In this document: piece after piece, positions 1-64,000 of the stretch | Numbering within the stretch: the stretch's first letter is position 1 | How the letters are laid out: every line of letters begins with the position of its first letter | Origin: Aquitalea magnusonii | GTDB lineage: Bacteria; Pseudomonadota; Gammaproteobacteria; Burkholderiales; Chromobacteriaceae | Direction of reading: 5' to 3' | Assembly: GCF_003202035.1 (NCBI RefSeq) | Contig: NZ_QJKC01000008.1 | Coordinates: 1 to 64,000, forward strand | Length of the DNA: 64,000 nucleotides | Notes under the pieces: generated by a model | What the model saw: the letters and a program-made list of their open reading frames with translations, nothing else | Told to the model about the DNA's origin: nothing | Database searches by the model: none | Program-made: the position numbers and the translations under genes

Positions 1-1733
1 CCGGTCAGGGTGACCGCCAACGGGTTGACCGTCATGCTGCCAGTCGCGCCAGTCAGGGTGTAGTCGCTGTCGCTCAGCGTCAGGCTGTTGAAGCCTGACA
101 GGGCGCGGTTGCCGGCGTGGGCGCTGGCCAGGGTGGCGCTGCCACCAACGGTGACGGTATCGCCAACGATCTGGTTGCTGACCGTCAGGTTGCTGCCCTG
201 GGCGACGTTCGTGCCGTTATAGGTCTGGCTACCGGTCAGGGTGACCGCCAACGGGTTGACCGTCATGCTGCCAGTCGCGCCAGTCAGGGTGTAGTCGCTG
301 TCGCTCAGCGTCAGGCTGTTGAAGCCCGACAGGGCGCGGTTGCCGGCGTGGGCGCTGGCCAGGGTGGCGCTGCCGCCAACGGTGACGGTATCGCCAACGA
401 TCTGGTTGCTGACCGTCAGGTTGCTGCCCTGGGCGACGTTCGTGCCGTTATAGGTCTGGCTACCGGTCAGGGTGACGGCCAACGGGTTGACCGTCATGCT
501 GCCGGTCGCGCCAGTCAGGGTGTAGTCGCTGTCGCTCAGCGTCAGGCTGTTGAAGCCTGACAGGGCGCGGTTGCCAGCGTGGGCGCTGGCCAGGGTGGCG
601 CTGCCGCCAACGGTGACGGTATCGCCGACGATCTGGTTGCTGACCGTCAGGTTGCTGCCCTGGGCGACGTTCGTGCCGTTATAGGTCTGGCTACCCGTGA
701 GCGTCACCGCCAACGGGTTGACCGTCATGCTGCCGGTCGCGCCAGTCAGGGTGTAGTCGCTGTCGCTCAGCGTCAGGCTGTTGAAGCCTGACAGGGCGCG
801 GCTGCCCACATGGGCGCTGGCCAGGGTGGCGCTGCCACCAACGGTGACGGTATCGCCGACGATCTGGTTGCTGACCGTCAGGTTGCTGCCCTGGGCGGTA
901 GTCGTGCCGTTATAGGTCTGGCTACCGGTCAGGGTGACCGCCAGCGGGTTGACCGTCATGCTGCCGGTCGCCCCAGTCAGGGTGTAGTCGCTGTCGCTCA
1001 GCGTCAGGCTGTTGAAGCCTGACAGGGCGCGGCTGCCAACGTGGGCGCTGGCCAGGGTGGCGCTGCCACCAACGGTGACGGTATCGCCGACGATCTGGTT
1101 GCTGACCGTCAGGTTGCTGCCCTGGGCGGTAGTCGTGCCGTTATAGGTCTGGCTACCGGTCAGGGTGACCGCCAGCGGGTTGACCGTCATGCTGCCGGTC
1201 GCCCCAGTCAGGGTGTAGTCGCTGTCGCTCAGCGTCAGGCTGTTGAAGCCTGACAGGGTGCGGCTGCCGACGTGGGCGCTGGCCAGGGTGGCGCTGCCAC
1301 CAACGGTGACGGTATCGCCGACGATCTGGTTGCTGACCGTCAGGTTGCTGCCCTGGGCGACGTTCGTGCCGTTATAGGTCTGGCTACCGGTCAGGGTGAC
1401 GGCCAACGGGTTGACCGTCATGCTGCCGCTGGCTCCGGTCAGGGTGTAGTTGGAGTTATCCAGGGTCAAGCCTGAGAAGCCCGACAACGCTTGATTGCCG
1501 GCGTGAGCACTGGCCAGGGTGGCGCTGCCACCGACCGTAATGCTGTCGCTGCCAACACGGTTGCCGACCGACAGGTTGCTGCCCTGGGCGATGTTCGTGC
1601 CGTTATAGGTCTGGCTACCGGACAAGGTGACGGCCAGCGGCTGAATGGTCAGCGTACCGTTGGTATTGCCGCTGCTTGCCAGCACATAGTTGGATGCCGC
1701 GGAACCGGTCAGGCCGGTGACTTTTTCTACGTA
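1..1733 (-). repeat. Tandem 231-bp (77-residue) repeats in the adhesin gene
   Basis: The same block begins at 117, 348, 579, 810, 1041, 1272 and 1503, exactly 231 bp apart, and continues past the left edge. On the coding strand each unit reads LTGSQTYNGTNVAQGSN, then VGDTVTVGGSA and LSGFNSLTLSDSDYTLTG, which resembles the YDG domain of haemagglutinins. The six units from 117 to 1502 are nearly identical in DNA; the seventh (1503-1733) is divergent. Units at 810 and 1041 share a private variant (TTAQGSN in place of NVAQGSN). Confidence 0.9.
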
Positions 1734-4700
1734 GTTACCCACAGGGGTGTTGGCCGCCAGCGTCACGCTCGAGCCACCCTGGGTAAAGGCACCCACAGTA
1801 CCGAACACCTGATCGTTGTTGAGGATGCCACTCAGGGTGGCGCCACCCAGCGTCGCCAGCGTGCCATAGGTAGAGAAGGCATTGGCAACCGAGTAGTTCA
1901 GCGTGGTGTAGAGTACCGCAGGCTGCAGTGTCAGGGTGCCAGTGTGATACTGGATGGTGTAATTACCCAGACCGGTCCCTGTTGCTGCCGACGGGGTGAT
2001 CGTGTAACTGCCTACCGCAGTCGACGCCGTGGTCGCCGTCAAATTGCCCGGTATCTTTTCAGTCAAACCGCTAATGGTGTCATTGTTGACAAGACCGGTT
2101 TGCGTGTAGCCGGTGTTCAGGGCGGTCGACAGCGTGTAGGGCGTCCCGTAGGTAGCGGTCTGGTCGGCGGCGGTGATGACCAACGTCGCCGGATTCACCG
2201 TCAATTGGCCACTATTGGTGAACGTGGTGGCGCCATAACCGTTGCCGACGCTTAGCGTTCCGGTGGCACCACTGATGGTGTAGGGACCACCGGCCACGGT
2301 AGCAGCAACAGCCGCACCAGCAGACGACATGCTCGGTGCACCGCTATACACCATGGCCGCGGTATCGGCCAGATAAGCACCACTGACTGCCGGCTGCAAG
2401 CCGCTGATGGTGTAGTCGGACTGGATGGCAGAAGAGGCATCGACGCCGTATGTCTTGCTGTCGTTATGGCTGGTGACGGTCAGGTGCGGCTGATAGGCAA
2501 AGACGTAGCGGTTGCCGCTGGCGCTGACCGTAGCCCCAGCCGCGGTATCCCACACCGCCGTGTTATTACTGTTCAGGTTGCCGAAGGTATCCCCACTCGG
2601 GCCAGCCGAGTACACCAGCCACTTACCGTTGGGAACGGATAGCGCACCCGAACCCGCATTGTTGATGAAGTTGCCGCCTGTCTGCAGCGTGATCGTGCCA
2701 TTACTGCCGCTAGCCGTCAGTGCAGCCCCGCTCGACAAGGTAATTGAACCGTTTTGGGTTCCGAGGTTTTTCACCGAGATGTCGGCACCATCAATGCTGC
2801 TGGCCAGAGTGATATTGCCGGCGGTGCTGTTGGTGTTGCCGGCGCCATTGCCAAGCGTAATGTTCACCGTACCGCTACCCGCCGACAGGTTGGCACCGGA
2901 GGCCACCGAGATCGCTGCCGTGCCGCTGTCGCGTTCTACATTGACCACGTTATTGGCCGCGGTATCGTTGGCGGTCAGCGTCAGATTGCCGTTGCCCGTA
3001 TTAATGGCTGCATTGACCAGGATACTGCGGCCGGCATCCAGGGTCAGACCAGCCGTCGAGCCGGAGTTGGCAGAAAGCGCGCTGTTGACGGTGATGTCGT
3101 TATTGGCCTGCAGCGTGACAGAAGTGCCGCTGTTGAGGGTTTGCAGGATCAGGCTGGGCGCGATGGTGACATCGAGTCCAGACATATAGCCATACGTGAA
3201 CAGGGTTGGATCAGTAAACGCCAGTGTAACGGTCCCGCTGCCATCGCCGGAGCGCGCTACCAGGAATTGCTTGCCGCTGTTGAGCGCCGACACGGTCTGG
3301 CTGCTGTTGGAGGCCACGCCGGACAGGCTGTTGTCCGTACTGACGGTTCCGGTGATGCCACCGGTGGAATTGCTCCAGGTTGCCGCACCAAGGCCACCGT
3401 TCCAGCTCGGGCTGGAAATGACATAATCGCCGCCAGACAGCAGCGTAACGCCACCACTGCCAACCTGATCACCACTGTTTCCACCTACCAGGCTGTTACT
3501 CGACGATATGGTTCCCGTCACCGAGCCACCTTGGCTGACATAGGTCACCGCACCGGCCTGGCTATTCCATTGGGAGCTGAAAATCAGGTAATTGTTACCG
3601 CTGACATACTGCATGCCACCATAACCGACCTGGTCGCCGCCCGTCGTCGAGATGGCATTGGTGCCATTGTCTTCCGCGTAACGGGACAAAGTACCTGCCG
3701 TTGAACCAACCAGGCTGTTGGCGGAACCGACCACACCGGTAGTACCACTGCTACCGTTGCCGAAGGAGACGGCACCACGATTGTTGTTCCACAAAGGACT
3801 GAACACGACATAGTCGTTATTGGCCTGTACGACGACATTGGTCATCCACAGATTCTGGTCGCTCTTGTAGAAATAATTGGCGGAACCACCGGTGCCGATC
3901 GCGTCGCCGTTCTCGTACTGTTTGTAAACAAAGCCGCCGTAATTGTAGGTATTGATGGTGCCTGAATATTGGCCGACCAGACTATTGGTCGAGGACACAG
4001 CCCCCACCGTCGCCGAGGACGGATTGATAAAGCTGATCGCGCCCTTGTTGCCACCCCACAACGGACTCAATACCAGGTAATTGCTGCCGCCATTATTGGA
4101 CAGGGTCAGGATGCCGCCGGAACCGACCTGATCGCCGCCGAAGAGATTGACCATACTGCCACTCAGCACACCGTTGAACTGAGTAGAGGCCGTGGTGCCA
4201 ACCAGGCTATTGCTGGCACTCACATTGCCGGATGTGGCCTGTGATGCCGTCATCAGCGTGACGGCACCTTTCTGCTGCGCCCAGTTGGGGCTGAGCACCA
4301 CCCAATCACCATTGTTCAGATTGACGATGCCACCGCTGCCAATTTGATCGCCGCCAAGATTGTATGGATTGTTGCCACCCAGCACGGCCGTGGTGCCAAC
4401 GATACTGTTGCTTGAACTGATGCTCCCAGTCACACCCGTGCTGCCACTGCCACGGGTTACTGCACCGCGATAACTGCTCCAGACCGGGCTGAGCACGACA
4501 TAGTCGTTGTCGCTCAGGCTGACCACGCCGCCAGAGCCCACATTGTCACCACTGCTGCTGCCTACCAGGCTATTGGATGACGATACCGCACCGCTTATGC
4601 CGGTCGTACCGGAGGCGAAGGTGACTGCACCTTCATGGCCATTCCAGGCAGTCGTCGTCACCACATAATTATTATTACCGAGCTTGGTGACCGTACCGAC

Positions 4701-7700
4701 CTGGTCACCATTGCTGATGTAATTCTGGTGATAGGTAGAGTCGTAACCAACAGCCGTGCCTGCAGTGCTACCCACCAGCGAATTACTGGACGACACGGCG
4801 CCAGTCAAGGGCGATGCCAGCGACATGAATGTCGTCGCGCCCCTGTTGCTGCTCCAATTGGTACTGGACACCACGGCATTGCCGTTGCCCAGATCAGTCA
4901 CCCCGCCGGAGCCTACTGCATCCCCACCATAATAATTGCGGTAGCCCGTGGTGGTGGTGTAATAGGTATTGCCACCACTGTCACCGATGCCCTGGGTGGT
5001 CCCCACCAGGCTGTTGGCGGCACTGACGGTCCCGGTCACACCGCTGCTACCGTTAGCAATGGTCACCGCACCGCGCCCATGGCCCCAGTTTGAAGAAATA
5101 ACGGCGTAGTAGCCGTTGGACAGCGCCTGCACGCTGCTGCCTACACCGTCACCGTTGTAGTAACCATAGCTGGTACCACTATTGGTACCGTTAAAGCAGT
5201 AGAGGGTACAGGTGGCGGAATACAAGCTGCCCGCATTACCAACCAGGCTGTTGGCAGCGCTGACTGTCCCCGTCAGTCCGGAATTCTGATCAACCAGCGT
5301 CACGGCACCCGCGTTCTTGTTCCAGTACGGGCTATCCACCACAAAATTGCCATTGCTCAGAATGGTGATGCCACTGGAGCCAACCTGATCGCCACCCAGG
5401 TTGTTATCTGCGGCAATGGTGCCATTGGAGCCAACCAGACTATTGGCAGACGAAACGACGCCCGTAATACCGCTGGCGGCACTCCCCAGGGTGACCGCCC
5501 CCTTGCCGGTATTCCACTGCGGCGCGATGGACACGTAATTGTTGTTGGGCAGCAAGCTTACGGAGCCACCGATCGCATCGGTCGATGTGCTACCCACCAG
5601 GCTGTTGCTGGACGACAGCGTGCCGGACAGACTGCCGTTGGCGCCCACCCAGGAGATGGCACCCGCGCCACCATTCCAGCTCGGACTCAGGATCAAGAAT
5701 GGCTTGGTGGTATCGTTGACCAGCGCGCTACCAATGTAATAGCTGTTGTACCAATTCTGATAATTGAGGAACAACAAACCGCCGCTACCGACCTGGTCAT
5801 TGGCATGCGAGCCCTGAAAGGCGGACATCAGCGCACCGGTAGTGCCGTTATAAAAAAACACCGAACCGGCAGCGCTATTGTTTGCTACCGTATCATTCGG
5901 TTTGGTAACCACATAGCTGCCACCGCTCAATTGCACCGCCATCGTCCCGAAGCCGGAGCCAGAACCGGCATCCGGGTCGATCAGATTGGCACTGGCGACA
6001 TCGCCGGCGCTGGCGCTGATGGTGATGTTCTTCGGATCCAGCAGCAGCTTGCCGGCGGCTCCGGCACTGGCGCTGGCGTTGGCCACACCGCCATAGATGA
6101 GTCGATCGCCACTCGACACTTCAATCAGGCCACCATTGCCACCATGCTGGCCACCCTGTGCGGTGACGCTACCCAGGAAGGTGGTTTTAGTATCCGACCA
6201 GACCGCAACCTGGCCACCATCGCCAGCACCAGTGGCATTGGCGGCAAGCTTGGTCGAGGCATTGACCACTGTGGTATCGGCCGTTTGCGGGCCACTGCCA
6301 TGCAGCCCACCACCAATATTGATATGCCCCCCGCCCTGCACACCATTGGCTTCAAAATCGGCAGCGGCAAGTGCCACCCGCTTGCCCAGAGCAGAAATCG
6401 TACCGCCGTGCTGCCCGCTGGCAGTCACTTGGCCGGAGCTGAACACCGAGCCTGCGCTTGTCAGCTGTACCGTACCCGCCGCGCCGTCAGCGCTATTGGC
6501 CGAGGTTTTTGCCGATGCCGTCTGGATCAGATTATCCTGGGTGGACAAGGCCACGGCCCCGCCCTGCCCTGCACCACCGTCCGCACTGATCGTACCGGAC
6601 TGTAACAGGCCAGCCCCCTGCACCGTGACATTGCCGCCGCGGGTACCGTCCGCATGAATGGCGCCGGATTCAATGATCTGTCGACCGGAGACCGTGATAC
6701 TACCGGCCGCGCCGCCGCTCGCCGACGCGGTCATCGTGCCGTCCAGCGTGATCACGCCGTTGCCGCCCTTGCTATCCGCCGCCGCCTGAATGCTGATCGA
6801 GCCGCCGCTACTGCCTGCGGTAGCTGCCGAGGCGTCCAGACTTGCACCACTGGCCAGCTGTACCGAGCCACCGGGGGCGGATAACCAGATCTGGCCACCC
6901 TGGCCACTGACTTCGGTGGCACGAATCAAGCCCTGGGTGTTCCCCGCCAGGGCATACACATTGCCATTCTCGGTACGAAGTTCCGCCGCGGTCGCCTGGA
7001 GCAAGCCCGCATTGCTGACCGAGGTGGCAGCGCCACCCAGGCCAATGACAAAGCGCCCATCCTGATCGGCCTGGTCCTTCACCAGCACCTGGTAGCCGCC
7101 CAGCAGCCCCACCCGGCCGTTATCGGCCTGAATGCTGCCCTGATTGGCAACCTGGGCCGCAATCAGCACCACATCGCCACCAGAGGCACCGATCTTGCCG
7201 AGATTGGTCACCGCGGCATTGGAATTGCCACTGAAATTCAGCGAACCGCCGGCCATGAAGTTGTTGTTGGACAGATCCTGGGTCGAAGCAACAAAACTGC
7301 CGCCCACCCGGACTTCGCCATTGCGGCCAATAATGACCCCGGACGAGTTGATCAGATACACACTGCCAGAGCTGCTCAGCAGACCATCGACAATCGAAGC
7401 CGGCGCGCCAGCCGCCACACGGTTAAGGGTTGCACCCGCGCCGTTGTTGAAGCGGACGGTTTCATTGCCCGCAATCGAAAACGACGACCAGTCGATGATT
7501 GCACGGGCAGTATTCTGGTTGATCGTGGTGGTGGTGCCGGTTGCGGCTATCGACGCACTACCGGCCGTCACATGGCCCCCGACAGGAGCCGCCTCGGACA
7601 GTGCAGAAGCCAGGACCAGGGAGAGCGTGACCAGACTGCGGCAGGATGAACCGCCTTTGCGCCGGCTACGCGCGGTTTCTGCCACTACGACGTAACAACC

Positions 7701-7739
7701 GCGACTGTCACTCCATACCGTACGATAGGCGCTGTTCAC
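1..7739 (-). CDS. Giant filamentous-haemagglutinin-type (two-partner secretion) adhesin, C-terminus cut by window edge
   Basis: At least 2,579 residues are visible and the frame is still open at base 1. The start is GTG at 7739, with AAAGGAGT 6 nt upstream. The N-terminus (MNSAYRTVW...) resembles an extended signal peptide region (ESPR), followed by a hydrophobic signal core and a TPS-type haemagglutinin domain (residues ~45-200) with the usual NRV, GSVYLIN and GVIIGRNGEV stretches. Then come Gly/Ser-rich beta-helix sequence, twelve copies of a repeat ending NSLVGS/T (about 3290-5830), a further beta-rich region, MBG-like domains (about 1700-2500) and 77-residue YDG-like repeats (1-1730). The family is exported through a TpsB/FhaC outer-membrane pore and works in adhesion or aggregation. 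No TpsB gene lies within this window. The C-terminal function cannot be judged. Confidence 0.9.
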   Translation of the reverse strand, partial: MNSAYRTVWSDSRGCYVVVAETARSRRKGGSSCRSLVTLSLVLASALSEAAPVGGHVTAGSASIAATGTTTTINQNTARAIIDWSSFSIAGNETVRFNNGAGATLNRVAAGAPASIVDGLLSSSGSVYLINSSGVIIGRNGEVRVGGSFVASTQDLSNNNFMAGGSLNFSGNSNAAVTNLGKIGASGGDVVLIAAQVANQGSIQADNGRVGLLGGYQVLVKDQADQDGRFVIGLGGAATSVSNAGLLQATAAELRTENGNVYALAGNTQGLIRATEVSGQGGQIWLSAPGGSVQLASGASLDASAATAGSSGGSISIQAAADSKGGNGVITLDGTMTASASGGAAGSITVSGRQIIESGAIHADGTRGGNVTVQGAGLLQSGTISADGGAGQGGAVALSTQDNLIQTASAKTSANSADGAAGTVQLTSAGSVFSSGQVTASGQHGGTISALGKRVALAAADFEANGVQGGGHINIGGGLHGSGPQTADTTVVNASTKLAANATGAGDGGQVAVWSDTKTTFLGSVTAQGGQHGGNGGLIEVSSGDRLIYGGVANASASAGAAGKLLLDPKNITISASAGDVASANLIDPDAGSGSGFGTMAVQLSGGSYVVTKPNDTVANNSAAGSVFFYNGTTGALMSAFQGSHANDQVGSGGLLFLNYQNWYNSYYIGSALVNDTTKPFLILSPSWNGGAGAISWVGANGSLSGTLSSSNSLVGSTSTDAIGGSVSLLPNNNYVSIAPQWNTGKGAVTLGSAASGITGVVSSANSLVGSNGTIAADNNLGGDQVGSSGITILSNGNFVVDSPYWNKNAGAVTLVDQNSGLTGTVSAANSLVGNAGSLYSATCTLYCFNGTNSGTSYGYYNGDGVGSSVQALSNGYYAVISSNWGHGRGAVTIANGSSGVTGTVSAANSLVGTTQGIGDSGGNTYYTTTTGYRNYYGGDAVGSGGVTDLGNGNAVVSSTNWSSNRGATTFMSLASPLTGAVSSSNSLVGSTAGTAVGYDSTYHQNYISNGDQVGTVTKLGNNNYVVTTTAWNGHEGAVTFASGTTGISGAVSSSNSLVGSSSGDNVGSGGVVSLSDNDYVVLSPVWSSYRGAVTRGSGSTGVTGSISSSNSIVGTTAVLGGNNPYNLGGDQIGSGGIVNLNNGDWVVLSPNWAQQKGAVTLMTASQATSGNVSASNSLVGTTASTQFNGVLSGSMVNLFGGDQVGSGGILTLSNNGGSNYLVLSPLWGGNKGAISFINPSSATVGAVSSTNSLVGQYSGTINTYNYGGFVYKQYENGDAIGTGGSANYFYKSDQNLWMTNVVVQANNDYVVFSPLWNNNRGAVSFGNGSSGTTGVVGSANSLVGSTAGTLSRYAEDNGTNAISTTGGDQVGYGGMQYVSGNNYLIFSSQWNSQAGAVTYVSQGGSVTGTISSSNSLVGGNSGDQVGSGGVTLLSGGDYVISSPSWNGGLGAATWSNSTGGITGTVSTDNSLSGVASNSSQTVSALNSGKQFLVARSGDGSGTVTLAFTDPTLFTYGYMSGLDVTIAPSLILQTLNSGTSVTLQANNDITVNSALSANSGSTAGLTLDAGRSILVNAAINTGNGNLTLTANDTAANNVVNVERDSGTAAISVASGANLSAGSGTVNITLGNGAGNTNSTAGNITLASSIDGADISVKNLGTQNGSITLSSGAALTASGSNGTITLQTGGNFINNAGSGALSVPNGKWLVYSAGPSGDTFGNLNSNNTAVWDTAAGATVSASGNRYVFAYQPHLTVTSHNDSKTYGVDASSAIQSDYTISGLQPAVSGAYLADTAAMVYSGAPSMSSAGAAVAATVAGGPYTISGATGTLSVGNGYGATTFTNSGQLTVNPATLVITAADQTATYGTPYTLSTALNTGYTQTGLVNNDTISGLTEKIPGNLTATTASTAVGSYTITPSAATGTGLGNYTIQYHTGTLTLQPAVLYTTLNYSVANAFSTYGTLATLGGATLSGILNNDQVFGTVGAFTQGGSSVTLAANTPVGNYVEKVTGLTGSAASNYVLASSGNTNGTLTIQPLAVTLSGSQTYNGTNIAQGSNLSVGNRVGSDSITVGGSATLASAHAGNQALSGFSGLTLDNSNYTLTGASGSMTVNPLAVTLTGSQTYNGTNVAQGSNLTVSNQIVGDTVTVGGSATLASAHVGSRTLSGFNSLTLSDSDYTLTGATGSMTVNPLAVTLTGSQTYNGTTTAQGSNLTVSNQIVGDTVTVGGSATLASAHVGSRALSGFNSLTLSDSDYTLTGATGSMTVNPLAVTLTGSQTYNGTTTAQGSNLTVSNQIVGDTVTVGGSATLASAHVGSRALSGFNSLTLSDSDYTLTGATGSMTVNPLAVTLTGSQTYNGTNVAQGSNLTVSNQIVGDTVTVGGSATLASAHAGNRALSGFNSLTLSDSDYTLTGATGSMTVNPLAVTLTGSQTYNGTNVAQGSNLTVSNQIVGDTVTVGGSATLASAHAGNRALSGFNSLTLSDSDYTLTGATGSMTVNPLAVTLTGSQTYNGTNVAQGSNLTVSNQIVGDTVTVGGSATLASAHAGNRALSGFNSLTLSDSDYTLTGATGSMTVNPLAVTLT
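3290..5830 (-). repeat. Twelve imperfect NSLVG repeats in the adhesin
   Basis: On the coding strand the unit reads roughly GDQVGSGG - L.NGNYVV.SP.W - GAVT - G.TG..G.VSS.NSLVGST. Twelve copies are countable from the NSLVG-type ending, one of them NSIVG and the last NSLSG. Units differ in length because of insertions between NSLVG and GDQVG. DNA identity is low, unlike the 231-bp array, so these are old repeats forming a probable beta-solenoid or propeller. Confidence 0.8.
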
Positions 7740-7745
7740 CCCGGG

Positions 7746-7753
7746 ACTCCTTT
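7746..7753 (-). promoter_or_regulatory. Ribosome-binding site deciding the GTG start of the adhesin
   Basis: AAAGGAGT on the minus strand lies 6 nt upstream of GTG at 7739. It is the only strong Shine-Dalgarno near the start and precedes the ESPR-like N-terminus. Confidence 0.75.
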
Positions 7754-8554
7754 ATAGATTTGATAAACGGACATACTTCATGCAAGGGAACGACTGCGGC
7801 TATCGATAGCTTTTGTCATAAAATCAAGACATGGAAGCAAAAACCGGCATTCTGGCAGCCATGTATTGCTTTTGCGTGTATGACCCAATGCACTGCGCTA
7901 CTGACCTGACAAGAAACAGCAGCGCATCGGGGTTCGCTGACGAGGCGATGCGCTGAACGGATCAGGGTTTGTTTTTTTCTGCTGAATTCAGATACACGCA
8001 GCGTCATCTTATAATGACAATGTATTTTGCACCTGTACGATAGGCCGGTCAAGAAAACTTACTGAGGCTCCCAGGCTGTTCCTTACACGCCTTTCGAACA
8101 GGTGATCCCGCTGTCTACCCATTCTGTATAGCCTGAATCGGCGCCTGCTGAAGCAACAATTGCAGCAAATGTCGCCCCAGCAAAACAGGTCGGCCAGCTC
8201 AGCATCGGCACAAACATCCGGTGCAGGGCTCGCCGCTGCGGCGGCCAGTCATCAAGGTCGGAGTGAACATTGCCTGGCTTGCAGGCGGGGAATGACATGC
8301 GGGTGTTTTTGAACAGCATCACGGCTATTGCATTTCATGCCGCCTGATGACGTCCAACTGGCGGAGAAGCTCACCATGGGAGAGCAGACGACTAGCCGCT
8401 CGACCATCAGGGGATCAGTGCTGCGATGTAATGGGGGATGTGCCTCTACAGTGGCAAGATTTTGCAGGCAAAGCATATTGCGTCATCAATACCAGCCGGC
8501 CAAGAGGCAAATTACCAATCTGCCGGTCAGGCCGAGCACGCGCACCTGGCGCAC
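7754..8554. other. Gene-poor gap of about 800 bp with short inverted repeats
   Basis: I recognise no gene here. It contains a 12-bp palindrome GCTATCGATAGC at 7799-7810 and an inverted repeat AGCGCATCG/CGATGCGCT at 7921-7954 followed after 15 bases by a T-rich run. Several short minus-strand frames exist (for example 8083-8322) but show no ribosome-binding site, signal peptide or family motif. The adhesin promoter must lie at its left end. Confidence 0.5.
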
Positions 8555-9499
8555 TCAGCCCTGGCAAATGCAGTTGCGCCCCTGCAGCTTGGCACGGTAC
8601 ATGGCGACATCCACGGCATGCAGTATGCCCTCCAGCTCGCCATGGTCAGTGGCGCAGGTATAGCCGATGCTGACCGTCAGGCCCAGGCGTTGCTGCTGCC
8701 ATACCGGCTGGCTGTCAGCGATCTGCCGGCGCAGCCTTTCGGCCGCCCTGGCGGCTCCGGCCAGGTCGGTAGCCGGCAACATGAGCAGGAACTCCTCGCC
8801 GCCCCAGCGCACGATATCCGCCTGCCCGTCGAATAATGCCCTCAGTTGATCTGCAAAAAACACCAGCATGTGATCGCCACAGGCGTGGCCGTACTGGTCG
8901 TTGACCTGCTTGAAGCCATCGATGTCACACAGCAATACCGAAAACAGCTTGCCCTCGCGCTGCCAGCCTTCCCAGGCCTGTTGCAAGCGTTTGCAGGCTT
9001 CACGCCGGTTCAGCAGCCGGGTAAGAAAATCGGTACGGGACAGGCGGATGTTCTCGTCCACCGTGCACTTGAGTTCGTGCACATCGCGAAAGGTGATGAT
9101 CTGCAGGAAAGGCAAGGTGGCCGCTTGTATCTGCGCGGTGATGATGAACCAGCGTTGCTGGCCATCGGCACAACGCACCAGGGCGGTCAGCTCGGCCAGC
9201 GGCTGGCCACTGGCCTGGCAACGCTCCACCTCCCGGCTCCAGGCCTGCATGACTTGCGCGCGATAGTCGGCATCGGGATACGCCAGCCGGAACCAGCTGT
9301 CGATATCCGGCATGTCCTCCAGACTGTAGCCAATCTGCTGACGAAAGGCCTGATTGGCAAAGCGATGCCAGCGACCGGTATTGATGCCGCTGTTGGGGCT
9401 GCATTCGGAAATCAGGATGGGAATGGGGATGAATTCGAAACTGTTGGCCAACAGTTCGCGGCCCACCTCGGACATGGCCTGGACATTGTCAACAAACAT
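8555..9499 (-). CDS. PAS-GGDEF diguanylate cyclase
   Basis: 314 residues from the ATG at 9499 (MFVDNVQAMSE); a longer GTG start at 9571 is possible but adds low-complexity sequence. A PAS-like sensor occupies residues ~20-140 (FANQAFRQQIGYS, FRDVHELK), then a GGDEF domain with DFLTRLLNRR, DIDGFKQVND and the active site GGEEF at about residues 233-237. The family makes c-di-GMP from two GTP. There is no transmembrane segment, so it should be cytoplasmic. The RxxD inhibitory site normally found just upstream of GGEEF is absent, so product inhibition through that site is not expected. It lies beside a second c-di-GMP gene with 170 bp between them. Confidence 0.88.
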   Translation of the reverse strand: MFVDNVQAMSEVGRELLANSFEFIPIPILISECSPNSGINTGRWHRFANQAFRQQIGYSLEDMPDIDSWFRLAYPDADYRAQVMQAWSREVERCQASGQPLAELTALVRCADGQQRWFIITAQIQAATLPFLQIITFRDVHELKCTVDENIRLSRTDFLTRLLNRREACKRLQQAWEGWQREGKLFSVLLCDIDGFKQVNDQYGHACGDHMLVFFADQLRALFDGQADIVRWGGEEFLLMLPATDLAGAARAAERLRRQIADSQPVWQQQRLGLTVSIGYTCATDHGELEGILHAVDVAMYRAKLQGRNCICQG

Positions 9500-9672
9500 G
9501 GCTTGCCTTTTCTTTCTGCGCCTGCCCGGACATGCCGCCGCGCACTGCCACCGCGTGAGCGGGGCAGGCACGCTGGTAACCAGACAAACACATCAACAGG
9601 AACCGTCTGAATGCATCCATCCAAGATACCAATTTTACGCAAGAAAGCCAGTGGGCGCGGCAGCTGGCCGGC

Positions 9673-12483
9673 TTACTCCTCCGGCAGCAAGTAGCCCTTG
9701 GCCAGCAGGCCGGCAAACTCCTCGGGCGGCATCGGCTTGGCCAGCAGATAGCCCTGGATCAGGTCACAGCCTTCCTGCTTGAGGAAGCGCCACTGATCGA
9801 TGGTTTCCACGCCTTCGGCCACCACCTGCATATTGAGGTTTTTCGCCATGTTGATGATGGCGCGGGCAATGGCCGAGTCGTCGGCGTCATTGGGAATGTC
9901 GCGTACGAAAGAGCGGTCGATCTTCAGCTTGTCCGCCTTGAAGCGCTTGAGATAGGACAGGCTGGAATAGCCGGTGCCGAAGTCATCGATGGACAGCTGC
10001 AAGCCCATGCCCTTGATGCTGTCAATGGCCTGCAAGGTGCTGGTCACGTCTTCCATGATCACGCTTTCCGTCACCTCGACGTCCAGCATGTCGGCGGACA
10101 GACCGTGGCTGCGCAAGGCGGTTTCCAGTACCTCGGCCAGATCCTGCTGGCGGAACTGCAAGGCTGACAGATTGACGGCCAGCGACATCTTGGGCAGCCC
10201 CTGGCCATGCCACAGCGCCAGCTGGCGGCAGGCTTCGCGGATGACCCAGTTGCCGATCTGCACGATAAAGCCGCGTTCCTCGGCCACCTCGATAAAGCGG
10301 GCCGGCCCCAGAATGCCCAGCGAGGGGTGATTCCAGCGGATCAGCGCCTCGGCCCCGGTGATGCGGCCATCGGCCATGGCCACTTGCGGCTGGTAATGCA
10401 GGATGAACTCGTTGCGCTCCAGCGCAAAACGCAGCTGGCTTTCGATGGCCAGAATCTCACGCGCCCGCGCGTTGAGGTCGGCCGTGTAGAACTTGTAGCT
10501 GTTACGGCCCGACGACTTGGCGTGGTACATGGCGGCATCGGCATTGCGCACCAGGGTCTCAAAATCGCGGCCGTCATCCGGATACACGCTGATGCCGATG
10601 GACGGCGTGATGGTGATGGTGTGATTGTGCAGCTCGATCGAGGCACCAAATGATTCACGGATACGCTCGGCAGCCAGTGCCGCTTCGCTCGGATCGGATA
10701 TCGCTGGCAGCAGGATGATGAATTCGTCGCCACCTTGCCGCGCCACGGTTTCGCCAGCAGCCAGCGAGGACTTGATGCGGTCGGCCGCCACTTGCAAGAG
10801 GATGTCCCCGGCCGAATGTCCCAGCGACTCGTTCACAGTCTTGAAGCGGTCCAGGTCCAGCAGCAGCAAGGCCATCTGCTCGTTGTCACGGCAGGCATTG
10901 TGAATGGCCAGCTCGACGCGATCATGCATGTGGGCACGGTTGGGCAGGCTGGTCAGCACGTCGAAGTGGGCCAGGAACTGGATGCGTTCGTCGGCAGCCT
11001 TGCGCTCGGTCAGGTCGCTGAAGATGGCCACGTAATGGGTGATTTCCGACAGCGGGTTGCGCACGGCATTGATGGCCAGCCATTCGGGGTAGATTTCGCC
11101 ATTCTTGCGCCGGTTCCAGATTTCGCCCTGCCAGGAGCCCTGGCTATCAATGGCCTGCCACATATTGTTGTAGAAGGCTTCATCATGACGTCCGGAGGAC
11201 AGGATGCTGGTTTTCTGCCCCAGTACCTCCTGCTGCGAATAACCGGTAATTTCGGTAAACGCCTTGTTGACGCTGCGGATGCGCTTGTCGCTGTCGGTGA
11301 TCATGATGCCTTCCACGGTGTTCTCAAACACCTTGGCCGCCAGCTGCACCCGCTCTTCTGCCGCACGTTTTTCCGAAATGTCGCGCACCATGCGCCATAC
11401 CGCATTGATGCGGCCAAAGGCATCGCGCATGGCCACGGTCTTGACGCTGACCGGCACCTGGTTGCTGAAGCGGTTCATGTACACCGCCTCGAATTCGTCG
11501 CAATAACCGAAGCGCAGCACCTTGTTGTCCAGGTTGAAACGTTCCAGCGCCTCGCTCTCCTGCCCCACCAGCGACCAGAAATTCTGCTGTTTGAGCTGGT
11601 CGAGGTTGTAGCACATCAGGTTGAGAAAGGCCGGGTTGGCATCCATCACCTGCCCATCCAGCGAGCTGATGACGATGCCGTCCAGATTGGACCAGAACAG
11701 TTCGCGGTATTTGTTTTCCGAGCGGCGCAGCGCATCTTCCACCTCGCGGCGACGGGAAATGTCCGCCTCCAGCGCCAGTGTCTTGGCTCGCAGCTCGTCA
11801 ATCAGCCGCTTCAGTTCGGAGCGGGTCCATTCCAGATGCTTGCCCAGTTTGCCGATCTCGTCGCGGCGCGCCCAGTAGAAGGGCGACTCCAGCTTGAGTT
11901 CGGCCAGCTGGGTGGCCTGCTCGGTCAGGCTGTGCATGGGGCGCAGGAAACGGGAATGCAGAATGCTCATGATCAGCAGAATGGACAGCACCAGCTGCGC
12001 CACCAGAATCAGCAGGATGTTCTTCACCTGGTTGTGCAGGGCATTGGCCAGATGCTCGGTATCAAACTCCAGCGTCACCTGGCCGATTTCCTCGCCACGA
12101 TAAATCACCGGCTTTTGCACGAAGGACACCCCGCCGACCCGCCGCTCGCTGCGCAAGGCCGACAGGAAGACCTGGTTGGACTGGGTGTCGGTCACGCGGA
12201 TGGACACCACGCGGGCATCTTCCATCACCGAGGAGATCAGCGGGCTGCCCGCCTGCCGGCTCAGGTTCCACAAGGGCTCCTGCATGCCCAGCGCCACGAT
12301 GTCCAGCAGGCGTTTTTCGTCGGTTTCCAGCTGGGCCGTGAGGTTGTCCCGCTGGATATTGATGCTGAGGTAACTGATGATGGAGGCAGGAATCAGCAAG
12401 CCGAGTACCACGGCGATCATGAAGACCGTGCGCAAGGAAAGGCTGGAAGTCACTGGGTTCTTTTCTTCTTGGGATGCCATCAT
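9673..12483 (-). CDS. Membrane sensor with HAMP, two PAS, GGDEF and EAL domains
   Basis: 936 residues. A first membrane helix (~16-38), a periplasmic sensor of about 105 residues, and a second helix (~145-170) are followed by a HAMP segment, two PAS domains (~255-370 and ~380-500, the second with ITGYSQQEVLG), a GGDEF domain with intact GGDEF, and an EAL domain to the end. The EAL part keeps EALIRW, NLS, EVTESVIMED, DDFGTGYSSL, KIDRSFV and EGVET, the metal- and substrate-binding signatures of an active c-di-GMP phosphodiesterase. Cyclase and phosphodiesterase motifs both look intact, so the net direction cannot be read from sequence. Starts at 12483 and 12480 are both ATG; neither has a good ribosome-binding site. 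Confidence 0.9.
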   Translation of the reverse strand: MMASQEEKNPVTSSLSLRTVFMIAVVLGLLIPASIISYLSINIQRDNLTAQLETDEKRLLDIVALGMQEPLWNLSRQAGSPLISSVMEDARVVSIRVTDTQSNQVFLSALRSERRVGGVSFVQKPVIYRGEEIGQVTLEFDTEHLANALHNQVKNILLILVAQLVLSILLIMSILHSRFLRPMHSLTEQATQLAELKLESPFYWARRDEIGKLGKHLEWTRSELKRLIDELRAKTLALEADISRRREVEDALRRSENKYRELFWSNLDGIVISSLDGQVMDANPAFLNLMCYNLDQLKQQNFWSLVGQESEALERFNLDNKVLRFGYCDEFEAVYMNRFSNQVPVSVKTVAMRDAFGRINAVWRMVRDISEKRAAEERVQLAAKVFENTVEGIMITDSDKRIRSVNKAFTEITGYSQQEVLGQKTSILSSGRHDEAFYNNMWQAIDSQGSWQGEIWNRRKNGEIYPEWLAINAVRNPLSEITHYVAIFSDLTERKAADERIQFLAHFDVLTSLPNRAHMHDRVELAIHNACRDNEQMALLLLDLDRFKTVNESLGHSAGDILLQVAADRIKSSLAAGETVARQGGDEFIILLPAISDPSEAALAAERIRESFGASIELHNHTITITPSIGISVYPDDGRDFETLVRNADAAMYHAKSSGRNSYKFYTADLNARAREILAIESQLRFALERNEFILHYQPQVAMADGRITGAEALIRWNHPSLGILGPARFIEVAEERGFIVQIGNWVIREACRQLALWHGQGLPKMSLAVNLSALQFRQQDLAEVLETALRSHGLSADMLDVEVTESVIMEDVTSTLQAIDSIKGMGLQLSIDDFGTGYSSLSYLKRFKADKLKIDRSFVRDIPNDADDSAIARAIINMAKNLNMQVVAEGVETIDQWRFLKQEGCDLIQGYLLAKPMPPEEFAGLLAKGYLLPEE

Positions 12484-12726
12484 TATCAATTATCAAAAAG
12501 CGTTCATGGCGCGGAAAACCCGCTATCAATATTTGGCTGCAAAATTACAGCTCATGTGCTGTCAATCAGATTGATCGCATAATAAGTCAGACCTTTGTCA
12601 GTTATAAGCGATTTTTTCTTTACACGACAGTTTCTGCAACGCGATACCCCGCGCTTGGCCAATTTGCCATGCCCATGGCAGCAGCCTACAATCCACCCCA
12701 TTCCGCATCCCGCAGGACCCGAATCC

Positions 12727-14046
12727 ATGTCGCAGACACAGTATGACACCCTTGTTTCAGCTCGCTGGATCATTACGGTAGAGCAAGACGGCGAGGTACT
12801 GGAAAACCATGCCATCGCCATCAAGGATGGCCAGATCGCCGCCATCATTCCCGCCAGCCAGTGCGCGAGCATCAGCGCCAATCAAAGACTGGAACTGGGT
12901 CACCATGTGCTGATGCCCGGCCTGATCAACCTGCACGGCCACTCCGCCATGACCCTGCTGCGCGGCCTGGCCGACGACAAGGCGCTGATGGACTGGCTGA
13001 ACAATCATATCTGGCCGGCCGAAGGCAAGCACGTTCAGGACGACTTTGTGTTTGATGGTTCCTGCCTGGCCATGGCGGAAATGATCCGTGGCGGCACCAC
13101 CACCATCAACGACATGTACTTCTACCATGCCGCCATGGCCCGTGCCGGCCTGGCATCCGGCATGCGCACCTTTGTCGGCTGCTCCATTCTGGAATTCCCC
13201 ACCAATTACGCCAGCCATGCCGATGAATACATCAGCAAGGGCATGGCGGAGCGGGCTGAGTTCCTGGGTGAAGAGCTGATTACCTTCACCCTGGCCCCGC
13301 ACGCGCCCTACACCGTGTCGGATGCCACCTTCCGCAAGGTGGTGGAGCTGGCCGACAAGCAAGACATGCGCATTCACTGCCACATCCATGAAACCGCGGA
13401 TGAGGTGAACAACAGCGTCAAGGAACTGCAACAACGCCCGCTGGCCCGCCTGCAACAGCTGGGCTTGCTGTCGCCGCGACTGATTGCCGCCCACATGGTG
13501 CATCTGAACGCCGAGGAAATCGACATCGTCGCCCGCCATGGCGTGTCCGTCGCGCACAATCCTGCCTCCAACATGAAGCTGGCCTCCGGCATCGCCCCGG
13601 TGCAGCAACTGCTGGCCGCCGGCGTGGCCGTCGGCATCGGTACCGATGGTGCGGCGTCCAACAACAAGCTGGACATGATGGCCGAAACCCGTCTGGCCGC
13701 CCTGCTGGCCAAGGTGGGTACGCTGGACCCGACCGCCGTGCCGGCAGCCACCGCCATCCGCATGGCCACGCTGAACGGCGCCCGCGCCCTGGGCATTGCC
13801 GACAAGGTGGGTTCGGTCAAGGTGGGCAAACAGGCCGACCTGATCGCCATCGACCTGTCGGCACTGGAAACCGCCCCGGCGTTCGATCCGGTTTCGCATG
13901 TGGTGTATGCCGCCGGCCGCGAACAGGTGAGCCATGTCTGGGTCAAGGGCCGCTGTCTGCTGGATGCCCGCCAGCTGCAGACCCTGGACGAAGCTGCACT
14001 GAAAGCGCGTGGTGAAGACTGGCGCAACCGCATTCTGGCGAGGTAA
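12727..14046 (+). CDS. mtaD: 5-methylthioadenosine/S-adenosylhomocysteine deaminase (TRZ/ATZ amidohydrolase)
   Basis: 439 residues. Amidohydrolase family enzyme deaminating 5'-methylthioadenosine or S-adenosylhomocysteine to the inosyl forms, in methionine/SAM recycling. Metal ligands are seen as H70 and H72 (NLHGHSAM), with later HIHE, the histidine in AAHMVHL, and D in GIGTDGAASNNKLDM; this last motif is typical of the MTA/SAH deaminase branch. Start ATG at 12727 gives the usual N-terminus. ubiG follows after 3 bp, an arrangement also known in pseudomonads. The 243 bp upstream, shared with the divergent c-di-GMP gene, holds no recognised riboswitch. Confidence 0.88.
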   Translation: MSQTQYDTLVSARWIITVEQDGEVLENHAIAIKDGQIAAIIPASQCASISANQRLELGHHVLMPGLINLHGHSAMTLLRGLADDKALMDWLNNHIWPAEGKHVQDDFVFDGSCLAMAEMIRGGTTTINDMYFYHAAMARAGLASGMRTFVGCSILEFPTNYASHADEYISKGMAERAEFLGEELITFTLAPHAPYTVSDATFRKVVELADKQDMRIHCHIHETADEVNNSVKELQQRPLARLQQLGLLSPRLIAAHMVHLNAEEIDIVARHGVSVAHNPASNMKLASGIAPVQQLLAAGVAVGIGTDGAASNNKLDMMAETRLAALLAKVGTLDPTAVPAATAIRMATLNGARALGIADKVGSVKVGKQADLIAIDLSALETAPAFDPVSHVVYAAGREQVSHVWVKGRCLLDARQLQTLDEAALKARGEDWRNRILAR

Positions 14047-14049
14047 GCA

Positions 14050-14751
14050 ATGAGTAATGTAGACGAACTGGAAATCGACAAATTCAGCCAGTTGGCGCAC
14101 AAATGGTGGGACAAGGACAGCGAATTCAAGCCGCTGCATGAAATCAACCCGCTGCGACTGGACTATATCGACGACTTTGCCAGCATCAAGGACCTGAAAG
14201 TCCTCGACGTGGGCTGCGGTGGCGGCATTCTGGCCGAGAGCATGGCCCTGCGCGGCGCGCAGGTCACCGGCATCGATCTGGCCAGGAAATCGCTGAAAGT
14301 GGCACAGCTGCACAGCCTGGAATCGGGCGTGGCCGTGGAATACCGTTGTATCGCCGTGGAAGAGCTGGCCGACGAAGCGCCCGGCAGCTTTGATGTGGTG
14401 ACCTGCATGGAAATGCTGGAGCATGTGCCGGACCCGGAAAGCGTGGTGCGCAGCTGCGCCCGTCTGGTCAAGCCCGGCGGCTGGGTATTCTTCTCCACCC
14501 TCAACCGCAATGCCAAGGCTTATCTGCTGGCGGTGGTGGGCGCAGAATACCTGCTCAACATGCTGCCGCGCGGCACCCACGAATATGCCCGCTTCCTCAA
14601 GCCGTCCGAGCTGTCGCGCATGGCGCGCAATGCCGGGCTGGAAATCAGCAACGTCAGCGGCATGAGCTATAACCCGCTGACCCGCATCTATGCGCTGGGC
14701 GAGGACACCCAGGTCAATTACCTGATGGCCACACGCCGCGCCATGCGGTAA
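14050..14751 (+). CDS. ubiG: Ubiquinone biosynthesis O-methyltransferase UbiG
   Basis: 233 residues, the normal length. SAM-dependent methyltransferase doing both O-methylations in ubiquinone synthesis. Class I SAM motifs are visible: VLDVGCGGG (motif I), GIDLARKSL, and the post-I region [16 protein letters not shown]. The N-terminus (DEIDKF-like, [20 protein letters not shown]) is diagnostic of UbiG. It starts 3 bp after mtaD stops; a GAGG motif at the mtaD stop codon serves as ribosome-binding site, so the two are probably translated from one transcript. Confidence 0.95.
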
Positions 14752-14771
14752 ACGCAGCGCCTCCGCGCCAG

Positions 14772-14810
14772 ACCCCTGCCCTGCTCCGTGCCGGCCAGGG
14801 GTTTTCTTTT
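14772..14810 (+). terminator. Intrinsic terminator of mtaD-ubiG
   Basis: Arms ACCCCTG (14772-14778) and CAGGGGT (14796-14802) flank an 17-nt loop and are followed by TTTCTTTTT, 20 bp after the ubiG stop. Confidence 0.65.
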
Positions 14811-14838
14811 TCCCGCAGCCCCCTGGCAGATAAAAAAA

Positions 14839-14990
14839 GGCCTTCGCCGCAGCGAAGGCCCCAATCATCCCCCGGTCCAGGACCGGTAAACAACCCGCTA
14901 GATTATGAGAAAACACACCACACCCACAGGTGCACTGCTTGCCTCAGGCAAGTTTGTATAGCCCCATTCCTCGTGTCAGCCATTTCAAAC
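14839..14990 (-). ncRNA. Candidate small RNA ending in a minus-strand intrinsic terminator
   Basis: On the minus strand, hairpin GGCCTTCGC/GCGAAGGCC (14839-14860) is followed directly by TTTTTTTA, a textbook terminator, yet no minus-strand gene ends here. Upstream on the same strand are three more hairpins: CTTGCC/GGCAAG (14938-14952), CACC/GGTG (14921-14932) and CCGGT/ACCGG with a CCUGG loop (14872-14886). A strong promoter is not evident; a TATACA element lies near 14957. The 5' boundary is a guess. It could instead be a bidirectional termination zone. Confidence 0.4.
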
Positions 14991-15190
14991 AAGCGTTTTA
15001 ATCCTAAAGCCTATTCCGAATACAGACAAGGGATTTCCCTAACAAAGCCAAGAAATATCGTCAAAATGCAACAGGCTTTGCCTAAGCTCATCGCGCTGCC
15101 TGACAGCCCAATTGCCTGACAATTCCACATTCCAATTGCCGTGCAGGCCAATATATATGAAAATAATAATATTCGATAATGGAGACGCCG

Positions 15191-15862
15191 ATGACGTTCA
15201 AGGCCAACGACTCGCTTACGGAACAGATCGCCCAATACCTTGGAAAAAAGATCATCCAGGGTGAAATGGCACCGGGCGAGCGGATACAGGAACTGCGCAT
15301 TGCCGCCGAACTTGAGGTCAGCCGCGGCTCGGTACGCGAAGCCTTGCTGATTCTGCAGCGCCGTCATCTGGTGGAAATCTTTCCGCGCCGTGGTGCCGTG
15401 GTGTCCAGCATCTCCGGCCAGGATGTAGGCGATTTTTTCGAGCTGTGGTTCATGCTGCTGGACCGGGTGGTCAGCAATCTGGCCACCAGCTGGAAAAACG
15501 ACGATCTGGCGCGATTTTTCGAGCTGATGACACAGCTGGCCGAATGCCATCGCCAGGATGACATGCCCGGCTATTTTGATAACGGCGTGGAATTCCTGCG
15601 CGCGCTGTACGACTTCTCCAGCAACCGCTACATGAGCGCGGCCCTGCAAGACTTGCTGCCGCTGACCCAGCGCTGCCTCTACGCCATCCTGCGGGCCGGC
15701 AGATCGCAAATGGACCGGACCCAGGCGTTTCTGGAAGACCTGCTGAAAACCATCATTGCCCGCGACACCACCCGCCTGCGCATCATGGTGGCCGAATTTG
15801 GCCAGGACTACAGCAAACTGGCCCAGCAATCCGCCGAGACGCTCGCTGGTAGCACTTGCTGA
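15191..15862 (+). CDS. GntR-family (FadR/FCD type) transcriptional regulator
   Basis: 223 residues from the ATG at 15191, chosen because GGAG lies 6 nt upstream; an in-frame ATG at 15179 overlaps that site. A winged helix-turn-helix at residues ~8-72 (GERIQELRIAAELEVSRGSVREALLIL) is followed by an all-helical FCD-type domain. The usual FCD metal histidines are not obvious, so ligand type is unclear. It stands alone between terminators; its target is unknown. Confidence 0.8.
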   Translation: MTFKANDSLTEQIAQYLGKKIIQGEMAPGERIQELRIAAELEVSRGSVREALLILQRRHLVEIFPRRGAVVSSISGQDVGDFFELWFMLLDRVVSNLATSWKNDDLARFFELMTQLAECHRQDDMPGYFDNGVEFLRALYDFSSNRYMSAALQDLLPLTQRCLYAILRAGRSQMDRTQAFLEDLLKTIIARDTTRLRIMVAEFGQDYSKLAQQSAETLAGSTC

Positions 15863-15888
15863 ACACTGCTCAACTTATCAATCACAAA

Positions 15889-15911
15889 GGCCGCTCACCG
15901 AGCGGCCTTTT
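15889..15911 (+). terminator. Terminator between the GntR gene and folA
   Basis: GGCCGCTC (15889-15896), loop ACC, GAGCGGCC (15900-15907), then TTTT. Lies between convergent genes. Confidence 0.7.
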
Positions 15912-15929
15912 GCTTGGCATGGCTACCAT

Positions 15930-16424
15930 TCAGCCCGGCTTGCGCTGATAGTCGACAAAGGCATACTGCAGCCCCTTGTCGCTGGTGAAACTGCTACGCG
16001 CCACTTCCTGCCAATCAGCCGTGCTCACCTCCGGGAAACAGGCGTCGCCATCAAAATCGGCATCAATCTCGGTCAGCCGCAGAGCATCTGCCAATGCCAT
16101 CGCCTGACGGTACAAATCGGCACCGCCAATCAGGCAGACTTCCGCCACACCATCGGCCATCGCCAGCGCCTGCTCCAGCGAATGGGCCACTTCGACGCCA
16201 TCGGCCTGCCAGTCTGACTGGCGGGTAATCACGATATTGCGCCGTCCCGGCAGCGGGCGGCCAATCGAATCGTAGGTTTTGCGCCCCATCAGCACCGGCT
16301 TGCCCAAGGTCACCGCCTTGAAGTGCTTGAGGTCTTCCGGCAAATGCCAGGGCAAGGTGTTGTTGATGCCGATCACGCCATTGCGGGCCTTGGCCGCCAC
16401 CAGGGTCAGGACAGGCTTGCTCAT
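15930..16424 (-). CDS. folA: Dihydrofolate reductase
   Basis: 164 residues. NADPH-dependent reduction of dihydrofolate to tetrahydrofolate, which regenerates the cofactor consumed by ThyA. Diagnostic sequence: [20 protein letters not shown] with the active-site acidic residue, [16 protein letters not shown] (NADPH site), [10 protein letters not shown] and a C-terminal Tyr/Phe-rich strand. Its ATG overlaps the thyA stop by 4 nt (ATGA), so the two genes are translationally coupled. Confidence 0.96.
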
Positions 16425-17215
16425 ACCGCCACCGCTCCCTTGATGTGCGGATGGGGGTCGTAGCCCTCCAGCGTGAAATCATCGAAGGTGAAGGCAAACA
16501 GATCCGTCACCGCCGGGTTGATCTTCATCTGCGGCAGCGGGCGCGGTTCGCGGCTCAGCTGCAGGCGGGTCTGTTCCAGATGATTGCTGTACAGGTGGGC
16601 ATCACCCAGCGTGTGCACGAAATCGCCGGGCTTGAGGCCGCACACTTGCGCCACCATCATGGTGAGCAAGGCATAGGATGCGATATTGAAGGGCACGCCC
16701 AGGAAGATGTCGGCCGAGCGCTGATACAGCTGGCAGGACAGCTTGCCATCGGCCACATAGAACTGGAACAGGCTGTGGCACGGCGGCAGCGCCATTTCAT
16801 CCACCAGCGCCGGGTTCCAGGCCGACACGATCAAGCGGCGCGAATCCGGATTGCGCTTGATCATCTCCACCACATTGCTGATCTGGTCGATATGGCGGCC
16901 ATCCGGTGCCGGCCAGCTACGCCACTGGTAGCCGTACACCGGGCCCAGGTCGCCGTTTTCATCGGCCCACTCATCCCAGATCGATACCCCGTTTTCCTTC
17001 AGGTAGCGGATATTGGTGTCGCCGGAGAGAAACCACAGCAGTTCGTGAATGATGGAGCGCAGATGGCACTTCTTGGTGGTGACCAGCGGAAAACCCTGCT
17101 GCAGGTCGAAACGCATCTGGTAGCCGAATACCGAGCGGGTGCCGGTGCCGGTGCGGTCGGACTTGTCATGGCCATGTTCCAGCACATGGCGCATCAGGTC
17201 GAGGTACTGTTGCAT
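16421..17215 (-). CDS. thyA: Thymidylate synthase
   Basis: 264 residues from the ATG at 17215 (MQQYLDLM), exactly the E. coli length; an ATG four codons earlier (17227) has no ribosome-binding site. Converts dUMP to dTMP using methylene-tetrahydrofolate. The catalytic Cys is C146 in LPPCHS, followed by the conserved [18 protein letters not shown] and the C-terminal ...IKGAVAV. First gene of a thyA-folA operon. Confidence 0.96.
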
Positions 17216-17393
17216 GCTGCCATCCATTCATAAGAATCGGCCGATTGTACCGCAGGCAGCCGCAAATCGTCGCATCGGCCTGTGCTGTATAAACGGCAGG
17301 GAGAATACCCATGATGCCAAATCGGACTGGCCGGCCGCCCCCGGCATACGCTACCATCCGCTTTAAAATACAACGTCAGAAAACTGGGGCTCA

Positions 17394-18560
17394 ATGGCAG
17401 AAGATTCCGATCTCGAACGGACCGAACCCGCGTCAGCCAAACGGCTGCAAACCGCGCGGGACGACGGCAATATCCCGCGCTCGCGAGAATTGTCCACGTT
17501 CGCTATCACCATGACCGGAGTCGCACTGCTGATGACACTGGGCGGCAAGCTGGCCGGTGGCATCATGCTGATGATGAAACAGCTGCTGATTTTCGATCAG
17601 CACACGGTGCAACAGGCCGAACCGGCCATCGTCCGCTTCAAGGAAGCGCTGTTCTCCATGCTGTGGCAGCTGCTGCCCATCTTCGGCGGGCTGGCACTGG
17701 TGGCGGTGGTCACCCCCATCCTGATCGGTGGCTGGAACTTCACCCTGGCCCCGCTGGAGCCCAAGCTGACCAAGCTGAACCCGGCCAGCGGCATCAAGCG
17801 CATCCTCTCGCTCAACTCGGCCACCGAGGCCCTGAAGGCCATCCTCAAGAGCATGCTGATTGGCGGCGTGGCGGTCTGGATCATCTGGCGCGAGCGCGCC
17901 GACATCCTTGGCCTGCTGTCCATGCCGCTGGAAACCGGCATCATCAAGATGACCGACATGCTGGTCACCACCTTTTTCACGGTCACCGCCGCCATGCTGA
18001 TGCTGGTGGTGATCGACGTGCCCTTCCAGCTGTGGAACTACCACAAGCAACTGCGCATGACCAAGGAAGAGATCAAGCAGGAATACAAGGAAATGGAAGG
18101 CTCGCCCGAGGTCAAGGGCCGTATCCGCCAGCTGCAACGGGAAGCCGCGCGCAAGCGCATGATGGCAGAAATCCCCAAGGCCAATGTCATCGTCACCAAC
18201 CCGACCCACTATGCGGTGGCGCTGAAATACGAAGAAGGCATGCAGGCACCGCAGATTGTCGCCATGGGCACGCTGAGGCTGGCGGAAAAGATCATCGCCA
18301 CCGGCAAGGAGCACAAGGTCACCGTGATGCGCTCACCCAGTTTTGCCCGGGCGCTGTATTTCCATGGCGAATTGGGCCGGGAAATCCCCGCCAGGCTGTA
18401 TACTGCGGCAGCGCAGATCCTGGCTTATGTCTACCAGTTGAAAGCCTATGAATACAACGGCGGCCTGGCCCCGGTCTACCCTGACCAGCTGGATGTTCCC
18501 GCCGACCTTGACCCGGAAAGCAAACGCCAGCAAGATGCGGCCCCGAAAGCGAGACAGTAA
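17394..18560 (+). CDS. flhB: Flagellar type III export switch protein FlhB
   Basis: 388 residues. Inner-membrane export-gate component that switches substrate class from rod/hook to filament. The N-terminus carries the family motif TEPASAKRLQTARDDGNIPRSRE; four membrane helices follow (~31-55, ~88-110, ~145-165, ~185-210) and a cytoplasmic C-terminal domain. The self-cleavage site NPTH is at residues 269-272, the same position as in enteric FlhB. A TAAAAT box lies about 25 bp upstream of the ATG, but no sigma-54 site is apparent. flhA begins 6 bp downstream. Confidence 0.96.
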   Translation: MAEDSDLERTEPASAKRLQTARDDGNIPRSRELSTFAITMTGVALLMTLGGKLAGGIMLMMKQLLIFDQHTVQQAEPAIVRFKEALFSMLWQLLPIFGGLALVAVVTPILIGGWNFTLAPLEPKLTKLNPASGIKRILSLNSATEALKAILKSMLIGGVAVWIIWRERADILGLLSMPLETGIIKMTDMLVTTFFTVTAAMLMLVVIDVPFQLWNYHKQLRMTKEEIKQEYKEMEGSPEVKGRIRQLQREAARKRMMAEIPKANVIVTNPTHYAVALKYEEGMQAPQIVAMGTLRLAEKIIATGKEHKVTVMRSPSFARALYFHGELGREIPARLYTAAAQILAYVYQLKAYEYNGGLAPVYPDQLDVPADLDPESKRQQDAAPKARQ

Positions 18561-18566
18561 TCCCGC

Positions 18567-20651
18567 ATGGATAATTTCCTCACCCAGCTGAAGCAGTTCA
18601 ACATCACCAAGCTGGCCGGCCCCATCCTCATCATCCTCATTCTGTCGATGATGGTCTTGCCGTTGCCGCCGGTGCTGCTGGACATGTTCTTCACCTTCAA
18701 TATTGCAGTGTCGGTGATTGTGCTGCTGGTGGGCATCAATGTCCGCAAGCCACTGGATTTCTCGTCCTTCCCCTCGGTATTGCTGATCACCACCTTGCTG
18801 CGGCTGTCGCTGAACGTGGCCTCCAGCCGGGTGATCCTGCTGGAAGGCCACAGCGGCCCGGATGCCGCCGGCAAGGTGATCGAATCCTTTGCCCACTTCC
18901 TGATCGGCGACAACGTCGCCATCGGTATCGTGGTGTTTATCATCATCACCATCATCAACTTCGTGGTGATCACCAAGGGTGCCGGCCGAATCGCCGAAGT
19001 ATCCGCCCGCTTCACCCTGGATGCCATGCCCGGCAAACAGATGGCGATTGACGCCGACCTCAACGCCGGTCTGATCGGCGAAGATGATGCCCGCAAACGC
19101 CGCGCCACCATTTCCGAAGAAGCCAACTTCTTCGGCTCGATGGATGGTGCCTCCAAATTCGTACGCGGCGATGCCATGGCCGGCATCATGATCATCGTCA
19201 TCAATATCGTCGGTGGCCTGATTGTCGGTGTGATACAGCATGACCTGGATGCCGGCACCGCCGCCAAGACCTACACCCTGCTCACCATCGGTGATGGCCT
19301 AGTGGCACAGATCCCTGCGCTGATCATCTCCACCGCTGCCGGTATCGTGGTGTCGCGCGTGGGCACCGACAAGGACATGTCGGAGCAGTTCTTCGGCCAG
19401 CTGTTTGCCAAGCCGCAGGTGCTGTACATCACCGCAGCCGTCATCGGCATGATCGGCCTCATCCCCAATATGCCGCACTTTTCCTTCCTGCTGATTGCCA
19501 GCCTGCTGGCTTTCCTGGGCTGGACCATGGACAAGAAGGAACAGGCGGCTGCCGTGCAGGCCAGCAAACAGGAAGCCCTCGCAGCCACCCCGCCCGACCA
19601 GCCCATGGCCGAAGTCAGCTGGAACGATGTACAGCACGTGGATGCGCTGGGACTGGAAGTGGGCTACCGGCTGATTCCGCTGGTGGATCGCAGCCAGGAT
19701 GGCGAACTGCTGCGCCGCATTCGCGGCATCCGCAAAAAGATTGCCCAGGAACTGGGCTTTCTGGTCCCTGCCGTACACATCCGCGACAATCTGGAAATCA
19801 AGCCCAATGCCTACCGCATTCTGCTCAAGGGCGTGGAAATCGGTCAGGGCGAGGCTTATATCGGACAATATCTCGCCATCAACCCTGGCCGGGTGAATGG
19901 CAATATGCCCGGCACCCCCACCACCGATCCGGCCTTCGGCCTGCCGGCGGTGTGGATAGACGCCAGCAAGCGCGAAGAGGCCCAGCAGATGGGCTATACC
20001 GTGGTCGATTCCAGCACCGTGGTGGCCACCCATATTTCCAATCTGCTGCAAACCCACGCGGCAGAACTGCTGGGCCGCGAAGAAGTACAGGCACTGATCG
20101 ACCATCAGGCCAAGGAATCGCCCAAGCTGGTGGAAGACCTGGTGCCCAAGATTGTCCCCATCGGCATCTTGCAAAAGGTATTGCAACAGCTGCTGACCGA
20201 TGGCATCCATATCCGCGACTTCCGCACCATTCTGGAAACCCTGGCCGACCACATCGGCACCACCCAGGACGTGGACGACCTCACCTCCTCGGTACGGACG
20301 GCGCTGGCACGGGTCATCGTGCAGCAGCTGTTCCCCGGCGAAACCGAACTGCCGCTGATGACGCTGGATCCGGCACTGGAAAACGTGCTGTCCCAGGCCG
20401 TCAACTCCAAGACCGGCGGCGGGCTGGAACCCGGTCTGGCGGAAAACCTGCTGTCCAGCGCTGCACAACAGGCCGAACAAGTGGAGATTCAAGGTTACAA
20501 TCCGGTATTGCTGACGCCACCGGGCTTGCGGCCGCTACTGGCACGATTCTTGAGAAGGGCTCTCCCACAACTGCGTGTGATCTCGCATAATGAAGTACCT
20601 GACAATAAATCCATTCGTATAATTGCGGTAATCGGGGGAAGCAAGGGCTGA
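18567..20651 (+). CDS. flhA: Flagellar type III export gate protein FlhA
   Basis: 694 residues, normal length. Eight hydrophobic segments in residues ~15-310 enclose the conserved cytoplasmic FHIPEP-type loop (SSFPSVLLITTLLRLSLNVASSR, then GRIAEVSARFTLDAMPGKQMAIDADL). The C-terminal soluble domain docks export chaperones. Starts 6 bp after flhB and is followed after 6 bp by flhF. Confidence 0.97.
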   Translation: MDNFLTQLKQFNITKLAGPILIILILSMMVLPLPPVLLDMFFTFNIAVSVIVLLVGINVRKPLDFSSFPSVLLITTLLRLSLNVASSRVILLEGHSGPDAAGKVIESFAHFLIGDNVAIGIVVFIIITIINFVVITKGAGRIAEVSARFTLDAMPGKQMAIDADLNAGLIGEDDARKRRATISEEANFFGSMDGASKFVRGDAMAGIMIIVINIVGGLIVGVIQHDLDAGTAAKTYTLLTIGDGLVAQIPALIISTAAGIVVSRVGTDKDMSEQFFGQLFAKPQVLYITAAVIGMIGLIPNMPHFSFLLIASLLAFLGWTMDKKEQAAAVQASKQEALAATPPDQPMAEVSWNDVQHVDALGLEVGYRLIPLVDRSQDGELLRRIRGIRKKIAQELGFLVPAVHIRDNLEIKPNAYRILLKGVEIGQGEAYIGQYLAINPGRVNGNMPGTPTTDPAFGLPAVWIDASKREEAQQMGYTVVDSSTVVATHISNLLQTHAAELLGREEVQALIDHQAKESPKLVEDLVPKIVPIGILQKVLQQLLTDGIHIRDFRTILETLADHIGTTQDVDDLTSSVRTALARVIVQQLFPGETELPLMTLDPALENVLSQAVNSKTGGGLEPGLAENLLSSAAQQAEQVEIQGYNPVLLTPPGLRPLLARFLRRALPQLRVISHNEVPDNKSIRIIAVIGGSKG

Positions 20652-20657
20652 TAAACA

Positions 20658-22157
20658 ATGGTGGTAAAAAAATTCTTCGGAAAAACCACACGTGATGCAC
20701 TCAGACAGGTCCGCGAGGAACTGGGTGCCGACGCCCTCATCTTGTCCAATCGCCCGACAATGGGAGGCGGCGTAGAGATCATGGCCGTGGCGGATGCGGA
20801 TGTCGCCAACCTGGCCACCAATCTCTCCACGCCCGGCAGCAAGCACCCGGCCCGTAACGCGCCGGCAGTCAGCCGTCCGGTACCACCGGCCCCGGTCGCC
20901 CCCAGCGCCGCCACCAACCGCGCCATTGCCCGCACCTATGCCATGCCGGTGGAACCGCTGGAAAGCCCGGCACCACCGCGCATCGACAGCCCGGCCCCGC
21001 GCCCGCAGCAGCGCATCGAACCGTCACTGGCCGAAACACCCGCCGTCAATTTCAACGTCAGCCCGCAAACTCCGCCCCCGGCACGGCCGGCGCCGGCCAG
21101 CATGGTGCCGGAATCGCTGGTGAAGATGCAGACGTTGGCGGCCGGCCCGGCAGCCAACGGCAACACAGCGCGACCGGCCAAAGCCGCGGCGGAGGATGAA
21201 GAACCGGAGGTGATGGCGCAGGAACTCAAGCAGATCGGCGATGAGATCAAGCTGCTGCGCAGCCTGCTGCAAAGCCAGCTGGCCAGCTTTGCCTGGTCGG
21301 ACATGGAGGGCAAGACCCCCAATCGCATCGAGCTGTTCAAGCATCTGCTGGGCATGGGTTTTTCCGCCAACCTGATCCGCCAGCTGATCGAAAAGATGCC
21401 GGCCCAGTACGAGGGCGACATTGCCATCAAATGGGCACGTTCGGCGCTGATGCACAACCTCAAATGCGCCGACGCCAACCACGACATCATGGACAAGGGT
21501 GGCGTGTATGCACTGGTTGGCCCCACCGGGGTGGGCAAGACCACCACCGTGGCCAAGCTGGCCGCCCATGCCACCATGCGCTTCGGCGCCCAGCATGTGG
21601 CGCTGATCACCACCGACAGCTACCGGATTGGCGCACAGGACCAACTGCGCATTTACGGCAAGATTCTGGGCATCCCGGTGTTTTCCATCCAGAACGAAGG
21701 CGATCTGCAACTGACGCTGGCCGATCTGTCCAACCGCCATCTGGTATTCATCGACACCGTCGGCATGAGCCAGCGCGACGCCCGCGTCACCGGCCAGATC
21801 GAAATGTTCCGCGGTGCAGGCCGGCAGGTGGAACGCCTGCTGTTGCTGGCAGCCAATGCCGATGGCCACACGCTGGAAGACGTGGTGCGCCACTACCGCG
21901 GCAATGGCCTGGCCGGCTGCATCCTGTCCAAGATCGACGAAGCAGTCAGCATGGGCCCCAGCATGGATGTCATCATCCGCAACCGGCTCAAGCTGTTTTA
22001 CATCACCAACGGCCAGCGTGTGCCGGAAGACCTGCACTCGGCCAACGCCGCCTTCCTGGTCGACCGCGCCCTGCGCGCGCCGCAACCGGGCTCTCCCTTC
22101 AGCCTGCAAGGTGATGAACTGACCATCATGAACTCCGCGCAGGCCAGCTGGTTATGA
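20658..22157 (+). CDS. flhF: Flagellar placement GTPase FlhF
   Basis: 499 residues. SRP-family GTPase that sets polar flagellar position. An N-terminal basic domain (MVVKKFFGKTTRDALRQVREELG, residues 1-50) is joined by a Pro/Ala-rich linker (~60-165) to the N and G domains. P-loop GPTGVGKTTT begins at residue 288; the G3 motif reads DTVGMSQRD, where many homologues have DTAG. The stop overlaps the flhG start (ATGA, 22154-22157), supporting coupled synthesis. Confidence 0.95.
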   Translation: MVVKKFFGKTTRDALRQVREELGADALILSNRPTMGGGVEIMAVADADVANLATNLSTPGSKHPARNAPAVSRPVPPAPVAPSAATNRAIARTYAMPVEPLESPAPPRIDSPAPRPQQRIEPSLAETPAVNFNVSPQTPPPARPAPASMVPESLVKMQTLAAGPAANGNTARPAKAAAEDEEPEVMAQELKQIGDEIKLLRSLLQSQLASFAWSDMEGKTPNRIELFKHLLGMGFSANLIRQLIEKMPAQYEGDIAIKWARSALMHNLKCADANHDIMDKGGVYALVGPTGVGKTTTVAKLAAHATMRFGAQHVALITTDSYRIGAQDQLRIYGKILGIPVFSIQNEGDLQLTLADLSNRHLVFIDTVGMSQRDARVTGQIEMFRGAGRQVERLLLLAANADGHTLEDVVRHYRGNGLAGCILSKIDEAVSMGPSMDVIIRNRLKLFYITNGQRVPEDLHSANAAFLVDRALRAPQPGSPFSLQGDELTIMNSAQASWL

Positions 22158-23035
22158 ACAGCCATCTGCAAGACCAGGCCGCCAGCCTGCGCCGTCTTAC
22201 CGCCCAGGCCAGCCGTGCGCCCAGCTTTGCCTTCATCGGCTCGGACAAGGCCGGTGCCAGCACGCTGGTCACCGAGCTGTCGCTGGGCCTGGCCTATGCC
22301 GGCCACCGGCCACTGGTCGTCGACTGCAGCCTGGGACAGGTGCAGGCACGCCGGCTGGGCACGCCCACCACCGCCACCCTGGAAAGCCAGATGGTCAGCG
22401 TGGGCGGGCTGGATGAAATGATGACCACCTCGCGCCAGGGCATCCAGCTGATCAACCTGTATGCCCGGCCGGAAGAGCGCGCCTTGTTCTCGGCCCAGCT
22501 ATGGTTGCGGCTGGGTAGCGAATTCGCCGCACTCGAGCGCGACAGCACGGTATTGATGATCGATGTCCCCGCCACCGCCACCGACCCGGTGCCCGCCAGT
22601 GTGGCGGACAACCTGATCCTGGTGCTCAGCCCGGCCGCCGATTCGATGACCAGCGCCTACGCCAACATCAAGCGCCTGTCCGCCGGTTTTGGCCGCCAAC
22701 GCTTCAATGTGCTGATCAACCGGGCCCGTCATCTGGAAGAAGCACGCGATCTGTTCAACAGGCTGGCTGCCGTGACCAGCGAGTTCCTCAGCGTCTCGCT
22801 GCGCTGGGTCGGCTTTGTCCCGGCCGACAATGCCGTACGCCGCAGCCAGGCCCTGCGCCGCCCGCTGATGGAAGCCTTCCCCGACAGCGAAGCCGCCACC
22901 GCCTTTTCCCAGCTGGCCGCCGTGCTGCCGCAATGGGACAGCCCGGAAACCGAACGCCACGACACCGGCTTCATGGACATGCTGATAGCCACCTCGCGCG
23001 ACTGGGCCGAGGCCGATGGAGCAAAACGACGATGA
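22154..23035 (+). CDS. flhG: FlhG/FleN-type flagellar number regulator with degenerate nucleotide-binding motifs
   Basis: 293 residues, MinD/ParA superfamily by position and fold pattern. FlhG homologues bind ATP, dimerise, and restrain FlhF and flagellar transcription. Here the deviant Walker A reads GSDKAGAST instead of the GGKGGVGKT type, so both signature lysines are lost or displaced; the DxD-like A' motif reads VVDCSLGQ instead of LLDADLG. Walker B (LMIDVPA) is still recognisable. It lies between flhF and fliA, overlapping both by 4 nt, so identity as FlhG is firm but ATPase activity is doubtful. Confidence 0.85.
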   Translation: MNSHLQDQAASLRRLTAQASRAPSFAFIGSDKAGASTLVTELSLGLAYAGHRPLVVDCSLGQVQARRLGTPTTATLESQMVSVGGLDEMMTTSRQGIQLINLYARPEERALFSAQLWLRLGSEFAALERDSTVLMIDVPATATDPVPASVADNLILVLSPAADSMTSAYANIKRLSAGFGRQRFNVLINRARHLEEARDLFNRLAAVTSEFLSVSLRWVGFVPADNAVRRSQALRRPLMEAFPDSEAATAFSQLAAVLPQWDSPETERHDTGFMDMLIATSRDWAEADGAKRR

Positions 23036-23778
23036 CACTGCCGTCCCTACGCCGCAAAGGCTATGCGGGTGCGGTCACCGCCCCGGAAATCGATGTACAG
23101 AACCACCTGCCGCTGGTGAAAAAGCTCGCCGGCATGCTGATGGCCCGCCTGCCCGCTTCGGTGGAGATGGATGATCTGGTCCAGGTCGGCATCATTGGCC
23201 TGATTGATGCCGCACGGCAGTTCGATCCGCTGCAAGGCGTGCAGTTTGAAACCTTTGCCAGCCAGCGCATCCGTGGTGCCATGCTGGACGAGCTGCGTCG
23301 CGAGGACTGGCTGCCGCGCCAGGCAAGGCGTCAGGCGCGGCAGATCGAAGACAACATCAACAAGCTGGAACAAAAACTGGGCCGCGCGCCGCTGGAGTCG
23401 GAAATTGCCGCGGCACTGGGCGTGGAGCTGGACGACTACCAAAGCATGCTGGGCGATTGCAAAGGGCTGAGCCTGGTGCACTTTGAAGATTTTTCCGATG
23501 GCGAAGGCGAAAGCCTGAATGACGCCATCGCCAATATCGAAGACAGCAACGCCCCCAACCCGCTGCAGGTGCTAGCCGATGGCGACTTCCGCCAGGCACT
23601 GGTCGACGCCATCAAGACCCTGCCCGAGCGCGACCAGCTGGTCATGGCCCTGTATTACGAGCAGGAACTGAACCTGAAAGAAATCGGCGCGGTACTGGAA
23701 GTATCGGAATCCCGCGTCTGTCAGCTGCATACCCAGGCTATCGCCCGTATTCGGGCCAAAATGAAGGAATGGATCTAG
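23032..23778 (+). CDS. fliA: Flagellar sigma-28 factor FliA
   Basis: 248 residues from the ATG at 23032, which overlaps the flhG stop by 4 nt. RNA polymerase sigma factor for late flagellar and chemotaxis genes. Region 2 (LPLVKKLAGMLMARLPASVEMDDLVQVG, FETFASQRIRGAMLDELR), region 3 (RRQARQIEDNINKLEQKLGRAPLESEIA) and region 4 (LPERDQLVMALYYEQELNLKEIGAVLEVSESRVCQLH) are all present. Confidence 0.96.
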   Translation: MTLPSLRRKGYAGAVTAPEIDVQNHLPLVKKLAGMLMARLPASVEMDDLVQVGIIGLIDAARQFDPLQGVQFETFASQRIRGAMLDELRREDWLPRQARRQARQIEDNINKLEQKLGRAPLESEIAAALGVELDDYQSMLGDCKGLSLVHFEDFSDGEGESLNDAIANIEDSNAPNPLQVLADGDFRQALVDAIKTLPERDQLVMALYYEQELNLKEIGAVLEVSESRVCQLHTQAIARIRAKMKEWI

Positions 23779-23885
23779 CGCGTGTTGACGGTCTGGCGCA
23801 CTGCTGCCCGGCCATCCGGTCGCAATACACCGGAAACCGCGGGTGAAACCATCCGCTTGCTCAGATAAAGATAACGGAATTCCGC

Positions 23886-24635
23886 GTGGACAAGATCAGC
23901 ATCATCGCCATCGTCATGGGCCTGACGGCCATCATCGCCGGTCAGGCCATCGAAGGGGGCAATATTGGCTCCCTGCTGCAACTGACCGCCTTCATGATCG
24001 TGATTGGCGGCACCATGAGTGCCGTCATGCTGCAAAGCACCCCCAAGCAGTTTGTTGCCGGCATGCGCATGATCAAGTGGATTTTCCAGCCGCCGCCGCA
24101 GGACCACGAAAAACTGATCCGCGAAGTGGTGAACTGGAGCCAGAGCGCACGCCGCGGCGGCCTGTTGTCACTGGAAGGCTATGTCGGTCAGCAGAAAGAC
24201 CCGTTTACCCGGAAAGCCCTGCAAATGGTGGTGGATGGCGCCGAACCCGAGGTGCTGCGCGGGGTGATGGAAGTGGAAATCGGCATGTTCGAGCATGCGC
24301 GCAAGCAGGCGGCGCGGGTGTGGGAATCGGCCGGCGGCTATGCCCCCACCATGGGGATTCTCGGCGCGGTGCTGGGGCTGATCCACGTCATGGAAAACCT
24401 GTCTGACCCGTCCAAGTTGGGCGCCGGCATCGCCGTGGCCTTTGTCGCCACCGTGTATGGCGTCGGCTCCGCCAACCTGTTTTTCCTGCCGGTGGCCAAC
24501 AAGCTCAAGCATCTGGTGGCCGCCGAGATCGCGCTGAAGGAAATGGTGGTGGAAGGACTGGTGGCCATCGCCAATGGTGAAAATCCACGCATCATCGAAA
24601 GCCGCCTGCGCAGCTTCCAGGCCATGCACGAATAA
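23886..24635 (+). CDS. motA: MotA/MotC-type flagellar stator proton-channel subunit
   Basis: 249 residues from GTG at 23886. Four membrane helices with the cytoplasmic loop between helices 2 and 3. Both functional prolines of the family are visible, in GGYAPTMGILGAVLGLIHVM and in LFFLPVANKLK. It resembles the MotC/PomA-like short class rather than enteric MotA (about 295 residues). Its usual partner, a MotB/MotD peptidoglycan-anchored subunit, is not next to it: the following gene is convergent and stops 3 bp away. The symbol is by family; motC would be equally acceptable. Confidence 0.85.
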   Translation: MDKISIIAIVMGLTAIIAGQAIEGGNIGSLLQLTAFMIVIGGTMSAVMLQSTPKQFVAGMRMIKWIFQPPPQDHEKLIREVVNWSQSARRGGLLSLEGYVGQQKDPFTRKALQMVVDGAEPEVLRGVMEVEIGMFEHARKQAARVWESAGGYAPTMGILGAVLGLIHVMENLSDPSKLGAGIAVAFVATVYGVGSANLFFLPVANKLKHLVAAEIALKEMVVEGLVAIANGENPRIIESRLRSFQAMHE

Positions 24636-24638
24636 GCG

Positions 24639-26036
24639 CTAGCCCAGCAACCTGAGACTGCTGCCCTCTGCCGGCTTTTTCAGATAGGCATCCAGCAATT
24701 TGTAGGTATCGATGTCAAAGCTCGGCGTCCCGGCCAGCGCCTGTTCGCCGGCGGCACGCGAACCCAGATAGCACCAGCGGTCGAAAACATGTTCCACCGC
24801 CACGCCGGTGACTTCGTCGGTTTCCACCACCGCCACCGGCGACGGAAACGGCCAGGGCTTGACCTTGATGCGCGCCAGCGCCTGCATCAAGCGCATATTG
24901 TGCTGTGGCGCCGCTTCCTTGCCGATGCAGGCACCGCGGCAACGCCCGCTGCCGATGCCGGCGCAGCCCGCGCCCTTGCGGCTGGTCAGCGCCTCCACTC
25001 CCAGTACCGACTGACACAAGCCATTGCCATTGGCGATTTCGGCCAATACCTTGCGCGCCTCTTTCGGGCTGCGAAACAGCCCATACAAATCAGCAGTACG
25101 GCTGAAATCCAGCTGGTCGGCATAGACAATGGCCGGCCGCATGAACTCGCCCTGGCCATGATCCAGCTGAATCGAGCACAAATCGTTGGCCAGCCGGCTG
25201 CGGTGATTGTAAAACGGCTGCAACTCGCGCAGCAGGCGCTGCTCCAGCAGATGTGCCCCCAGCTCGCCCACGGTTTCCTGGCACTCGATACGACGGATAG
25301 GCCGCTGTATCGACGGCTCCTTGCCGTATTTGCCATCCTGCGCCAGCTGCGACACCACCTTGCCGCGCACATTGCTGGCCCGCCCCACATACAGCGCAGC
25401 GTCCTGCTCACCCCAGATGGTATAGACGCCGGGCAGATCAGGCAGCTCATCCACCAGCGCCGCATCCACCCCGGGCGGCAGCTCCGGCTGTGCCAGCACC
25501 TGCCGGATGGCCTCTTGCACCACCTCCTCGCCCAGCTCGGCCACGGCTGCCTGCAAGAACAGCAACAGCGCCTCGGCATCGGCCATGGCGCGGTGCCGCT
25601 CAGGCAATTGCAAGCCATGGCGCTGGATGATGCTGTCCAGATTGTGTTTGAAATGCTGCGGATACAAGCGGCGCGACAGCTTGACCGTGCACAGCGTGGC
25701 GCTTTGCAAGCGCAGCCCGACGCGACGGAATTCATTGCGCAAAAAGCCATAATCAAAACGGACGTTATGCGCCAGCAGCAAACGCCCTTGCAGCATGGGC
25801 AGCAGCGCGCCCGCAATGTCGGCAAAGGGCGGCTGCGCCTGCACCATTTCGTTGCTGATGCCGGTCATGTTTTCGATGAAGGGCGGGATGGGCTGCAAGG
25901 GATTGACCAGTGTCTGATAGCGCCGCAGCTGATCGCCATCCAGCATGATCAGGCCGATTTCAGTAATGCGGTCGCGGCCGATATGGCCGCCGGTGGTTTC
26001 CAGGTCGACAATGGCCCAGGGGATATCGAACAGCAT
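24639..26036 (-). CDS. DnaQ-like 3'-5' exonuclease fused to a GIY-YIG (UvrC/Cho-type) endonuclease domain
   Basis: 465 residues from the ATG at 26036; upstream in-frame sequence lacks family similarity. Residues ~5-170 are a DEDDh exonuclease (WAIVDLETTGG with D/E, LLAHNVRFDYGFL, HRAMADAEA with the final H and D). Residues ~200-290 are a GIY-YIG nuclease (LPGVYTIWGE, ALYVGRASNVRGKV, RRIECQETVGELGAHLLEQRLLRELQPFYNHR). The C-terminal part is Cys-containing and of unknown role. This two-nuclease architecture is known and presumed to act in DNA repair or damage processing. Confidence 0.88.
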   Translation of the reverse strand: MLFDIPWAIVDLETTGGHIGRDRITEIGLIMLDGDQLRRYQTLVNPLQPIPPFIENMTGISNEMVQAQPPFADIAGALLPMLQGRLLLAHNVRFDYGFLRNEFRRVGLRLQSATLCTVKLSRRLYPQHFKHNLDSIIQRHGLQLPERHRAMADAEALLLFLQAAVAELGEEVVQEAIRQVLAQPELPPGVDAALVDELPDLPGVYTIWGEQDAALYVGRASNVRGKVVSQLAQDGKYGKEPSIQRPIRRIECQETVGELGAHLLEQRLLRELQPFYNHRSRLANDLCSIQLDHGQGEFMRPAIVYADQLDFSRTADLYGLFRSPKEARKVLAEIANGNGLCQSVLGVEALTSRKGAGCAGIGSGRCRGACIGKEAAPQHNMRLMQALARIKVKPWPFPSPVAVVETDEVTGVAVEHVFDRWCYLGSRAAGEQALAGTPSFDIDTYKLLDAYLKKPAEGSSLRLLG

Positions 26037-26229
26037 GCAGTCTCGTCGGGCAAAATAATGAGCCGGCACAACCGGCAGGGGATGGATCAGGCCACAAGAC
26101 TGATCCGCCACGCCATCTTACACGGCCTGCCGCTATTTGCCGAACCGGCTGGCCCGGGTGTGCTGCGACCGGCGCAACAGGCTGGCCCGGCGTTTCGACA
26201 GGAAAAGCAAAAAAATATCTGTCGCAGTG

Positions 26230-26258
26230 TTGACACAAAAAAAGTGAATCTGTATAGT
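26230..26258 (+). promoter_or_regulatory. Strong sigma-70 promoter of the tRNA operon
   Basis: Perfect -35 TTGACA (26230-26235), 17-bp spacer, and -10 TATAGT (26253-26258), about 38 bp before the first tRNA. Confidence 0.85.
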
Positions 26259-26295
26259 TCGCTCTCTCGAAAGACACAACGTCTTACGAGACAGT

Positions 26296-26372
26296 GCACC
26301 CGTAGCTCAGTTGGATAGAGTATTTGGCTACGAACCAAAGGGTCGGGCGTTCGAATCGCTCCGGGTGCACCA
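26296..26372 (+). tRNA. tRNA-Arg (anticodon ACG), copy 1
   Basis: 77 nt with encoded CCA. Acceptor GCACCCG pairs with CGGGTGC; anticodon stem TTTGG/CCAAA encloses CTACGAA, giving anticodon ACG; T-loop GTTCGAATC is normal. ACG is normally edited to ICG and reads CGU/CGC/CGA. Confidence 0.97.
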
Positions 26373-26379
26373 CTACAGC

Positions 26380-26454
26380 GTCCCTATAGTTTAGCGGTTA
26401 GAACACCGCCCTTTCACGGCGGTAGCCGGGGTTCGATTCCCCGTGGGGACGCCA
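26380..26454 (+). tRNA. tRNA-Glu (anticodon TTC), copy 1
   Basis: 75 nt with encoded CCA. Acceptor GTCCC(T/C) pairs with the GGGGAC end; anticodon stem CCGCC/GGCGG encloses CTTTCAC, giving TTC; T-arm GGGGTTCGATTCCCC. Seven bases after the Arg gene. Confidence 0.97.
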
Positions 26455-26458
26455 CTTT

Positions 26459-26535
26459 GCACCCGTAGCTCAGTTGGATAGAGTATTTGGCTACGAACCA
26501 AAGGGTCGGGCGTTCGAATCGCTCCGGGTGCACCA
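26459..26535 (+). tRNA. tRNA-Arg (anticodon ACG), copy 2
   Basis: Base-for-base identical to the copy at 26296-26372, so this is a recent or homogenised duplication. The intergenic spacers differ in length (7, 4 and 2 nt). Confidence 0.97.
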
Positions 26536-26537
26536 AA

Positions 26538-26612
26538 GTCCCTATAGTTTAGCGGTTAGAACACCGCCCTTTCACGGCGGTAGCCGGGGTTCGATTCCCC
26601 GTGGGGACGCCA
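26538..26612 (+). tRNA. tRNA-Glu (anticodon TTC), copy 2
   Basis: Identical to the copy at 26380-26454. Last gene of the four-tRNA operon; a terminator follows 12 bp later. Confidence 0.97.
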
Positions 26613-26624
26613 GGATTCAGGATC

Positions 26625-26652
26625 AAGCCCAGTCGACAGACTGGGCTTTTTC
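26625..26652 (+). terminator. Terminator of the tRNA operon
   Basis: AGCCCAGTC (26626-26634), loop GACA, GACTGGGCT (26639-26647), then TTTTT. Confidence 0.85.
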
Positions 26653-26701
26653 ATTTGCGTTGTCATCAGCACGCCCCCTCCCCGCTCTGACGGCCAGACA
26701 A

Positions 26702-26725
26702 GAAAAATGCCACCCGCAGGTGGCA
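26702..26725 (-). terminator. Terminator of coq7
   Basis: Minus-strand hairpin TGCCACC/GGTGGCA followed by ATTTTTCTT, about 30 bp after the coq7 stop. Confidence 0.75.
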
Positions 26726-26753
26726 TGTTGTCCCGGGCACTGCCGCCTCCCCT

Positions 26754-27374
26754 TTACAGGCGATAGCTGGTGGCCGTCATTACCTTGGCAGTCAGTTTCA
26801 TCAAGCCCTTCACCGGGGCAGGCAAGCGAGCAGCACCATATTCGTGCGCCATGTCGGCATGACGCAGTTCGTCATCGCGCATCTGCGCCACAATGGCACG
26901 GCTTTTGGCATCGGCCGCGGGCAGGGCCGTCAGGTGGCTGTCCAGGTGTGCGCCGACCTGATGCTCGGTTTCTTCCAGAAAACCCAGATTCCATTTGTCG
27001 CCCAGCAGGCCAGCCGTGACACCGATGGCCAGCGAACCGGTATACCACAAGGGCCCCAACAGGCTGGGCTGACCACCCAGTTCGCGAATGCGCTGTTCCG
27101 TCCAGGCCAGATGTTCCACTTCTTCAAAAGCCGCATGCTGCAATGCCTCACGCGCGGACGGATTACGCGCAGTCAGCGCCTGGCCCTGATACAGCGCCTG
27201 GGCGCAGACCTCGCCACAGTGATTCACCCGCATCAGGCCCATGGCATGGCGCTTTTCCGCCGTGCTGAGTTCTGGCTCTTCCAGCCCGGCATCCGGCCGG
27301 GGACGCTGGCTTTGCGCCGGCGCAAACAGGGTGCGCAGACCCTTGTCAAATTCGGTAATCAGCGTGTCAAACAT
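26754..27374 (-). CDS. coq7: Coq7-type 3-demethoxyubiquinol hydroxylase
   Basis: 206 residues. Di-iron monooxygenase for the last ring hydroxylation in ubiquinone synthesis. Two ferritin-like EXXH repeats supply iron ligands: [38 protein letters not shown] and [13 protein letters not shown] hydrophobic segment ([21 protein letters not shown]) suits membrane association. Together with ubiG it marks an aerobic, quinone-dependent organism. Confidence 0.94.
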
Positions 27375-27501
27375 AGTGTTCCCGACTGGTGCACAAATCC
27401 GTCAAAGATTATACCCGTGCACCGCACAACACGGCAGCTGCTGATATAATCCTGCAAGAATTTCCATGTAAACAACCACCATTAACAAAGGATTCTGCCT
27501 G

Positions 27502-28029
27502 ATGAACCTGGAACTCATCGGCCCGGGCAAAGACATGCCGGGCGACTTCAACGTCGTGATCGAAATCTCCGCCAACGCTGCGCCGATCAAATACGAATTC
27601 GACAAAGAGTGGAATACCCTGGTGGTTGACCGTTTCATGGGCACCTCCATGATGTACCCGGCCAACTACGGCTTCGTGCCGCAAACCCTGGCTGGTGATG
27701 GCGACCCGGTCGACGTGCTGGTGGTCACCCCCTTCCCGCTGCCGCCGGGCGTGGTGATCCGCTGTCGTGCCCTGGGCCTGATCAAGATGGAAGACGACGG
27801 TGGCATCGATGCCAAGCTGGTAGCCGTGCCGGTGGAAAAACTGTGCCCGATGTACAAGTCCATCCAGAAGCTGGAAGACCTGCCGGAACTGCTGCGCGCG
27901 CAGATGGTGCACTTCTTCGAGCACTACAAGGACCTGGAAAAGGGCAAGTGGGTCAAGATCCACGGCTGGGGTACCCTGGAAGATGCCAAGACCGAACTGG
28001 TGGAAGGCATTGAACGCTTCGCCAAGTAA
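27502..28029 (+). CDS. ppa: Inorganic pyrophosphatase
   Basis: 175 residues, the E. coli length. Family I soluble enzyme hydrolysing PPi. Metal-binding residues are seen in KYEFDKEWN, YPANYGFVPQTLAGDGDPVDVLV (the D-G-D-P-x-D signature) and KMEDDGGIDAK. AAAGG lies upstream of the ATG. Followed by a strong terminator. Confidence 0.97.
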   Translation: MNLELIGPGKDMPGDFNVVIEISANAAPIKYEFDKEWNTLVVDRFMGTSMMYPANYGFVPQTLAGDGDPVDVLVVTPFPLPPGVVIRCRALGLIKMEDDGGIDAKLVAVPVEKLCPMYKSIQKLEDLPELLRAQMVHFFEHYKDLEKGKWVKIHGWGTLEDAKTELVEGIERFAK

Positions 28030-28040
28030 TGACATCGCAC

Positions 28041-28106
28041 AGCCTGCCGTGCAGGCTTGCGTCCGTTACGGACAAAAAAACGCCAGTGCATGCACTGGCG
28101 TTTTTA
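28041..28106. terminator. Three consecutive hairpins ending in a bidirectional terminator after ppa
   Basis: AGCCTGC/GCAGGCT (28041-28057), GTCCG/CGGAC (28061-28073) and the 20-nt perfect palindrome CGCCAGTGCATGCACTGGCG (28081-28100) flanked by A7 and T5. The last serves both ppa and the convergent small exported gene. Confidence 0.85.
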
Positions 28107-28120
28107 TTTGGCTGACCGCA

Positions 28121-28330
28121 TCAGTGATTACGGTAGTCGGCCCGATTGGCGGCAATGCTCTTGCCGGCATGATCATCAGCAGCCTTGCGTTGCGCATCAC
28201 TCTGACTGAACTGCTGTTCGTACTTTTGCACGACCTCCTTGTCCGGACGGCTGCGGACATCGCTATCGGCCATGGCAACAGCCACCAGCGCATTGGAAAC
28301 CACAACAGCCAGCATCAATTTCTTCAACAT
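28121..28330 (-). CDS. Small exported protein of unknown function
   Basis: 69 residues. A signal peptide is clear (MLKKLMLAVVVSNALVAVAMA, cleavage predicted after AMA), leaving about 48 mature residues that are highly charged and predicted helical, without Cys. GGAG lies 7 nt before the ATG, which supports a real gene. I recognise no family. Convergent with ppa. Confidence 0.7.
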   Translation of the reverse strand: MLKKLMLAVVVSNALVAVAMADSDVRSRPDKEVVQKYEQQFSQSDAQRKAADDHAGKSIAANRADYRNH

Positions 28331-28542
28331 GATTCACTCCATTCGGTTAGCAGGATGCAAGCGGCGTGCTACAGACCAGCAATATGCTTCAATTATTTTG
28401 ATGACATCATCGGCCAGGTCTGTACAATTAAAACTTCAAAACCGCGTTATTGCTTACATCGGGTTGGTGAAACAGATATTAAACGCGAGTCATTCCTGTT
28501 GATAGCGAAATGATCTGAACATTTCATTCAAAATAATCGAAC

Positions 28543-29442
28543 ATGAAAATCTCCCTGGATGCCCTGCTGGTACTGGATGCCATCGATCGCAACGGCAGCT
28601 TTGCCGCTGCTGCCGACGAATTGCACCGGGTCACTTCCGCCGTCAGCTACGTGATCCAGAAGCTGGAGCAAGACCTGGACGTCCAGCTATTCGACCGCAG
28701 CGGGCACCGCGCCCGCCTGACTGCCGCCGGACAAATCCTGCTGCGCGATGGCCGCAATCTGCTGGATGCCGCACGCACGGTGGAACACCGGCTGTTGCAG
28801 CAGGCCGCCGGCTGGGAAAGCGAGCTGGTCATCACCATTGGTGATCTCATCCCCTTCGAGCAGCTCATACCGCTGATTGCCCGCTTCGACCAGCTGAACA
28901 GCGGCACGCAATTGCGCTTTACCCGCGAGGTTTTCGGCGGCATCTGGGATGCACTGTATGATGCGCGTGCCGACCTGGTGCTGGGCGCACCCGGCCACCC
29001 GCCGGCAGGGGACTACTTCTACCGGGAAATCGGCACTATCGATTTCGTTTTTCTGGTCAGCCCGCAGCATCCGCTGGCCAGCGCACCCGAGCCGCTGTCC
29101 GCCCACACCTTGCGCCAGCACCGGATTATTTCGCTGGGCGACACTTCGCGCCGCCTGCCGACACGTACCGCAGGCATACTCAACGGGCAGGATGTGCTGA
29201 CCGTGCATACACTGGATGCAAAGCTCGCACTGATGACAGCAGGGCTGGGCATAGGCTACCTGCCGCGCATGCTCGCCACGCCCTATCTGCAAAACGGCCA
29301 ACTTGTGGAAAAATCACTCAAGGAAAAGCGCGGTTGCACCAAGATGTTTTACGCATGGAAAGAAGAGTCTCCCGGCAAGGCATTGGCCTGGTTCATTGAC
29401 AACCTGGCACTGGCCATCCAGCAACAGCAACTGATCATATAA
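28543..29442 (+). CDS. LysR-family transcriptional regulator
   Basis: 299 residues. N-terminal helix-turn-helix at ~15-60 (GSFAAAADELHRVTSAVSYVIQKLEQDLDVQLFDR), LysR substrate-binding fold from ~90 (LVITIGDLIPFEQLIPLI..., GLGIGYLPRML). It is followed after 9 bp by the degenerate dehydrogenase-like gene, suggesting co-transcription. Target and ligand unknown. Confidence 0.88.
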   Translation: MKISLDALLVLDAIDRNGSFAAAADELHRVTSAVSYVIQKLEQDLDVQLFDRSGHRARLTAAGQILLRDGRNLLDAARTVEHRLLQQAAGWESELVITIGDLIPFEQLIPLIARFDQLNSGTQLRFTREVFGGIWDALYDARADLVLGAPGHPPAGDYFYREIGTIDFVFLVSPQHPLASAPEPLSAHTLRQHRIISLGDTSRRLPTRTAGILNGQDVLTVHTLDAKLALMTAGLGIGYLPRMLATPYLQNGQLVEKSLKEKRGCTKMFYAWKEESPGKALAWFIDNLALAIQQQQLII

Positions 29443-29451
29443 GGCCAAGCG

Positions 29452-30174
29452 ATGTTTCAGCCTCAGGGCAGCGCTCCTCACCTGCACTGGCTCAGCCAGC
29501 GCCTGCAAGCACGCAGCCTGCTGCGCGCCGCCGGCGCACGGCCGGCATGGCTGCCAGGCGACTGGCAAGGCTTTGCCGGGGAGAGCTGCTGGCTGGACCT
29601 GGCGGCAGATGACAGCCACCACCTGCTGCAACGCGCCGGGCATTGCCAACAGCACGGGATTGCCTTGCTGGAAGTGTGTGGCCAATGGCTGCCACAAGGA
29701 GAGCAGTTCGGTTTCATGCTGCTATGCGGCGGCGAATTGACAGCCACCAGCGAAGCCCGCAGCTGGCTGGATTGCGCCGCCCCCCTGGCAGGAGGCTGGC
29801 TGCATTGCGGGCCGCCCGGCAGCGCCCGCTATACCCTGCATGTCATCAATGCCATGCGCCATGCCTGGCAACTGGCCCTGCAACAGCTGCCGGCCAATGG
29901 CCAACCCTGCAGCATCAACTGGGAAGCGCTCATGCAGCAGCAGAGTGAACTGGCCGACAAGCTGTATTTGCTCTCAGCCGGCTATCTGCAGCGCCAGGGG
30001 ATAGAGGCGGCGGCCTGCAGTGCCAGCGAGGCGAGGCACAACTTCGCCCTGCCCGTTGCAGCGCAAAGCCACTTTGCCGCCAATCTGGCCATCCTCATCG
30101 TGCTGGCCATGCAACAGCGCGACACCCTGCACAGCATGTTGCAGCAGGTGTTCGCCACGCTGCAGCAGCCTTAA
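29452..30174 (+). CDS. Degenerate 6-phosphogluconate-dehydrogenase-like protein, probably non-catalytic
   Basis: 240 residues. No exact family is obvious, but residues ~40-145 follow the 6PGDH pattern in order: GESCWLDLAAD resembles GD.VIDGGNS, HGIALLEV resembles KGI.FLDV, FGFMLLCGGE resembles ...LM.GG., and LHCGPPGSARYTLHVINAM resembles HCGP.GAGHFVKMVHNGI. At the last site the catalytic Lys is Leu and the His is Ile, while Asn is kept. The N-terminal GxGxxG nucleotide motif is missing. AAGG lies 7 nt upstream of the ATG. Likely a pseudoenzyme; the resemblance was judged by eye. Confidence 0.5.
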   Translation: MFQPQGSAPHLHWLSQRLQARSLLRAAGARPAWLPGDWQGFAGESCWLDLAADDSHHLLQRAGHCQQHGIALLEVCGQWLPQGEQFGFMLLCGGELTATSEARSWLDCAAPLAGGWLHCGPPGSARYTLHVINAMRHAWQLALQQLPANGQPCSINWEALMQQQSELADKLYLLSAGYLQRQGIEAAACSASEARHNFALPVAAQSHFAANLAILIVLAMQQRDTLHSMLQQVFATLQQP

Positions 30175-30191
30175 GCAATATGACAGGCAAT

Positions 30192-30218
30192 AAAAAACCC
30201 GCCGAGTGGCGGGTTTTC
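30192..30218. terminator. Bidirectional terminator between the 240-aa gene and the phasin
   Basis: A6 - CCCGCC - GAGT - GGCGGG - TTTT at 30192-30217; serves both convergent genes. Confidence 0.8.
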
Positions 30219-30235
30219 TGTATCACTGCAACAAA

Positions 30236-30808
30236 TCAGGCAGTCGCAGCAGGCGTAGCCGGCTTTTTGCGGCTTACCGCGGCAGCGGTGGCCTTGGCCT
30301 GGGTGCTGGCAGCTTCTACGCTGGCTTCAGCAATTTCGGCGCTGACTTTTTTGGCGGTCTTGGACACGCTTTCGAAAGCAGCGTTGGAGCTGTTGACGAA
30401 GGTTTTCAGTGCGGAAACGGCAACATCGGAACCAGCCGGCGCGTTCTTGGACAGACGGTCCAGATTGCTCAGCAGCAGCTTGTTCTGTTCAGCCAGTTGT
30501 TCTTCCACGAAGGAGCTCAGTTCGCCCTGGGTGGTCACGGCTACATCGTAAACTTCGCGGGCCACGCTGAAAGCCTGGTCCAGGCTGGGCTGTGCCAGGC
30601 TGGTTTGCAGCTCGGCAAAGGCTTTCGGGTCCTTCACTTCGGTCAGCGCCTTGAAGTGCTTGGCATTGTTGTCCAGCAGCTTGCGGGTCAGTTCCAGCTG
30701 CAGGTTGGCAAAGCGCTCGGCGCCAGCCAGGACGATGGAGGACAGGCGAACGGCTTTGTCGAACTGCGCCTGGCCGAGAGCAGAAAATTCTTGGGTGTTG
30801 GTAAACAT
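30236..30808 (-). CDS. Phasin, polyhydroxyalkanoate granule-associated protein
   Basis: 190 residues. Phasin family (PhaP type): amphipathic helical protein coating PHA granules. Family features are the start MFTNTQEFSALGQAQFDKAVRL, the amphipathic stretch LQLELTRKLLDNNAKHFKALTEVKDPKAFAELQ, and an Ala/Lys/Pro-rich C-terminus (KKPATPAATA). AGGAG lies 6 nt before the ATG. Two inverted repeats upstream may bind PhaR. Confidence 0.9.
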   Translation of the reverse strand: MFTNTQEFSALGQAQFDKAVRLSSIVLAGAERFANLQLELTRKLLDNNAKHFKALTEVKDPKAFAELQTSLAQPSLDQAFSVAREVYDVAVTTQGELSSFVEEQLAEQNKLLLSNLDRLSKNAPAGSDVAVSALKTFVNSSNAAFESVSKTAKKVSAEIAEASVEAASTQAKATAAAVSRKKPATPAATA

Positions 30809-31162
30809 GGCTACTCCTGGAAATGTCGAAATACAACTCAGCTTTAACAGTCACAACAACCGTTTCGCCGCCAATGCTGCACAGCAGCAAATGTAATTTA
30901 ACCAAATGGTCGGTACAGGTCAAGAAAATGTTGCACCGCACAATTTCGTAAACAGCTATTTTGTATGTGTTTTTACAACACCAACATTCCAAATGGATGA
31001 CAGTATCGCGACAATTCCAGCCCATGCGCGGCTGGCTGATTTTTTTGCAACGCAATATGCACAGAAAACCAGGGCCAGCGATTAGTTCACCGGCATTGAA
31101 AGGGGGACGGCAAGCCAGTACACTCGCTCCATAGAAGAAATCTATTTATATAAAGCCTACCC
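30809..31162. promoter_or_regulatory. Divergent promoter region phasin/minC with candidate PhaR sites
   Basis: 354 bp without a gene. TGCTGCACAGCAGCA at 30875-30889 contains CTGC-N3-GCAG, the motif described for PhaR of Paracoccus, about 70 bp upstream of the phasin ATG. A second element TTGCACCGCACAA is at 30931-30943. Between the first site and the gene, minus-strand TTGTGA - 17 bp - TATTTC could be the promoter. Nothing distinctive was seen on the minC side. Confidence 0.4.
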
Positions 31163-31876
31163 ATGAGCTCTGCGGTCACCGCCTTTGACATCAAATCTGC
31201 CAGCCTGGATCTGCTGGCCCTGATTCTCCGCACGGACAATCCGGAAGAACTGACCACTGCGCTGGAGGCCCGTTTCGGCCCGGCCGGTGATGCCCCGGCC
31301 GAAGCCTTCCTGCTGGATGTGGAAGCCCTGGCAGCGGCAGCCGACGCCGATTACGGCCGCCTGCTGCCCATGCTCAGCCGCCATGGCATCCGCGCCGTGG
31401 CCCTGCGCCACCCGGACAGCAGCATGGCCGAGGTGGCCAGCCGCTATGGCCTGGCCTATGTACGCAGCAGCACCCCGCCGCGCCAGAACCTGAGCGAGGC
31501 CGTGAGCAAGCCGGTGGAAGTGGCCCCCGCCCCTGCCCCGGTGGCCGCCATGATCATCGACCGTCCGGTGCGCGCCGGACAGCAGATTTACGCCCGCGGC
31601 GGCGACCTGATCGTGCTGGCCATGGTCAGTGCCGGTGCCGAGGTGATAGCCGACGGCAACATCCATATTTATGCCCCGCTGCGTGGCCGCGCTCTGGCTG
31701 GTGCACGCGGCAACACCGCGGCGCGCATTTTCGTGCGCAGCATGGAGGCCGAACTGGTCTCCATTGCCGGGGTCTATCGCACTATCGAACAGGCCCTGCC
31801 CGAAAGCATCAAGGGCAAGCCTACCCAGATCTATCTTGAAAACGAGCGCCTGGTCATGACCGCGCTTGGCGAATAA
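31163..31876 (+). CDS. minC: Septum-site inhibitor MinC
   Basis: 237 residues. Blocks FtsZ ring formation near poles. N-terminal domain ~1-110 (FDIKSASLDLLALILRTDN), Pro/Ala linker, then the C-terminal beta-helix (RPVRAGQQIYARGGDLIVLAMVSAGAEVIADGNIHIYAPLRGRALAGARGN) that binds MinD. First gene of minCDE-oxyR; minD follows after 24 bp. Confidence 0.96.
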   Translation: MSSAVTAFDIKSASLDLLALILRTDNPEELTTALEARFGPAGDAPAEAFLLDVEALAAAADADYGRLLPMLSRHGIRAVALRHPDSSMAEVASRYGLAYVRSSTPPRQNLSEAVSKPVEVAPAPAPVAAMIIDRPVRAGQQIYARGGDLIVLAMVSAGAEVIADGNIHIYAPLRGRALAGARGNTAARIFVRSMEAELVSIAGVYRTIEQALPESIKGKPTQIYLENERLVMTALGE

Positions 31877-31900
31877 TTCAATTATCCAAAGGGATTTACC

Positions 31901-32713
31901 GTGGCAAAAATCATCGTCGTGACTTCCGGCAAAGGTGGTGTCGGCAAAACCACCACCAGTGCCAGCTTTGCATCCGGCCTGGCCCTGCGTGGACACAAGA
32001 CTGTGGTCATCGACTTTGACGTCGGCCTGCGCAACCTGGACCTGATCATGGGTTGCGAGCGCCGTGTCGTGTACGACCTGATCAATGTGGTGAACGGCGA
32101 GGCATCGCTGAACCAGGCGCTGATCAAGGACAAGAATTGCGACAACCTGTACATCATTCCGGCCTCGCAAACCCGCGACAAGGATGCCCTGTCGCAAGAG
32201 GGCGTGGAGAAGGTGCTGAAGGAGCTGGCCGACAGCGGCTTCGAATTCATCGTCTGCGACTCGCCGGCCGGTATCGAAAAGGGTGCCCTGCTGGCGCTGT
32301 ACTTTGCCGATGAAGCGCTGATCGTCACCAACCCGGAAGTGTCTTCGGTGCGCGACTCCGACCGCATCCTGGGCATTCTGGCCTCCAAATCGCGCCGTGC
32401 CGAACTGGGAGGCGACCCGGTCAAGGAACACCTGCTGATTACCCGCTACTCGCCGGCCCGTGTCGACAAGGGCGAGATGCTGTCGGTGGACGACGTCAAG
32501 GAAATCCTGCGCGTGCCGCTGATCGGCGTGATTCCGGAATCGCAGACCGTATTGCAAGCCTCCAACTCTGGCACCCCGGCCATCCACCTCAAGGGCAGCG
32601 ATGTCGCCGAGGCCTATTCCGACGTGATTTCACGTTTCCTGGGCGAAGATCGCCCCATGCGCTTCCTGGACGCGCCCAAGGTGGGCCTGCTCAAGCGCCT
32701 GTTCGGAGGTTAA
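31901..32713 (+). CDS. minD: Cell-division ATPase MinD
   Basis: 270 residues. Deviant Walker ATPase recruiting MinC to the membrane. Motifs: VTSGKGGVGKTTTSASFA, VIDFDVGLRNLDLIMGCERRVVYD, FIVCDSPAGIE, and a C-terminal amphipathic membrane-targeting helix ending GLLKRLFGG. Its intact motifs contrast with the degenerate FlhG in the same window. Confidence 0.97.
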   Translation: MAKIIVVTSGKGGVGKTTTSASFASGLALRGHKTVVIDFDVGLRNLDLIMGCERRVVYDLINVVNGEASLNQALIKDKNCDNLYIIPASQTRDKDALSQEGVEKVLKELADSGFEFIVCDSPAGIEKGALLALYFADEALIVTNPEVSSVRDSDRILGILASKSRRAELGGDPVKEHLLITRYSPARVDKGEMLSVDDVKEILRVPLIGVIPESQTVLQASNSGTPAIHLKGSDVAEAYSDVISRFLGEDRPMRFLDAPKVGLLKRLFGG

Positions 32714-32716
32714 ACC

Positions 32717-32974
32717 ATGTCCCTAATCGACATCCTGTTCGGCAAGCGCCAGAAGACCGCCGCCATTGCCAGAGAACGTCTGCAGATCATCCTGGCGCAC
32801 GAGCGCAATGGTCGCAGCGCCCCTGACTACCTGCCCGCCCTGCAACGCGAGCTGATGGAGGTGATCTCCAAATACGTGGCGGTCAATCTGGATGACATCA
32901 AGGTGCAGGTAGAACGCCAGGATGACTTTGAGGTGCTGGAGGTCAATATCGTCCTGCCGGAGCATCAGCGCTAA
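32717..32974 (+). CDS. minE: MinE topological specificity factor
   Basis: 85 residues. [30 protein letters not shown] is the anti-MinCD and membrane-binding region; the rest is the dimerisation domain ([21 protein letters not shown]). Three bp after minD; oxyR starts 3 bp later. Confidence 0.96.
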
Positions 32975-32977
32975 ACC

Positions 32978-33919
32978 ATGACGCTGACCGAACTCCGCTA
33001 CATCGTGGCAGTGGCGCGCGAGCGCCACTTTGGCCGCGCCGCACAAAGCTGCTTTGTCAGCCAGCCCACCCTGTCCATCGCCATCAAGAAGCTGGAAGAC
33101 GAACTGGGCATCACCCTGTTCGAACGCGGTGGCCAGGAAGTGGCGGTGACGGAAATTGGCGAACGCATCATCGAGCAGTCGCAGCGCGTGCTGGAAGAAG
33201 CCGAAACCGTGAAACGGCTGGCTGGCGAACACCAGAACGAGCTGGTCGGCCCGCTCAAGCTGGGGGTGATCTTCACCATCAGCCCCTATCTGCTGCCCAA
33301 GCTGATCCCGGCCCTGCGCATTCTGGCACCGGAGATGCCGCTGATTCTGGAAGAGAACTACACCGCACGCCTGGCGGAAATGCTCAAGCGTGGCGAAGTG
33401 GATGCCATCATCGTCGCCGATCCTTTCGAGGAAGCCGGCACCATGACCTGGCCGCTCTATGACGAATCCTTCGTGGTCGCCACACCCAAGGGGCATCCGT
33501 GGGAAAAGCTGGCCTGCATCGAGCCCAGCCAGCTGACCGACGAAAGCGTGCTGCTGCTGAACCAGGGCAACTGTTTCCGCGACCAGGTGTTGCAAGCCTG
33601 CAGCGAACTGGCCAGCAAACAGAATCACCAGTCTGGTCTGGCCACTACCTTGCAGGGCAGCTCGCTCAACACCATTCGCCACATGGTGGCCAGCGGCATG
33701 GGCGTAACCGTGATGCCGTCCACCTCCATCGGCCCTGGCGATGACAGCCTGTTGTCCATCCTGCCCTTCCGTGAGCCCGCACCGCAACGGCGGGTCCTGC
33801 TGGTCACCCGCAAGCAGTTTTTCCGCAAGAAGGCGGTGGAAACCCTGCAGCAGGCGGTGTTCCGCTCTGGCTTGGCCGGTGTGGACATGCTGGAAAACGA
33901 GAGTCCGCTCGGCAGTTGA
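32978..33919 (+). CDS. oxyR: OxyR, peroxide-sensing LysR-type regulator
   Basis: 313 residues. Redox-switch activator of peroxide defence. The sensing pair falls exactly on the E. coli numbering: C199 in NQGNCFRDQ and C208 in LQAC. Helix-turn-helix ~18-38 (FGRAAQSCFVSQPTLSIAIKKLEDELG). It starts 3 bp after minE, giving the minCDE-oxyR arrangement also seen in Neisseria, so basal oxyR expression is probably tied to the min operon. Confidence 0.95.
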   Translation: MTLTELRYIVAVARERHFGRAAQSCFVSQPTLSIAIKKLEDELGITLFERGGQEVAVTEIGERIIEQSQRVLEEAETVKRLAGEHQNELVGPLKLGVIFTISPYLLPKLIPALRILAPEMPLILEENYTARLAEMLKRGEVDAIIVADPFEEAGTMTWPLYDESFVVATPKGHPWEKLACIEPSQLTDESVLLLNQGNCFRDQVLQACSELASKQNHQSGLATTLQGSSLNTIRHMVASGMGVTVMPSTSIGPGDDSLLSILPFREPAPQRRVLLVTRKQFFRKKAVETLQQAVFRSGLAGVDMLENESPLGS

Positions 33920-33934
33920 TCCGGACACTGCAGA

Positions 33935-33967
33935 TAAAAAAAGCCGCTCCTGTGAGCGGCTTTTTTA
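33935..33967. terminator. Bidirectional terminator after minCDE-oxyR
   Basis: A7 - GCCGCTC - CTGT - GAGCGGC - T6 at 33936-33966; also terminates the convergent aminotransferase gene. Confidence 0.88.
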
Positions 33968-33979
33968 TTGAGTCAAGAC

Positions 33980-35134
33980 TCAGCGGTGGGCTGCACGCAC
34001 CAACTCCGCCAGTCGGGCAATGCCTTCCTCGATACGGTCAACCGCCGCATGGCTGAAGTTGAGGCGCAAATGGCCAATGCCATCTTGCGGATTCGGGTAG
34101 AACGGTTCACCCGGCATGAAGGCGACATTGCACTCGGCCAGCGCGGTCTTGAGCAGTTCACGCGTGTCCTGCGGCTGCTTCAGGGTCAGCCAGAAGAACA
34201 AGCCACCCTTGGGAACCTGCCAGTCGGCCAGATCGGCAAAATGCTTTTCTAGCGCAGCCTGCATGGCATCACGGCCCACGCGGTAGGTATCGCGCAGCGA
34301 TTGCAGATGGGCCGGAAACGCCGGATCGGCCAACTGCTGGGCAATAAACCACTGTCCCGGACGGTTGCTGTGCAGATCAGTGGATTGCTTCAGCTTGACC
34401 AGATGCGGATACAGCTCGGGCGAGGCGATCAGGTAGCCGATGCGCAAGCCCGGTGCCAGCGTCTTGGAGAAGGAGCCGGCATAAATCCACGGCGTATTCT
34501 TCAGGTGACTCACCAGCGGCGCCGGTGCTTCGCCATCGTAAGACAGGGCGCGGTATGGATCGTCTTCATACACCGGCAAGCCGTGGGCGTCGATCACCTC
34601 GGCCAGCGCACGGCGGTTTTCCTCGCTGTAACAGGCGCCGGACGGGTTCTGGAAGCTGGGAATCAGGTAGGTCAGCCGCGGCTTTGCCGTGCGCAGGGCC
34701 TGCTCAAGCTTGGCCGGCGGCAGTTGGCCATTCTCCTGGGCAACCGCAGTAATGGCCGCACCAAACAGCTTGAAGGACTGCAAGGCTGCCAGATAAGTCG
34801 GGCCTTCGGTCAGCACCGGTGTGCCCGGATCGATGAACAGCTTGGACGCCAGGTCGATGGCCTGTTGCGAGCCGGACAACACCAGCACTTGCTCGGCGCT
34901 GCACTGCAGCCCCAGCGCTCTGGCCTGGGCCGCGATCAGTTCGCGCAGCTGCGGCTCACCCTCGGTCGTGCCGTATTGCGCCAGATCAGGCGGCAGGCCG
35001 CTGAAGTCCAGCTGCGGCAGACAGCTGGCTGCCGGCAGACCACCGGCAAAGGAAATGACTTCCGGGCGCTGGGCGGCGGCAAGGATTTCGCGGATCAGCG
35101 AACCCATCAGTCGTTCGATACGTTCTGAAAACAT
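33980..35134 (-). CDS. PLP-dependent aminotransferase (class I/II, 2-aminoadipate/MocR-like branch)
   Basis: 384 residues from the ATG at 35134, chosen because GGAG lies 7 nt upstream. Fold-type I aminotransferase: SGSQQAIDL (phosphate site), PSFQNPSG, EDDPYRALSY (PLP-ring Asp/Tyr), GSFSKTLAPGLRIGY with Schiff-base lysine K224, and the substrate Arg in GHLRLNFS. Exact substrate cannot be assigned. Divergent from a MarR gene that may control it. Confidence 0.85.
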   Translation of the reverse strand: MFSERIERLMGSLIREILAAAQRPEVISFAGGLPAASCLPQLDFSGLPPDLAQYGTTEGEPQLRELIAAQARALGLQCSAEQVLVLSGSQQAIDLASKLFIDPGTPVLTEGPTYLAALQSFKLFGAAITAVAQENGQLPPAKLEQALRTAKPRLTYLIPSFQNPSGACYSEENRRALAEVIDAHGLPVYEDDPYRALSYDGEAPAPLVSHLKNTPWIYAGSFSKTLAPGLRIGYLIASPELYPHLVKLKQSTDLHSNRPGQWFIAQQLADPAFPAHLQSLRDTYRVGRDAMQAALEKHFADLADWQVPKGGLFFWLTLKQPQDTRELLKTALAECNVAFMPGEPFYPNPQDGIGHLRLNFSHAAVDRIEEGIARLAELVRAAHR

Positions 35135-35288
35135 GGTAATCTCCATGACTGTCGCAGCGGCATGTCCGCCATATTGCCGTGGCCGAGGGTGGTAAGCCTA
35201 CGGAAGCCCAGCTCCTGCAGCAGTAAGGGTGATTTCTTCTGCTACCGCTTTATGGTCTGCCACTGCGCCAATCCATCAAACAATAAAC

Positions 35289-35303
35289 GTCAATTTTTTT
35301 GAC
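35289..35303. promoter_or_regulatory. Candidate operator in the aminotransferase/MarR divergent region
   Basis: Perfect short inverted repeat GTCAA-TTTTT-TTGAC, 33 bp upstream of the MarR-type start and about 155 bp from the aminotransferase start. A further small hairpin CCCCT/AGGGG lies at 35312-35324 over the MarR ribosome-binding site. Function inferred from position only. Confidence 0.35.
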
Positions 35304-35335
35304 CTAATTTACCCCTGACAGGGGATGTCGTCAAC

Positions 35336-35791
35336 ATGCCTGACAGCGATAACGCGATTGATTTGCGCGCAGCCATGGAAGTGTTCTTCCATGCCTACAA
35401 AGCCTTTACCGCCAAGCCAGATGAAATCCTGGCCCGGCGTGGCCTGGCCCGGGTGCATCACCGCATACTGTTTTTTGTGGCGCGCTACCCCGGCCTGTCG
35501 GTGAAGGACCTGCTGGGCGCGCTGGACGTGACCAAGCAGGCCATCAACATGCCGCTGCGCCAACTGGTGGAGATGGGACTGATCGCCAGCGTGGCGGCCA
35601 GCCACGACAAGCGGGTAAAGCAGCTGACACTGACCGGCGAAGGCCGCAAGCTGGAAGAGGCCCTGCACAAGGAGCAAGCGCGCTTGCTCAGCCAGGCCTT
35701 CAACCGCATCGGTGATACCGCCACCCGCGACTGGATGGCGGTCAATGCGCAATTGGCCGGGCGCGCCGAAGCCGAGGACGCCAAGCACTGA
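35336..35791 (+). CDS. MarR-family transcriptional regulator
   Basis: 151 residues. Winged helix: VHHRILFFVARYPGLSVKDLLGALDVTKQAINMPLRQLVEMGLI (recognition region ~50-90), wing SHDKRVKQLTLTGEG. Divergently transcribed from the aminotransferase, a common layout for local regulation. Ligand unknown. Confidence 0.85.
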   Translation: MPDSDNAIDLRAAMEVFFHAYKAFTAKPDEILARRGLARVHHRILFFVARYPGLSVKDLLGALDVTKQAINMPLRQLVEMGLIASVAASHDKRVKQLTLTGEGRKLEEALHKEQARLLSQAFNRIGDTATRDWMAVNAQLAGRAEAEDAKH

Positions 35792-35815
35792 GCCGGCTCC
35801 CTGCCTGCCGCATGT

Positions 35816-35853
35816 AAAAAAGCCCGCGTCATGTGACACGGGCTTTTATTTGG
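35816..35853. terminator. Bidirectional terminator between marR-type gene and greB
   Basis: AAAAAAGCCCG..GTCA / TGAC..CGGGCTTTT with one internal mismatch; serves both convergent genes. Confidence 0.75.
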
Positions 35854-35868
35854 GCTGGGTAGTCCGGC

Positions 35869-36423
35869 TCAGCTGATTTTCTGGTAGCGCACTTCGAGGA
35901 TTTCGATGTCCTCGTCGCCGTCCGGGCCACGAAACACCACGCTGTCGCCCTCGCGCGCCTTGAGCAGGGTGCGGGCAATCGGCGAAATCCAGCTGATATG
36001 ACCGCGCGGCAGGTCGATCTCGTCCACGCCGACAATGCTCAGCAACTGCTCGCTGCCATCGCCCCGTTCGATCAGCACGGTGGCCGAGAAAAAGACCTGG
36101 TCGGTGGCTTCACGGGCTTCGGGATCGACCACTTCGGCCAGCTCCAGCCGCTTGGTCAAAAAACGGATGCGGCGGTCGATTTCACGCAGCCGCCGCTTGC
36201 CGTACAGATAGTCGCCGTTTTCCGAGCGGTCGCCATTGCTGGCCGCCCAGTTGACCACCTGCACCACTTCCGGCCTCTCCTTGTTGACCAGCTGGTACAG
36301 CTCATCCTTCAGCCGCCGCCAGCCACCGGGGGTGATGTAGTTCTTGCTGGAGGCCGGCAGCCGCTGCTCGACTGGCAGATCGTCTTCGGCCTCGTCATTC
36401 TCTTTGGTAAATGCCTTGCTCAT
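35869..36423 (-). CDS. greB: Transcription elongation factor GreB
   Basis: 184 residues. Rescues backtracked RNA polymerase by inducing transcript cleavage. N-terminal coiled coil (YITPGGWRRLKDELYQLVNKERPEVVQVV) with the tip acidic pair in ASNGDRSENGDYLYGKRRLREIDRRIRFL, then the C-terminal FKBP-like domain. A ~25-residue acidic extension precedes the usual start. Confidence 0.93.
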   Translation of the reverse strand: MSKAFTKENDEAEDDLPVEQRLPASSKNYITPGGWRRLKDELYQLVNKERPEVVQVVNWAASNGDRSENGDYLYGKRRLREIDRRIRFLTKRLELAEVVDPEAREATDQVFFSATVLIERGDGSEQLLSIVGVDEIDLPRGHISWISPIARTLLKAREGDSVVFRGPDGDEDIEILEVRYQKIS

Positions 36424-36489
36424 GCCTGCTTCCCTGCCTTGCGCTGCAATCCGCCACCTTACGTCGATAACGATGGTCGCGGCAAGTTG

Positions 36490-36948
36490 TCACTCCTCCA
36501 CCGGCCACAGCCATTCCCGGCAGTACACCAGCAGATTCTTCGGCCGCAGCTTCACCTGCTGCAGTTGCGCGTAGTCCAGCCACCGCAGATGGTATTGATT
36601 GTCCGGCGTCATGCGCGCCAGCTCCGGCCCGCCCAGCCGCAGGGTACCGCGAAACTTGCTGGCCAGAAACACATGCTCGATGCGCCCCTTGTGTTCCAGC
36701 GTGCACAGCTGCTCGGCCAGCCAGATGCTCAGGCCGGTTTCTTCGCGGGTTTCGCGCACACAGGCCATGGCCGGGGTTTCACCCGCCTTGATGGTGCCAC
36801 CGGGCAACACGAAGTATTCCTTGCCGTTCTTGATCCGCTGCATCATCAGCAGACGGCCATCCTGAATGATGACCACCGAGGCACGCGGGCCGCGCCGCAA
36901 ACCCAGCAGGCCGCTGCCACCCGCGGCGGCGGCCGGCGGCACGGTCAC
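36490..36948 (-). CDS. Nudix hydrolase
   Basis: About 152 residues; the start is uncertain. The Nudix box is complete (GGTIKAGETPAMACVRETREETGL, i.e. G-x5-E-x7-RE-xx-EE-x-G). The frame stays open upstream into the rluB coding region; GTG at 36948 or 36996 both avoid that overlap and neither has a clear ribosome-binding site. Substrate unknown. Same strand as rluB, probably the distal gene of its transcript. Confidence 0.75.
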   Translation of the reverse strand: MTVPPAAAAGGSGLLGLRRGPRASVVIIQDGRLLMMQRIKNGKEYFVLPGGTIKAGETPAMACVRETREETGLSIWLAEQLCTLEHKGRIEHVFLASKFRGTLRLGGPELARMTPDNQYHLRWLDYAQLQQVKLRPKNLLVYCREWLWPVEE

Positions 36949-37049
36949 ATCCTGCGAGCCTGTCGAAAGCAAAACGGGCGACCGCCAGCCGGTCACCCAT
37001 TTGCAGCAGCGCGCAGCCAGTGCCGTCAGCAACGGCCAGCTGCCACGGC

Positions 37050-38600
37050 TCACTCTGCCTTGCTTCCGCGGGTTTTCTTGCGGCCGGTCATGGTCAGGTC
37101 GGACCACTTCATCACCGCCGCCACTTCCGCTTCGTTCAGTTCGTAGAACTGGCCACGTTTCAAACGCGGCGGCAGGCCGAGGTTGCCGAAGCGCACGCGG
37201 ATCAGCCGGCTGACCGTGAGGCCGAAGTGTTCGAACATGCGCCGCACTTCGCGGTTACGGCCTTCCTTGATCACCACGTTGTACCACTGGTTGGCACCTT
37301 CTTCGGCACCACCGCGCTGGAATACGCGCTGGAAGGCGGCCGGGCCGTCTTCCAGTTCCACACCGGCGGTCATTTCCTTGGCGATTTCCGGGGTCAGCTC
37401 GCCCAGCACGCGCACGGCGTATTCCCGCTCCACTTCAAAGCTGGGGTGCATCATGCGGTTGGCCAGTTCACCACTGGTGGTGATCAGCAGCAGGCCGGAG
37501 GTGTTGACGTCCAGACGGCCCACGGCCACCCAGCGGCTGCTCTTGGCTTGCGGCAGGCGCTCGAACACGCTGACCCGGCCTTCCGGGTCGTCGCGGGAAA
37601 CGATTTCGCCTTCCTGCTTGTGATACATGATGATGCGCGGCAGGCGGTCGGCCCACTTGAGCTTGATCACATCACCCTTGGCGGTGACACGGTCTTCCGG
37701 ACCCACGCGGTCGCCCAGATTGGCTTTCTTGCCGTTCACCATCACCAGGCCGGCTTCAATCCATTCTTCCATTTCGCGGCGGGAGCCGACGCCGGAAGCG
37801 GACAGCGCCTTTTGCAGGCGGACCGGTTCAATCTGTTCCTTGTCGAGGCGTACCTCGCGCAGCCGCTTGGACTTTTCTTTCACGTCCTGACTCGGGCTGC
37901 GCAGACGCAACTTTTTTGCCTTGATCACCAGCGACTTGCCTTCTGCGCGCGGCTTGCCCGCGGCCGGAGCACGACGCTGTTCGCGCGGGCTTTGTTCACC
38001 TTCGGCCACCGGCATGGCGGCGTTCTTGTTGCCAAAGCGGCGCTCATGCTGCAATGCCTCACCGCCCTGGCCTTGCAGTCGCTCGGCCTTTTCCTGGCGG
38101 CGGGCAGCCTGCTGCTGGCGGTTGTTTTCCGACTGGCTGCGCTTGCCGCTGCCGGTAGGCTTGGCCTGCACTTCGCCACGACGGTTCACCGTTTCCTTGC
38201 GACGACCGGCGAGCGGCTTTTTCGGCTCGGCCACATTGCCGTTGGGTTCGCCGTTTTCATCACGCGGCAGGCCACGGGCCTGGCGTTGCAATTCCAGCTG
38301 CGCCAGTTCGGCACGGCTCATCTTGAACAGCGGTGCGCTTTCATGTGGTGCGGCATTGGCTTGTGCCTGCAGCAGATTGCCATAGGCATCGCGTGGCGCA
38401 GCGGGGCGACGGCCCTGCGGCTTGCCGCCCTGGGCCTGCGCGTCTTGCGGATTGCGCGCCTTGCCAAAGCCTCCCGGCTTGCCACGACCTTGTTGCTGCG
38501 GGGCGTTGCCGCGCGGCGCATCGGGCTGACGGCGCGGAGAAGATTCGCGGCCCTTTACACGCGCCACCGGCTGGCGGGCGTTGTTTTGTCCTTTAGACAT
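37050..38600 (-). CDS. rluB: 23S rRNA pseudouridine synthase RluB with long basic N-terminal extension
   Basis: 516 residues against about 290 in E. coli. Residues 1-255 are low-complexity, rich in Gln, Arg, Lys, Gly and Ala, and predicted disordered. An S4 RNA-binding domain follows (~258-310, RLQKALSASGVGSRREMEEWI), then the RsuA-type catalytic domain with D364 in GRLDVNTSGLLL. The core modifies U2605 of 23S rRNA in E. coli. The start is supported by AAAGAG upstream and by absence of any better internal start. scpB lies 46 bp upstream. Confidence 0.93.
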   Translation of the reverse strand: MSKGQNNARQPVARVKGRESSPRRQPDAPRGNAPQQQGRGKPGGFGKARNPQDAQAQGGKPQGRRPAAPRDAYGNLLQAQANAAPHESAPLFKMSRAELAQLELQRQARGLPRDENGEPNGNVAEPKKPLAGRRKETVNRRGEVQAKPTGSGKRSQSENNRQQQAARRQEKAERLQGQGGEALQHERRFGNKNAAMPVAEGEQSPREQRRAPAAGKPRAEGKSLVIKAKKLRLRSPSQDVKEKSKRLREVRLDKEQIEPVRLQKALSASGVGSRREMEEWIEAGLVMVNGKKANLGDRVGPEDRVTAKGDVIKLKWADRLPRIIMYHKQEGEIVSRDDPEGRVSVFERLPQAKSSRWVAVGRLDVNTSGLLLITTSGELANRMMHPSFEVEREYAVRVLGELTPEIAKEMTAGVELEDGPAAFQRVFQRGGAEEGANQWYNVVIKEGRNREVRRMFEHFGLTVSRLIRVRFGNLGLPPRLKRGQFYELNEAEVAAVMKWSDLTMTGRKKTRGSKAE

Positions 38601-38646
38601 AAATCATGCTCTTTCATTACGAGCGCACGGCAAAACGGCGTCCGGC

Positions 38647-39279
38647 CTATTCTGCCTGTGGCTCCAGATTGTCCGCCTCATCGTCGAGGGGGAGAGTGTC
38701 TTCGGCGTCTTCGCTGCCGATCTCTTGTGGCTGGGCATCGGGTATGACCAGTGTTCCCAAGTCTGCCAGTGGCGGCAGATCCCTTAGCGAAACAAAGCCA
38801 AGATCATCCAGAAACTTGCGGGTGGTGGCATACAGCCCCGGCCGGCCGGGCACGTCCTTGTGCCCGATTACTTCAATCCATCCCCGCTCCAGCAGGGTTT
38901 GCATCACGCTGGTGGACACCGACACGCCACGAATGGATTCGATATCACCACGGGTAACAGGTTGTTTGTAGGCGATAATCGCCAGGGTTTCCATCACGGC
39001 ACGCGAATAACGCGGCGGTTTTTCCGGATTCAGCCGTGACAGATAGGGGGTGAACTCGGCCCGGGCTCGAAAGCGCCAGCCGCTGGCCAGTTTCACCAGT
39101 TCCACACCACGGCCACGCCAGTCAGTCTGGATATCTTCCAGAATGTCGTTCAGCAAGGTGGCCTTGATGTCTTCGGTAAACAGCTTTTTGAGCTGGGATA
39201 CCGACAAGGGTTCCGTCGCGGTCAACAATGCCGTTTCCAGCACGATCTTGAGATAGTTTAAGTCGGTGATGGTGGACAT
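38647..39279 (-). CDS. scpB: Segregation and condensation protein B
   Basis: 210 residues from the ATG at 39279. Kleisin-partner (kite) subunit of the SMC-ScpAB condensin. Two winged helices: [24 protein letters not shown] and [29 protein letters not shown]; acidic C-terminal tail. Located between scpA and rluB, a widespread order. Confidence 0.93.
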
Positions 39280-39424
39280 CGGACCAGGTCTCGCCCGGCC
39301 TGCGTGCAGGACTGGGGGCGAAAAAATATACATTGCGCGGGGAAGGCGCGGATTTTACCTGATTTCCCGCCCCGCGGCACGGTCAATTGACGCGCGACTG
39401 TCATGCGCGCAACAGTTCGCGCCA

Positions 39425-40255
39425 TCAGCTGATGGCGATGCGGACGTAAATCGGCTGATAGGCCAGTTCCTGGCTGACCTTGATCAGCCCTTCCTTGACC
39501 AGTTCCAGCACCGCGATGAAGTTGACCACCAGGTGCGCCACCCCCTTATCGACTTCGAACAGTTCCTCGAACGGTACGTATTCGCGCTCACTGAGATAGC
39601 GCAGGATCCAGCTCATCTGCTCGCGTACCGACAGTTCGTCCTTTTCCACCTTGTGGCTGCGCTTGTGCCGGGCGCGCGACAAAATGGCCAGCCAGGCCTG
39701 GCGCAGATCCACTGCGGCCACATCCGGCAGGCGCGCCTCGGCGCCCTGCTCGATCAGCACTGCCAGCCAGGCAAAATCGCGGTCGGCCTGCGGCAGCTTG
39801 TCCAGTGCCAGGGCCGCCAGCTTCATTTGTTCGTAGTCCAGCAGGCGGCGTACCAGTTCGGCGCGCGGGTCGTCCGGCTCGCCCTCTTCGTCCAGCGGCG
39901 GGCGCGGCAGCAGCAGCCGCGATTTGATTTCAATCAGCAGCGCCGCCATCAACAGGTATTCGGCCGCCAGCTCCAGCCGTTCGCTACGCATGGCGTCGAC
40001 ATAGCTCATGTACTGGCGGGTGATGTCGGCCATGGGAATGTTGAGCACATCGAGGTTCTGCTTGCGAATCAGGTACAGCAGCAAATCCAGCGGGCCTTCG
40101 AAGCTTTCCAGTATCACCTGCAAGGCATCGGGCGGGATGAACAGGTCTTGCGGCACTTCCAGCACCGGCTGGCCAAAAACGTGGGCAATGGGCAGGCCAG
40201 CCGGCAGTTCCGGCGCAGTCAGGGTAAAGTCGGTGGCGGTGTTCAAGGTACTCAT
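39425..40255 (-). CDS. scpA: Segregation and condensation protein A
   Basis: 276 residues from the ATG at 40255. Kleisin subunit bridging SMC heads. Family signature FEGPLDLLLYLIRKQNLDVLNIPMADITRQYMSYV, then LAAEYLLMAALLIEIKSRLLLPRP and the C-terminal winged helix. The start codon overlaps the stop of the upstream LysR gene (ATGA, 40252-40255); no independent ribosome-binding site is visible, so translation may depend on reinitiation. Confidence 0.93.
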   Translation of the reverse strand: MSTLNTATDFTLTAPELPAGLPIAHVFGQPVLEVPQDLFIPPDALQVILESFEGPLDLLLYLIRKQNLDVLNIPMADITRQYMSYVDAMRSERLELAAEYLLMAALLIEIKSRLLLPRPPLDEEGEPDDPRAELVRRLLDYEQMKLAALALDKLPQADRDFAWLAVLIEQGAEARLPDVAAVDLRQAWLAILSRARHKRSHKVEKDELSVREQMSWILRYLSEREYVPFEELFEVDKGVAHLVVNFIAVLELVKEGLIKVSQELAYQPIYVRIAIS

Positions 40256-41148
40256 GCGACAGAGTGTAAGCCAGGTGGGTGCGCCTTGAGCCATTCCAGA
40301 AACAGGCGTGCCGGCCCGGACAGGCTCACCTTGCGGTGATAGGCCAGCATGATGGTGCGCGCCGGCTCGTAGGGCTGCAAGGGCAGCCGGCACAGGCCGC
40401 TGCTGATCATCACTTCGGGCAGGGCGCTCCAGCCCAGCCCGGCCTCCACCAGCATGCGCAGCGCTTCCAGATAATTGGACGGCTCACGCACATCCAGCGG
40501 GGTGGCGTGCTGCTGGAACAGGTTTTCGATCAGCCGCCGGCAGCGGGTATTGCTGCCGGGCAACAGGGCCGGATAGCGCGCCAGGTCCTGCAGCGTCAGC
40601 GCCGCGAGCAAGGCCAATGGATGTTGCTGAGCCACGGCAAAACACAGCCGCTCGTTCAGTACCTCGACATATTCCAGCGCCTGCTCATGCAGCGGCGGTT
40701 CGGACATGAAGCCCAGCTCCAGCTCACCCTGACACAGCAGTTTGTGGGTTTCGGCCGAGGTCTTGAAATCCACGGTGAGATCAATGCCCGGATACTGGCG
40801 GACAAAATCGGCCAGCAGCGGCTTGAGGTAGTACAGGCCGATATGCTGGGTGGTGGCCAGATGCAGCTTGCCAATCTGCGCCGGTTGCAGGCTGCGCAAT
40901 AGCTGGCTGGCCTGGTCGGCCTCCGCCAGGATGCGCAGCGCATGGGGCAGGAAGGCGCGGCCGGCCTCGGTCAACACCGTGCGCCGGCCGATGCGGTCGA
41001 ACAGCGTGACGCGCAGGGCATCCTCCAGGCTGCGAATGCGCTTGGACAGGCCGGGCTGGGTGAGGTGCAGGCAGTCGGCGGCGCGCGAAAATGAAGACTC
41101 ACGCGCAGCACTGACAAAAGCCTTGAGAGCGGCTAGATGAAAATCCAT
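40252..41148 (-). CDS. LysR-family regulator, divergent from ctlX and overlapping scpA
   Basis: 298 residues. Helix-turn-helix at ~18-40 (SSFSRAADCLHLTQPGLSKRIRSLEDAL), substrate-binding region with SEPPLHEQALEYVEVLNERLCFAV. Reading divergently from the ctlX-like gene and sharing a 102-bp control region that holds a perfect inverted repeat, it probably regulates that gene. Its 3' end overlaps scpA by 4 nt, which ties a house-keeping condensin gene to a regulator. Confidence 0.88.
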   Translation of the reverse strand: MDFHLAALKAFVSAARESSFSRAADCLHLTQPGLSKRIRSLEDALRVTLFDRIGRRTVLTEAGRAFLPHALRILAEADQASQLLRSLQPAQIGKLHLATTQHIGLYYLKPLLADFVRQYPGIDLTVDFKTSAETHKLLCQGELELGFMSEPPLHEQALEYVEVLNERLCFAVAQQHPLALLAALTLQDLARYPALLPGSNTRCRRLIENLFQQHATPLDVREPSNYLEALRMLVEAGLGWSALPEVMISSGLCRLPLQPYEPARTIMLAYHRKVSLSGPARLFLEWLKAHPPGLHSVA

Positions 41149-41168
41149 TCCAAATCATTATGGAGATG

Positions 41169-41194
41169 TCAAACAAATCCAACTTTTTGTTTGA
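41169..41194. promoter_or_regulatory. Inverted repeat, probable LysR operator of ctlX
   Basis: Perfect 9-bp arms TCAAACAAA (41169-41177) and TTTGTTTGA (41186-41194) separated by 8 bp. It overlaps a possible -35 TTGTTT (41187-41192) followed 17 bp later by TATACC (41210-41215). Its position argues that the ctlX start is 41250, not the ATG at 41160. Confidence 0.6.
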
Positions 41195-41249
41195 TGTAGG
41201 TCTGGCTACTATACCAGCACCCTCCTTACTTTGCCTCCGAAACCATTAC

Positions 41250-42242
41250 ATGGGAAATCAGAATCTGCCCTGGGTCGCACCGCTGTCGCTGACCCGCCCG
41301 CCACAGGCGCAACTGGCGCGCGCCGTGGTCATGGTGCGCCCGGTCGACTTTGCCTTTAACGAACAGACCGGTGCCGACAATGTGTTCCAGCATCGGCTGA
41401 ACCTGCCGCCGGCAGCCGTCACCGCACAGGCCATGGCGGAATTCGATGCCATGGTGCAGCGCCTGCAGCAATATGGCCTGCAGGTGATGGTGCTGGAAAA
41501 AAGCCCAGACGGCATTGCCACGCCGGATGCGGTATTTCCCAACAACTGGTTTAGCACCAGCGCCGATGGCAGCTTGCACATTTATCCGATGCACACGCCC
41601 AACCGCCGTCAGGAACGGCGGGTGGAGGAGCTGGCGCGGCTGCTGCTGGGCCATGGCTACCAGATCAACCAGATCAGCTGGGTGGGCCATCCCTGGGAGG
41701 AGGAACTGATCCTGGAAGGCACCGGGGTGATGATTTTCGACCATGCCCGCCGCCGGGTGTATGCCGCGCGTTCGCAGCGCTGCCATCCGCTGGCACTGTA
41801 CCGCTATGCCCGCTTGCGTGGATTGGAGGATGTGCAATTGTTTGACACCGCCGACAGCCACGGCGTCCCCATCTATCACAGCAATGTGATGATGTCGGTG
41901 GGGCAGGATATCGCGGTGATCTGTGCCGACAGCCTGTATCAGCCGGAACAACGCCAGCAGGTGCTGGCCACGCTGGAGTCCACCCACGAGGTGATCCGCA
42001 TCAGCCATCAGCAGGTGGAGCAGCATTTCTGCGGCAATATCCTGCAACTGGCGGCACAGGACGGCACGCCGCTGCTGGCCATGTCGCAGCGCGCCTGGGA
42101 AGGCTTCACCCCGGCACAGCGCCGCGTGCTGGAGCGTCATGGCCAGCCGGTGGTCAACCCCATCCCCACCATTGAAGCAGTCGGCGGTGGCAGTTGCCGC
42201 TGCATGCTGGCGGAAATCTTCCTGCCGCGTGTCGAGCACTGA
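41250..42242 (+). CDS. ctlX: CtlX-like arginine deiminase-related hydrolase (citrulline utilisation)
   Basis: 330 residues from the ATG at 41250. Guanidino-group-modifying superfamily (amidinotransferase/deiminase fold). Family features: VVMVRPVDFAFNEQTGADNVFQ, PDAVFPNNWFSTSADGSLHIYPM, the catalytic His region DSHGVPIYHSNVMMSVG and the nucleophilic Cys in GGGSCRCMLAEIFLP. No arginine-pathway gene neighbours it. No ribosome-binding site is clear, so the start rests on homologue-like length and on the operator upstream. Confidence 0.78.
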   Translation: MGNQNLPWVAPLSLTRPPQAQLARAVVMVRPVDFAFNEQTGADNVFQHRLNLPPAAVTAQAMAEFDAMVQRLQQYGLQVMVLEKSPDGIATPDAVFPNNWFSTSADGSLHIYPMHTPNRRQERRVEELARLLLGHGYQINQISWVGHPWEEELILEGTGVMIFDHARRRVYAARSQRCHPLALYRYARLRGLEDVQLFDTADSHGVPIYHSNVMMSVGQDIAVICADSLYQPEQRQQVLATLESTHEVIRISHQQVEQHFCGNILQLAAQDGTPLLAMSQRAWEGFTPAQRRVLERHGQPVVNPIPTIEAVGGGSCRCMLAEIFLPRVEH

Positions 42243-42264
42243 CACTGGACGCCGCAAGAATGCA

Positions 42265-42299
42265 ATAAAAAAGCCGGAACACATGGTTCCGGCTTTTTG
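42265..42299. terminator. Bidirectional terminator ctlX/trpS
   Basis: A6 - GCCGGAAC - ACATG - GTTCCGGC - T5; between convergent genes. Confidence 0.85.
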
Positions 42300-42321
42300 C
42301 TTGTTGCCAGGGTGTTGCGAA

Positions 42322-43518
42322 TCAGAAACCCAGCCCCATGGCGGCGCGTACGTCGCTCATGGTTTCCTTGGCCACCTGCTCGGCGCGACGGCAACCTTCG
42401 AATACGATTTCCTTGACCCGGTCCGGGTGCGACAGATACTGCTCGGCGCGTTCGAACATCGGTTGCTGTTCACGCAGCACGCCTTCGATCACCGGTTGCT
42501 TGCAATCCAGACAGCCGATGCCGGCGCTGGTACAGCCCTGCTTCACCCATTCGCGGGTGTCGTGATCGCTGTAAACCTGATGCAGCTGCCACACCGGGCA
42601 TTTTTCCGGATTACCGGCATCGGTACGGCGTACGCGGGCCGGGTCGGTGGGCATGGCCTTGACCTTCTTGCTCACCTGTTCCGGCGCTTCGCGCATGGTG
42701 ATGGTGTTGCCATAGGACTTGGACATTTTCTGCCCGTCCAGACCCGGCATGCGCGAGGCGGCGGTCAGCTTGGCTTCCGGCTCCGGCAGAATGGTCTTGC
42801 CCTTGTTTTCCAGCCAGCCGGCCAGCCGTTCGCGGTCGGCCACGCCCAGGTTCTGGCTGGCGGCCAGAATCTCGCGCGCAGCTTGCAGGGCTTCGGCATT
42901 GCCGTCCTGCAAATAAGCGGTACGCTGCTGCATGAACTGCTTGCCCTGCTTGCCGATTTTCTTGGCGGCGGCCTGGGCCAGCTCGTCGAAATTGGCTTCG
43001 CGGCCAAACAGGTTGTTGAAGCGGCGGGCCACTTCGCGGGTCAGTTCGATATGTGGCACCTGGTCTTCGCCCACCGGCACCAGCCCGGCCTTGTACACCA
43101 GGATGTCGGCGGCCTGCAGCAGCGGGTAGCCGAGGAAGCCGTAAGTACCCAGATCCTTGGTGGACAGCTTTTCGATCTGGTCCTTGTAGGTGGGCACGCG
43201 CTCCAGCCAGGACAGCGGGGTCACCATGGACAGCGCCAGATGCAGCTCGGCATGCTGCGGTACCTTGGACTGCAGGAATACCGTGGCCTTGTCCGGGTCG
43301 ACGCCGGCCGCCAGCCAGTCGATCACCATGTCCCAGATGCTCTTTTCGATGATGGAGACATTATCGTAATTGGTGGTGAGGGCGTGCCAGTCGGCCACCA
43401 TGAAATAGCAATCGTGACTGCTCTGCAGCTCTACCCAGTTCTTGATGACGCCGTGGTAATGGCCAAGGTGCAGGCTGCCCGTGGGGCGCATGCCGGAAAG
43501 GATGCGGTTGGCAAACAT
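42322..43518 (-). CDS. trpS: Tryptophanyl-tRNA synthetase
   Basis: 398 residues from the ATG at 43518 (MFANRILSGMRPTGSLHLGHYHG with the class I HIGH motif). KMSKS is present (GLDGQKMSKSYGNT). Longer than the 334-residue E. coli enzyme, in line with the ~400-residue form of many betaproteobacteria. In-frame sequence upstream of the ATG belongs to the preceding M50 gene. Confidence 0.95.
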   Translation of the reverse strand: MFANRILSGMRPTGSLHLGHYHGVIKNWVELQSSHDCYFMVADWHALTTNYDNVSIIEKSIWDMVIDWLAAGVDPDKATVFLQSKVPQHAELHLALSMVTPLSWLERVPTYKDQIEKLSTKDLGTYGFLGYPLLQAADILVYKAGLVPVGEDQVPHIELTREVARRFNNLFGREANFDELAQAAAKKIGKQGKQFMQQRTAYLQDGNAEALQAAREILAASQNLGVADRERLAGWLENKGKTILPEPEAKLTAASRMPGLDGQKMSKSYGNTITMREAPEQVSKKVKAMPTDPARVRRTDAGNPEKCPVWQLHQVYSDHDTREWVKQGCTSAGIGCLDCKQPVIEGVLREQQPMFERAEQYLSHPDRVKEIVFEGCRRAEQVAKETMSDVRAAMGLGF

Positions 43519-43532
43519 GGAGCGGATTCCAG

Positions 43533-44174
43533 TTAGAAAAAGAGACTGAGCAGATGATACACCAGCTGGCGCAGCGGATTGAGCAGCGGCATGAGTACGC
43601 CGGTAAAGATCAGCGCGATCAGTATCCACATGCCATAGGGTTCCAGCCGCGAATACTTGTAGGCGAGGCCAGGCGGCAGCAGGCTTTCCACGATGCGCCC
43701 GCCATCCAGCGGCAGCAGCGGCAGCAGGTTGAGCACCATCAGCATGACGTTGATATTGATGCCGGCCTTGCTCATCAGCGCCAGCGGTTCGGAATAGCTG
43801 TTGTTCATGACGATGGCCAGCTTGAGCAGCAAGACCCACAGCACCGCCATGATGAAGTTGGCCAGCGGGCCGGCAGCCGCCACCCAGCGCATGCCGACAC
43901 GCGGATTGCGCAGCGCGCCGAAATTCACCGGCACCGGTTTGGCCCAGCCGAACAGCACGCCGCCCATCATCAGCGACAGCAGCGGCAGCAGTACGGTGCC
44001 CACCGGGTCAATGTGCTTGAGCGGGTTAAGCGTCATGCGCCCCAGCATATAGGCGGTGGCATCGCCAAAACGCTTGGCGGCATAGGCATGCGCGGCTTCG
44101 TGCAGGGTAATGGCCAGCAGCACCGGCAAGGCATAGATGCTGATCTGCTGGATCAGTTGAGAGGTATCGCCCAT
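43533..44174 (-). CDS. Site-2 protease family (M50) membrane metallopeptidase
   Basis: 213 residues from the ATG at 44174 (MGDTSQLIQQISIYALPVLL). Intramembrane zinc protease: HEAAH supplies two ligands and the catalytic Glu, NLLPLLPLDGGR the third ligand. Four to five membrane helices, no PDZ domain, so a minimal member. Lies 14 bp upstream of trpS on the same strand. Confidence 0.87.
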   Translation of the reverse strand: MGDTSQLIQQISIYALPVLLAITLHEAAHAYAAKRFGDATAYMLGRMTLNPLKHIDPVGTVLLPLLSLMMGGVLFGWAKPVPVNFGALRNPRVGMRWVAAAGPLANFIMAVLWVLLLKLAIVMNNSYSEPLALMSKAGININVMLMVLNLLPLLPLDGGRIVESLLPPGLAYKYSRLEPYGMWILIALIFTGVLMPLLNPLRQLVYHLLSLFF

Positions 44175-44247
44175 GGCTTCTTTTCTGTGTTGGCTAAGAT
44201 GAACCACTACTAGATGGGGACAGCCGGCCAGGGTTCCAGCCGGATGA

Positions 44248-44868
44248 CTATAAACCGAACACGGCCGGGTCGCCCTTGCCACGGCGCAGCAGTTCCACGC
44301 CGTCGGTCATGTCGATCACAGTCGTCGGATCAGTGCCACACCAGCCGCCGTCAATCACCGCATCCACGCTGTGCTCCAGCCGCTCGCGGATTTCATACGG
44401 ATCGGTCAGCGCTTCCTCATCGCCCGGCAACAGCAAGGTACAGGACAGGATGGGCTCGCCCAGTTCTTCCAGCAGGGCCAGCGCCACCTTGTGGTCGGGC
44501 ACGCGCAGGCCGATGGTGGCGCGCTTGGGGTGCAAGGTGCGACGCGGCACTTCCTTGGTGGCCTGCAGGATGAAGGTGTAACTGCCCGGCGTGGCGGCCT
44601 TGAGCTGGCGGAACTGGCTGTTGTCGACGCGGGCGTAATTGGCCAGCTCGGACAGGTTGTGGCAGACCAGGGTCAGGTGATGCTTGAGCTCGATCTGGCG
44701 GATGTCCAGGATGCGCTCCATGGCCTTCTTGTCGCCCAGCATGCAGCCCAGCGCGTAGCAGGAGTCGGTGGGATAGACCACCACCCCGCCGCCCCGCAGG
44801 ATGTTGGCCGCTTCCCGGATCAGCCGCGCTTGCGGGTTGTCCGGGTGAATCATGAAGAACTGTGCCAT
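44248..44868 (-). CDS. YciO/Sua5-family protein (threonylcarbamoyl-AMP synthase-like)
   Basis: 206 residues from the ATG at 44868. YrdC-like domain: NILRGGGVVVYPTDSCYALGC, KHHLTLVCHNLSELANYARV, PGSYTFILQATKEVPRR and IGLRVPDH. Closer to YciO than to TsaC by length and the opening FFMIHPDNPQAR; whether it forms the tRNA t6A intermediate cannot be decided here. Confidence 0.85.
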   Translation of the reverse strand: MAQFFMIHPDNPQARLIREAANILRGGGVVVYPTDSCYALGCMLGDKKAMERILDIRQIELKHHLTLVCHNLSELANYARVDNSQFRQLKAATPGSYTFILQATKEVPRRTLHPKRATIGLRVPDHKVALALLEELGEPILSCTLLLPGDEEALTDPYEIRERLEHSVDAVIDGGWCGTDPTTVIDMTDGVELLRRGKGDPAVFGL

Positions 44869-44887
44869 ATGCGTGCTTCTGTGTTGG

Positions 44888-45754
44888 TTATGCCGCGCGC
44901 GGGGCGCGAATAATGCGCTCTTGCAATGCCTGCCACACCGGCTGGCAAATGGGCGGCAGGTCATCGGTGCGGCCGACGTCGCGGCCGCCTTCGCCCGGTG
45001 CATGAAAATCGCTGCCGGCGCTGGACAACAGGCCATAGCGCTGGGCGATCAGCGCGTACTTGTGCATGTCGTCCAGGCTGTGGCTGCCGCTGGCGACCTC
45101 GATGCCCTGGCCGCCGGCATCCTTGAAATCCAGAATCAGCCGTTCGGTGAGCGTGCGCCCCATATCGTAACGACCGGGATGGGCGATCACCGCCATGCCG
45201 CCAGCGGCGACGATCCAGCCTACGGCATCGGCCAGCCGGGTCCATTCATGCGGCACATAACCGGGCTTGCCCGGCGTCAGGTATTTGCGGAACACGGTGC
45301 GGACATCCTTGACCTCGCCGCTATTGACCAGGAAACGGGCAAAATGGGTGCGGCCTATCATTTCCGGATTTTCACACACCGCCATCGCCCCTTCGAAGGC
45401 CCCGTGGATACCGATGCGCGCCAGCGAATCGGACATTTCGCGGGCACGCTCCACCCGGCCATCACGGATGGACTGCAGGCCGGCCAGCAGGCCGGCATGT
45501 TCGGGGTCGATGCCCAGGCCGACAATATGCACGGTGTGCTTGCCATTCCAGGTGACCGATACCTCGACGCCATCGAGAAAATCCACGCCATGCGCAGCCG
45601 CAGCGGCACGCGCTTCGGCCAGGCCGCGCGTGCAGTCGTGGTCGGTCAGCGCCACCAGCGTGGCCTCACGGGCGGCGGCGCGGGCGATCACCTCGGCCGG
45701 CGGCAGCGCGCCATCGGAGGCGTGCGAATGAAAATGCAGATCGATACTGGCCAT
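44888..45754 (-). CDS. rnm: PHP-domain phosphoesterase (3',5'-nucleoside bisphosphate phosphatase / RNase AM type)
   Basis: 288 residues. PHP metal ligands: IDLHFHSHASDG, ALTDHDCTRGL, GVEVS, IAHPGRYDMG and SAGSDFHAPGEGG. This family includes E. coli YciV (RNase AM) and a structurally studied Chromobacterium enzyme that dephosphorylates 3',5'-nucleoside bisphosphates. Frequently next to YciO-type genes, as here (19 bp gap). Confidence 0.87.
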   Translation of the reverse strand: MASIDLHFHSHASDGALPPAEVIARAAAREATLVALTDHDCTRGLAEARAAAAAHGVDFLDGVEVSVTWNGKHTVHIVGLGIDPEHAGLLAGLQSIRDGRVERAREMSDSLARIGIHGAFEGAMAVCENPEMIGRTHFARFLVNSGEVKDVRTVFRKYLTPGKPGYVPHEWTRLADAVGWIVAAGGMAVIAHPGRYDMGRTLTERLILDFKDAGGQGIEVASGSHSLDDMHKYALIAQRYGLLSSAGSDFHAPGEGGRDVGRTDDLPPICQPVWQALQERIIRAPRAA

Positions 45755-45757
45755 GGC

Positions 45758-45949
45758 TTATTGTCCGTCCTTGTTGTGCCGCGCCTGCCAGGCGGCCAGC
45801 CGGCTGCGGTAGTCGCGCAGCTCGGCATGATAGATGTCGAGAATGCAGGGATCGCAGCCGCTGCCGCAGCACATGTCGTCGCTTACCTCGAACGGCGGTT
45901 CTGGCATGGGATCGGCATCATCCGCCGCCGGCGGGAACGGCTCGCTCAT
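45758..45949 (-). CDS. Small oxidoreductase-like domain protein
   Basis: 63 residues. Cys-rich motif DMCCGSGCDPCILDIYHAELRDY matches the short oxidoreductase-like domain found alone in betaproteobacteria and at the N-terminus of some eukaryotic proteins. Function unknown. ATG overlaps the preceding stop (TGATG). Confidence 0.75.
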   Translation of the reverse strand: MSEPFPPAADDADPMPEPPFEVSDDMCCGSGCDPCILDIYHAELRDYRSRLAAWQARHNKDGQ

Positions 45950-46164
45950 CAGGCGGCCACCACCTTGATGGTAAAGCCCTGCCCGCTCACCACCTGACCG
46001 GCGCGGATCTTGCAGGTCTTGCGCAATTCCTGCACGCCATTCACCGCCACATTGCCCTCGGCGATGAAATGCTTGGCCTCGCCACCGGAAGAGCACACGC
46101 TGCAGCTTTTCAGCAGATCGCACAGGGCGATGTATTCGGTACTCAGTTTGTAGATTTCATTCAT
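45949..46164 (-). CDS. Small S4-domain RNA-binding protein (YbcJ type)
   Basis: 71 residues from the ATG at 46164. S4-like fold: IALCDLLKSCSVCSSGGEAKHFIAEGNVAVNGVQELRKTCKIRAGQVV. The start codon sits at the edge of repeat unit 1 of the hairpin array, whose conserved TGTG(C/T)AAA end immediately precedes the ATG. Confidence 0.82.
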   Translation of the reverse strand: MNEIYKLSTEYIALCDLLKSCSVCSSGGEAKHFIAEGNVAVNGVQELRKTCKIRAGQVVSGQGFTIKVVAA

Positions 46165-46378
46165 TTTACACATCCATTCTGGACAGGCTTGTGCACCGGC
46201 TGTGGACAAGACCTGCAACTGTTTGAGCGAAAAGTCATTTTTGCCATTGCCTGTTTTTTAGGCAGACGCGGCTGCTTTTCCACCTGTCAGCGGGACAGTG
46301 CTGTGGGGCAGCTGTGGAAAACAGGGACAAGGCCATGAATGATAAAGACTTTGTCGCCATTGCTTATTTTTTGGGCAA
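46165..46378. repeat. Hairpin repeat array, units 1 and 2
   Basis: Unit 1 contains GGACAGGCTTGTGCAC, TGTGGACAA (46201-46209) and hairpin TGCCTGTTTTTTAGGCA (46248-46264). Unit 2 is diverged, with TGTGGAAAA and TGCTTATTTTTTGGGCA (46361-46377), where two stem changes keep G-U pairing on the plus-strand RNA. Unit 2 overlaps the stop codon of the NadR-like gene. Confidence 0.75.
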
Positions 46379-46903
46379 ATCTGCCCGGCCCAGCGCCTGC
46401 AAGGCTTGTGCCAGCCGCGCGGCCTGCCCGCCTTGCAGCAGGGTATAGGCCACGCCCTGGCGCGCCAGTTCGGCCTGGTACAAACCCAGCAACCAGTCGC
46501 GCTGTGCGGGATGGCTGCGCAGCGGGTCTGGCTGCCAGGGGATATCGGCCGCCGTCAACAAGGTGAAGGCGTAGTCCTGCGGCCGGTACAGTTGCAGCAG
46601 TGCCGGCGAAGGCTGGCCAAAGGCCACATCGGCCCAGATCTTGCAGGTCAGCACCGTGGTGTCGCACACCAGCCAGTCGTGCTCTGCTGCCGCATGCTGC
46701 TCGGCCTGCAACTGACCGGCGGCGATGGCTTCGATATCGGCCATGCTCACCTGGTAGTCGCGCCCGGCGTAATAGGCACGGGCATACTCGGCCACGGCCA
46801 CCGCGCGCAAGCCCTGGCTGCACAAGGCGGCCGCCAGTTGCAGCGACAAGGTGCTCTTGCCGCAGGATTCCGGCCCGATGATGGCGATTCTGATAAGGGA
46901 CAC
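46364..46903 (-). CDS. NadR-like ATP-binding kinase (ribosylnicotinamide kinase domain, stand-alone)
   Basis: 179 residues. P-loop GPESCGKSTLSLQLA at ~9, then EYARAYYAG, CDTTVLTCKIWADVAFG and LLTAADIPWQPDPLR, matching the C-terminal kinase domain of NadR; the nucleotidyltransferase and DNA-binding parts are absent. It may phosphorylate nicotinamide riboside. The last codons (LPKK-stop) are formed by a repeat unit of the flanking array. Confidence 0.8.
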   Translation of the reverse strand: MSLIRIAIIGPESCGKSTLSLQLAAALCSQGLRAVAVAEYARAYYAGRDYQVSMADIEAIAAGQLQAEQHAAAEHDWLVCDTTVLTCKIWADVAFGQPSPALLQLYRPQDYAFTLLTAADIPWQPDPLRSHPAQRDWLLGLYQAELARQGVAYTLLQGGQAARLAQALQALGRADLPKK

Positions 46904-46964
46904 GGCAACTCACCAGCAAAGAGCATGATTATACGTCGGGATGGCAGCCCGCCAGTAGTCTTGC

Positions 46965-47665
46965 CGCGCATTTCTGTACACGGTGCACGGTTTCGCACAA
47001 GCGACGGGGACAGCCTTGTGCGTGAGCTGTGGACAAACAGGCTAAGTCGCTGAAAGTAATCAGCCTTGCACTGACTGCCTGTTTTTTAGGCAGGCCGGCG
47101 TTTCCCGCCACCTGCCCGTGGCCGGCAGCGTCATCGCAGTTTTACACACCGGGCGGGGAAAGGCTTGTGCACGGTCTGTGGGCAAGTTAGCTAAGTATCT
47201 GAAACGGGACAGGGTTTTGCTGGCTGCCTGTTTTTTAGGCAATCGCCTGTTTGACCAGCCGGCTGCTGCTGTCCACACCTGAAAATGAGGCTTGGCCGGG
47301 GTTTTGCACAGCTGGCGGGGACAGGCTTGTGCACGGCCTGTGGGAAACTGCAGCAAGCTACTGAAATCAATATACTTTTTCAAAAATGCTGATTTTTTAG
47401 GCAGCCCGCGCCAGTGCACCGCAAGCCTGCGGCCATGGCAGGCAGCAGCGGCTTTTGCACAAGCAGAGGGGACAGCCTTGTGTGTGGACTGTGGACAAAC
47501 TGTCTAAGCCATTGAGGTAAAAAGGGCTTTCCGTCACTGCCTGTTTTTTAGGCAGCCGCCCTGTTTTTCCCCACCCCGCGTGTACCACGGTGTGGAGGGC
47601 TTGTGGATAGCATGGGCAAGCTACTGATCTGGCAGTGAAAAATCCAGCTGCTTGTTTTTTAGGCA
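46965..47665. repeat. Hairpin repeat array, units 3-7
   Basis: Five imperfect units of 111-162 bp ending in hairpins at 47076-47092, 47225-47241, 47387-47403, 47538-47554 and 47649-47665 (type TGCCTGTTTTTTAGGCA). Each unit also carries a core GGGGACAG.CTTGTGCAC..CTGTGGACAA followed by .CTAAGC..CTGAAA. CTTGT..CAC/GTG..ACAAG can form a second imperfect hairpin, and TGTGGACAA (47028-47036, 47490-47498) is one base from a DnaA box. The 837-bp interval 46904-47740 holds no recognisable gene. Confidence 0.85.
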
Positions 47666-47684
47666 AATCACCGTAGCTGGCAGC

Positions 47685-47715
47685 AACAAGGGCGTGCCAA
47701 TGGCACGCCCTTGTT
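47685..47715. terminator. Strong hairpin downstream of the asparaginase gene
   Basis: Perfect 14-bp arms AACAAGGGCGTGCC/GGCACGCCCTTGTT with a 3-nt loop, 26 bp after the asparaginase stop. There is no good T-run, so it may be a 3'-end stabiliser or a weak terminator. Confidence 0.55.
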
Positions 47716-47740
47716 CTTCCTCCACACTGGCCTGGCAAGC

Positions 47741-48733
47741 TTAGCTGCTCTCGCCCCGCAGCGGGGTCGCCAGCTGCTGGCGCAAGGACTCGCCACGCAA
47801 GCCCTGCGACAACAGCACCAGCAGCTTGGCGGTGGCTGCTTCCGGTGTCAGGTCTGCGCCGGCCACGGCCCCGGCGCGCGCCAGCGGCTGGCTGGCGGCA
47901 TAGGCCCCGACTTCCACCGCACCATGCACCACCTGGCTGATATTCAGCACTGCGCCACCAGTGGCGGTCAGCGCAGCCACGCCAGCAAGCAAGGCCGGAT
48001 CAGCCGGCGTATTGCCATTGCCATAGCTCATCAGCACGGCGCCATCCAGCTCGCCCGCCTGCATGATCTGTCCCGCAAGGGTGCTGGCATGGCCGGGAGT
48101 GAGGAAAAAGGTGGCAAGCTTGAGCGAGACATCCAGCTTGACCGGGGTGAAATCAGCCGTAGCGGCCAGCCAGTGCTGGCGCTGCCACTGGGCCTGAATG
48201 CCAAAGCTGGCCAGTGCCGGCGCATTGGGGCTGGCAAAGCCGGCAAAGCTGGCGGCATCCAGCTTGCGCGCGCGGCAGCCACGCAGCAGCAGGCGGTTGA
48301 AGGCAATGCACACTTCGTGCAGATCGGGCTGGCTGGCGGCTTCCAGCGCATCGGCCAGATTGCTCCAGCCATCCGAGCGCGGATGCACCAGCGGCAGTTG
48401 TGAACCGGTGACAATGACCGGCTTGGCCAGGCCTTGCAGGGCAAAGGCCAGCACGCTGGCGGTATAGGCCATGGTGTCGGTGCCGTGGATCACCACGAAA
48501 CCGTCGTAATCGGCATAGCGGGCGATCAGGTCATCCAGCAGTTGCTGCCACTGCGCCGGCACGATGGCCGACGAGTCGATCAGCTGCGGGTATTCCAGTA
48601 CATCGAAATCCAGCGCCGGCGTGCGAAAACGCTGCAGCAGCCGCGGCAGCAGGCCCGGCACCGGGGCCAGGCCCTCCGGGGTGTGGTCCATGCCAATGGT
48701 GCCTCCGCTATAGAGGACAAGCAGGCGGGTCAT
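47741..48733 (-). CDS. L-asparaginase (type I-like)
   Basis: 330 residues from the ATG at 48733. Asparaginase family: nucleophilic Thr in VLYSGGTIGM, second Thr in IHGTDTMAYTAS, and LPLVHPRSDGWSNLADAL. No signal peptide, so cytoplasmic. Hydrolyses Asn to Asp and ammonia. ansA would be the likely symbol but the subgroup is not certain. Confidence 0.88.
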   Translation of the reverse strand: MTRLLVLYSGGTIGMDHTPEGLAPVPGLLPRLLQRFRTPALDFDVLEYPQLIDSSAIVPAQWQQLLDDLIARYADYDGFVVIHGTDTMAYTASVLAFALQGLAKPVIVTGSQLPLVHPRSDGWSNLADALEAASQPDLHEVCIAFNRLLLRGCRARKLDAASFAGFASPNAPALASFGIQAQWQRQHWLAATADFTPVKLDVSLKLATFFLTPGHASTLAGQIMQAGELDGAVLMSYGNGNTPADPALLAGVAALTATGGAVLNISQVVHGAVEVGAYAASQPLARAGAVAGADLTPEAATAKLLVLLSQGLRGESLRQQLATPLRGESS

Positions 48734-48807
48734 GGTTGCATCCTTGGTCGACATCAAACAGCCGGCATGGTAGCGCAAAAACCGCAGGCCTGCGGCATCC
48801 CTGCCAT

Positions 48808-48843
48808 GACAAAACCCCCGTGACAGCATGGCTGCGACGGGGG
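48808..48843 (-). terminator. Terminator of the 181-aa exported protein gene
   Basis: Minus-strand arms CCCCCGT/ACGGGGG with a 15-nt loop, followed by TTTTG, 20 bp after the stop. Confidence 0.7.
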
Positions 48844-48862
48844 CTGACAGGCGGTAAACGGC

Positions 48863-49408
48863 TTAGCGCAATGCTTCGTTGATAGCCTCGTTCACGGCAT
48901 GCTGGGCTGCACCGATCTGGCCCAGGATGTAATGCTGCAGGCCGCGCAGATAGGGATCGTCCTCTTCATGGCTGGCATCCTGCTTTGCCTTGTCCAGCAG
49001 ACGCAGGGCCTGGTGGAAACGGTCATCCGGGCGATATTGCGCATCCGGCGGCATGCGCTGGAAGGGGTCTTTGCCATCATCGATGGCGGCATCATGCATG
49101 GCGTGCAGGGCCTGGTTAATGGCTTCCACGGCACGGCGCTCGCCCTGTTCCACACGCGGCTGATCCGGACGGGCCAGCAAATCGCGGGCGATACGCAGGT
49201 CAGTCATGGCATGGCTGTAGTAGGGATGCTGCTCCGGCTGCCAGTGGTGCTGCTCGAAGCGCCAGGGCATGCCTTCATGCCACTCCCCCTGGCGCATGTC
49301 GGGATGCCAGTCGTTGCCATGCCAGTCATCGGCCATGACCGTGCCGCTTGCCAGCAGGGCCACACCAGCCAGCAGCAGGCTGGCGACAGATTTCTTCAAG
49401 ATCAACAT
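48863..49408 (-). CDS. Exported protein of unknown function, paralogue A
   Basis: 181 residues. Signal peptide to about residue 26 (LLLAGVALLASGTVMA). The mature start is rich in His, Trp and Asp (DDWHGNDWHPDMRQGEWHEGMPW), then a helical domain HPYYSHAMTDLRIARDLLARPD ... RRAVEAINQALHAM ... DDRFHQALRLLDKAKQDASHEEDDPYLRGLQ. That domain is shared, almost motif for motif, with the next gene upstream. No family recognised. Confidence 0.75.
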   Translation of the reverse strand: MLILKKSVASLLLAGVALLASGTVMADDWHGNDWHPDMRQGEWHEGMPWRFEQHHWQPEQHPYYSHAMTDLRIARDLLARPDQPRVEQGERRAVEAINQALHAMHDAAIDDGKDPFQRMPPDAQYRPDDRFHQALRLLDKAKQDASHEEDDPYLRGLQHYILGQIGAAQHAVNEAINEALR

Positions 49409-49473
49409 GATTGCTCTCCTTGATTACAAGCGACTTTTTTTATTGTGACGGTAAATCAGAATGCTGGTCCGGC

Positions 49474-49989
49474 TCAGCGCAGTGCGTCGGCAATGGCTTG
49501 CTGGGTAGCGCGGTGCGCATCATCTATATGGTGCAGGATGCGCCCTTGCAGGTCGCGCACCCAGGGGTCGTCCTCGCGGTGGCTGGCATCGCGCTTGGCC
49601 TGATCCAGCAATTGCAGGGCCTGATGGAAGCGGTCGGTCGGGCTCAGCCGGGCATCCGGCGCAGGAATCTGCCAGGGGTTCTTGCCATCTTCGATGGCAG
49701 CCTGCTTCATTTCATTCAGCGCAGCATCGATGGCACCGACAGCCCAGCGCTCGTCATCCTGCACCGGCTGTGCATCAGGCCGCGCCAGCAGGGCACGCGC
49801 CTGGCGCAGATCGCTCATGGCATGACCGTAATAAGGATGTTCGGCGGGGTTCCAGTGCGGGGCGGCAGCCACCGGGGCCGGCTTGTACACCACCTGGGTA
49901 CGCGGCGGCACCACCACGCAGGCACTCAGGCCGGATACGGCAGCGGCCAGCATCAACCAACGGCCACTGCGCAGGATATGTGCTTTCAT
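49474..49989 (-). CDS. Lipoprotein of unknown function, paralogue B
   Basis: 171 residues. Signal peptide with lipobox (VSGLSAC, lipidated Cys at ~24). The domain HPYYGHAMSDLRQARALLARPD ... RWAVGAIDAALNEMKQAAIEDGKNPW ... DRFHQALQLLDQAKRDASHREDDPWVRDLQ parallels the downstream gene, so the pair arose by tandem duplication, one copy being lipid-anchored and the other apparently secreted or periplasmic. 65 bp separate them. Confidence 0.78.
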   Translation of the reverse strand: MKAHILRSGRWLMLAAAVSGLSACVVVPPRTQVVYKPAPVAAAPHWNPAEHPYYGHAMSDLRQARALLARPDAQPVQDDERWAVGAIDAALNEMKQAAIEDGKNPWQIPAPDARLSPTDRFHQALQLLDQAKRDASHREDDPWVRDLQGRILHHIDDAHRATQQAIADALR

Positions 49990-50137
49990 CGAAAACTCTC
50001 CGGAAGTGAGAAACTGTCTGCAGCATGTCGCAAGCGCTGCAGGACGTCTGTAGCCATGCTGTATCGCTTGGTAAGCATATGTAATGAAATTGTGTGCAAT
50101 TGTTAATTCATGACAAGAATCTTCAATTATTCACACA

Positions 50138-50902
50138 CTAACCCATTGGCATGGCAGTGATGCCCAGATCTCCCGGCTCGGCCGGCAGCTGGCTGTCCAC
50201 CGATAGCCGGATGGCATCGTGCCGCCAGTACTCGACATCACAATCGATGATGCGCTGCTGCTGGTCGTAATTGATGCGGGTGATGCGCAGGATGGGGCTG
50301 CCATCGGCCAGCATCAGCGCCTGCGCCACCTCGCCACGCGCGGCGGTGGGGGTGATGTCGAAGCGCGAACGGCGGTAATGCAGGCCGTAGCGGGTCTGGT
50401 ACAGCTCGGTCAGCGATTGCGACAGGTCTTCGTTCATGATACCGGGAAAGCATTCCGGCTTGAGATAGTGCTCGACATACATCACTACCCGGCCATCCAG
50501 GCTGCGCTGGCGGCAAATCTGCAATACCCGCGCCAATGCCGACAATTGCAAGCGCTGACACATCTCCGGCGTGGCCACCATGCTGCGTGCCGACAGCACC
50601 CGGGTATCCACTCGCCGCTGTTGCTGTTGCACCATCTGCTGGAAATGCACCCGGTACTGCGGGTTGTATTCCAGCCGCGGTGGGGCGACAAACCAGCCGC
50701 GCCGGTCTTCGCGGTAGATGCAGCCTTCGGCCTCCAGCGCCAGCAAGGCATCCTTCAGGGTGATGCGGGTGGTATCAAACAGCTCGGACAAGCTGCGTTC
50801 GGATGGCAATTTGCCGCCGGGAGGCAACAATCCCCCTTCGATCTGCGCCAGCAGGGACTGTCTGATCCGGGCGACTTGTGTCTGGTTATTTTCTTCTGAC
50901 AT
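50138..50902 (-). CDS. GntR-family regulator with UTRA effector domain
   Basis: 254 residues. Winged helix ~10-75 (GGKLPSERSLSELFDTTRITLKDALLALEAEGCIYREDRRGWFV), UTRA domain ~95-245 (HutC/PhnF branch). Divergent from an ABC importer operon. A 12-bp palindrome TGGACTAGTCCA ends 5 bp before its own ATG, where a ribosome-binding site should be, suggesting autoregulation. Probable repressor of the importer. Confidence 0.87.
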   Translation of the reverse strand: MSEENNQTQVARIRQSLLAQIEGGLLPPGGKLPSERSLSELFDTTRITLKDALLALEAEGCIYREDRRGWFVAPPRLEYNPQYRVHFQQMVQQQQRRVDTRVLSARSMVATPEMCQRLQLSALARVLQICRQRSLDGRVVMYVEHYLKPECFPGIMNEDLSQSLTELYQTRYGLHYRRSRFDITPTAARGEVAQALMLADGSPILRITRINYDQQQRIIDCDVEYWRHDAIRLSVDSQLPAEPGDLGITAMPMG

Positions 50903-50906
50903 GCTC

Positions 50907-50918
50907 TGGACTAGTCCA
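50907..50918. promoter_or_regulatory. Candidate GntR operator at the regulator start
   Basis: Perfect palindrome TGGACTAGTCCA. Its TGG-N6-CCA frame is like that reported for PhnF, a GntR/UTRA repressor of a phosphonate operon. Confidence 0.55.
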
Positions 50919-51201
50919 CGTTGATTTGATTACAGCTTGGAGCCAATGACAACACTTGCTGCGACCTTGCACCTGCGGCCTGCTGCCTTTTCTGTCGGCC
51001 ACGGCGCACCTTGCCACAGGGACACTGTGCGATTAGCTTGGTCGCTGTTAATGTTTAGCAAATTCAAATGACAAGCCTGCGACAGCTGGTCGGAATATGG
51101 CCAAAACAGGTCGCACCGGAGACTTCACACAACAGACATGCAACTGAAACTTGGCCCACATCATTTCGTCATCTGTACTGCCTATGATCGCCCTGCTCAA
51201 C

Positions 51202-51213
51202 TGACCTAGTCCA
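51202..51213. promoter_or_regulatory. Candidate GntR operator at the transporter start
   Basis: TGACCTAGTCCA, matching the upstream palindrome at 10 of 12 bases, abuts the ribosome-binding region of the binding-protein gene. The 283 bp between the two sites holds no gene and must contain both promoters. Confidence 0.5.
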
Positions 51214-51226
51214 AAGGATGGAACCA

Positions 51227-52324
51227 ATGAACAAGAAGCTGATGGCTGCAGTAGTTTTGTCCGCACTGAGTGTAGGTGCTTCCGCTGTCCATGCACAGGA
51301 TCTGAACAGTCTGATCAAGGCCGCCAAGCAGGAAGGCGAACTGACCACGATTGCCCTGCCGCACGACTGGTGTGGCTATGGTGACCTGGTGGCCGGCTTC
51401 AAGGCCAAGTATGGCATCAAGGTGAACGAACTGAACCCTGACGCCGGTTCCGGTGACGAGATCGAGGCGATCAAGGCCAACAAGGGTAACAAGGGTCCGC
51501 AGGCACCGGACGTGATCGACGTGGGTCTGTCCTTTGGTCCGCAAGCCAAGGAAGCCGGCCTGCTCCTGCCGTACAAGGTGTCCACCTGGAACAGCATTCC
51601 GGCTGAAGTGAAGGACAAGGACGGCTACTGGTACGGCGACTACTACGGCGTGCTGGCATTCGAAGTGAACACCGACATCATCAAGAAGGTACCGGCTGAC
51701 TGGTCCGACCTGCTGAAACCGGAATACCGCAACGCCGTGGCGCTGGCCGGTGACCCGCGCACCGCCAACCAGGCCATCATGGGCGTGTACGCTGCCGGTC
51801 TGTCGCAAGCCGGTGGCAACCCGGCCAAGGCTGCCGATGCCGGCCTGAAATTCTTCGCGCAACTGAACAAGAGCGGCAACTTCGTGCCGGTGATCGGCAA
51901 GGCGGCCTCGCTGGCCCAGGGCACCACCCCCATCATCGTGCGCTGGGACTACAACGCCCTGGCCGACCGCGACACCCTGAAGGGCAATCCGAAAGTGGCC
52001 GTGGTCGTGCCCAAGTCCGGCGTGGTGGCTGGCGTGTACGTACAGGCGATCAGCGCCTATGCTCCGCACCCGAACGCCGCCAAGCTGTGGATGGAATACC
52101 TGTACTCCGACGAAGGCCAACTGGGCTGGCTGAAGGGCTATTGCCACCCGAGCCGCTTCAACGACCTGGCCGCGCGCAAGAAAATCCCGGCTGATCTGCT
52201 GTCCAAGCTGCCGGCTGCCGCCAACTACAAAAAGGCCGTGTTCCCCACCCTGGAACAACAGGAAGTGTACAAGGCCACCATCACCAAGCAGTGGGACAGC
52301 GTGGTGGGCAGCAACGTCAAGTAA
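51227..52324 (+). CDS. ABC importer substrate-binding protein (iron/spermidine/phosphonate type)
   Basis: 365 residues from the ATG at 51227 (AAAGGA upstream). Signal peptide MNKKLMAAVVLSALSVGASAVHAQ. Periplasmic binding protein of the COG1840-like group: LNSLIKAAKQEGELTTIALPHDWCGYGDL, then APDVIDVGLSFG, YWYGDYYGVLAFEVNTD, SDLLKPEYRNAVALAGDPRT. Ligand unknown; with a GntR/UTRA regulator and a phosphatase in the operon, an organophosphorus compound such as an aminoalkylphosphonate is plausible but unproven. Confidence 0.88.
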   Translation: MNKKLMAAVVLSALSVGASAVHAQDLNSLIKAAKQEGELTTIALPHDWCGYGDLVAGFKAKYGIKVNELNPDAGSGDEIEAIKANKGNKGPQAPDVIDVGLSFGPQAKEAGLLLPYKVSTWNSIPAEVKDKDGYWYGDYYGVLAFEVNTDIIKKVPADWSDLLKPEYRNAVALAGDPRTANQAIMGVYAAGLSQAGGNPAKAADAGLKFFAQLNKSGNFVPVIGKAASLAQGTTPIIVRWDYNALADRDTLKGNPKVAVVVPKSGVVAGVYVQAISAYAPHPNAAKLWMEYLYSDEGQLGWLKGYCHPSRFNDLAARKKIPADLLSKLPAAANYKKAVFPTLEQQEVYKATITKQWDSVVGSNVK

Positions 52325-52509
52325 GCCCGCCAGCATCTGAGCCCCAGACCTCATGGCCGTGCAAGCGGCCATGACGGTTTTTGACCCCATCCATCAGGGA
52401 AGTGACCCGACCCTGCCCGCGTGGCAGTACAACAGCAAGGCAGCGGCCGCCCACCGGCCCCACCGCTGCTGATGCCGGGCACGCCCTTGTACACGAGGCT
52501 GCACCACGG

Positions 52510-53424
52510 ATGAGTACTTCACCCGATTCCCTCACGCACCGCCCCGCGCCCGGAGCAGGCCAGATCCGCAAGGGTCTGACACTGTCTTCGCTCAACTGGC
52601 TGGGCGTGGCACCGTTTTTCCTGTTTGCATTGCTGTTCCTGATCCTGCCCACGACCACGCTGATGATCGGCGCGTTTCAGGATGCCAACGGCCATTTCAC
52701 CCTGGGCAATATCGCCAGACTGTTCGACGACAACATTCTGTCGGCCTACTGGATCAGCTTCAAGGTCAGCGCCGCGTCGGCGCTGGGTGGTACCGTCATC
52801 GGCCTGGCGCTGGCGCTGGCGGCGATTCAGGGTGGCCTGCCGCAATGGATACGCCCCACGCTGATGACCTTCTCCGGCGTGGCGTCCAACTTTGCCGGCA
52901 TCCCCTTGTCCTTCGCCTTTCTGGCCACACTGGGCCGCATGGGTCTGGTGACGGTATTGCTGCGCGACTATGCCGACTTCGACCTCTACAGTACCGGTTT
53001 TTCCATTCTCAGCTTTCTGGGCCTGACCCTGACCTATCTGTACTTCCAGATTCCGCTGATGGTGCTGATCGTCACCCCGGCCATTGACGGCCTGCGTGCC
53101 GAATGGCGCGAAGCCTGCGAAAGCCTGGGTGGCAACAGCGTGGCCTACTGGTGGCATATCGCCCTGCCCATTTTGTGGCCCAGCATCCTGGGTTCGGCGC
53201 TGCTGCTGTTCGCCAACGCCTTTGGCGCGGTGGCCACCGCCTATGCGCTCACCGGCAGCTCGCTCAATATCGTGCCCATCCTGCTGTATGCACAGATCCG
53301 TGGCGACGTGCTGCACGACCAGAACCTGGGCTACGCCCTGGCACTGGGCATGATCGTGGTGACCGGCCTGTCCAATGCCGGCTATATCTGGCTGCGCAGC
53401 CGCGCCGAAAGGGGGCGTGAATGA
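52510..53424 (+). CDS. ABC importer permease 1
   Basis: 304 residues from the ATG at 52510. Six membrane helices; the ABC-coupling EAA loop is seen as EWREACESLGGNSVAYWWHIALPILWPSI. Stop overlaps the next ATG (ATGA), so both permeases are coupled. Confidence 0.88.
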   Translation: MSTSPDSLTHRPAPGAGQIRKGLTLSSLNWLGVAPFFLFALLFLILPTTTLMIGAFQDANGHFTLGNIARLFDDNILSAYWISFKVSAASALGGTVIGLALALAAIQGGLPQWIRPTLMTFSGVASNFAGIPLSFAFLATLGRMGLVTVLLRDYADFDLYSTGFSILSFLGLTLTYLYFQIPLMVLIVTPAIDGLRAEWREACESLGGNSVAYWWHIALPILWPSILGSALLLFANAFGAVATAYALTGSSLNIVPILLYAQIRGDVLHDQNLGYALALGMIVVTGLSNAGYIWLRSRAERGRE

Positions 53425-54212
53425 AATCGACATCGCGACTGGGTGCCTGGGTGGCCATTGCCATCGGCACCCTTTATTTCCTGCTGCCGCTGATTGCCAC
53501 TTTCGAGTTCAGCCTGAAAATGAACCGCGATGGCTACAGCTTCGAAGCCTACAAGGTGGTGCTGGCCGACCCCGGCTTTCAGGCAACCTTTGGCTATTCC
53601 ACGCTGATGGCGGTGCTCACCATCATCGTCGGCATCCTGCTGGTGGTGCCCACCGCCTACTGGATCCAGCTGAAGCTGCCACGGCTGCGGCCGCTGGTGG
53701 AGTTCATCACCCTGCTGCCGCTGGTGATTCCGGCCATCGTCATCGTGTTCGGCTACCTCAAGCTGTACAACAGCAGCTCCTGGCTGCCGCTGACCGGCAA
53801 CGAGCGCGCCACCGACCTGCTGTTGATGTGCAGCTACGTGACGCTGGCCCTGCCCTATCTGTACCGCTCGGTCGATGCCGGCCTCAGGGCCATCGACGTA
53901 CGCACGCTGACCGAAGCGGCCGAGAGCCTGGGCGCCAGCTGGCCCAGCATTTTGCTGCAGGTGATCTTTCCCAATGTGAAGTCGGCCATCCTGTCCGGTG
54001 CCTTCCTCACCTTTGCCGTGGTCATCGGTGAATTCACCATGGCCAGCCTGCTGGGCCGCCCGGCCTTTGGCCCCTATCTGCAACTGATCGGCTCCAACCG
54101 GGCTTACGAGCCCTCGGCGCTGGCCATCATCGCCTTCATGGTGACCTGGGCAGCCATGGGGCTGATCCAGGTATTCGCCCGCAATGCCCGCCCGGCCCGC
54201 AAGACGGCCTGA
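53421..54212 (+). CDS. ABC importer permease 2
   Basis: 263 residues, six membrane helices, EAA loop EAAESLGASWPSILLQVIFPNVKSAI. Partner of permease 1 in a heterodimeric channel. Confidence 0.88.
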   Translation: MKSTSRLGAWVAIAIGTLYFLLPLIATFEFSLKMNRDGYSFEAYKVVLADPGFQATFGYSTLMAVLTIIVGILLVVPTAYWIQLKLPRLRPLVEFITLLPLVIPAIVIVFGYLKLYNSSSWLPLTGNERATDLLLMCSYVTLALPYLYRSVDAGLRAIDVRTLTEAAESLGASWPSILLQVIFPNVKSAILSGAFLTFAVVIGEFTMASLLGRPAFGPYLQLIGSNRAYEPSALAIIAFMVTWAAMGLIQVFARNARPARKTA

Positions 54213-54237
54213 GCAAGACAGAATTCAAGGAACAAGC

Positions 54238-55242
54238 ATGGCCTATCTCACCATCAATAATCTGCACAAGCGCTTCGACGACCACGTCGTGGTGCACGAC
54301 TTCAACATGCACATCGAACAGGGCGAGTTCGTCACTTTCCTTGGCCCCTCCGGCTGCGGCAAGACCACGGTACTGCGCATGATCGCCGGCTTTGAAACGC
54401 CCACCTCCGGCCGCATCTGCGTCGGTGGCGAGGACATCACCCAGCAGGCCGCGCAAAAGCGCGGCATCGGCATGGTGTTCCAGAGCTATGCGCTGTTTCC
54501 CAATATGAATGTGACGCAGAACATCGGCTTTGGCCTGAAAATGCGCAAATGCCCGGCTGACGACATCAAGCGCAAGGTGGCCGAGGTGATCAAGCTGGTG
54601 GAGCTTTCCGGCAAGGAAAACCACTACCCGCATGAGCTGTCCGGTGGCCAGCGCCAGCGTGTGGCGCTGGCGCGCGCACTGGTGGTGGAGCCGCGCATCC
54701 TGCTGCTGGACGAACCGCTGTCGGCACTGGACGCCCGCATCCGCAAGAACCTGCGCGAGCAGATCCGCGACATCCAGCGCCGCCTGGGCCTGACCACCAT
54801 TTTCGTCACCCACGATCAGGAAGAAGCGCTCACCATGTCCGACCGCATCTTCGTGATGAACCAGGGCCGGGTGGAACAGGAAGGCCGCGCCGAAATCGTC
54901 TACACCGAACCGGCCACCGAGTTCGTGGCCCGCTTCATGGGCAATTACAATCTGCTGGGCGCGGCCGATACCCAGCGTCTGCTGGGGCTGAACATCAATG
55001 GCCACCTGGCCATCCGCCCGGAATCCATTCATGTGCTGGACGGCCACAGCCAGCAGGACGGCACCCTGGCCGGCACCATCCGCCAGCACCAGCTGCTGGG
55101 CAATATCATCCGCTACCAGATTGAAAGCGCCGGCATCACCCTGCAGGTGGACCGGCTGAACCGCACCGCCAGCGACCTGATGCCGGCCGGCACCGAAGTC
55201 AGGCTGCAGATCAGCCGCGACGACATGCGCGAGGTACGCTGA
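54238..55242 (+). CDS. ABC importer ATPase
   Basis: 334 residues from the ATG at 54238 (AAGGAAC upstream). Walker A GPSGCGKTT, Q-loop VFQSYALFPNMNV, signature LSGGQRQRVALARAL, Walker B ILLLDEPLSALD, switch His in FVTHDQEEA, and a C-terminal TOBE-like domain. Energises the two permeases. Its TGA overlaps the next ATG by 1 nt. Confidence 0.93.
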   Translation: MAYLTINNLHKRFDDHVVVHDFNMHIEQGEFVTFLGPSGCGKTTVLRMIAGFETPTSGRICVGGEDITQQAAQKRGIGMVFQSYALFPNMNVTQNIGFGLKMRKCPADDIKRKVAEVIKLVELSGKENHYPHELSGGQRQRVALARALVVEPRILLLDEPLSALDARIRKNLREQIRDIQRRLGLTTIFVTHDQEEALTMSDRIFVMNQGRVEQEGRAEIVYTEPATEFVARFMGNYNLLGAADTQRLLGLNINGHLAIRPESIHVLDGHSQQDGTLAGTIRQHQLLGNIIRYQIESAGITLQVDRLNRTASDLMPAGTEVRLQISRDDMREVR

Positions 55243-55892
55243 TGCTGGCCATATTCGATCTGGACGACACCCTCACCGACGGCGACAGCTCCAGCCTGTG
55301 GCTGCAATTCATGGTGGAACACGCCCTGGCCGCCGCCGACATGCTGCCGCGCGAGGCCGAGCTGATGGCGGCCTACCGCCGTGGCGAGCTGCGCATGGAA
55401 GACTATATGGCATTCACCCTGCAGCCGATGCAGGGCCGCAGCGTGGAGGAGGTGGCCGAGTGGGTGGAACGCTTCATCGCTGACAAGATCGCGCCCATCG
55501 TGTTTCCGGCCGCACGGGAAACCCTGGCGCGCTACAAGGCGGAGGGGCGCACCCTGCTGGTGATCTCCGCCACCGGCGAGCATCTGGTGGGGCCGATTGC
55601 ACGCTTTCTGGGGGCAGACGACTTTCTGGCCATCTGTCTGGAAACCCGCGATGGCTGCTATACCGGCCACACCCACAGCGTGCTGACCTATCAACACGGC
55701 AAGGTGCTGCGCCTGCACGACTGGCTGACGCAACACGGCGCCACGCTGGCAGGCAGCCACGGCTATAGCGATTCCATCAACGATGTACCGCTGCTGCAGG
55801 AAGTGGAACAGGCTTATACGGTGAATGCCGACCCGAAACTGGCCGCCGTGGCAGTACAGCACGGCTGGACCCTGCTGAACTGGCAGCGCTAG
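55242..55892 (+). CDS. HAD-IB family phosphatase (SerB-like), last gene of the importer operon
   Basis: 216 residues. HAD motifs: I, IFDLDDTLTDGDS; II, VISATGEH; III, the Lys in HGKVLRLHDW; IV, GYSDSINDVPLL. Hydrolyses a small phosphate monoester; substrate unknown. One-base overlap with the ATPase gene (TGATG) makes co-expression certain, hinting that the imported compound or a product is phosphorylated. Confidence 0.87.
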   Translation: MLAIFDLDDTLTDGDSSSLWLQFMVEHALAAADMLPREAELMAAYRRGELRMEDYMAFTLQPMQGRSVEEVAEWVERFIADKIAPIVFPAARETLARYKAEGRTLLVISATGEHLVGPIARFLGADDFLAICLETRDGCYTGHTHSVLTYQHGKVLRLHDWLTQHGATLAGSHGYSDSINDVPLLQEVEQAYTVNADPKLAAVAVQHGWTLLNWQR

Positions 55893-55939
55893 CTGCCCTG
55901 GCCCGGCTGCCTGCCCACTGGCAGCCGGCAGCGGCTGCG

Positions 55940-56668
55940 TCAGCGGTAATGGCGCAGCATGCGCTGGAACACACCTTCTTGCTGCATGGCGGCCAGCGCC
56001 CGGTCCAGTTCGCTGCGGGTGATCAGGCTGCGTGGTGACAGGGCGCAGCGGTTGCGATACTGGCTGATCACCAGCGCCGGCTGCAGCGGCGGCAAGCGCA
56101 AGCCATGCGCCAGCTGGTAATCCAGATACAGCCGGTTGGTCACCACATGCTGGACCCGGCCGGCCGCCAGCTTGCGCAGGCTGTCGACCATGCTGTGGGC
56201 GTCATCGCGCACAAAGCCGCTGCCCAGTTGCTGCAGCATTTCCGGATAGGCAAAACCCAGTACGGTGCCTACCGGCTGCCCGGCCACATCGCCCAGCTGG
56301 CTACGCGGTGCCGCCAGCCTGCTGCTGAGCAACAAGTCCTGGTTATCGAGGAAGGGCCGGCTCCAGCGCAGCGTGGGCGCCGGCATCCACTGCGGCAGCG
56401 ACAGGCACAGGACATCACCCTGCCCTTGCTCCAGCGCCGCCGTCAGCCGCTTGCGCGGCAATACCCTGAAGCGCACCCCCAGCCGCAGATGCGCCGCCAG
56501 TTCCAGCCCGATATCGCGATGCAGACCGTCCTGCAGCTGCCCGTTGACGATATTGGCCTGCGGCATTTCGGTGCTGTCATCCACCAGCACCACCAGCTCG
56601 CCGGCCGCTGCCGACAACGCCAGCAGCAGGACCGCCACACCGGCCAGCCATGTTTGTGGCTTTACCAT
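55940..56668 (-). CDS. Periplasmic solute-binding protein, family 3 type
   Basis: 242 residues from the ATG at 56668 (GTG at 56674 is an alternative). Signal peptide (WLAGVAVLLLALSAAAG). SBP_bac_3-like fold: LVVLVDDSTEMPQANIVNGQLQDGLHRDIGLELAAHL, RWSRPFLDNQDLLL, VGTVLGFAYPEMLQQL. No transport genes adjoin it, so it may be an orphan receptor. Confidence 0.8.
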   Translation of the reverse strand: MVKPQTWLAGVAVLLLALSAAAGELVVLVDDSTEMPQANIVNGQLQDGLHRDIGLELAAHLRLGVRFRVLPRKRLTAALEQGQGDVLCLSLPQWMPAPTLRWSRPFLDNQDLLLSSRLAAPRSQLGDVAGQPVGTVLGFAYPEMLQQLGSGFVRDDAHSMVDSLRKLAAGRVQHVVTNRLYLDYQLAHGLRLPPLQPALVISQYRNRCALSPRSLITRSELDRALAAMQQEGVFQRMLRHYR

Positions 56669-56765
56669 GCTCACGCTTCCCCGAGTGCCCCTGCTGTGCC
56701 GCCGCCAGTGGCCGGCGGCCTGGCCATCATCCCGCCGTCCTTACGGCACGGGATGTAGCGCTTGC

Positions 56766-58019
56766 CTAATGAAATCCCCCGCGCGCCATGCAGCTCTGAT
56801 AGCGACCATCCACCCGGCGGGCAAACCACTCGGTGGTGAGCTGGTGGGTGAACTTGGGGCTGACCAGCACGATCTGCGGAATGATCTGGCGCGGCACGGC
56901 CTTGCCGGACTGGTCGGCCAGCGCAAACACCCGCTTGTACAGCTCGGTCTGGCTGAAGCCGGACAGCTTTTCCTGGCGCAGATCACGCGCCATCTCGTCC
57001 GGGCTCATGCGCAAGCGACCGGCCAGACCATTCAGCGCACGCTGGGTGTCGCTGGTGGCACCGGACAACACGCGGTTCATCTTGTCGCTGTACAACATGA
57101 TGTCGCCATCCAGCGCCAGCTTCTGTCCGGACAGGCGCTGCACCGCCAGCTGGAAAGCCGCATTGCGGCTGGCGTAGCGGCCGGCATTGTAGTCGGCAAA
57201 GCGGTAGACCATGTCAGGATAGCTGATGGGATATTGCAGCAGGATGGCGCTGCCGAAATAGACGCTGCCGCGCAGGCTGAACACTTCGTCGCGCAGGCTG
57301 CTGTAGCTGTAGGGATAGGGCCAGGCGCGCACCTGGGTTTCGGCAAAGGCCACGCTCACCTGCATCGGCCCGCCATCACGGATGGGGTTTTTGTGTTCGA
57401 AGATGGTCTGGCCAAAGGGCAGCTCGCGGATCATGTCTTCGTACAAGGCATTCATCTGCTTCTTGGTGCGCAGCGCATTCACCCGTTCCTTGTAGCTCTG
57501 GCCATTGGGCGACTTCTTCAGCATGGCGGCATCCACCACCAGCGAGGGAATGAAGTACTTCTGCCGCCGCTCCTCGATCTGCCCCCAGACGATCTTGGAC
57601 AGATTCGGCACCACCGGGTCCGGATTAAAGCCGGACTCCTGCTCGGCCACCGCCAGCACCGCGCAGAAATACTGCGGTGCATAGGGAATCTTCAAATGGC
57701 TAAAGGCGGTCATGATGTCGCCGTGCCACTCACGGCGGGCGGGAATGCCGCGCGGCAGCAGGCGCTCCAGCAGGGCGGCGCCTTCCTGCTCGTTATTGTA
57801 GGCGGGCAGCAGCGGAGCCGGCACCGGCTTGCTCAGCGGCGCACTGGCGGGGGCTGCTGGCGGGAGCGCGGCCGGCGGCGGAGCGGGCAGCAGGGTTTGC
57901 GGCTCGGGCATCGGCGCCGGGCGCACGGCCGGTGTCACCACCGGTGCCGGAAGGGGGGCCACGCTGCTGGCGCAGCCGGCGAGGGCCAGCAACAAGCCGG
58001 CAGACAGATAACGGTACAT
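56766..58019 (-). CDS. DUF1615 outer-membrane lipoprotein (YaiW-like)
   Basis: 417 residues from the ATG at 58019. Lipobox LLLALAGC with Cys ~16, then a Pro/Ala-rich tether (~20-75) and a large domain: FCAVLAVAEQESGFNPDPVVPNLSKIVWGQIEERRQKYFIP, GGPMQVSVAFAE, YRFADYNAGRYASRNAAFQ. E. coli YaiW of this family is a surface-exposed lipoprotein linked to peptide uptake. The EQES...YNAGRYASRNAAF pattern recalls lytic-transglycosylase folds; catalytic role uncertain. Confidence 0.78.
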   Translation of the reverse strand: MYRYLSAGLLLALAGCASSVAPLPAPVVTPAVRPAPMPEPQTLLPAPPPAALPPAAPASAPLSKPVPAPLLPAYNNEQEGAALLERLLPRGIPARREWHGDIMTAFSHLKIPYAPQYFCAVLAVAEQESGFNPDPVVPNLSKIVWGQIEERRQKYFIPSLVVDAAMLKKSPNGQSYKERVNALRTKKQMNALYEDMIRELPFGQTIFEHKNPIRDGGPMQVSVAFAETQVRAWPYPYSYSSLRDEVFSLRGSVYFGSAILLQYPISYPDMVYRFADYNAGRYASRNAAFQLAVQRLSGQKLALDGDIMLYSDKMNRVLSGATSDTQRALNGLAGRLRMSPDEMARDLRQEKLSGFSQTELYKRVFALADQSGKAVPRQIIPQIVLVSPKFTHQLTTEWFARRVDGRYQSCMARGGFH

Positions 58020-58143
58020 GCGGATCGACCTCGAAAGCCGCCACCCCGCTAAGGGCGGGCGGACAAGAATGCGGCAGCCCCCGACTGTAAACAATGGCGG
58101 CAGCTTTGCCCAGCCACTTGTCCCTGGTCCGGGCTGCCGGCCA

Positions 58144-59331
58144 TCAGTGTTTCAGTTTGGCGCTGGGCGCCGGCGTCGGCAAAAAGCCCTGGCTGAGCAG
58201 GTGGAACAACAGCCAGCCCAGCGCGCAGATGCTAACCAGCGCGGCAAGCCCCAGCAGCAGCTTCACCAGCAGGGCCATGCGCGGCGAAGACAGCAGGCCA
58301 TCCTGGCGCGGCGCTCTTGCCCGCGGCACGGCGGCAGCGGGCGGGATGGAGGCCGGCCCGGCAGCGGCAGGGCTGCGTTCGGCCCTCTGCTGCGGCGCTG
58401 CGCCAGCGGCTGCGGGGGTGACCGTTGCGGGCGGGGCCGCGGCAGGCTGCCCATCGACCATGGCCGCGCCGGCAGACCCGGCGGCTTCGGTGGCTTCGGC
58501 GAGCCGCCCGGCCTGTTCAACATCGGGCGGCGGCGCTACAGCGGCAGGGCTGGCCAGCACCACCTGCGGCGAGGCACCCGCCTCGCCAATGCGTGCCAGC
58601 CGGCCCATCAGGCCATCCAGCCAGCCCAGCGGCGGCGGCGGCGTCAAACGGGCTGCGCGTTCGCGGATGATGCGGCTTTCCACCAGCACGAATACCACGC
58701 ACAGCAGCGGCACCACCACTTGCAAGGCCGGGGCCTGGGTATTCACCCAGTCGGCCAGCAGCGGATCGCTCACCGCGATCTGGCCGGCCACCCAGCCCAG
58801 CAGGGCGCCGCCCAGCGGAATCAGCAGCGGCATGTCATTCAGCAGGCGGGCAATGAACAGGCTGCCGTACATCAGCAAGGGCACGCTGAACAGCAGGCCG
58901 AGTATCAGATACAGCACGCTGCCCTGCGCAGCCGCCGCCAGCGCCACCACATTGTCCAGGCTGAGTACCAGATCGGCCATCACCACCACCGACACCGCCG
59001 ACCACAGCTGACGGCTGTCAGCAGCGCTGCCGGGAAGGCTCTCGCCGTCGTCATCGCCCAGCAGCAGCTTGATGGCAATGCTGATCAGCAAAGCCGCGCC
59101 CAGCAGTTTCAGCAAGGGCACTTGCAGCAGGAAACCCACCACCGTGGTCAGCAAGACCCGCAGCAGGATGGCAAAGCCGGTGCCCAGCAGCACCGCCTTG
59201 CGCATCAGGTGCGGCGGCAGCGAGCGGCAGGCTACCGCGATCACCAGCGCATTGTCGCCGCTGAGAATCAGGTCGAGGAAAAACACTTGCAGCGTCATGC
59301 CCAGCGCATGCATCAAACCATCCAGCTCCAT
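58144..59331 (-). CDS. TerC-family membrane protein with extended C-terminal tail
   Basis: 395 residues from the ATG at 59331 (AAAGG 5 nt upstream). The TerC core (~1-225) has seven helices with the paired acidic motifs FFLDLILSGDNALVIAVA and ADLVLSLDNVVALAAAA, implicated in metal export. Unlike the usual ~220-250 residues, it continues with an Ala/Pro-rich linker (~230-340) and an extra membrane helix (~350-375). Downstream of the NRAMP gene with a 33-bp gap. Confidence 0.87.
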   Translation of the reverse strand: MELDGLMHALGMTLQVFFLDLILSGDNALVIAVACRSLPPHLMRKAVLLGTGFAILLRVLLTTVVGFLLQVPLLKLLGAALLISIAIKLLLGDDDGESLPGSAADSRQLWSAVSVVVMADLVLSLDNVVALAAAAQGSVLYLILGLLFSVPLLMYGSLFIARLLNDMPLLIPLGGALLGWVAGQIAVSDPLLADWVNTQAPALQVVVPLLCVVFVLVESRIIRERAARLTPPPPLGWLDGLMGRLARIGEAGASPQVVLASPAAVAPPPDVEQAGRLAEATEAAGSAGAAMVDGQPAAAPPATVTPAAAGAAPQQRAERSPAAAGPASIPPAAAVPRARAPRQDGLLSSPRMALLVKLLLGLAALVSICALGWLLFHLLSQGFLPTPAPSAKLKH

Positions 59332-59364
59332 CACAGCCTTTCATTCAGCACAAGCGCGCCCGGT

Positions 59365-60615
59365 TCAGCCATGCAAGGCCCCGGTCACCCCGGCGTACAA
59401 ACCCAGCCCGCCGGTCAGTAAAAACAATATCCCCACGGCCACGGCATAACGCCCCTGCAGCCGCAGCCCTGCCGGCAGCTCGCTGCGCGCCAGCCAGAAC
59501 AGAAAACCCAGTACCAGTGGCAGCAGCACGGCATTGAGCACGGCGGTGGCAATGGACAGCCGCACCAGGCTGTGGCTGAACACCACCGTCAGCGCGGCAG
59601 CCAGCAGCAACAGGGCAAAGGCGCCGTAGAACCATGGGGCCTGCAGCGGATGCTGCTCCAGCGAATGACGGGTGCCGCGCATTTCCCCCAGCGCCCAGGC
59701 CGCCGACAGACAGACCACGATGGTGGCCACCAGCGCACCGCCGCTGAGCGCCAGCGCAAACAGCAAGCGGCCAGCCAGCGGCCCCAGCACGCGGCCAAAG
59801 GCATCCGCCAGCTCCGGCACGGTATCCAGCACCACCCCGCCATGGCCGGCAAACACCGCAGCCGCGGCAATCAGCACCGCCGCAGTCACCAGCTGGCACA
59901 GCACAGCCCCCAGCATGGTATCCAGCCGCGCCGCGCGCAGGTCGCGCAGGTCCAGTCCCTTGTCGATCAGCGCCGACTGCTGATAGAACACCGTCCACGG
60001 CATCACGCTGCTGCCCAGATTGGCCGCCAGCAGGTAGAGATAGCTGGCATCGTGCAGCGGCATGTCCAGCGCCTGCTGCCGGATATGCTGCAGGTCGGGC
60101 CGGGCCTGCCAGGCCATGTAGAGGAAGGCCAGCTCGGCCACGCCAAACAGCATGGCCACGCGTTCCACCGCACGGTAGCTGCCGCTGCACACCATCAGCA
60201 GGATCAGCCCTGCCACCAGCGCCACGCTCTGCCATACCGGCACGCCGTAAAGCTGGCCGACACCGGCCAGCCCGCTCATTTCGGTCAGCAGCGCACCAAA
60301 GCAGCTGGCCACCAGCGCGGCGCAGGACAGCTGGGCCCAGCAGCGGCCAAAGCGCTGCAGGATCAGCTCGCTGTAGCCCTTGCCGGTGGACAGCGCCAGC
60401 CGCACCGTCAGCTCCTGCACGATGAACAGCAGCGGAATGATGAGGAACTGCAGCAGCAACAGGCGATAACCCCATTGCGCACCACTCTGCGCCGCTGTCA
60501 GCACGCTGCCGGCATCGGTATCGGCCAGCATCACCACCAGCCCCGGCCCCAGCGTGGCCGCCAGACGGCGCAGCCGGCCGGCAGACAGCCACTGCGGTAG
60601 CACCAGCTGGCTCAT
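59365..60615 (-). CDS. NRAMP-related metal transporter with non-canonical metal-site motifs
   Basis: 416 residues, about eleven membrane helices. The first helix has ADTDAGSVLTAAQSGAQWGY where canonical NRAMP proteins have DPGN, and helix 6 has SVMPWTVFYQ where they have MPH. The Met is kept but Asn and His are changed, so ion choice may differ. ATG overlaps the hflC stop (ATGA), placing it in one operon with hflK-hflC. Confidence 0.83.
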   Translation of the reverse strand: MSQLVLPQWLSAGRLRRLAATLGPGLVVMLADTDAGSVLTAAQSGAQWGYRLLLLQFLIIPLLFIVQELTVRLALSTGKGYSELILQRFGRCWAQLSCAALVASCFGALLTEMSGLAGVGQLYGVPVWQSVALVAGLILLMVCSGSYRAVERVAMLFGVAELAFLYMAWQARPDLQHIRQQALDMPLHDASYLYLLAANLGSSVMPWTVFYQQSALIDKGLDLRDLRAARLDTMLGAVLCQLVTAAVLIAAAAVFAGHGGVVLDTVPELADAFGRVLGPLAGRLLFALALSGGALVATIVVCLSAAWALGEMRGTRHSLEQHPLQAPWFYGAFALLLLAAALTVVFSHSLVRLSIATAVLNAVLLPLVLGFLFWLARSELPAGLRLQGRYAVAVGILFLLTGGLGLYAGVTGALHG

Positions 60616-61490
60616 GGCTTGCCGGTAGCCGGCCCGTTGCGGAAGTCATGCAGCAGCGCCGAATCCGGCGTCAGCAGCAAGGTGGGGGCCGAATCGGACA
60701 GCGCCTGCCGGTAAGTCTGCAGCGAGCGGTAAAACTTGTAGAACTTGGGGTCCTTGCTGAAGGCCGCCGCCAGCACCTTGTTGGCCTGGGCATCGGCCTC
60801 GCCATGAATGATGGCGCTCTGCCGCTGCGCCTCGGACAGGATCACCGTGCGTTCGCCATCGGCCTTGGCCTGGATTTCCTGCGCCCATTGTCCGCCCTGG
60901 GCGCGCAGTTCGCGTGCCTCCTGCTGCCGCGCCGATTTCATGCGGTCGTAAATCGCCTGGCTGGTTTCCAGCGGCAGGTCGGCACGGTGCAGGCGTACTT
61001 CGGTGACTTCGATGCCCAAGGAACGGGCGCGGGTAGCGGTTTCCTGCTGGATCTGCTGCACGATGCGGGTCCGCTCTTCCGACAGTAGTGACTTCAGCGG
61101 CACCTTGCCCAGTTCGCGCCGCAGCGAGGTGCTGACCAGCTGGGTGAGCTGCAAGCGGGCCTGGTCTTCCGTGCGCAGCGCCTGGTAGAAGCGCAGCGGA
61201 TTGGCAATGCGGTAGCGGGTGTAGGTTTCCACCTCCAGCCGTTTTTCATCCCCCAGAATGATCTGTTCCGGCGGCGGCGCCAGCGTTTGCAGCCGCACAT
61301 CATAAAACTGCAGGCTGTCCACCAGCGGCAGCTTGAACTTGAGGCCGGGCTCGGCATCCACGTCGATGGGCGCCCCCAGCCGGATGATCAGCCCCTTCTG
61401 CCCCTCGCTGAGGGTATAGAAGGAGGACGACAGCAGCCACAACACTGCCAGTGCGCCGACCAGGCCGGCGCCTTTGTATGAGCGGGCCAT
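60612..61490 (-). CDS. hflC: HflC, SPFH-domain membrane protein
   Basis: 292 residues. One N-terminal helix (LVGALAVLWLLSSSFYTL) then the SPFH/prohibitin domain (EGQKGLIIRLGAPI..., LGIEVTEVRLHRADLP) and a coiled coil rich in Ala/Glu/Gln (ARELRAQGGQWAQEIQAKADGERTVILSEAQRQ). With HflK it forms the cage around FtsH. Start overlaps the hflK stop by 1 nt. Confidence 0.92.
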   Translation of the reverse strand: MARSYKGAGLVGALAVLWLLSSSFYTLSEGQKGLIIRLGAPIDVDAEPGLKFKLPLVDSLQFYDVRLQTLAPPPEQIILGDEKRLEVETYTRYRIANPLRFYQALRTEDQARLQLTQLVSTSLRRELGKVPLKSLLSEERTRIVQQIQQETATRARSLGIEVTEVRLHRADLPLETSQAIYDRMKSARQQEARELRAQGGQWAQEIQAKADGERTVILSEAQRQSAIIHGEADAQANKVLAAAFSKDPKFYKFYRSLQTYRQALSDSAPTLLLTPDSALLHDFRNGPATGKP

Positions 61491-62548
61491 CAGCGGGTCT
61501 CCTTCGCCGGCTTGGATTTGTCCTTGTCCTGCAATTGCAGCAGCGACAGCACGCCGCCATTGCCTGCCTTGCCGGAGGAATCCACCACCACCTTGCTGGC
61601 CTTTTTCAAGACTTCGTCCATGCTGTCCAGATACAGCCGCCAGGCGGTGACATCCTTGGACTGGGCATAGCTCTGGTAAACCGAATCAAAGCGCTTGGCC
61701 TCCCCTTGCGCCAGATTCACCACCTGGCTCTGATAGGCCTGCGCTTCCTGCAGGATGCGGGCGGCATCGCCACGCGCCTTGGGCAGGATATCGTTGCTGT
61801 AAGCCTGGGCTTCGTTGCGCGCGCGTTCCTGGTCGGCACGGGCGCGCTGCACATCATTGAAGGCATCGATCACCGCCGCCGGCGGGTCCACCCGCTGCAA
61901 CTGCACCTGGGTGACGATGATGCCGCTTTCGGCCTCATCCAGCCGGCTTTGCAGCAGGGCGCGGGTTTCTTCGGCCACCTGCTGGCGGCGGTTGGACATC
62001 ACCGCCTGGATCGGCGTACGCGACACCACCTCGCGCATGGCGCTTTCCGCGGCAATGCGCAGCGAGGTTTCCGGATTGTTCACCTTGAACAAAAACTGTC
62101 CGGCATCCTTGATGCGCCAGAACACCGCGCAATCGGCCTCGACGATGTTTTCGTCGCCGGTCAGCATCTGTTTTTCGCGCGGATCGCTGGAGTCGGTGGC
62201 AGCGCCGTCAAACAGATTGGCCAGCTTCAATTGCTTGATCTGGGTGACCTTGGGCAGCAGCACGGTTTCAATCGGCCATGGCAGGTGATAATGCAGCCCG
62301 GGCTGGGTGGTATCCACCCAGCGCCCCAGCCGCAGCACCACGCCCTGCTCGTCCGGCTGCACCTTGTAAATGCCGGCCATGATCCAGCCGCTGGCCAGCA
62401 GGCCGCCCAGCAGCAGCAGGCCCTTGCCGCGCATGCCCATCACATCCAGATAGTAATCCAGCCGCTGCGACCAGCCATGCTGGCGCCCGGCACTGTCCGC
62501 TACCGCGGCCGGAGCGTGTTGTCCGGCTTCGTCTTGTTGCACAGCCAT
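61490..62548 (-). CDS. hflK: HflK, SPFH-domain membrane protein
   Basis: 352 residues from the ATG at 62548 (GAGAGG upstream). One helix (GLLLLGGLLASGWIMAGIYKV), SPFH domain (PDEQGVVLRLGRWVDTTQPGLHYHLPWPIETV), coiled coil (DAFNDVQRARADQERARNEAQAYSNDILP). FtsH modulator. The genomic setting differs from the common hflX-hflK-hflC order; here NRAMP and TerC genes follow. Confidence 0.93.
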   Translation of the reverse strand: MAVQQDEAGQHAPAAVADSAGRQHGWSQRLDYYLDVMGMRGKGLLLLGGLLASGWIMAGIYKVQPDEQGVVLRLGRWVDTTQPGLHYHLPWPIETVLLPKVTQIKQLKLANLFDGAATDSSDPREKQMLTGDENIVEADCAVFWRIKDAGQFLFKVNNPETSLRIAAESAMREVVSRTPIQAVMSNRRQQVAEETRALLQSRLDEAESGIIVTQVQLQRVDPPAAVIDAFNDVQRARADQERARNEAQAYSNDILPKARGDAARILQEAQAYQSQVVNLAQGEAKRFDSVYQSYAQSKDVTAWRLYLDSMDEVLKKASKVVVDSSGKAGNGGVLSLLQLQDKDKSKPAKETR

Positions 62549-62682
62549 GCCTCTCTCACTATTGGGCGACACCCGCCCCCGCTTGCCCGGCAAGCGACCC
62601 GGATGCCGGCCCCTGCCCTGCACCCGTCATTGTCTACAACGCAGCAGGGTTATTGCGGATGACACACCGCCCCTGCCGCGGC

Positions 62683-63249
62683 TCAAAACCAGCTGCTCGC
62701 CGCCAGACCGATACCGCCCAGTGCCGACAACAGCGACACCGCCAGCAGCCAGCGGCGCTGGGTCAGTACCGTGATGGAGGCCATGGCCACGGCAATCTGG
62801 ATCAGCGTCATCGCCAGCGCCATGCGCTCGTGCGGACGCAAGACGCGCTCCGATTCCTCGCTCAGCCTGCGCGACTCTTCCTGCAAGGCTTCCGCTTTTT
62901 TCTGTTGCTCCAGCTTCTGTGTTTCCTGCTTTTGCAGATCAGCCTGGAACTGCGCCTTTTGCGCCGGATCGGTCACCAGCACCAGCGCCAGCTGGTCCAG
63001 ATGCGCCTTGGTCGATTTGGCCTGGTAATAACCCCAGGCATCCGCCGCCTCCGACTGCTTGAGAATGCTCTGATTCTTCAGGAACAGCGCCTCATTCTGC
63101 TTGGCGCCGCTCTGGTAACTGAAAACCGCACCGATGGTCGCCAGAATCGCGGTCAGCAAGGCAATCTTCTGTGCCAGCTGGCCTTTTTCCGCCTCTTCCT
63201 CCAGCAGCTTTTCATGCAGGCCCGCGATTTCGTATTCCTCTTCCGCCAT
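62683..63249 (-). CDS. DUF4337-type membrane protein
   Basis: 188 residues from the ATG at 63249, where GGAGG is 7 nt upstream; ATG at 63255 is too close to it. First helix ~22-45 (KIALLTAILATIGAVFSYQSG), long coiled coil ~95-140 (KAQFQADLQKQETQKLEQQKKAEALQEESRRL), then two C-terminal helices (MALAMTLIQIAVAMASITVL, WLLAVSLLSALGGIGLA). Function unknown. Confidence 0.78.
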   Translation of the reverse strand: MAEEEYEIAGLHEKLLEEEAEKGQLAQKIALLTAILATIGAVFSYQSGAKQNEALFLKNQSILKQSEAADAWGYYQAKSTKAHLDQLALVLVTDPAQKAQFQADLQKQETQKLEQQKKAEALQEESRRLSEESERVLRPHERMALAMTLIQIAVAMASITVLTQRRWLLAVSLLSALGGIGLAASSWF

Positions 63250-63405
63250 CACCATCCCTCCATACTCGACACGACTGCCCGCCAGCAGGCACACAACAGT
63301 CAGATTATTCCGTGGGCATCGTGCCGAATACTCGCCTGACAACAAGGGTTAAACAAGCTAAATTTTGTGCAGATTTTGTATGCGCAGCAGACGATAAACT
63401 GCTGC

Positions 63406-64000
63406 TTAATGCAGTTTTTCCAGCAGCTGGTAGTACCACATGCCCAGCGCCAGCAAGCTCTGCCCCAGCTTGTCCCCCAGCGGCAGCCGTATATGGCGGA
63501 AGTGCTGGAACACATCAAACTGCTCCATGCTGCCGCAAATGGCCCTGGCCATGACCTCGCCCACGATATGCGAGGTGGCCACCCCGTGGCCGGAATAGCC
63601 CTGGGCATACCAGACATTGGGCGACAGCTTGCCCAGCTGTGGAATGCGGTTGATGACGATGCCCATATTGCAGCTCCACTGGTAGTCGATCTTCACTCCC
63701 TTGAGCTGTGGAAAAGTGCGCTCGATGCAGGGCCGCAATTCGGCGGCAATATCACGCGAGGCCCTGCCCGAATAATTGGCACCACCGCCAAACAGCAGCC
63801 GGCCATCGGCCGTCATGCGGTAGTAGTCCAGCACAAAGCGGCAGTCATACACCGCCACATCCAGCGGATTGAGCTGGCGCGCCAGCGCCCCCAGCGGCTC
63901 GGTGGTCACAATGCCGCCCGCGGCAGGGAAAATCATGCCCCCCAGCCTGGCACGCTCCAGCTGATGGTAGACATCGCCCGCCAGCAGCACCTGATCGGCA
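63406..64000 (-). CDS. FAD-dependent oxidoreductase of the DAO family (PuuB-like), N-terminus beyond window
   Basis: The last ~197 residues are visible; the frame is open at the right edge. Features of D-amino-acid-oxidase-type flavoproteins: MLLAGDVYHQLERARLGGMIFP, VLDYYRMTADGRLLFGGGANYSGR, PNVWYAQGYSGHGVATSHIVGEVMA (FAD-binding C-terminal GxSGHG). Closest in style to gamma-glutamylputrescine oxidases, but substrate is unproven. Confidence 0.85.
   Translation of the reverse strand, partial: ADQVLLAGDVYHQLERARLGGMIFPAAGGIVTTEPLGALARQLNPLDVAVYDCRFVLDYYRMTADGRLLFGGGANYSGRASRDIAAELRPCIERTFPQLKGVKIDYQWSCNMGIVINRIPQLGKLSPNVWYAQGYSGHGVATSHIVGEVMARAICGSMEQFDVFQHFRHIRLPLGDKLGQSLLALGMWYYQLLEKLH

Follow-up and report, generated by a model that had tools for sequence, protein, structure and literature searches.

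Seven tandem repeats in Aquitalea magnusonii as a proposed array of DARS2-like modules with putative DnaA, IHF and Fis sites, and comparable arrays in other Betaproteobacterial lineages

The described systems closest to the array reported here are the DARS1 and DARS2 sites of Escherichia coli, which share a common spacing of their DnaA boxes and in which box I is opposed to boxes II and III (PMC5742627). DARS1 has one core and works in vitro without additional factors (PMC5742627), DARS2 has one core together with a regulatory region of ~400 bp (PMC5742627) and needs sites for IHF and Fis (PMC4245941), the two proteins that activate it and for which consensus sequences have been given (PMC4245941, PMC8682772). 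The sequences and spacings of the DARS2 core and of its IHF and Fis sites are conserved among the taxa named in PMC5742627, and the printed comparison of DARS sites in PMC8682772 covers seven species close to E. coli. The datA site of E. coli likewise joins a cluster of DnaA boxes with an IHF site; its essential boxes lie in one direction, and it promotes ATP hydrolysis and not nucleotide exchange (PMC5742627). Clusters of DnaA boxes that are not origins have also been described in Bacillus subtilis and Streptomyces coelicolor, where they lie close to oriC and can repress untimely initiation (PMC4585315).

The window analysed here is a stretch of 64,000 nucleotides of Aquitalea magnusonii (contig NZ_QJKC01000008.1), in which seven head-to-tail units occupy positions 46164-47664 of the + strand. 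Each unit is a module of ~100 bp with a fixed geometry, and its parts follow one another in the order DnaA boxes I to IV, IHF-like site and Fis-like dyad. Units 1 and 2 lie between a gene for an S4-domain protein (45949-46164, - strand; Pfam PF13275), at whose start codon box I of unit 1 begins, and a gene for a NadR-like P-loop protein (AAA_28; 46364-46903, - strand; Pfam PF13521, 85.6 bits), which separates unit 2 from unit 3; units 3 to 7 lie between the NadR-like gene and a gene for an asparaginase (47741-48829, - strand; Pfam PF00710 and PF17763) that forms the right flank of the array.

Unit 1 (46164-46263) has box I TTTTACACA at 46164, box II TCTGGACAG at 46178, box III TGTGCACCG at 46190, box IV TGTGGACAA at 46201, the IHF-like site CAACTGTTTGAGC at 46216 and the Fis-like dyad GCCTGTTTTTTAGGC at 46249-46263. 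Given in the same order, the parts of unit 2 (46276-46376) stand at 46276 (TTTTCCACC), 46290, 46302, 46313 (TGTGGAAAA), 46328 and 46362-46376 (GCTTATTTTTTGGGC), and those of unit 3 (46991-47091) at 46991 (TTTCGCACA), 47005, 47017, 47028 (TGTGGACAA), 47043 (TAAGTCGCTGAAA) and 47077-47091. Unit 4 (47140-47240) has them at 47140 (TTTTACACA), 47154, 47166, 47177 (TGTGGGCAA), 47192 and 47226-47240, and unit 5 (47302-47402) at 47302 (TTTTGCACA), 47316, 47328, 47339 (TGTGGGAAA), 47354 and 47388-47402 (GCTGATTTTTTAGGC). For unit 6 (47453-47553) the positions are 47453 (TTTTGCACA), 47467, 47479, 47490 (TGTGGACAA), 47505 (TAAGCCATTGAGG) and 47539-47553, and for unit 7 (47565-47664) they are 47565 (TTTTCCCCA), 47579, 47591, 47602 (TGTGGATAG), 47617 and 47650-47664 (GCTTGTTTTTTAGGC).

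The first-pass annotation of this DNA had described seven hairpin-bearing units at this place with their features in a fixed order, spacings of 149, 162, 151 and 111 bp between the hairpins of units 3 to 7, and exact copies of TGTGGACAA in units 1, 3 and 6; all of this is borne out, save that each unit begins further upstream than had been drawn, with TTTTnCACA or a near match to it, which is itself a DnaA box. The hairpin palindrome TGCCTGTTTTTTAGGCA has seven matches with up to three mismatches in the 64-kb window, all of them inside the array, where 0.13 would be expected and none of 100 shuffles reached seven. With no more than one mismatch, a threshold that the two most divergent palindromes of the array exceed, the A. 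magnusonii assembly (4.4 Mb, 49 contigs) has five copies and all are in the array.

Counting the first base of box I as 0, box I lies at 0-8 in forward orientation and boxes II, III and IV lie at 14-22, 26-34 and 37-45 in reverse orientation, with gaps of 5 bp between I and II, 3 bp between II and III and 2 bp between III and IV. Cores found in E. coli MG1655 between bioD and uvrB (L166) and between rppH and mutH (L155) have box I at 0 and reversed boxes II and III at +14 and +26, and the offsets from box to box in the array units (14 and 12 bp) are those of both E. coli cores. The bioD-uvrB core we take, by its location, to be DARS1 and the rppH-mutH core DARS2; a scan for DARS1 showed no such core between uvrB and ybhK, and it was found between bioD and uvrB instead. 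A profile of 181 units has conserved blocks at the places of the E. coli core and, unlike the E. coli cores, an additional box IV at +37. Of the 180 units used for counting, one of the 181 being cut short, 170 have TGTG at +26 and 177 have it at +37. Measured against the E. coli DnaA-box consensus, the units of the window have 0-1 mismatches in box I, 3-5 in box II, 2-3 in box III and 0-2 in box IV, the stronger reverse box being IV, and II and III being weak; a relaxed box II (NGKGGANAR) is present in 47 of the 180 units.

Downstream of the boxes, 77 of 180 units carry the IHF-like motif YAANNNNYTGAW (YAAnnnnYTGAW) at offset 52, and no other offset has it in more than one unit. None of the 180 contains TAAnnnnTTGATW, the strict IHF consensus, which the units of the window miss by two to three positions. 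The Fis-like motif in its relaxed form, GNNYRNNNNNYRNNC, is present at offset 85 or 86 in 165/180 units, a count that is unspecific when taken alone because the same form is matched at offset 29, inside the boxes, in 51/180; the strict form GnnYAnnnnnTRnnC is specific, with 105/180 units at 85/86 and no more than one unit elsewhere. One of the seven dyads in the window is strict and the other six have one mismatch, and the hairpin of the first-pass annotation, G-nn-Y-R-TTTTT-T-R-nn-C, fits the Fis dyad. Both sites fall within ~65 bp of the boxes, with the IHF-like site at +52 and the Fis-like site at +85/86, and this spacing differs from that of E. coli DARS2, where our own consensus matches place an IHF-like site (one mismatch) at +93/+109, an exact Fis site at +145 and a Fis site with one mismatch at +63. 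As for the proteins themselves, a Fis homologue is present in 13 of 13 genomes (5 above the curated cut-off of 99 bits and the other 8 at 96-98.7), IHF alpha in 8 of 8, and DnaA above its cut-off in 13 of 15 and in pieces in the remaining two. Second DnaA-like AAA+ matches of ~230 aa look like Hda, whose inactivation of DnaA would need reversal.

Within the family, 40 of 61 genomes contain the palindrome at no more than one mismatch, against 0 of 61 for a reversed control, and a profile built from the seven units brought out the copies in related genomes for which the first-pass annotation had suggested a search, with 181 units in 36 of 38 NadR-like loci, three to seven per locus and on one strand only. 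These loci are the window and 37 others, from Aquitalea, Chromobacterium, Vogesella, Pseudogulbenkiania, Crenobacter, Paludibacterium, Gulbenkiania and others, the 37 being drawn from the best 80 of 101 matches after 43, all Bacteroidota by title, were excluded; the NadR-like loci of Iodobacter and Amantichitinum had no units in the profile search. When five Aquitalea loci are compared, all 35 units have as their best match the unit with the same ordinal in another species. Identity between Aquitalea species is 92-98% in the boxes, 88% in the Fis window and 81% in the IHF window, as compared with 61-63% in the larger gaps and 80% and 76% in the two short box spacers. Same-ordinal matching and conservation of the sites together look like purifying selection on the sites of each position and not like recent duplication. 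Four further loci (L013, L014, L024 and L025, around 1501) have copies of the palindrome without a surrounding unit match, which are perhaps lone Fis-type sites, and in each of L026 and L027 a single weak unit match is present. A blastn search of a plasmid collection with 46900-47700 gave no match.

Loci L033 and L034 hold four and three units with no NadR-like match between the flanking genes, so the NadR-like gene is a neighbour that the array does not need. Its other retained relatives among the best 80 of 101 matches (L109-L111, L113, L114, L116-L152 and L154) all come from Bacteroidota, many of them Hymenobacter, and horizontal transfer of the gene is possible. The Fis-like dyad of unit 2 (window 46361-46377) extends over the final codons of this gene, stop codon included, and the protein end and the site may therefore be jointly constrained.

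Beyond the family we used a DARS-core pattern, which was written after both E. coli cores and the present array had been seen and has a single shifted-spacing control as its safeguard. Of the 300 genomes of the order, 227 contain it at no more than one mismatch (reversed control 7/300), and the same boxes with box I moved by 3 bp, enlarging the gap between I and II, are found in 5/300; over the class it is found in 143 of 185 genomes (control 4/185). All six matches in the A. magnusonii assembly lie in the array, the reversed control giving one match there. Seven genomes of the class have both cores and dnaA on a single contig (dnaA being in pieces in G416); none of their cores lies less than ~113 kb from dnaA, so that in these genomes it is not the dnaA region that the pattern picks up.

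Tandem arrays of such cores recur in four other families, here numbered f8, f10, f22 and f31. Twelve loci were chosen for clusters among the matches listed or (L202, G234) in a rescan of those loci, and with up to three mismatches they have six tandem cores per locus in f8, four to six in f10, five in f22 and three in f31. Their 63 units leave aside three weak opposite-strand cores of L201 and the Aquitalea locus L211, and units were listed for strands with at least three cores, which leaves out L209 and L210 among others. An IHF-like site, by a looser pattern, stands at 51, 52 or 63 in 43/63 units (30/36 in f8, 0/14 in f10, 10/10 in f22 and 3/3 in f31), and 32/63 have a Fis-like dyad, located at 84-86 or 97 (12/36, 8/14, 10/10 and 2/3 respectively); at other downstream offsets in the 63 units the IHF-like site occurs once and the dyad no more than once per offset, apart from six at 113. 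Some f8 units have the strict IHF consensus, and in two of the three f31 units both sites are displaced downstream by 11 bp, or one helical turn, while keeping the same distance from each other. In most units of f8 and f10 box II is close to consensus and a strong box IV is absent, with G234 of f8 as an exception, and f22 resembles the window in that box II is weak and box IV strong.

The surroundings of these loci are their own. A tblastn search with five proteins of the window neighbourhood found none of them in the 12 loci, and at three of these loci, one each from f8, f22 and f10, the ORFs belong to genes other than the neighbours of the array in the window, those at the f8 locus of G350 reading like xseA and exbB. 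Among the matches listed, three genomes have an f8 array 31-38% of the chromosome away from dnaA and the f10 arrays (L203, L204 and L205) lie about 42-85 kb from a dnaA gene, and since these distances differ the position of the array is not conserved between families. One f10 genome, G351, has two DnaA matches over the cut-off. Elsewhere in the class, a genome of another family has three cores 334 and 355 bp apart (G505:C4:287995-288713), and G392 and G532, of other families again, have seven cores that are mostly dispersed.

From the geometry, the conservation and the gene content observed here we infer binding of DnaA, IHF and Fis, and the locus is very probably a regulatory array bound by these three proteins. 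We also favour, with rather less assurance, the reading that it reactivates DnaA, its seven compact modules acting in tandem in the manner of DARS2. DnaA on box I would then stand head-to-head with DnaA on box II, with box III behind, to form the DARS core; box IV would be an extra, stronger DnaA anchor, and boxes III and IV would add DnaA molecules. IHF at +52 would introduce a bend, Fis would occupy the dyad at +85/86, and the two would trigger nucleotide exchange as they do at DARS2; the complex would strip ADP from DnaA such that ATP-DnaA is regenerated for the next initiation, with a predicted effect on the timing of initiation. Seven modules might give a high capacity, possibly cooperative and, through Fis, dependent on growth phase. 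The array shares with DARS2 a core with box I forward and boxes II and III reversed at 0/14/26 and a downstream Fis-like site, to which a putative IHF site may be added, and with DARS1 the core geometry; it differs in having seven cores where each of the E. coli sites has one, in the closeness of its sites to the boxes, in box IV, in its weak box II and in its neighbouring genes.

The main weakness of the DARS reading is box II, with its 3-5 mismatches, as the head-to-head pair of boxes I and II is key in E. coli. With a box II that fails to function, the array would serve as a DnaA sink under IHF and Fis control, and a sink is the main rival explanation: the array would titrate DnaA, or promote ATP hydrolysis like datA, and so lower the amount of free or active DnaA after fork passage. 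Its 28 DnaA-box positions within 1.5 kb, many of them weak, are consistent with this, as is the pairing of DnaA boxes with an IHF site in datA (PMC5742627); the combination of a stronger box IV with a weak box II agrees more with a binding site than with the textbook form of a DARS core, and the listed f10 arrays lie as near to a dnaA gene as might be expected of a post-initiation sink. Against this, the essential boxes of datA all point the same way (PMC5742627), whereas here box I is opposed to the others at DARS spacing, and is so in four other families as well, and pure titration leaves the fixed IHF-like and Fis-like positions unexplained. On balance we think a sink or inactivation site unlikely, if a serious contender. 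The first-pass annotation had offered a datA-like cluster bound by DnaA or other proteins as one of its options; the class of element was well chosen, and it is the likeness to datA that the opposition of box I to boxes II and III argues against.

A cluster of DnaA boxes might also be an origin of replication, and many such boxes are present in the array. It lies 15-29% of the chromosome from dnaA in the seven genomes with the array and dnaA on one contig (G002, G003, G004, G017, G021, G038 and G041, with units confirmed there), and for this reason it is not oriC. Sampling of G003 gave a negative GC skew for each of 11 stretches between 2.1 and 4.3 Mb, a span with the array (3.5 Mb) in its interior, and a positive one for each of 9 stretches between 0 and 1.9 Mb, the sign changing elsewhere than at the array; dnaA, at 4.24 Mb, is near the skew switch but not exactly on it. 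The array is neither origin nor terminus, and that it should be the chromosomal origin is extremely improbable. By eye, the rpmH-dnaA intergenic region of the A. magnusonii genome (L044, 1140-1490) has one clear DnaA box, TGTGGATAA near 1216, a paucity that could be held to favour an origin in the array; because there is only this one clear box upstream of dnaA, oriC of Aquitalea is not obvious from the sequence. The place of the array is a mid-arm one and in this it resembles DARS2, which lies ~20% of the chromosome from the E. coli origin.

The first-pass annotation had also read the changes in the hairpin stem as selection on RNA structure and had named a tandem small-RNA family as one option. 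The palindrome can fold, and unit 1 has a folding z-score of -2.05, but the other six units range from -1.48 to +0.50, and in unit 5 (TGCTGATTTTTTAGGCA) the stem is not fully preserved. The stem was tested on 69 distinct copies, from 134 of 181 units that passed a filter which itself requires the T-tract and the G/C ends. The two inner variable pairs are paired in 29 and 36 copies against 30.6 and 36.0 in shuffled columns, and thus show no covariation; the outer pairs 1/17 and 3/15 are slightly above the shuffles (3.2% and 1.5% of which reach them, in related copies and uncorrected). The half-sites of the dyad have similar base preferences at positions 3-5 and less similar ones at positions 1 and 6. 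In f22 the dyad at offset 85 carries an A-tract, i.e. it is flipped, as it is in one unit of Aquitalea L211, and a flipped dyad would suit a DNA-bound dimer better than an RNA loop. A scan of the array showed no sigma-70-like promoter and one terminator-like site against 2.6 in shuffles, and at gathering score Rfam has no match in the array, its only matches in the window being four tRNAs. These tRNA genes stand in tandem at 26296-26609, in two pairs of equal scores. Selection on RNA structure finds little support in these data, and tandem small-RNA genes or a structured RNA are most improbable.

That the units are a functionless, decaying tandem duplication, or a mobile intergenic repeat as the first-pass annotation had also considered, is scarcely credible, for although they look like tandem copies, with a mean mutual identity of 58% within a genome, they keep their ordinals in 35 of 35 cases, stand in place in 36 of 38 loci and have no further copy within one mismatch in the genome, and the conservation of the boxes but not of the larger gaps already speaks against a neutral process.

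DARS sites as such are already known; tandem arrays of compact core-IHF-Fis modules are new within the literature searched, in which neither a Betaproteobacterial DARS array nor tandem core-IHF-Fis modules were found (a search that included PMC12371093 and few subscription papers).

The reactivation of DnaA is known in detail from two single sites of E. coli, and the repeats suggest that these bacteria use an array of such sites where E. coli has two single ones. By sequence, the core geometry is widespread in the class as sampled, and compact tandem arrays are found in some families. Tentatively, we suggest that in several Betaproteobacterial lineages tandem arrays of three to seven self-contained core-IHF-Fis modules replace single DARS sites, at places specific to each family, with copy number setting the gain of ATP-DnaA regeneration or making of it a cooperative switch, and that the Aquitalea chromosome would have no DARS-type site other than this array. 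Such arrays are a natural dose series of minimal modules, with core, IHF and Fis sites within 100 bp, in which nucleotide exchange triggered by IHF and Fis may be studied, and they yield a prediction of how the timing of replication may be set in bacteria outside the enteric group.
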